NCBI GenBank assembly: GCA_027061995.1
Contig: JAMOUT010000099.1
Location: 1 to 20,800 of the forward strand
Source: Candidatus Aminicenantota bacterium
Lineage (GTDB): Bacteria; Acidobacteriota; Aminicenantia; JAMOAD01
DNA length: 20,800 nucleotides
Direction of reading: 5' to 3'
Numbering within the stretch: position 1 is the first letter of the stretch; the number at the start of each line of letters is the position of its first letter. A program made the position numbers and the translations under genes. Of the stretch, positions 1-20,800 are shown piece by piece. The notes beneath the pieces are model-generated. The model saw nothing but the letters and a program-made list of their open reading frames with translations. It did no database searches and had not been told where the DNA came from.

Positions 1-2
1 TG

Positions 3-302
3 GTTGTTGATTTCGGAGATTTAAAAAAACTGATTATAGATTTTCTTGATCATAAAATTATCCTTTACAAGAATGACCCTATACTCAAACAATTAAAAGA
101 GGCAAAACAAAGGGTGGTTGCTCTCGATAGAAATCCCACAGCAGAGAATATTGCAAAATTGATTGCATCAAGAGTAATACAAAATTTTACAGTCCGATTT
201 GTCGAGGTTGAGGTTTTTGAAACAGCAACTCAAAGCGGTTTTTGCAGAATGGATAAAAACTCTTTTGAGAAAATTGAGTTTGAAGAGATCACAGAAAATT
301 AG
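3..302 (+). CDS. queD: 6-carboxy-5,6,7,8-tetrahydropterin synthase QueD, C-terminal part (5' end outside window)
   Basis: The reading frame is open from the left edge to a TAG at 300-302, giving 99 residues with no start in the window. QueD converts 7,8-dihydroneopterin triphosphate to 6-carboxytetrahydropterin, the first committed step of 7-deazaguanine (queuosine) synthesis after GTP cyclohydrolase. Family motifs visible are VVDFGDLK near the fragment start, the LDHK segment carrying the conserved Asp-His pair, NPTAENIA, and the late VEVFET strand. The zinc-binding histidines and the catalytic cysteine would lie upstream of the window. The stop codon directly abuts the queE ATG, as expected of a queuosine operon. 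The assignment rests on these motifs plus the queE neighbour; the only open question is the missing N-terminus. Confidence 0.88.
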   Translation, partial: VVDFGDLKKLIIDFLDHKIILYKNDPILKQLKEAKQRVVALDRNPTAENIAKLIASRVIQNFTVRFVEVEVFETATQSGFCRMDKNSFEKIEFEEITEN

Positions 303-980
303 ATGGAATCACTCATCTATCACTCGATTTTTACATCAATTCAAGGCGAGGGAATCTTTACGGGAAAACTCTCCCTTTTTTTGAGATTATCGGGATGCAA
401 TCTTAATTGTTCTTTCTGTGATACAAAATATGCCGTTGAAATACAATATTTTAAAGATTGGGAAAAACAACCGATTGATGAAATTATTAAAAAAATAACC
501 AAATTATCCGATAACAAAATTAAAAATCTGATAATAACGGGGGGAGAACCCCTTCTTCAAATAGAGGGGATTAAATCCCTTATATCAATCCTTAAAAACA
601 TTTTTACAACCATTGAGATAGAAACAAACGGGACAATCTCGGGCAAATTATTATTTGAAAACTCCGTCCATTTCAATGTATCCGTTAAACTTTCAAACAG
701 CGGGGAGAAAAAAGATAAAAGAGTTATTCCGAAAATAATAGATGAATTTAATGATTATGAAAGGACAATTTTCAAATTTGTTGTTAAAGATGAAAAAGAT
801 GTTAATGAGGTTATAAAATTACAATCGGAATTCAATATTAAACATAATAAAATATATCTAATGCCAATGGCGGAAACAAAACCCGAACTTGAAAAAACAG
901 CGAACAATATCCTCAAACTTGCATTATCCAACAGATTTAATTTTTCAGACAGACTTCAATTAAGATATGATATTAAGTAA
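303..980 (+). CDS. queE: 7-carboxy-7-deazaguanine synthase QueE (radical SAM)
   Basis: A 225-residue radical SAM enzyme that rearranges 6-carboxytetrahydropterin to 7-carboxy-7-deazaguanine, the step after QueD. The N-terminus has the QueE signature SIQGEG (about residues 12-17), which precedes the cluster-binding motif with Cys32, Cys36 and Cys39 (C-x3-C-x2-C, with CDTKYA following). The SAM-binding GGEPLLQ segment lies near residue 80 and ETNG follows near residue 108. Length fits the compact QueE subfamily. The ATG starts immediately after the queD stop with no spacer, so the two are almost certainly translated from one mRNA. A short AT-rich spacer with a promoter separates it from gltX. 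Confidence 0.93.
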   Translation: MESLIYHSIFTSIQGEGIFTGKLSLFLRLSGCNLNCSFCDTKYAVEIQYFKDWEKQPIDEIIKKITKLSDNKIKNLIITGGEPLLQIEGIKSLISILKNIFTTIEIETNGTISGKLLFENSVHFNVSVKLSNSGEKKDKRVIPKIIDEFNDYERTIFKFVVKDEKDVNEVIKLQSEFNIKHNKIYLMPMAETKPELEKTANNILKLALSNRFNFSDRLQLRYDIK

Positions 981-990
981 ATCATTACAA

Positions 991-1019
991 TTGAAAAAAT
1001 TTCCTAAATATTATATATT
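991..1019 (+). promoter_or_regulatory. Likely sigma70-type promoter of gltX
   Basis: TTGAAA at 991-996, a 17-base spacer, then TATATT at 1014-1019. This sits in the 68-bp spacer between queE and gltX and is followed by AAAGGAGA at 1035-1042, 6 bases before the gltX ATG. The matches to consensus are good, but AT-rich DNA produces such matches by chance. Confidence 0.5.
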
Positions 1020-1048
1020 CTCATTATAAATTTTAAAGGAGATAAATT

Positions 1049-2530
1049 ATGAGATTAAGATTTGCGCCAAGTCCTACGGGTTATATTCATGTGGGAAATG
1101 TTAGAACAGCCCTTTTCAATTTTCTTCACGCAAAAAAACACAATGGGGAATTTATATTAAGGATAGAGGATACTGATATTGAAAGATCCACAAAAGAGTA
1201 TGAAGAGAGCCTGCTTAATTCAATCAAATGGCTCGGACTTTCTTGGAATGAAGGACCTGACATCGGAGGTGAATACGGACCATATCGACAATCGGAGAGA
1301 ATAGATCTCTATAAAAAACATGCTCACCAACTCATGGAAGAGGGAAAAGCTTACTATTGCTTTTGCACTCCCGAAGAACTTGAAATTGAGAGGGAGAAAG
1401 CTAAAAAAGAGGGAAAACCTTATAAATATTCGGGGAAATGCAGAGATATCCCTATGGAAGAAGCGCAAAAGAGGGTTGATAGCGGAGAAAAAGCTGTCAT
1501 AAGATTTAAAATGCCACAGGAAAAAGATTTTAAATATAATGATCTTATAAGAGGAGAGATCTCTTTTGATTTGAATCTTTTCGGAGATTTTGTAATAATC
1601 AGATCAAACGGGCTCCCATCCTATAATTATGCTGTCGTAATAGATGATCATTTTATGAAGATAACAGATATTATCAGAGGGGAAGATCATATATCAAATA
1701 CCCCCAAACAGATAAAATTATATGAAGCTTTCGGATGGACACCTCCTAATTTCGGACACCTGTCAATGGTTCTCGGACCCGACGGCTCACCTCTTTCAAA
1801 GAGGCATGGTGCCACATCTCTTGTTCAATTCGATGAGATGGGTTATCTTCCCGAAGCTCTTTTGAATTATCTTGCAATGCTCGGTTGGGCTCCCCCCGAA
1901 GATAGAGAAATCCTTTCACTTAATGAATTAATCAAACTTTTTGATATAACAAAAGTATCAAAATCGGGAGCGATTTTCGATTATAATAAACTGAATTGGG
2001 TTAACAAAAAACATATTCAAAACCTTTCGGAGGAAGAGATTCTCATCAGAGGGGAAAAATTTTTAAAGGATAAAAAAATAATGGATGGTTTCACCACTCT
2101 CGGAGATAAAGAGAAAGAATGGTTTAAAAAAGCGGTAAAAGCAATTAAAACAAATCTAACAACTCTAACCGATTTACCCGATGAACTTAATATATTTTTT
2201 GAATATAAGACAGATAAAGAAGCTTTTAAAGAATTAAGGGAGGAGAGCGGGAAGAAAGTTCTTAACCTCCTTTACAAAACATTCAAAGAAAAAAAAGAGA
2301 TATCAGTTAAAGATATTTTTGATTTTATTAAAACCGCAAAAAATGAAGGGATAAAAGGGAAAGAACTTTTTCACCCTATGAGAGTTATTTTCACGGGACA
2401 AAGCTCGGGAGTTGAACTTGATAAATTTCTTGAGATAATAGGAAGCGGAGATAATTTATCATTTAAAAGAAAACCTTTATCATTATTTGAAAGGCTTGAA
2501 AAAGCGATTAATATAATTAATAAACAGTAA
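1049..2530 (+). CDS. gltX: Glutamyl-tRNA synthetase
   Basis: A 493-residue class I aminoacyl-tRNA synthetase that charges tRNA with glutamate in the cytosol. The HIGH-type nucleotide-binding motif is PSPTGYIHVGNVRT at residues 7-20 and the KMSKS-type loop is PLSKRHGA at 248-255. A likely zinc site is present in the acceptor-binding insertion: C104-x-C106 and Y127-x3-C131, as in the zinc-containing branch of bacterial GluRS. The C-terminal third is the helical anticodon-binding region, ending with the LEIIG segment usual in the family. Length is normal. Start ATG is well supported by the AAAGGAGA ribosome-binding site at 1035-1042. It ends 41 bp from the convergent dapF-like gene. Whether it is discriminating or also charges tRNA-Gln cannot be told from the sequence by eye. 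Confidence 0.96.
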   Translation: MRLRFAPSPTGYIHVGNVRTALFNFLHAKKHNGEFILRIEDTDIERSTKEYEESLLNSIKWLGLSWNEGPDIGGEYGPYRQSERIDLYKKHAHQLMEEGKAYYCFCTPEELEIEREKAKKEGKPYKYSGKCRDIPMEEAQKRVDSGEKAVIRFKMPQEKDFKYNDLIRGEISFDLNLFGDFVIIRSNGLPSYNYAVVIDDHFMKITDIIRGEDHISNTPKQIKLYEAFGWTPPNFGHLSMVLGPDGSPLSKRHGATSLVQFDEMGYLPEALLNYLAMLGWAPPEDREILSLNELIKLFDITKVSKSGAIFDYNKLNWVNKKHIQNLSEEEILIRGEKFLKDKKIMDGFTTLGDKEKEWFKKAVKAIKTNLTTLTDLPDELNIFFEYKTDKEAFKELREESGKKVLNLLYKTFKEKKEISVKDIFDFIKTAKNEGIKGKELFHPMRVIFTGQSSGVELDKFLEIIGSGDNLSFKRKPLSLFERLEKAINIINKQ

Positions 2531-2571
2531 GCAATTTCTATATTTAATAATGATTTTTATTTTAAACTCTT

Positions 2572-3411
2572 CTAAATAAAAACTTCTCCTTTGAAAACAT
2601 GTGCTGAAACACCATTTAAAAATATTTTATCATCCTGACATTCTATAATAATATCTCCCGCTCTCGTAATCACTCTGACTTTTTCATCAACTAATCTTTT
2701 TAATCGTGCCGCAACAACGGATGCAGTGGAACCGCTTCCCGAAGATAAAGTTTCTCCCGCACCTCTTTCCCAGAATAATATTTCCATGGTTTGTTTATCA
2801 ATCACACGAACAAATTCAACATTTGTTTTATTAGGAAAAAAAGGGTGAGATTCTATCTCTTTCCCTATCTGCTGGAGTTCAAAAGATGACGGAAAATTAT
2901 CAAGGAAAATAACCGTATGCGGATTCCCGACAGAGAGAATACTTGCATTAAAAACCCTTCTATTAATATTCAAAGGATAATCTATTATTTTTTGATACTG
3001 AGTCCCGTCATAAAAGGGGATATCTTCGGAGGAAAATTTGGGTTCTCCCATATCAACCTTTAAATAATATCTGTTTTCCTCCTCTTTGATTAGTTTAACA
3101 ACTCTGTCTCCAGCTTTTGTATCAAAGACAACTTCATTACCGATTTCATCCTTATATTTATCAAAAACATAAGCACCCGCATTAATCAGTCCGTTTCCCG
3201 ATATCTCGGCTTCTGTGCCATCATTATTCCAAATCCTAAAATAAAATGATTTCTCCCCCTTTTTATCTAAAAAAAGAGCTCCGTCCGATCCGACACCAAA
3301 ATGTCTATTGCATATCTTTTCTGTTATCTCCTTTCTTTTTTTATTATCATTATCAAAATTTTCTATAATAATAAAATCATTTCCCGAAGCTTGAAATTTA
3401 TCTATTCTCAT
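2572..3411 (-). CDS. Diaminopimelate epimerase-like protein lacking both catalytic cysteines
   Basis: A 279-residue protein with the complete DapF two-lobe pattern: ASGNDF near the N-terminus, NNDGTEAE before the first active-site loop, VGNPHTVIF in the middle, and ERGAGET before the second loop. DapF proper epimerises LL- to meso-diaminopimelate for lysine and peptidoglycan using a cysteine pair as two acid/base residues. Here the first cysteine (C-GNG) is Ser71 (S-GNG) and the second (C-G-T/S-G) is Ser224 (S-GSG); the Arg usually found after GNG is also missing. Both are unambiguous TCG codons. ATG at 3411 is chosen because it overlaps the htrA stop as TGATG; an in-frame TTG one codon upstream is the less likely alternative. 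The gene is therefore translationally coupled to htrA. It may be a weak or altered epimerase, or a family member with another reaction, so no symbol is given. Confidence 0.8.
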   Translation of the reverse strand: MRIDKFQASGNDFIIIENFDNDNKKRKEITEKICNRHFGVGSDGALFLDKKGEKSFYFRIWNNDGTEAEISGNGLINAGAYVFDKYKDEIGNEVVFDTKAGDRVVKLIKEEENRYYLKVDMGEPKFSSEDIPFYDGTQYQKIIDYPLNINRRVFNASILSVGNPHTVIFLDNFPSSFELQQIGKEIESHPFFPNKTNVEFVRVIDKQTMEILFWERGAGETLSSGSGSTASVVAARLKRLVDEKVRVITRAGDIIIECQDDKIFLNGVSAHVFKGEVFI

Positions 3412-4883
3412 CAATCCAATCTTACACTCCTAATTATTTCATATATATTTCCCTGTCTATCGAATTGTCTTACTTTGAAAATAACGGCTCTTCTCCCTTT
3501 TTTCTTAGCATAAGAAATTAAACTCTTAAATTTTTCAACAGTATTAACCTTGACCCTATTAACTTCCACAATGATATCCCCTCTTTGAAAACCGGCATCA
3601 TCGGCAGGCGAAAACCTTTTAACATTCAGGACGAGCAAACCTCCGTGAACAGGGATACCATAATTATAAGCCACCCTTTTAGTTAAAGCCACCAATTTCA
3701 TACCCAAGTCATTATTCACGCTTGCTTTCTTAGTATCAGTGTCATTAATACTTTTTTTACCAAGTTTACCAACCTTAACTTTCTTTATGAGTCTCTTCCC
3801 GTTTCTAATAATTTCAAGAGTTAGTGTGTTTCCGGGCATAGTAGCACCCACAATAACCTTTAGCTCTGTTTCATTTTTAATCTCTTTACCATTTATCTTG
3901 ACAACAACATCATAAGGTTTAAGTCCCGCTTTATCAGCAGGTCCGCCGGGAACAACCTGAGATATTATCGCTCCTCTGACACTTTTAAGTCCGAGTGCAT
4001 CTTTATCTTCAGGGCTGATTCTTTGAACCATTACTCCAAGCCAACCTCTTATAACTTTTCCATGTAATTTTAATTCTCTGACAATAATTTTGACAAGATT
4101 AGAGGGAATGGAAAACCCTATCCCTACAAATCCTTGATTAGGTGTAATAATAACAGAATTTACACCTATAACCTCTCCGTTGAGATTTACAAGGGGACCA
4201 CCCGAGTTTCCTCTGTTAATTGCCGCATCGGTCTGTATATAATCCGCATAATCGGCTACACTCAGTTGTCTTCCTTTTGCGGAAATAATTCCCGCTGTAA
4301 CGGAAAATTCAGTTCCAAGCGGATTACCGATAGCCATAACCCATTGCCCGACCTGTAATTTTTGAGAATCCCCGAATTTTAAAAACAGGAAATTTTTCCC
4401 TTTAACTTTTAAAAGAGCCAAATCCGTTTTTTCATCCTTTCCTATAAGTTTGGCTCTGTAACTATTACCGTCATATGTAAAAATATCTATCTTTTTCGCA
4501 TCTTTGACAACATGATTATTTGTTACAATATATCCGTCACTGCTTATAAAAAAACCGGATCCGAGTCCCTGAACTTTTTCGGTTCTCGGAACACCGAAAA
4601 ATCTTTTCCAAAAATTATCACCAAAACCAAAATCATCACCAAATCCCATCGCTGGAGAACTGCTGATTTCCATAGTGGAAATAATTTTAACAACCGCAGG
4701 AGTAACATGCTTTGCCGTATTAACAAAACTCGGAGGTGTAGCTTTAGGAAAATTTGCCGCATATACAGGAGGTGGTCCGGAATTATCCGGTCTCGCAGGA
4801 TTATGCACTCCCGAGAAAAAATAAGCTCCAATCAAAAAACCCAGACTTACGGCGACAACAAAATAAAGAATCTTCCTCTTCAT
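3411..4883 (-). CDS. HtrA/DegP-family periplasmic serine protease with two PDZ domains
   Basis: A 490-residue protein that degrades or refolds damaged envelope proteins. Residues 1-25 form a positively charged start followed by a hydrophobic segment (signal peptide or signal anchor); a Pro/Asn-rich linker follows. The trypsin-like domain spans about 55-265 with His124 (TNNHVV), Asp154 (TDLALLKV) and Ser227 (RGNSGGPL) as the intact catalytic triad. PDZ1 lies at about 275-375, with a GLKPYDVVVKING core, and PDZ2 at about 390-475, with GFQRGDIIVEVN. Length and two-PDZ layout match DegP/DegQ/MucD rather than one-PDZ DegS. ATG at 4883 is supported by AAGGAGG upstream and a promoter candidate at 4907-4935. 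It overlaps the dapF-like gene by one base. I cannot tell DegP from DegQ or MucD orthology by eye. Confidence 0.93.
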   Translation of the reverse strand: MKRKILYFVVAVSLGFLIGAYFFSGVHNPARPDNSGPPPVYAANFPKATPPSFVNTAKHVTPAVVKIISTMEISSSPAMGFGDDFGFGDNFWKRFFGVPRTEKVQGLGSGFFISSDGYIVTNNHVVKDAKKIDIFTYDGNSYRAKLIGKDEKTDLALLKVKGKNFLFLKFGDSQKLQVGQWVMAIGNPLGTEFSVTAGIISAKGRQLSVADYADYIQTDAAINRGNSGGPLVNLNGEVIGVNSVIITPNQGFVGIGFSIPSNLVKIIVRELKLHGKVIRGWLGVMVQRISPEDKDALGLKSVRGAIISQVVPGGPADKAGLKPYDVVVKINGKEIKNETELKVIVGATMPGNTLTLEIIRNGKRLIKKVKVGKLGKKSINDTDTKKASVNNDLGMKLVALTKRVAYNYGIPVHGGLLVLNVKRFSPADDAGFQRGDIIVEVNRVKVNTVEKFKSLISYAKKKGRRAVIFKVRQFDRQGNIYEIIRSVRLD

Positions 4884-4906
4884 ACTAACCTCCTTAAATT
4901 TAATAT

Positions 4907-4935
4907 TTTATAGAATACCACAATTCAATTAACAA
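4907..4935 (-). promoter_or_regulatory. Likely sigma70-type promoter of htrA
   Basis: Read on the minus strand: TTGTTA at 4935-4930, a 17-base spacer, then TATAAA at 4912-4907, followed by AAGGAGG and the htrA ATG. An overlapping alternative pair, TTGAAT and TATTCT, also has a 17-base spacer. No extracytoplasmic-stress-type promoter was recognised. Confidence 0.45.
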
Positions 4936-5148
4936 TTCAACTTTTTGAGGAGATAAAACTTTAACTCTAAAATGTATATATCTTCTTGCTAATGGAAATT
5001 TTTACCGACTCAAACTAATGATCTGAGTATCAGTGCTTTTTAAAGATACATTTGGTTTAACAACTTAGCGGTTATTGGTTTTACGAATAGAACCATTTTG
5101 AAAAATTCATCACCCTGTATTCAAAATCCAAAATTATTATAGGTTTTA
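4936..5148. other. Non-coding gap between hpt-like gene and htrA with small inverted repeats
   Basis: This is the main part of the largest gap in the window (4884-5148, 265 bp). No credible coding frame was found. It holds a perfect-spaced hairpin at 5076-5095 and two weaker inverted repeats: ACTCA/TGAGT at about 5010-5030 and GTATC/GATAC at about 5027-5050. Lying downstream of the hpt stop and upstream of the htrA promoter, it is most simply the 3' untranslated region of the amidase-gerMN-murI-hpt operon. A small RNA is possible but not shown. Confidence 0.35.
5076..5095 (+). other. Short hairpin with CGAA loop
   Basis: An 8-bp stem (TGGTTTTA with TAGAACCA, one G-U) closes a CGAA tetraloop. 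On the plus strand it is followed by TTTTG, and on the minus strand (the direction of the flanking genes) it has no T-run. It is therefore not a convincing terminator for the hpt-like gene and its role is unknown. Confidence 0.3.
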
Positions 5149-5658
5149 TTAATCCTCTTTGACTTCCCCGAGATATTGTAAGTTTCTGAATTTTCCCTTA
5201 TAATCCATCCCATAACCAACCCAATATGATGTATCTTCCGAGGAAAATCCGAATGCATCAGGGGTGAAAAACGCCCCCTCTTTTAAAACAAGAGTAGCGG
5301 ATAAAAGTTGAGCCGGATTATTCCTTTTAATTTCACTCATAACTTTTACGATGGTTTCACCCGATTTAATGAGATCATCGGTTACAACAATGACTTTGTT
5401 TTCAATGGCTTCTTTCGGCGGAAAATCAATTATATTTATATTTTTTTTCTCATCTTTCTTAACAACAATATACTCTATCTCAGGATTAAGCCCCATGTCG
5501 GTTATGGCTCTTGCAAGTTCATTAACAAAAAGAATCCCTCCTCTTAAAATCCCGATTAAAGTAATCTCATCAGAGCTGATTTTTTTCTTTAATTCTTCAG
5601 CAATATTTTTAATACTTGTTTTTAATTCCTCTTCCGTAACTATTTTTTCCACTTTCAT
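5149..5658 (-). CDS. hpt: Hypoxanthine phosphoribosyltransferase-like protein with altered PRPP loop
   Basis: A 169-residue type I phosphoribosyltransferase, probably for purine salvage (hypoxanthine/guanine plus PRPP to nucleotide). Family evidence: ILRGGILFV near residue 38 (the LKGG-type loop), VIVVTDDLIKSGET at 89-102 (PRPP-binding loop), LVLK with the purine-contacting lysine, and the HPRT-specific C-terminal YWVGYGMDYKGKFRNL. Two departures are clear. The loop residue that is Asp in EDIIDTG (general base in characterised HPRTs) is Lys98, and the Ser-Tyr of the flexible loop is absent (VVKKDEKKN instead). ATG at 5658 is chosen over GTG at 5667 because the GTG lies inside the AGGTGA ribosome-binding site. 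It starts one base after the murI stop, so it is the last gene of the cell-wall operon. Substrate is uncertain. Confidence 0.75.
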   Translation of the reverse strand: MKVEKIVTEEELKTSIKNIAEELKKKISSDEITLIGILRGGILFVNELARAITDMGLNPEIEYIVVKKDEKKNINIIDFPPKEAIENKVIVVTDDLIKSGETIVKVMSEIKRNNPAQLLSATLVLKEGAFFTPDAFGFSSEDTSYWVGYGMDYKGKFRNLQYLGEVKED

Positions 5659-5659
5659 T

Positions 5660-6463
5660 TTAATCACCTAATTTAATTTTTTCGATAAAATCAATTTTTT
5701 CACCTAAAAATCTTTCGGCTATCTTCTTAAATCTTTGAGGATAGTCCGTTAAATAATAATGATAAAACGGATTTGGATTATTTGCAAGTAGATTAAACTT
5801 TTTTAGATAATTTTTCAGCCATAAAGCAACAGATTCTCCGGAATCTATAAGTTTTACTTTATCTCCCATTGTTTTTTGAATAACATGTTTTATCAGAGGA
5901 TAATGGGTGCATCCCAAAATCAGAGTGTCTATATCTTCTTTACGCATCTGAGAAAGATATATCTCTGCCACATCATATGTTGTTTTTTCATCAGTCCACC
6001 CCTCCTCAATAAGAGGAACAAAGAGCGGGCAAGCTTTTGCAAAAATACGGAATTTTCCGTCTATACTTTTCAGTGCTTTTTGATAAGATTTACTTCTGAT
6101 TGTCGCAGTTGTTCCTATGACTCCTATTTTACCGTTCTTTGTTGAATCTGCGGCTTGCTTGCTTCCCGGCTCAATAACTCCGAAAATCGGGATATCGAAT
6201 TTTTCTTTTAATTTTTTCAGGCTTGTTGCGGAAGATGTATTACAGGCAACAATAATGGCTTTAACTTTTTTCTTTAATAAAAATTTCGTATTATCAAAAG
6301 AAAATCTGACAATTGACTCCGATGATTTTGTCCCGTAGGGAAGTCTTGCAGTATCCCCGAGATAGATGATACTTTCCCCTTTAAGCATTTTCTTCATTGT
6401 TTTAACAACAGTAAGCCCGCCGAGACCCGAATCAAACACCCCTACCGGAAGATCTTTCTTCAT
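5660..6463 (-). CDS. murI: Glutamate racemase
   Basis: A 267-residue cytosolic cofactor-independent racemase making D-glutamate for peptidoglycan precursors. The N-terminal PVGVFDSGLGGLTV holds the conserved Asp11. LGDTARLPYGTKS follows, then the two catalytic cysteines: Cys74 in VACNTSSA and Cys185 in GCTHYPL. All active-site signatures are intact and the length is typical. I chose ATG at 6463 because it overlaps the upstream gene's TGA as ATGA, a common coupled arrangement. GTG at 6478 would add only five residues. The gene sits between a GerMN protein and the hpt-like gene in an operon headed by a cell-wall amidase, which fits a peptidoglycan role. Confidence 0.95.
   Translation of the reverse strand: MKKDLPVGVFDSGLGGLTVVKTMKKMLKGESIIYLGDTARLPYGTKSSESIVRFSFDNTKFLLKKKVKAIIVACNTSSATSLKKLKEKFDIPIFGVIEPGSKQAADSTKNGKIGVIGTTATIRSKSYQKALKSIDGKFRIFAKACPLFVPLIEEGWTDEKTTYDVAEIYLSQMRKEDIDTLILGCTHYPLIKHVIQKTMGDKVKLIDSGESVALWLKNYLKKFNLLANNPNPFYHYYLTDYPQRFKKIAERFLGEKIDFIEKIKLGD
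5664..5669 (-). promoter_or_regulatory. Ribosome-binding site deciding the hpt start
   Basis: AGGTGA lies five bases before the ATG at 5658 and inside the 3' end of murI. It contains the alternative in-frame GTG at 5667, making that GTG an unlikely initiator. Confidence 0.65.
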
Positions 6464-7038
6464 ATCGGTCTTATCCACCTCGCATCCATTCTTAAAGGAC
6501 GAGATATATCTATATGTCCGGCAAGAGTTTCCATCTGTCTTCCGTCCACGATAATTTGCACCCCTTTAATATACGGAAAATTAAAACAGATTGTATCCAC
6601 AATAGAATAAATTGTCAGAATCTCATCAATACTACTTCCAAGTAATTTGGTGAAAATCTCTCTGTTTATATCAACAACTGCAATCTCCTTATTAACAATA
6701 AAAATATTATTTAAACGGATTTTTGATGAAAAGAGATTGATATACTTATTATCCTTTGAATTAGCCCCTTCAAATAACTTAATAACAACCTCTTTTATCT
6801 GATCCTTCATATCACCGAATTTCTCCACTTTCTTCTTCAGGGGAATAAGATAATCACCGTTAACGGATTGATAAAAGAAATCATACTCAACTAACTCGGA
6901 CTTATCGGAGGGAACGATGTTTTTCTTCTTAATCTGTTTTTTCGAATTATTTTTATTTCCGATAATCAAAAACAGTAAAATTGATAATACCAAAACAATT
7001 AAAACTATAAAAATTATTAATCTCTTTTTTTTATCCAT
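6460..7038 (-). CDS. Membrane-anchored GerMN-domain protein
   Basis: A 192-residue protein. Residues 1-30 are a lysine-rich start and one strongly hydrophobic segment, so it is probably anchored in the inner membrane with the rest outside the cytoplasm. A polar lysine-rich linker (about 31-45) leads to one GerMN domain (about 50-190). Its signature is visible as LTIYSIVDTI, VQIIVDG and the closing GHIDISRPL. The domain is named after GerM, a spore germination/sporulation protein of Bacillus, but occurs widely in non-sporulating bacteria; its biochemical function is not established. The gene begins 4 bp after the amidase stop and its TGA overlaps the murI ATG. Amidase-GerMN-murI neighbours point to an envelope or peptidoglycan role. 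No lipobox cysteine is seen. Confidence 0.85.
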   Translation of the reverse strand: MDKKKRLIIFIVLIVLVLSILLFLIIGNKNNSKKQIKKKNIVPSDKSELVEYDFFYQSVNGDYLIPLKKKVEKFGDMKDQIKEVVIKLFEGANSKDNKYINLFSSKIRLNNIFIVNKEIAVVDINREIFTKLLGSSIDEILTIYSIVDTICFNFPYIKGVQIIVDGRQMETLAGHIDISRPLRMDARWIRPI

Positions 7039-7042
7039 TTGC

Positions 7043-8206
7043 TTATCTGTTTTGAGTTAAATACCTTTTTATACCGAGAAAGATCGCATAGGCGATTTTT
7101 TTCTGATACTGCTCTTTATTAAGCATCTTTTCTTCCGAAGGGTTTGAAATAAAAGCGGCTTCAACAAGAACAGCGGGCATTGCAACATTCATCAGAACCC
7201 TAAAAGGAGCCTGTTTAATCCCCCTGTTTTTTGTCCCGAGTAAAACATTAAGTTCTTTTTGAATAAGAATCGCAAGATTGGCACTGTCTCTTAAATATTC
7301 AGTTTGAGCCATGTCCCATAATATAAGTTTTATATCATCCGCTTCTCTTTTATCATCATCTTTCATCTCTTCAAAATTATTCTCATAAAAAGCCAATCTT
7401 CTCGCCTGCTTGTCTGTTGCTTTTAAACTTAATATATATGTTTCCGAGCCTTTGGCTTTCCTGCTCTTCGAAGCATTGCAATGGATACTTATAAAAATAT
7501 CCGCCTTTTGATTGTTAGCAATGGAAGCTCTCTCTTCGAGCGAAAGATTCATATCCGAATTTCGTGTTAAAAAAACCTTAAGGCCTATGTAATTTTCTAT
7601 GTACATTTTCAGAATTTTTGCAATTTTAAGCGTAATATCCTTTTCATATGTCCCCGAAGGTCCCTTTGCTCCGTATTCGGTTCCCCCGTGACCGGGATCT
7701 ATTACTATCGTTCTTATCTCTTTTTTGCTGTTAAGTCCGTTATCATTATCCGTATTATTATTCATAGCCCGAGTTTCTTCCTTTTTAGGTTTTTTTGTCT
7801 TTGTCTGATTTTGAGAAGTATTATTCTTTACACTATCCCCTTTTTTATCGGAAAAATCAACAACTATCCTAAACGGAGAGTTCAGGGTAAAAGTTTTTAT
7901 ATCATAATCATTATTAATTTTAAAAATAAGCTCTGTATAATCCACCCCTTTGTTTACACCGAGAAAAGAGAGTCTGCTGCTTTCTTTATTTGTTTCAAGT
8001 ATTACCTCGGCTTCAGGCTGAATCTTTATCCTAAATTCCTCATCGGTTTTACTAATGTTAAATTTAAGAATTTTACCACTTTCAATAACAACTCTTGTAA
8101 AATCAGGATGATCCGAATATCTTAATTTTGCCGCGTATGAAAATCCTAAACCGATTAAGATTATAAATATAAGTCCGAAATATTTTAATTTTAAGCTTTT
8201 TTTCAT
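7043..8206 (-). CDS. N-acetylmuramoyl-L-alanine amidase (Amidase_3 with AMIN-like N-terminal domain)
   Basis: A 387-residue exported enzyme that cleaves the amide bond between muramic acid and the stem peptide, acting in cell separation or wall turnover. Residues 1-25 are a signal peptide ending FSYAA. An AMIN-like beta domain (about 26-120, ending in FRIVVDFSD) would target it to the wall or septum. A Lys/Asn/Thr-rich linker runs from 121 to 162 and the catalytic domain from 163 to 385. The zinc ligands His173 (DPGHGG), Glu188 (YEKD) and His242 (SIHCNA) and the catalytic Glu349 (VEAAFISN) are all present. The frame stays open into the tmRNA gene, up to 8263. ATG at 8206 is chosen because it lies just outside the tmRNA and starts a proper signal peptide. 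No strong ribosome-binding site is visible. It heads the operon amidase-GerMN-murI-hpt. Confidence 0.92.
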   Translation of the reverse strand: MKKSLKLKYFGLIFIILIGLGFSYAAKLRYSDHPDFTRVVIESGKILKFNISKTDEEFRIKIQPEAEVILETNKESSRLSFLGVNKGVDYTELIFKINNDYDIKTFTLNSPFRIVVDFSDKKGDSVKNNTSQNQTKTKKPKKEETRAMNNNTDNDNGLNSKKEIRTIVIDPGHGGTEYGAKGPSGTYEKDITLKIAKILKMYIENYIGLKVFLTRNSDMNLSLEERASIANNQKADIFISIHCNASKSRKAKGSETYILSLKATDKQARRLAFYENNFEEMKDDDKREADDIKLILWDMAQTEYLRDSANLAILIQKELNVLLGTKNRGIKQAPFRVLMNVAMPAVLVEAAFISNPSEEKMLNKEQYQKKIAYAIFLGIKRYLTQNR

Positions 8207-8219
8207 CTTATTCAAAAAA

Positions 8220-8564
8220 TGGAGGCGGCGGGAGTCGAACCCGCGTCCGAAAGTTTTCCGCATCAGGGCTCTCCAGATACAGTCTCTTTAATTATTTCAC
8301 CTTAAAACCTTAAAGAGACAAAAAGTTTTAAGGCTAACCTGCTTAAATTTCGCCTTTGAAAACACAGGTGCTTTTCAAAAGCTATCCCGCTTAGTGACAC
8401 TTCAGATATCCCACGGGAGAGGATAAAAGAAGTGGCTGCTTATCTATTAAGCAGCGAGTGCAAAATCGTTTGCAATTATTTTTTTATTCACCGTTTTACG
8501 GGGTAGGTGAAATCCCGACCTGCTCCCTTAGCTTCTTAACTTCCGTCGAAGCCGTTTCGCCCCC
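8220..8564 (-). ncRNA. ssrA: tmRNA (transfer-messenger RNA)
   Basis: The tRNA-like domain is clear. The 5' end GGGGGCG-AAACGGCTTCGACGG pairs with 3' CGCCTCC (7 bp with one G-U), and the T arm GCGGG-TTCGACT-CCCGC follows CGGAC. The discriminator is A and no CCA is encoded (the next bases are a T-run). A pseudoknot follows the 5' domain, with CGGG/CCCG and TTCACC/GGTGAA as its stems. Eleven bases later (AAAAAATAATT, compare E. coli AAAAAATAGTC) lies the resume codon GCA at 8473-8471. The tag reads ANDFALAA, then TAA TAG. The terminal GCTGCTTA and TAAGCAGC form the usual hairpin around the stop. With trans-translation it rescues stalled ribosomes and marks proteins for proteolysis. It lies 16 bp after tRNA-Asp and 13 bp before the amidase ATG. 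Confidence 0.96.
8444..8473 (-). other. tmRNA tag reading frame (ANDFALAA, two stop codons)
   Basis: GCA AAC GAT TTT GCA CTC GCT GCT followed by TAA and TAG. The resume codon is placed by its distance after the first pseudoknot and by resemblance to the E. coli context. The encoded part is 8 residues, compared with 10 in E. coli (ANDENYALAA). The ALAA end is the standard degron for ClpXP-type proteases. Confidence 0.8.
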
Positions 8565-8580
8565 GAAAGGGCAATAAAAA

Positions 8581-8657
8581 TGGCGGGGACGACGGGACTT
8601 GAACCCGCGACCTTTGGCGTGACAGGCCAACGTTCTATCCGACTGAACTACATCCCC
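8581..8657 (-). tRNA. tRNA-Asp (GTC anticodon)
   Basis: Cloverleaf folds cleanly. The acceptor pair is GGGGATG/CGTCCCC and the D stem is GTTC/GAAC. The anticodon stem TTGGC/GCCAA surrounds CTGTCAC, giving anticodon GTC. The T arm has TTCAAGT. The discriminator is G, as required for Asp, and CCA is encoded. Only three bases separate it from tRNA-Val. Confidence 0.97.
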
Positions 8658-8660
8658 GCA

Positions 8661-8736
8661 TGGTGGGCGGTAGAGGACTTGAACCTCTGGCCCCCGGCGT
8701 GTAAAACCAATGCTCTACCAGCTGAGCTAACCGCCC
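8661..8736 (-). tRNA. tRNA-Val (TAC anticodon)
   Basis: Acceptor GGGCGGT/ACCGCCC, D stem GCTC/GAGC, anticodon stem TTGGT/GCCGG (with G-U pairs) around TTTACAC giving anticodon TAC, T stem AGAGG/CCTCT, discriminator A and an encoded CCA. It is the first gene of the tRNA-Val/tRNA-Asp/tmRNA block and begins about 6 bases after the predicted transcription start. Confidence 0.97.
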
Positions 8737-8748
8737 GAAAAACATTAT

Positions 8749-8777
8749 AAAATACTATATTTGGGCGATTTTGTCAA
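8749..8777 (-). promoter_or_regulatory. Strong sigma70-type promoter for the tRNA-Val/tRNA-Asp/tmRNA block
   Basis: On the minus strand, a perfect TTGACA at 8777-8772, a 17-base spacer, then TATTTT at 8754-8749, directly continued by ATAATG. It occupies the whole 45-bp space between the rpoZ stop and tRNA-Val. A start about 7 bases after the -10 gives a leader of roughly 6 bases, normal for stable RNA. No terminator for the rpo operon is visible before it. Confidence 0.7.
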
Positions 8778-8781
8778 GCTG

Positions 8782-9006
8782 TTATTCCTCGGATTCTTTA
8801 TTTTCTACAACACTGTCAATATTATTAATTATATCCTGAGGGATAACCGGAATAATTTCACCTCTCTCAATCTCCTCTTTCGCTACTTTGATAACATTAT
8901 AATCTCTATATTTCACTCGCGGTTTCTCCCCTTTCAGCAATTGTTTAACTCTTTTGGCGACCGCGAGCACATAAACATAAGTATTCATATCTCTTTTTCT
9001 CTCCAT
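8782..9006 (-). CDS. rpoZ: RNA polymerase omega subunit
   Basis: A 74-residue omega subunit that helps beta' fold and assemble. The NTYVYVLAVAKRVKQLL helix (about residues 8-24) is the conserved core that contacts beta'. KYRDYNVIKVAKEEIERGEI follows with the family's A-x-E-E-I pattern. Length is within the normal range for short omegas. An AAGGAGC ribosome-binding site lies at the very end of rpoC and the ATG comes 2 bases after the rpoC stop, so omega is made from the rpoBC mRNA. In many bacteria rpoZ lies elsewhere, beside gmk. The tail is acidic. The small size makes this slightly less certain than its neighbours, but position and motif agree. Confidence 0.9.
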   Translation of the reverse strand: MERKRDMNTYVYVLAVAKRVKQLLKGEKPRVKYRDYNVIKVAKEEIERGEIIPVIPQDIINNIDSVVENKESEE

Positions 9007-9008
9007 TT

Positions 9009-12000
9009 TTATGCTCCTTCCTCTTCGTGCTCTTCTTCTCGTCTATACTCTTTCTCCATAATCTCATACTGTTGATATTTAGAGAATCCTGTTCCCGCGG
9101 GAATCAACCTTCCCATGGTTACATTCTCTTTTATTCCTCGCAAATTATCTATTTTCGCATGAAAAGCCGCATCTGTCAAAACCCTTGTTGTTTGTTGGAA
9201 TGAAGCGGCGGATATATATGAACTTGTATTAAGAGCCGCTTTTGAAATACCGAGAAGTGTCGGGGATCCCATTGCAGGATTTCCTCCGCCTTCCAATATC
9301 TTTCGATTTTCCTCCTGAAAAGTGAATTTATCAACAATCTGACCATAATAGAATTGAGAATCACCTACATCCTCTATTTTAACCCATTTAAGCATCTGTC
9401 TGACAATAGCTTCTATATGTTTATCATTAATCTCAACACCCTGAGACCTGTAAACTTGCTGAATCTCTCTTATAAGATATTGCGCCAAAGCCTCTTCACC
9501 TTGTGATTTTAAAATCTGGAACGGATCCTTAGGAGCATCAATTAAAGAATCACCCGCTTTCACAAAATCTCCCTCTTGAACCCTAATATATGTTGATGTG
9601 GGAACATTGTATTCTTTTTTCTCGCCTGTTTCATTCTCAACTATTATCTTTCTAAGACCTCTTGTAATCTGACCGAATCTGATTTTACCGTCAATCTCAC
9701 TCATAATTGCGGGGTTTTGCGGTTTTCTTGCTTCAAAAAGATCCTGTGCTCTCGGTAAACCACCTGTAATATCCTTTGTTTTGGCTGTTGCTCTCGGAAT
9801 TCTCGCAAGTATTTTACCGGCACTTACCTGTTCACCGTCTTTAACTTCAAGAAGAGCATCGGCAGGCATAAAATACTCTCTGATAACATTACCATCTTCA
9901 TCCGTAATTATTATCATCGGCTGAATCGTCTCATCTTTTGATTTTATAATCTGCTCTTTAATATGTTTTGTTCTTTCATCAATAACATGCATAACGGTAA
10001 TCCCGTCAATTATATCTTTGAATTTAACAAAACCTTCATATTCCGTGAGAATGATTCTTGAATGCGGCTCCCATTTCAAAAGCAAATCACCTTTTTTAAC
10101 TTTTTGTCCCTCTTTTACCAATAATTCCGCTCCATACACAATTTGATAAGTCTCTTTTTCCCTTCCTTTATAATCAATTATCGAGATATTACCTATCCTG
10201 TTTATCGCTATAAAGTTTCCATCTTCGTTCTGAACATATTTAACACCTTGCAATTTAACAACTCCGTCATTCTTGGCTTTTAAAGTGGATGTTGAAACCA
10301 ATCCGGAAGCAATACCTCCGATATGGAATGTTCTCATCGTAAGCTGAGTTCCGGGCTCTCCGATGGATTGTGCGGCAATAATACCCACAGCTTCTCCGAG
10401 ATTTACTATCCTTCCCCTCGACATATCCCTGCCATAGCATTTCTGGCAAATACCGAAATTGGTTTTACAAGTTATAAGAGATCTGATTTTAATCGATGTT
10501 CTTCCGGATTGAACTATTTTTCTCGCTTTTTGTTCATCAATCTCCTCGTTAGCTTCAACTATAACCTCTTTTGTTTCGGGATCAATAACTTTTTCAAGGG
10601 AAGTTCTTCCGAGAATTCTATCATAGAAAGGCTCTATTGTTTCACCATTCTCAATAATGGCTGACACCTCAATACCCTGAGTTGTTCCGCAATCCTCCTC
10701 AGTAACAACAACATCCTGAGCAACATCAACAAGTCTTCTCGTAAGATAACCTGCTTCAGCTGTTTTCAGGGCTGTATCAGCCGAACCTTTTCTTGCTCCG
10801 TGAGTAGAGATAAAATACTCGAGAGAAGTTAACCCTTCTCTAAAATTAGATTTAATCGGGTTTTCAATAACCTCTCCCGAAGGTTTAGCCATAAGTCCTC
10901 TCATCCCTGCAAGCTGTCTAACCTGATCCATCTTTCCTCTCGCACCTGATTCTGACATTACCAAAAGGGAATTCAGTTCCCCTGATTTCTCCATCTCCTC
11001 TTCTATGTTTCTCCTCATCTCTTTAGTAACTTTATTCGTCAATTTTTCCCAAACTTCAGTTATCTTATTGTGTCTTTCATCGGGAGAAATCAAACCTTCG
11101 TCATACTCTTTATTGATTTTACTTACCTCATTTTCAGCTTTCCTTATCATCTCCTGTTTATTCGGGGGAATAAGCATATCAGCCGTTGCAATGGAAAAAC
11201 CCGCTTTAGTTGAAAACTCGAAGCCTATCTCTTTTAATGAATCCAGAATCCCTACCGTTTCTTCAAGTCCGAGAACCTGATATGCATAAGAAACAAGATT
11301 TTGCACCCCTTTCTTCTTTAATTCACCATTCACAAAAGGCATCCTTCGCGGCAATTGACTGTTTAAAATGACTCTTCCCGGCGTAGTCTCTATTATCCCT
11401 CTGATTTTTTTTACGGGACAATTCAAGACATCCTGAGTATCATCAAAATAACTCTCTATATTTTTTACCTCTCCGTCTATTCTTAACAATATTTTTGCAT
11501 GAAGATCAACATATCCGAGGTCATAAGCCAATCGGACATCATCTCTTGTGGCAAAAATTCTACCCTCTCCCTTTCTTCCCTCTTTCTTAATGGTCAGATA
11601 ATAGATTCCCAAAACCATATCCTGCGTGGGAATGGCAAGAGGTTTTCCGTTTGCGGGGGAAAGTATATTAAGCGGAGCAAGCATGAGCTCTCTGCTTTCA
11701 ACCTGTGCTTCTATTGATAGAGGAACATGAACGGCCATCTGATCCCCGTCAAAATCAGCATTAAAAGCGGGGCAAACAAGAGGATGAATCTGAATAGCTT
11801 TACCCTCTACCAATATGGGTTCAAAAGCCTGAATGCTGTTTCTATGCAGAGTGGGAGCCCTGTTTAATAATATGGGATGATATTCCATGGCTTCTTCAAG
11901 ACATTCCCATACTTTATAATCCTCCTCCTCTATCATCTCTTTGGCACCGGCTATGGATACCGCATATTTGTCCTCAAGTAATCTTATTACAAATGGTTTG

Positions 12001-13139
12001 AATAATTCAAGTGCAACTTTTTTCGGTAATCCGCATTGGTTAAGTTTTAAATTCGGGTTTACAACAATAACCGATCTTCCCGAATAATCAACCCTTTTAC
12101 CGAGAAGATTTTGTCTGAATCTTCCGGTTTTACCTTTAAGAGAATCAGAAAGAGATTTTAAAGGTCTGTTATTGGAAGCAAGATAATATTTACCTCTCGC
12201 TCCGTTTTCAAACAGAGCATCAACAGCTTCCTGAAGCATCCTTTTCTCATTTTTAATAATAATATCGGGTGCAATCTGATCTATAAGTTTTCTCAACCTA
12301 TTGTTTCTGTTTATTATCCTTCTGTAAAGTTCGTTCAAATCGGAAGAGGCGAATGTTCCGCTTTCAAGCATGACAAGCGGCCTTAAATCAGGTGGTAAAA
12401 CTGGTAAAACATCAAGCACCATCCACTCCGGTCTGTTTCCCGATTCCAAGAAAGCCTCTATTGATCTCAATCTTTTTGAGAGTTTTAATTTCTTCTGGAC
12501 TGATCTCTCTTTCCCAAGCGCTTTTCTAAGCTTTTTAGACTCAAGCTCCGGATCAACTCTTTTAAGGAGTTCTTTAATAGCTTCAGCGCCCATCCTAATA
12601 TCAAAATCATCCTCATCATATTTTTCAAGAAGTTCATTATACTGATCCTCCGTTAAAACCTCTCTCTCCTCAATATCACCTGACGCTTCCCCTACATCAA
12701 TAACAATATATCTTTCAAAATAAACAACTCTTTCAAGATCCTTTTGATCTATACCGAGAAACAACGCAATTTTACTACCCGGTCCTCTTAAATACCAGAT
12801 ATGAGTTACCGGAGTTACAAGTTCAATATGTCCCATCCTCTCTCTTCGAACTTTACTTTCGGTTACTTCAACACCACATTTTTCACAAATTATCCCTTTA
12901 TGTTTTTTCCTTTTATATTTTCCGCATAAACATTCATAATCATTTATAGGACCGAAAATTTTTGCACAAAAAAGTCCATCCTTTTCAGGTTTATGAGTTC
13001 TATAATTTATGGTTTCCGCTTTTTTAACTTCACCGTAAGACCATGAGATGATTTGCTCCGGCGAAGCAAGGGAAACTTTCATAAAATCAAACTCATTAAC
13101 ACCCATCCCTCGGATGGTTAAACTTTTTTTGGGTATCAT
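9009..13139 (-). CDS. rpoC: RNA polymerase beta' subunit
   Basis: A 1376-residue catalytic subunit. The N-terminal zinc-binding domain has Cys70, Cys72, Cys85 and Cys88 (C-x-C-x12-C-x2-C). The rudder/switch region includes [19 protein letters not shown] near 339-357. The Mg2+-binding loop NADFDGDQ is at 460-467 with Asp462, Asp464 and Asp466. The second zinc site uses Cys817, Cys891, Cys898 and Cys901. The trigger loop starts with MRTFHIGG at 935-942 and is split by a large insertion (about 945-1113) before [17 protein letters not shown]; this SI3-type insertion is characteristic of many Gram-negative phyla. The bridge helix motif [16 protein letters not shown] precedes the trigger loop. AGGAGGGG four bases before the ATG supports the start. 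It is 18 bp from rpoB. Confidence 0.98.
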
Positions 13140-13157
13140 ATCCCCTCCTAATTGTTT

Positions 13158-16100
13158 TTAAAAATTTATATTACTCTCTTCTTCTTCAGAAGGTAATTCA
13201 ACCTGAAATTTATTTATTCTGGTTTTCTTCCCCAATTCAACATTGATTGACAAACTCATAAGTTCTCTTATCAAAACATTGAATGATTCGGGAAGACTCG
13301 GAGTATAATCATAAGTTCCTTTGACAATTGATTCATATATTTTATTTCTACCTTCAACATCATCAGATTTAGCGGTAAGCATCTCTTGTAAAGTATAAGC
13401 CGCTCCATAAGCTTCAAGCGCCCATACTTCCATCTCTCCGAACCTCTGTCCTCCGAACTGTGCTTTACCTCCGAGAGGTTGTTGAGTAATTAATGAATAG
13501 GGACCTGTTGATCTTGCATGAGCTTTATCTTCTGCCATATGAACAAGTTTCATAACATACATAACACCGACAGTGGCTTTTTGATCAAACGGTTCTCCAG
13601 TTTTACCGTCATATATCTTAGTTTGCCCTGTCTCGGGAAGATTAGCCTGTCTTAACAAATCCCTAATCTCATTTTCCTTGGCTCCGTCAAATACGGGTGT
13701 TTCGACTTTCCATCCGAGAGCTTTTGCAGCCCATCCAAGGTGTGTTTCCAATATCTGTCCTACATTCATCCTCGAAGGAACACCAAGAGGATTAAGAACA
13801 ACATCAACAGGAGTTCCGTCTTCGAGAAACGGCATATCTTCAACAGGAAGTATCCTTGAAATACAACCTTTGTTTCCATGTCTTCCGGCAAGTTTATCGC
13901 CCTCCTGAATCTTTCTTTTCATAGAGATGAATACTTTTACGACTTTCAATATTCCGGGGGAAAGATCATCACCTTTTCTTATGGTATCTATCTTATCATT
14001 AAGTTCCATTTTAATGGATTCAATCTGAACTTTTATTTTCTGTCTTATATCATCAAGAAAAGCATCTTTTTCAGGATCCTTTTCAAATCTGACTTTAAAC
14101 AAATCCTCAAGCTCAAGTTTATCATATATTTTAGCTCTCAATTTATCTTTCTTTTTAAGAGTAAGATCCTCTTTTTTAAAATCCTTTGCTATTATTCTAC
14201 CGAGAGTTTCTTTTCTAAGGATTTTTTTTGCCTCTATATTCAGAATCTCAATCTCCTCTTTCATATTTTTTTTCAATCTCTCAATTTCCTGTTCCTCTAT
14301 CTGTTTTGCCCTTTCATCCTTATCAACTCCTCTTCTCGTATATATCTTAACATCAATAACAGTTCCTTCGACTCCCGGAGGACATCTTAATGAAGCATCC
14401 TTTATCTCAAGAGCTTTGTGCCCGAAAATGGCTTTAAGCAGTTTTTCTTCGGGAGTAAGTTGTGAAGGTGCCTTCGGTGATATCTTTCCGACCAATATAT
14501 CTCCGGGTTTTACAAAAGAGCCGATTTTAATAATCCCTGAATCATCAAGATTTCTCAGCTTTTCTTCTCTTCTTTCACCTTTAAGGGGGAGATCTTTTGT
14601 TATCTCTTCCTGACCGAATTTAGTCTCTCTCGCTTCCGTGGAGACCTCCTTAATATGGATAGAGGTTAAAGCATCATCCTCAACAAGCCTGTTTGAAATA
14701 AGAATAGCATCCTCATAATTATAACCTCTCCATGGCAAGAAAGCGACAACAAGATTTTTACCGAGAGCCAACTCCCCTTTGTCAGTGGTTGAACTATCGG
14801 CTATAACCTGTCCTCTCTGGACTTTGTCACCTTTCTTAACAATAGGTCTCTGATTAACAAGAGTATCCTGATTCGATCTCCTGAATTTTGATAAAACATA
14901 GAGGTCGGCTCCGATATCCTTACTTTCAAAATCCTCCTCTTCCTCATCAACTTTAATGATTATCCTGTTTGCATCAACCTTTTCCACAATACCGGGTCTT
15001 TTAGCCAAAACAACACCTTTTGAACCTTTTCCCGCTATATATTCAACCCCTGTTCCGACAACCGGAGAATCCGGTCTGACTAAGGGAACAGCCTGTCTCT
15101 GCATGTTTGAACCCATCAACGCCCTGTTAGCATCATCATGTTCAAGAAACGGAATCAATGAAGCTGAAATGGAAACCAATTCCTGAGGAGATACATCCAT
15201 GTATTCAACCTCATTTCTCGGCACATAGGTAAATTCACCCTCTTTTCTAACGGTAACTTTTTCATCTATGATTTTACCTTTTTCATCCAACTTTGTAGTA
15301 GCCTGAGAAATAATATGTCTTTCCTCCTCCCATGGAGTCAAATAAAACGGGTTATATGAATATACGGGCATCATTTTACCCGATTTTTTAAGTTTTTCTA
15401 TCTCTTTAAAAAGAACGGATTTTTCAATTATATCATTCGGTTTAAACTTACTGTCACCTGAAGCTATGATTTTATAAAAATCCTTAACAACACCGTTTTC
15501 AACCTTTCGATAAGGAGCCACAAGAAATCCGAATTCATTAATCCTTGCGAAGGTGCTCAAAGATACTATCAAACCTATATTCTGTCCCTCAGGTGTTTCA
15601 ATAGGGCAGATTCTTCCATAGTGCGATATATGGACATCTCTGACTTCAAATCCAGCTCTTTCCCTTTTCAATCCTCCGGGACCAAGAGCTGATATCCTTC
15701 TCTTGTGTGTAATCTCCGCAAGCGGATTCGTTTGATCAAGAAATTGAGATAATTCGGATGTTCCGAAAAACTCTTTTAATGATGCTGTTATAGGTTTTGA
15801 ATTTATAAGATCTTTGGGAAAAACGGATCTGAGTTCCTGAGTTGCAATTAATTTTTCCTTTACCATTTTTTCAAGTCTTTGTAATCCCGACCCGAATTGA
15901 TCGGTTACAAGTTCTCCCACAGGTCTGACTCTTCTGTTTCCGAGATGATCCCTGTCATCTTCAACTCCACCGTTTCCTTCCAATAACCTCAGATAATATT
16001 TAATCGTCTCGATTATATCTCTTTCCGAGAGTGTTGTTTTGTCAAGAGGCTCGTCAATACCGAGTTTCAGATTAATCTTATATCTTCCAACAGGTGAAAG

Positions 16101-17483
16101 ATCATATCTTTTAGGATTAAAGAACAAATTATGAAAATAGATTCTTGCTTGATCAGAGTGGAAAGGTTCTCCGGGTCTTAATTGCTTGAATATAAAATTA
16201 TATGCATCTTCCACCATTTTAATAGTATCTTTTCTCAGTGTATTGATAAGATAAGTTCCTATCTCATCCTTTTCGGGAAAAAATATTTCAAACTCTTCCC
16301 CTTTAACAGATAAAAAATCAAGCCCTATATCATCGATATAATCACCTATTTCAAGTTCAACTCCGGCTTTTTTAGCCACAAGAGCGGCGCCCTTTAAATC
16401 ATCTCTACTCAAAGCGATATATTCAATACCTATCTTCTTTAATTTTTTATAGAGTTCCTTATTAAGCTTGGCACCTTTCTTGGCTATAACCTCTTTTGTA
16501 TCAGGATCCACTATTTTCTGATCAATCGTTTTTTCCTCTTTTGCACTTTTTGTTAGCAGATGTTCGCTAAATTTCCAAAAATATTTTTCTCCCTGCTTCT
16601 TGACCTTGAAAGTTTTATAGAATTTTCTTACTATCTCACTATCATCTTCCAATTTTATCGCTCTTAAAAGTGTTGTAATGGGAATTTTCTTTTTCTCGTT
16701 AATTCTTGCAAAAAGAATATTCTTTTTATCAATAACAAATTCTAATTTTGCACCTCTGTGAGCCATAATCACCGCTTTTAAATCTTTCTTATACTGATCC
16801 TTTTTCTCCTTACTTTTCTTATCTCTGTGAAAAATAACTCCCGGAGCCTGATGAAGTTGATTAACTATAACTCTCTCGGTTCCATTAATAATAAAAGAAC
16901 CACTCTCCGTCATTATAGGGATTTCTCCGAAATATATATCTCCCTGTTCTTTGATTTCCCTATGTCCGGCACCTTCTTCTTCCTCTACAATCAATCTGAG
17001 TTTGACATAAAGCGGTATCGAATAAGTATATCCCTTATCAATACATTCTTCGGGGGAATGTGATAGTTTTAAACCAACCCTTGTTCCGCATTTGTCACAT
17101 GTGGGATATTCAAAATCACCTTTCTTTCCGCACGAAGGACAGACTGTCTCCTGCCCGGGAACGACATCCATGGGTAACGGATTTCCGCAATGTTTACAAA
17201 CCGGTCTGGCATTTTCAACACCGGTAAGTTTTCCGCATTTACAACTCCATTTCCCGAGATTATATTCAACGAATTCAAGAGATGCGGTTTCCTTGAAATT
17301 TTTAATAGGAAATATTTTTTCAAAAGCAGCTTGTATTCCGATTTTTTTCCTCTCGTGAGGAAGTTCCTTCATTTGAAGAAATTTATCATAACTTTCCTTC
17401 GGAAGTTTGATAAGGTCATCGACAGGAAGCAAAAAACTGGTTTTCCTAAAAGTTTTTCTTTCTAAATATGGATTTTTTTCCAT
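13158..17483 (-). CDS. rpoB: RNA polymerase beta subunit with N-terminal zinc-ribbon insertion
   Basis: A 1441-residue catalytic subunit. Standard landmarks are [10 protein letters not shown] (69-77), [16 protein letters not shown] (149-164), the rifampicin region [30 protein letters not shown] (575-604), [12 protein letters not shown] in the active-site region, and the C-terminal clamp segment [26 protein letters not shown]. Rifampicin-contacting positions are of the sensitive type: Asp583, His593 and Ser598, equivalent to E. coli 516, 526 and 531. Odd: between LGKW and SPEEC, residues about 79-140 form an insertion with Cys81, 83, 96, 99, 115, 118, 129 and 132, arranged as two zinc ribbons. 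Other bacterial beta subunits that I know have a short connection here. AGAGG precedes the ATG. An 81-bp AT-rich spacer separates it from rplL. Confidence 0.97.
   Translation of the reverse strand: [1441 protein letters not shown]
17088..17243 (-). other. Segment of rpoB encoding two tandem zinc ribbons
   Basis: It encodes residues 81-132 of beta. The first unit is C-x-C-x12-C-x2-C (Cys81/83/96/99) and the second C-x2-C-x10-C-x2-C (Cys115/118/129/132), each with glycine after the outer cysteine knuckles. Spacing and knuckle sequence (CKCGK, CKHCG, CPSCG, CDKCG) are those of zinc ribbons. The segment is in frame and flanked by normal beta sequence. Confidence 0.85.
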
Positions 17484-17564
17484 TTTTCCTCTTTAAATAA
17501 AAAATAGTTGTTTTTTTTAAAATATAATTGTTTACAAATTTTGTTAAATAGATTTATCAATTTA
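17484..17564 (-). other. AT-rich spacer between rplL and rpoB
   Basis: An 81-bp spacer without a gene. In E. coli the equivalent gap contains an attenuator and an RNase III site. Here I see no GC-rich hairpin. There is only an imperfect AT-only palindrome (AACAAAATTTGT within TTTAACAAAATTTGTAAA, about 17530-17547) and the rpoB ribosome-binding site. Confidence 0.3.
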
Positions 17565-17957
17565 CTATTTGATTTCTACTTTTGCTCCTACCTCTTCAAA
17601 TTTAGCTTTGATTTTTTCCGCATCCTCTTTTGATACACCTTCGGCAACTTTGCTACCGGGTGCCTCGTCAACCAATGCTTTCGCTTCTTTGAGCCCCAAG
17701 CTTGTAACTTCTCTAACAGCTTTAATAACATTAATCTTTTTAGGACCAACCTCAGTAATTACAACATCAAATTCGGTTTTCTCCTCGGCTTCTTCCTGAG
17801 CAGCTTGTCCGCCTGCGGCAGGCATCATTCCGACTGGCATTGCTGCTGCGGCTTCAATACCGTATCTTTCCTCGAATTCTTTAATGTACTCAACCAACTC
17901 AAGTACTGTTAATTTGTCAAGATGTTTGAAAAAATCTTCTTTTGTTATTTCTGGCAT
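17565..17957 (-). CDS. rplL: Ribosomal protein L7/L12 (bL12)
   Basis: A 130-residue stalk protein that recruits translation factors to the ribosome. The N-terminal dimerisation helices (about 1-38) include [19 protein letters not shown] flexible Ala/Gly/Met-rich hinge follows (about 38-60), then the factor-binding C-terminal domain with [24 protein letters not shown] and the ending VGAKVEIK. The ATG lies one base after the rplJ stop, with an AAGGAGG site inside the end of rplJ, so expression is coupled. Because several L12 copies assemble per L10, this strong site makes sense. Length is slightly above the usual 120-128. Confidence 0.97.
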
Positions 17958-18479
17958 TTATTTTTCCTCCTTTTTATTTTTTAATTGATTTAATAATAAT
18001 CCGTAATTTTGTAATGGTGCTCTCAAATTCATAAGGAATTTTCTGAGTGGTGCAACCATTAGTCCCGCAAACTGCGCAAGGAGAACCTCTCTCGAAGGCA
18101 GCTTAGCTATAGCTTCAGCTTGTTCCCTTGTAACTTTCTTACCTTCAACCAAACCCGCTTTTACATCAATTTTACCTGTCTCTTTGTGAAATTCAAATAA
18201 TACTTTTGCCACATCAATAAAATTATCTTTCGAATAAGCCATTGCAGTTGTATTTTGCAAAACCTCGACAGGAAATTCGGGGAAATCATCACCAACCGCT
18301 TTTTTAACAAGAGTATTTTTTACAACTCTCATCCTTGAACCTGTTTCTTTGATTTTATCCCTTAATTCCGAAATTTCCGCAACCGAAAGATTATTGAATG
18401 TCAGCAAAAATATACCATTACTATCTTCAATAATATTTCGCAACTCTTTAACAACATTAATTTTTACTTCTTTTCTCAT
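17958..18479 (-). CDS. rplJ: Ribosomal protein L10 (uL10)
   Basis: A 173-residue base of the ribosomal stalk that binds 23S rRNA and carries L12 dimers. Visible family elements are SNGIFLLTFNNLSVAEISELR in the N-terminal domain, RMRVVKNTLVKKA (rRNA-binding region), the LPSREVLLAQFAGLMVAPLR segment and the C-terminal helix (about 150-173) for L12 binding. The start is supported by GGAAGG before the ATG. Only 12 bp separate it from rplA, leaving no intergenic room for the L10 autoregulatory leader found in many bacteria. Confidence 0.97.
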   Translation of the reverse strand: MRKEVKINVVKELRNIIEDSNGIFLLTFNNLSVAEISELRDKIKETGSRMRVVKNTLVKKAVGDDFPEFPVEVLQNTTAMAYSKDNFIDVAKVLFEFHKETGKIDVKAGLVEGKKVTREQAEAIAKLPSREVLLAQFAGLMVAPLRKFLMNLRAPLQNYGLLLNQLKNKKEEK

Positions 18480-18491
18480 TTTAACCTTCCC

Positions 18492-19214
18492 TTATTCTAT
18501 TGATAATAAATCAACTTCTACAGACGGAGTCATTGTAGCCGCAAGATAAACCTTTTGGATATATTTTCCTTTCGCACCTACAGGTTTCGCTTTTTGAACA
18601 GCTTCAAGAAATGCGGTGAAATTTTCAACCAAATTGTTTGTAGAAAAAGAAGCTTTTCCTATTCCCGCATGTAAATTCCCAGCTTTATCGACTTTAAACT
18701 GAACTTTACCGGCTTTTATCTCTTTAACGGCATTTTCAACTTCAAAAGTTACCGTTCCCGATTTAGGGCTTGGCATCAAACCTCTTGCTCCGAGAAGTTT
18801 ACCGAGTTTACCAACCTTTCTCATCACATCAGGTGTTGCCACGATAGCATCAAAATCAAGCCATCCGTCGGAAATCTTCTGAATCAAATCATCCTCTCCT
18901 ACAAAATCCGCTCCTGCGGCTTCGGCTTCCTTGACCTTTTCACCCGTAGCAATAACAACAACTTTAACCTGTTTGCCGGTTCCATGAGGAAGAACAGTAT
19001 ATCCTCTAACCATTTGATCCGAATATTTGGGGTCAACCCCGAGCCTCATTGCAACTTCCACTGTCTGGTCAAATTTAGCGGTCTCCTGGGCTATGTTTTT
19101 AATAACTTCTACAGCTTCATCCAACTTATATCTTCTATCCTCGATTTTATCAACTACGGCAAGATACTTTTTACCTCTTTTCCTTTGTTGTAAATTATTC
19201 TTTTTATCACTCAT
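18492..19214 (-). CDS. rplA: Ribosomal protein L1 (uL1)
   Basis: A 240-residue L1-stalk protein that helps move deacylated tRNA out of the E site. In several bacteria it is also a translational repressor of the rplK-rplA mRNA. The recognised core runs from the [12 protein letters not shown] start, through [17 protein letters not shown] and the [20 protein letters not shown] signature, to the [21 protein letters not shown] end. Length is close to the usual 230. The ATG overlaps the 3' end of rplK by 8 bases, so the pair is translationally coupled. I did not recognise an L1-binding mimic in the short nusG-rplK spacer. Confidence 0.97.
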
Positions 19215-19653
19215 TTTCTATCTCCACTCCCATTGATCTTGCTGTCCCCATTATAATTTTTTTAGCTTGTTCAAGATCATTGGTATTAAGATCACTCATT
19301 TTATATTTTGCTATCTCCTCAACATCCTTAACGGAAATCTTCCCAACCTTGTTCTTATTAGGCTCACCCGAACCTTTTGCAATCTTAGCGGCTTTTTTAA
19401 TAAGAACGGCGGCGGGTGTTGTTTTAATAACAAAATCAAAACTTCTGTCTTTATAAATATTAACAACCACGGGGACAGTAATACCCGGTTCCAATTTTGA
19501 TGTCTTATCATTAAATTGTTTTACAAAATCCATCAAACCAATACCGTAGGGACCCAACGCAGAACCAACCGGAGGAGCAGGTGTTGCCTGTCCGGCAGGT
19601 ATTTGCATCTTTACCTGAGCGGTTATTTCTTTTTTCTTCTTTTTCGGTGGCAT
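19207..19653 (-). CDS. rplK: Ribosomal protein L11 (uL11)
   Basis: A 148-residue protein of the GTPase-associated centre. The N-terminal domain begins [25 protein letters not shown] (about 14-39), the proline-rich thiostrepton-binding face. The C-terminal rRNA-binding domain has [22 protein letters not shown] and ends ARSMGVEI. A short lysine run (residues 4-8) extends the N-terminus slightly. AAGGAG lies six bases before the ATG. It starts 14 bp after the nusG stop. Confidence 0.97.
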
Positions 19654-19667
19654 CTCATTCTCCTTTA

Positions 19668-20210
19668 TTATATCTTCTCAACCTGTAAAAAATCGAGCTC
19701 AACAGGTGTAGCCCGACCAAAAATTGTCACGGTTACTTTTAAAATTTGTTTTTTCTCATCAACATCTTCTATAATCCCGTTAAAATTCAAAAACGGGCCA
19801 TCTATGATTCTTATTGCTTCTCCCTTCTCATACTTATACTTTGGTCTCGGTGCTTTATCCGATGTTTCGATTTGAGAGAGAATCCTTTTCACTTCCCTCT
19901 CGGAAAGGGGGACCGGTTTACCCTCTACCCCGACAAATCCGGTAACTTTCGGAATATTTTTTAAGATATTCTGGTTTCTTTCGGTCAATTTCATATTAAT
20001 TATCACATAACCGGGGTAAGATCTTTTTGTGATTATTTTCTTCTCTCCACCTCTAACTTCTATTATCTTTTCAGTGGGCACAAGAATTTCTCCAATCTCA
20101 TCTTTCAATCCTTCTTTGTCTATCCTTTCTTTTATAGCCTTAGCTACAAACTCTTCCGAGCCGGTCATAGTATGAAGCACATACCATTTTTTATCTTCTA
20201 CAGAAGCCAT
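19668..20210 (-). CDS. nusG: Transcription termination/antitermination factor NusG
   Basis: A 180-residue factor that rides on RNA polymerase, modulates pausing and Rho, and links transcription to translation. The NGN domain starts KKWYVLHTMTGSEEFVA and contains RSYPGYVIINMKL and the VTGFVGV segment. The KOW domain (about 125-178) has GEAIRIIDGPFLNFNGIIEDVD and ends VELDFLQVEKI. ATG at 20210 is chosen over GTG at 20219 because the GTG lies within the AGGTGA ribosome-binding site. The gene follows secE directly and precedes rplK, the standard bacterial order. Confidence 0.97.
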   Translation of the reverse strand: MASVEDKKWYVLHTMTGSEEFVAKAIKERIDKEGLKDEIGEILVPTEKIIEVRGGEKKIITKRSYPGYVIINMKLTERNQNILKNIPKVTGFVGVEGKPVPLSEREVKRILSQIETSDKAPRPKYKYEKGEAIRIIDGPFLNFNGIIEDVDEKKQILKVTVTIFGRATPVELDFLQVEKI

Positions 20211-20215
20211 AAGAA

Positions 20216-20221
20216 TCACCT
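20216..20221 (-). promoter_or_regulatory. Ribosome-binding site deciding the nusG start
   Basis: AGGTGA lies five bases before the ATG at 20210 and overlaps the secE stop codon. The in-frame GTG at 20219 is part of this site. Confidence 0.65.
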
Positions 20222-20411
20222 AAAAAATATTTTTTAAATTTTGCACAAGCCACCCGAAAACAAGATCCATGGACCATAGGTAGAATCCGAAAAATACTAC
20301 AGCAATTAATACCAATATGGTGGTGGAATAAACTTCTTGCATGGATGGCCATGTAACTTTCTTAATCTCAGATTTAATTCCGTTTAAAAACTTTTTTGTT
20401 TTGTTTAACAA
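20220..20411 (-). CDS. secE: Preprotein translocase subunit SecE
   Basis: A 63-residue membrane protein that clamps SecY in the protein-export channel. It has the family layout: a basic amphipathic helix with FLNGIKSEIKKVTWPS (about 7-22, including the conserved K-x-V-T-W-P motif) and a single transmembrane helix (about 30-52). Two in-frame TTG codons are possible starts. The one at 20417 directly abuts AAGGAG, whereas the one at 20411 lies six bases from it, so 20411 is preferred; no ATG is available. It lies between tRNA-Trp and nusG, which is a common arrangement. Start choice is the main uncertainty. Confidence 0.9.
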   Translation of the reverse strand: MLNKTKKFLNGIKSEIKKVTWPSMQEVYSTTILVLIAVVFFGFYLWSMDLVFGWLVQNLKNIF

Positions 20412-20417
20412 GGTCAA

Positions 20418-20423
20418 CTCCTT
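20418..20423 (-). promoter_or_regulatory. Ribosome-binding site for secE
   Basis: AAGGAG, with six bases to the TTG at 20411 and none to the TTG at 20417. Spacing favours the former as initiator. Confidence 0.55.
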
Positions 20424-20434
20424 TTTTTAAAAAG

Positions 20435-20507
20435 CAGGCCAGGGAGGACTTGAACCCCCAGCCCTCGGTTTTGGAGACCGACGCTCTACCAATTGAGCTA
20501 CTGGCCT
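20435..20507 (-). tRNA. tRNA-Trp (CCA anticodon)
   Basis: Acceptor AGGCCAG/CTGGCCT, D stem GCTC/GAGC, anticodon stem TCGGT/ACCGA around CTCCAAA giving anticodon CCA, T arm with TTCAAGT, discriminator G as expected for Trp. The 3' CCA is not encoded (G is followed by CTTTTT). Its first two bases are also the last two bases of the rpmG stop codon. A tRNA-Trp between the tuf/rpmG and secE genes is seen in many bacteria. Confidence 0.97.
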
Positions 20508-20664
20508 ACTTAGATTCCTTGTGGAGAGTATGTTTACCACAAGTAGGGCAAAACTTTTTCAGTTCAAGCTTCCCTTTTGCATTTTTTCTATTTCTTGTTG
20601 TCGTATAGTTCTTATTTTTGCACTCGGTGCATTTTAAGTGAACTATAATTCGATTATCTGCCAT
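20506..20664 (-). CDS. rpmG: Ribosomal protein L33 (bL33)
   Basis: A 52-residue zinc-type L33 of the large subunit, translated from ATG at 20664 ([12 protein letters not shown]...) to TAG at 20508-20506. The four-cysteine pattern C12-x2-C15 and C39-x2-C42 (KCTEC and CPTCGK) marks the zinc-binding (C+) form. The basic middle, [20 protein letters not shown], is typical. An AAGAGG site precedes the start, and tuf ends 14 bp upstream. The TAG overlaps tRNA-Trp by two bases. Confidence 0.95.
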
Positions 20665-20678
20665 TATCTATGAACCTC

Positions 20679-20800
20679 TTATTCGATTATTTCTGTAACT
20701 GATCCAGCACCTATCGTTCTTCCACCCTCTCTGATAGCAAATCTCAGTCCTTTCTCCATTGCTATGGGTTTTATAAGACTTATCTCCATCTCAGTGTTAT
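20679..20800 (-). CDS. tuf: Elongation factor Tu, C-terminal end (rest outside window)
   Basis: The last 39 complete codons of EF-Tu, which delivers aminoacyl-tRNA to the ribosome. The fragment reads [37 protein letters not shown], the near-invariant domain III end of EF-Tu. The 5' part lies beyond the right edge. Position before rpmG, tRNA-Trp, secE and nusG is a standard bacterial order. Confidence 0.95.

Follow-up and report, generated by a model that had tools for sequence, protein, structure and literature searches.

The beta subunit of bacterial RNA polymerase carries in-frame, lineage-restricted insertions that are dispensable for catalysis, among them i4, i9 and i11 of E. coli and the BEAN domains. 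A catalogue of such insertions, numbered from i1, was reportedly compiled by Lane and Darst in 2010, and it may contain an entry at the site considered here; E. coli i4 already lies at about residue 225. The insert of Acidobacteriota described below resembles these insertions in all three respects, whereas the known ones have BEAN-type or other non-zinc folds and are found at other sites. In particular, the E. coli and Thermus insertions named in the accessible part of PMC2939025 lie at sites other than that of the Acidobacteriota insert, and the same part, in which Opalka and colleagues cite i11 in Acidobacteriaceae, makes no mention of an eight-Cys insert. From the BEAN domains the insert is set apart by description only: it is Cys-ribbon-like, and the BEAN sites given in the text of a 2024 survey of beta and beta' insertions do not include its position. 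That text mentions neither zinc, ribbons and cysteines nor the protrusion (PMC11515920). A literature search retrieved no paper with zinc in this part of beta.

Zinc ribbons are also present on other multisubunit polymerases, as in the archaeal subunit P, its eukaryotic counterpart Rpb12 and other zinc-containing subunits, which show weak sequence and fold similarity to the insert. Unlike the insert, these are separate small subunits whose sequence similarity is confined to the inter-ribbon part, and the sequence and fold comparisons gave no evidence of a common origin. The Pfam family DZR shares with the insert the succession of two C4 ribbons, while the insert differs in scoring below the family cut-off, in its C-x-C first knuckle and in being embedded in a polymerase subunit.

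The rpoB locus and its inserted domain

The window, i.e., the whole stretch of 20,800 nucleotides that was analysed, harbours the minus-strand cluster rplK-rplA-rplJ-rplL-rpoB-rpoC in its list of open reading frames (Table 1). Both the TIGR02013 score of the rpoB product (1624 bits versus a cut-off of 801) and the context rplJ-rplL-rpoB-rpoC identify it as RpoB, and the family models describe an ordinary beta subunit everywhere outside residues 78-141. The intact I-K-E motif of the protrusion corresponds to the binding site of the Mfd and CarD Tudor domains (E. coli beta 117-119). Beyond rpoC, on the same strand, a gene at positions 3411-4883 adjoins a dapF-like gene and, judged from its sequence only, encodes an HtrA/DegP-like protease of 490 aa.

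Table 1. Coordinates of rpoB, its predicted zinc ribbons and related features in the window.
Feature	Position	Strand	Description
rpoB, RNA polymerase beta subunit, 1441 aa	13158..17483	minus	ORF; NCBIfam TIGR02013, 1624 bits; Pfam Rpb2 domains; insertion in protrusion (beta1) domain
Inserted domain, beta residues 78-141	17061..17252	minus	Net +61 residues vs E. coli, between E. coli beta 77 and 83; alignments to solved betas break here
Zinc ribbon 1 (predicted), W79 to P104	17172..17249	minus	Ligands C81, C83, C96, C99; resembles beta' ZBD
Zinc ribbon 2 (predicted), C115-x2-C118-x10-C129-x2-C132	17088..17141	minus	Generic double-zinc-ribbon type; sub-threshold matches to Pfam DZR/Zn_ribbon_3; column conservation
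I177-K178-E179 (IKE) motif, beta protrusion	16947..16955	minus	Equivalent to E. coli beta 117-119; intact in window beta; sequence and E. coli numbering
beta' (rpoC) N-terminal zinc ribbon (ZBD)	12852..12938	minus	Ligands C70, C72, C85, C88; matches whole length of ribbon 1

A sequence-only reading of this DNA had claimed an insertion with eight cysteines between the LGKW and SPEEC motifs, in frame and with normal flanks. The translated rpoB bears this out, with a net gain of 61 residues over E. coli beta. The cysteines, at positions 81, 83, 96, 99, 115, 118, 129 and 132 of the window beta, form the patterns C-x-C-x12-C-x2-C and C-x2-C-x10-C-x2-C, and the insert that carries them sits between LGK(78)W and SPEEC(147) within the protrusion (beta1) domain. 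The phmmer alignments to solved betas end at E. coli residue 77 and restart at residue 83, inside the segment that in E. coli (beta 75-85) reads LGEPVFDVQEC, with LGEP at 75 and QEC at 83. The eight cysteines are concentrated within 53 residues, whereas the remaining 1388 residues of the protein contain four, which corresponds to a binomial chance of approximately 4e-12. The sequence has the make-up of a double C4 zinc ribbon, with two Cys quartets and knuckle glycines that are conserved jointly, and ribbon 1 follows the motif W-E-C-K-C-G-x-L-x-G-[LIV]-E-x-L-R-x2-C-x2-C-G. Each quartet would be expected to coordinate a structural zinc. Among named families, Pfam DZR (PF12773) fitted the whole insert best, with scores under the curated gathering cut-off of 27.3 bits both for the isolated insert (25.4 bits, E 1.6e-5) and for the whole beta (18.2 bits); the match to Zn_ribbon_3 was also just under its curated cut-off. 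AlphaFold models were computed from four sequences, those of the window and of three loci: the model of 650 aa (pLDDT 37) was unusable, while a model of 95 aa reached a pLDDT of 61, with approximately 70-82 in the ribbons. Fold searches with these poor models (Foldseek, VIA) returned no match above noise.

Distribution in Acidobacteriota and outside the phylum

The window comes from a Candidatus Aminicenantes genome, and named genomes of this group are its closest matches; in GTDB terms the phylum is taken to be Acidobacteriota. In an even sample of 149 genomes of the phylum, the matches continue across the insert without a break in nearly every case. Full-length betas were extracted for 76 loci covering 63 families; 67 of them retain the full set of eight cysteines with unvarying spacing, and the insert of these intact proteins is invariably 63-64 residues long. 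It is likewise intact in 18 of 20 further loci. A profile of the insert matched 181 of the 198 relatives, nearly always end to end, and gave a match in 112 of 113 good-quality genomes; a few of these matches, in genomes without the insert such as those of family f10, cover only the flanks or a remnant. Within Aminicenantia, exact-length matches were obtained throughout. The ligand sets are far better conserved than the loops between them, and the alignments support strong purifying selection on the eight-Cys insert as two C4 sets. Since the spacing is conserved phylum-wide, the insert is not a product of chance, assembly error or frameshift. The window genome is a draft of 104 contigs, probably metagenome-assembled (MAG), a state that would be compatible with a degenerate gene or with an artefact of assembly or binning; this explanation has negligible probability and is already refuted, as the same insert recurs in about 85 independent loci, in named Aminicenantes MAGs and in genomes assembled into two contigs or a single one (G123 and G027, for example). 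The insert is a near-universal, probably zinc-binding, double-ribbon accessory domain of the Acidobacteriota beta subunit.

The insert was absent from the 51 solved betas examined in the PDB and from the 66 plasmid-borne rpoB genes examined from other phyla. A PDB search turned up no RNA polymerase structure that carries it, and nothing was found in the viral contigs and phages searched. The evidence from outside the phylum consists of these two sets and three outgroup betas, which is a thin sampling. The supposed lineage specificity is supported, the betas with solved structures lacking the insert, and the lineage proved to be the whole large phylum Acidobacteriota. A plasmid of Pontibacillus (Bacillaceae; L125) was found to carry its own rpoB-rpoC pair, an unusual plasmid-borne polymerase whose beta shares approximately 36% identity with the query over this region.

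Gain and losses of the insert

The beta tree, built after removal of the insert columns and with E. coli, Methylobacterium and Agathobacter as outgroups, kept the Acidobacteriota together against the three outgroups, with the insert present in the deepest branches and the insert-less lineages nested among carriers. The insert was gained before the sampled members of the phylum diverged, and since then it has disappeared or decayed on at least four occasions. Genus g46 (family f36) has 'GDWDWPFDEEEC' in place of the insert, while its sister genus g60 possesses the full domain (support 0.995); the W left over in this sequence is the first residue of the domain and represents a scar of the insert. 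Families f10 (support 1.0) and f55 (support 0.974) are also devoid of it. In family f58 (L109 of G125, a complete genome of 7.5 Mb), what persists is a shortened, decayed stub without the zinc ligands, which shows loss by decay, not by clean deletion. Finally, some of the ligands were lost in f12 (L060; its relatives L127 and L128 are unaffected), in f40 (L091 and L129) and in one genome of f33 (L137). Overall, the cysteines of the insert mostly stay or disappear in sets, the behaviour to be expected of metal ligands, and the repeated losses imply that the domain is useful but not essential, modulating transcription without being needed for catalysis.

The beta of L106 (G104, family f55) reads VGEPKYTIDEC, the canonical insert-less form, though it is nested among carriers (support 0.93-0.97); this could be due to a precise loss, a replacement by recombination or an assembly or binning issue. 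An apparent second, insert-less rpoB in G112 was dismissed as one gene split across two contigs, and an extra rpoB copy in G118 looks like contamination.

Resemblance of ribbon 1 to the beta' zinc ribbon

When the insert profile was compared with all PDB sequences, the N-terminal zinc ribbon of beta' (gamma in cyanobacteria) was the only one, among the matches listed, to cover all of ribbon 1, in an ungapped alignment (NWECKCGKLKGLENLRSKCKECG; E 0.002). In six-frame searches of 14 whole genomes, the top match outside rpoB was in most cases rpoC at this same ribbon, with E values for the rpoC ribbon of 2e-5 to 5e-4 in 11 genomes and 0.004 to 0.018 in three. No other zinc ribbon matched ribbon 1 over its length among the matches listed for the 14 genomes and the PDB. 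Ribbon 1 bears the signature of the beta' zinc-binding domain (ZBD; C70, C72, C85 and C88 in E. coli), namely the same C-x-C-x12-C-x2-C ligand spacing and flanks similar beyond chance, with [WY]-E preceding the first Cys, G-K/R following the second and G following the fourth. It differs in being located on the beta protrusion, in being followed by a second ribbon and in the disappearance of the basic RNA-contact loop (R77 replaced by G88 and K79 by E90). Column permutations of ribbon 1 versus beta' gave p values of 2.5e-4 with the cysteines fixed, 0.002 with the cysteines and knuckle glycines fixed, and 0.11 with Cys, Gly, W, E and K fixed. At the level of sequence the similarity is real, yet concentrated in the first knuckle (W-E-C-x-C-G-K).

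These comparisons suggest, with a confidence slightly better than even, that ribbon 1 arose by copying of the zinc ribbon at the N-terminus of beta'. Just short of even chances is given to a different origin, in which ribbon 1 is unrelated to beta', both ribbons descend from a generic double-zinc-ribbon protein and the CxCG knuckle is convergent; the top rank of DZR among the named families matching the whole insert is in line with it, as is the dependence of the beta' signal on the first knuckle, without which p rises to 0.11. Such an origin has more difficulty with the ligand spacing and W-E context common to ribbon 1 and beta', and with the fact that no other zinc ribbon listed in the 14 genomes and the PDB fits ribbon 1 over its length.

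Charge, conserved face and possible function

In beta', residues R77, L78 and K79 grip the HK022 putRNA (PMC9378689). The equivalents of R77 and K79 in ribbon 1 are an invariant G88 (67/67) and mainly E90, with a hydrophobic residue in the middle position, so the basic pair of the beta' RNA contact is missing. The loop between the ligand pairs has a charge of +1.9 in beta as opposed to +5.6 in beta', and the insert as a whole has only a slight basic character, its net charge averaging +1.9 and ranging from -5 to +9. The conserved non-ligand positions of ribbon 1 are K82 (K in 54/69), L86, G88-[LIV]89-E90 and L92-R93 (R93 in 59/69), a face that looks more like a protein contact than a grip on RNA or DNA. 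The protrusion is bound by Mfd and CarD (PMC7864632, PMC4593161) and contacted by NusG (PMC8940904).

The whole explanation that best accommodates these data, considered moderately probable, is that of a phylum-wide accessory double Cys4 ribbon domain. Two Cys4 zinc ribbons would have been inserted in the connection of the beta protrusion that corresponds to E. coli beta 77-83, each quartet binding one structural zinc; ribbon 1 would have started as a copy of the N-terminal ribbon of beta', whose gene adjoins rpoB, with subsequent loss of the RNA-gripping basic loop. In its present role, the domain may offer a rigid platform on which a protein factor, or else some other portion of the polymerase, docks. 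This platform would lie on the upstream side of the cleft, the place where NusG, Mfd and CarD meet the protrusion, and the conserved positions of ribbon 1 would be its contact face. This docking role is, taken by itself, a tentative proposal. The sequence-only reading had envisaged a contact with upstream DNA or RNA, or with a lineage-specific factor; its nucleic-acid half is weakened because the basic RNA loop of beta' has not been kept and the insert is weakly basic, and docking of a protein is favoured.

A zinc-stabilised docking extension is thus preferred over a nucleic-acid clamp, in which the ribbons would reach toward upstream duplex DNA, the non-template strand or RNA on its way out, with a stabilising effect on open or elongating complexes. 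RNA is indeed bound by the beta' ribbon to which ribbon 1 is similar, and the conserved basic residues K82 and R93 could still touch nucleic acid; a mean net charge so weak, falling as low as -5, and the replacement of the RNA-gripping residues by an invariant G and by E make the clamp unlikely. We give an equally low probability to a purely structural role, with the ribbons bracing the protrusion as a stabilising spacer without a partner. Loss in several lineages and the far better conservation of the ligand sets than of the intervening loops are what such a spacer would lead one to expect, but it does not explain the retention of the insert across the deep phylum, nor the conserved non-ligand motif (L86, G88, E90, L92 and R93), which suggests a specific, possibly intramolecular, interface.

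The insert does not depend on CarD, and docking of CarD was rejected as its main function: about a quarter of the insert-bearing genomes have no CarD, which is absent from all sampled carriers of families f2, f3, f18, f19 and f21 and from most of f15 and f30, and CarD is present in insert-less genomes. It occurs in nearly all of the latter, but also in roughly 70% of all genomes, and the difference is not significant. CarD is patchy in the phylum, the families just named showing a single CarD/TRCF-RID match with the size of Mfd, whereas a published table has a plain 'Acidobacteria: yes'.

Implications for transcription in Acidobacteriota

Lineage-specific insertions of the core polymerase are an already known kind of feature, and the insert is not categorically new; what is new is the resemblance of its first half to the beta' zinc ribbon, found in 14 genomes and the PDB. 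Should ribbon 1 indeed derive from beta', one core subunit would have given a domain to its partner, a rare occurrence. In the fullest version of this history, the beta of the phylum took a copy of the zinc ribbon of its partner subunit together with a second ribbon, giving a four-zinc core and a protrusion surface for docking factors or guiding nucleic acids, which several lineages later discarded independently; this is possible, though on balance doubtful. Acidobacteriota rank among the most abundant bacteria of soils, and the core transcription enzyme of the whole phylum has an unstudied part. A phylum-wide metal-binding domain at the upstream face predicts a lineage-specific factor or promoter-complex behaviour; it also predicts that transcription needs extra zinc and that rpoB offers a clean marker of the phylum, and the natural losses of the insert provide ready-made test cases.
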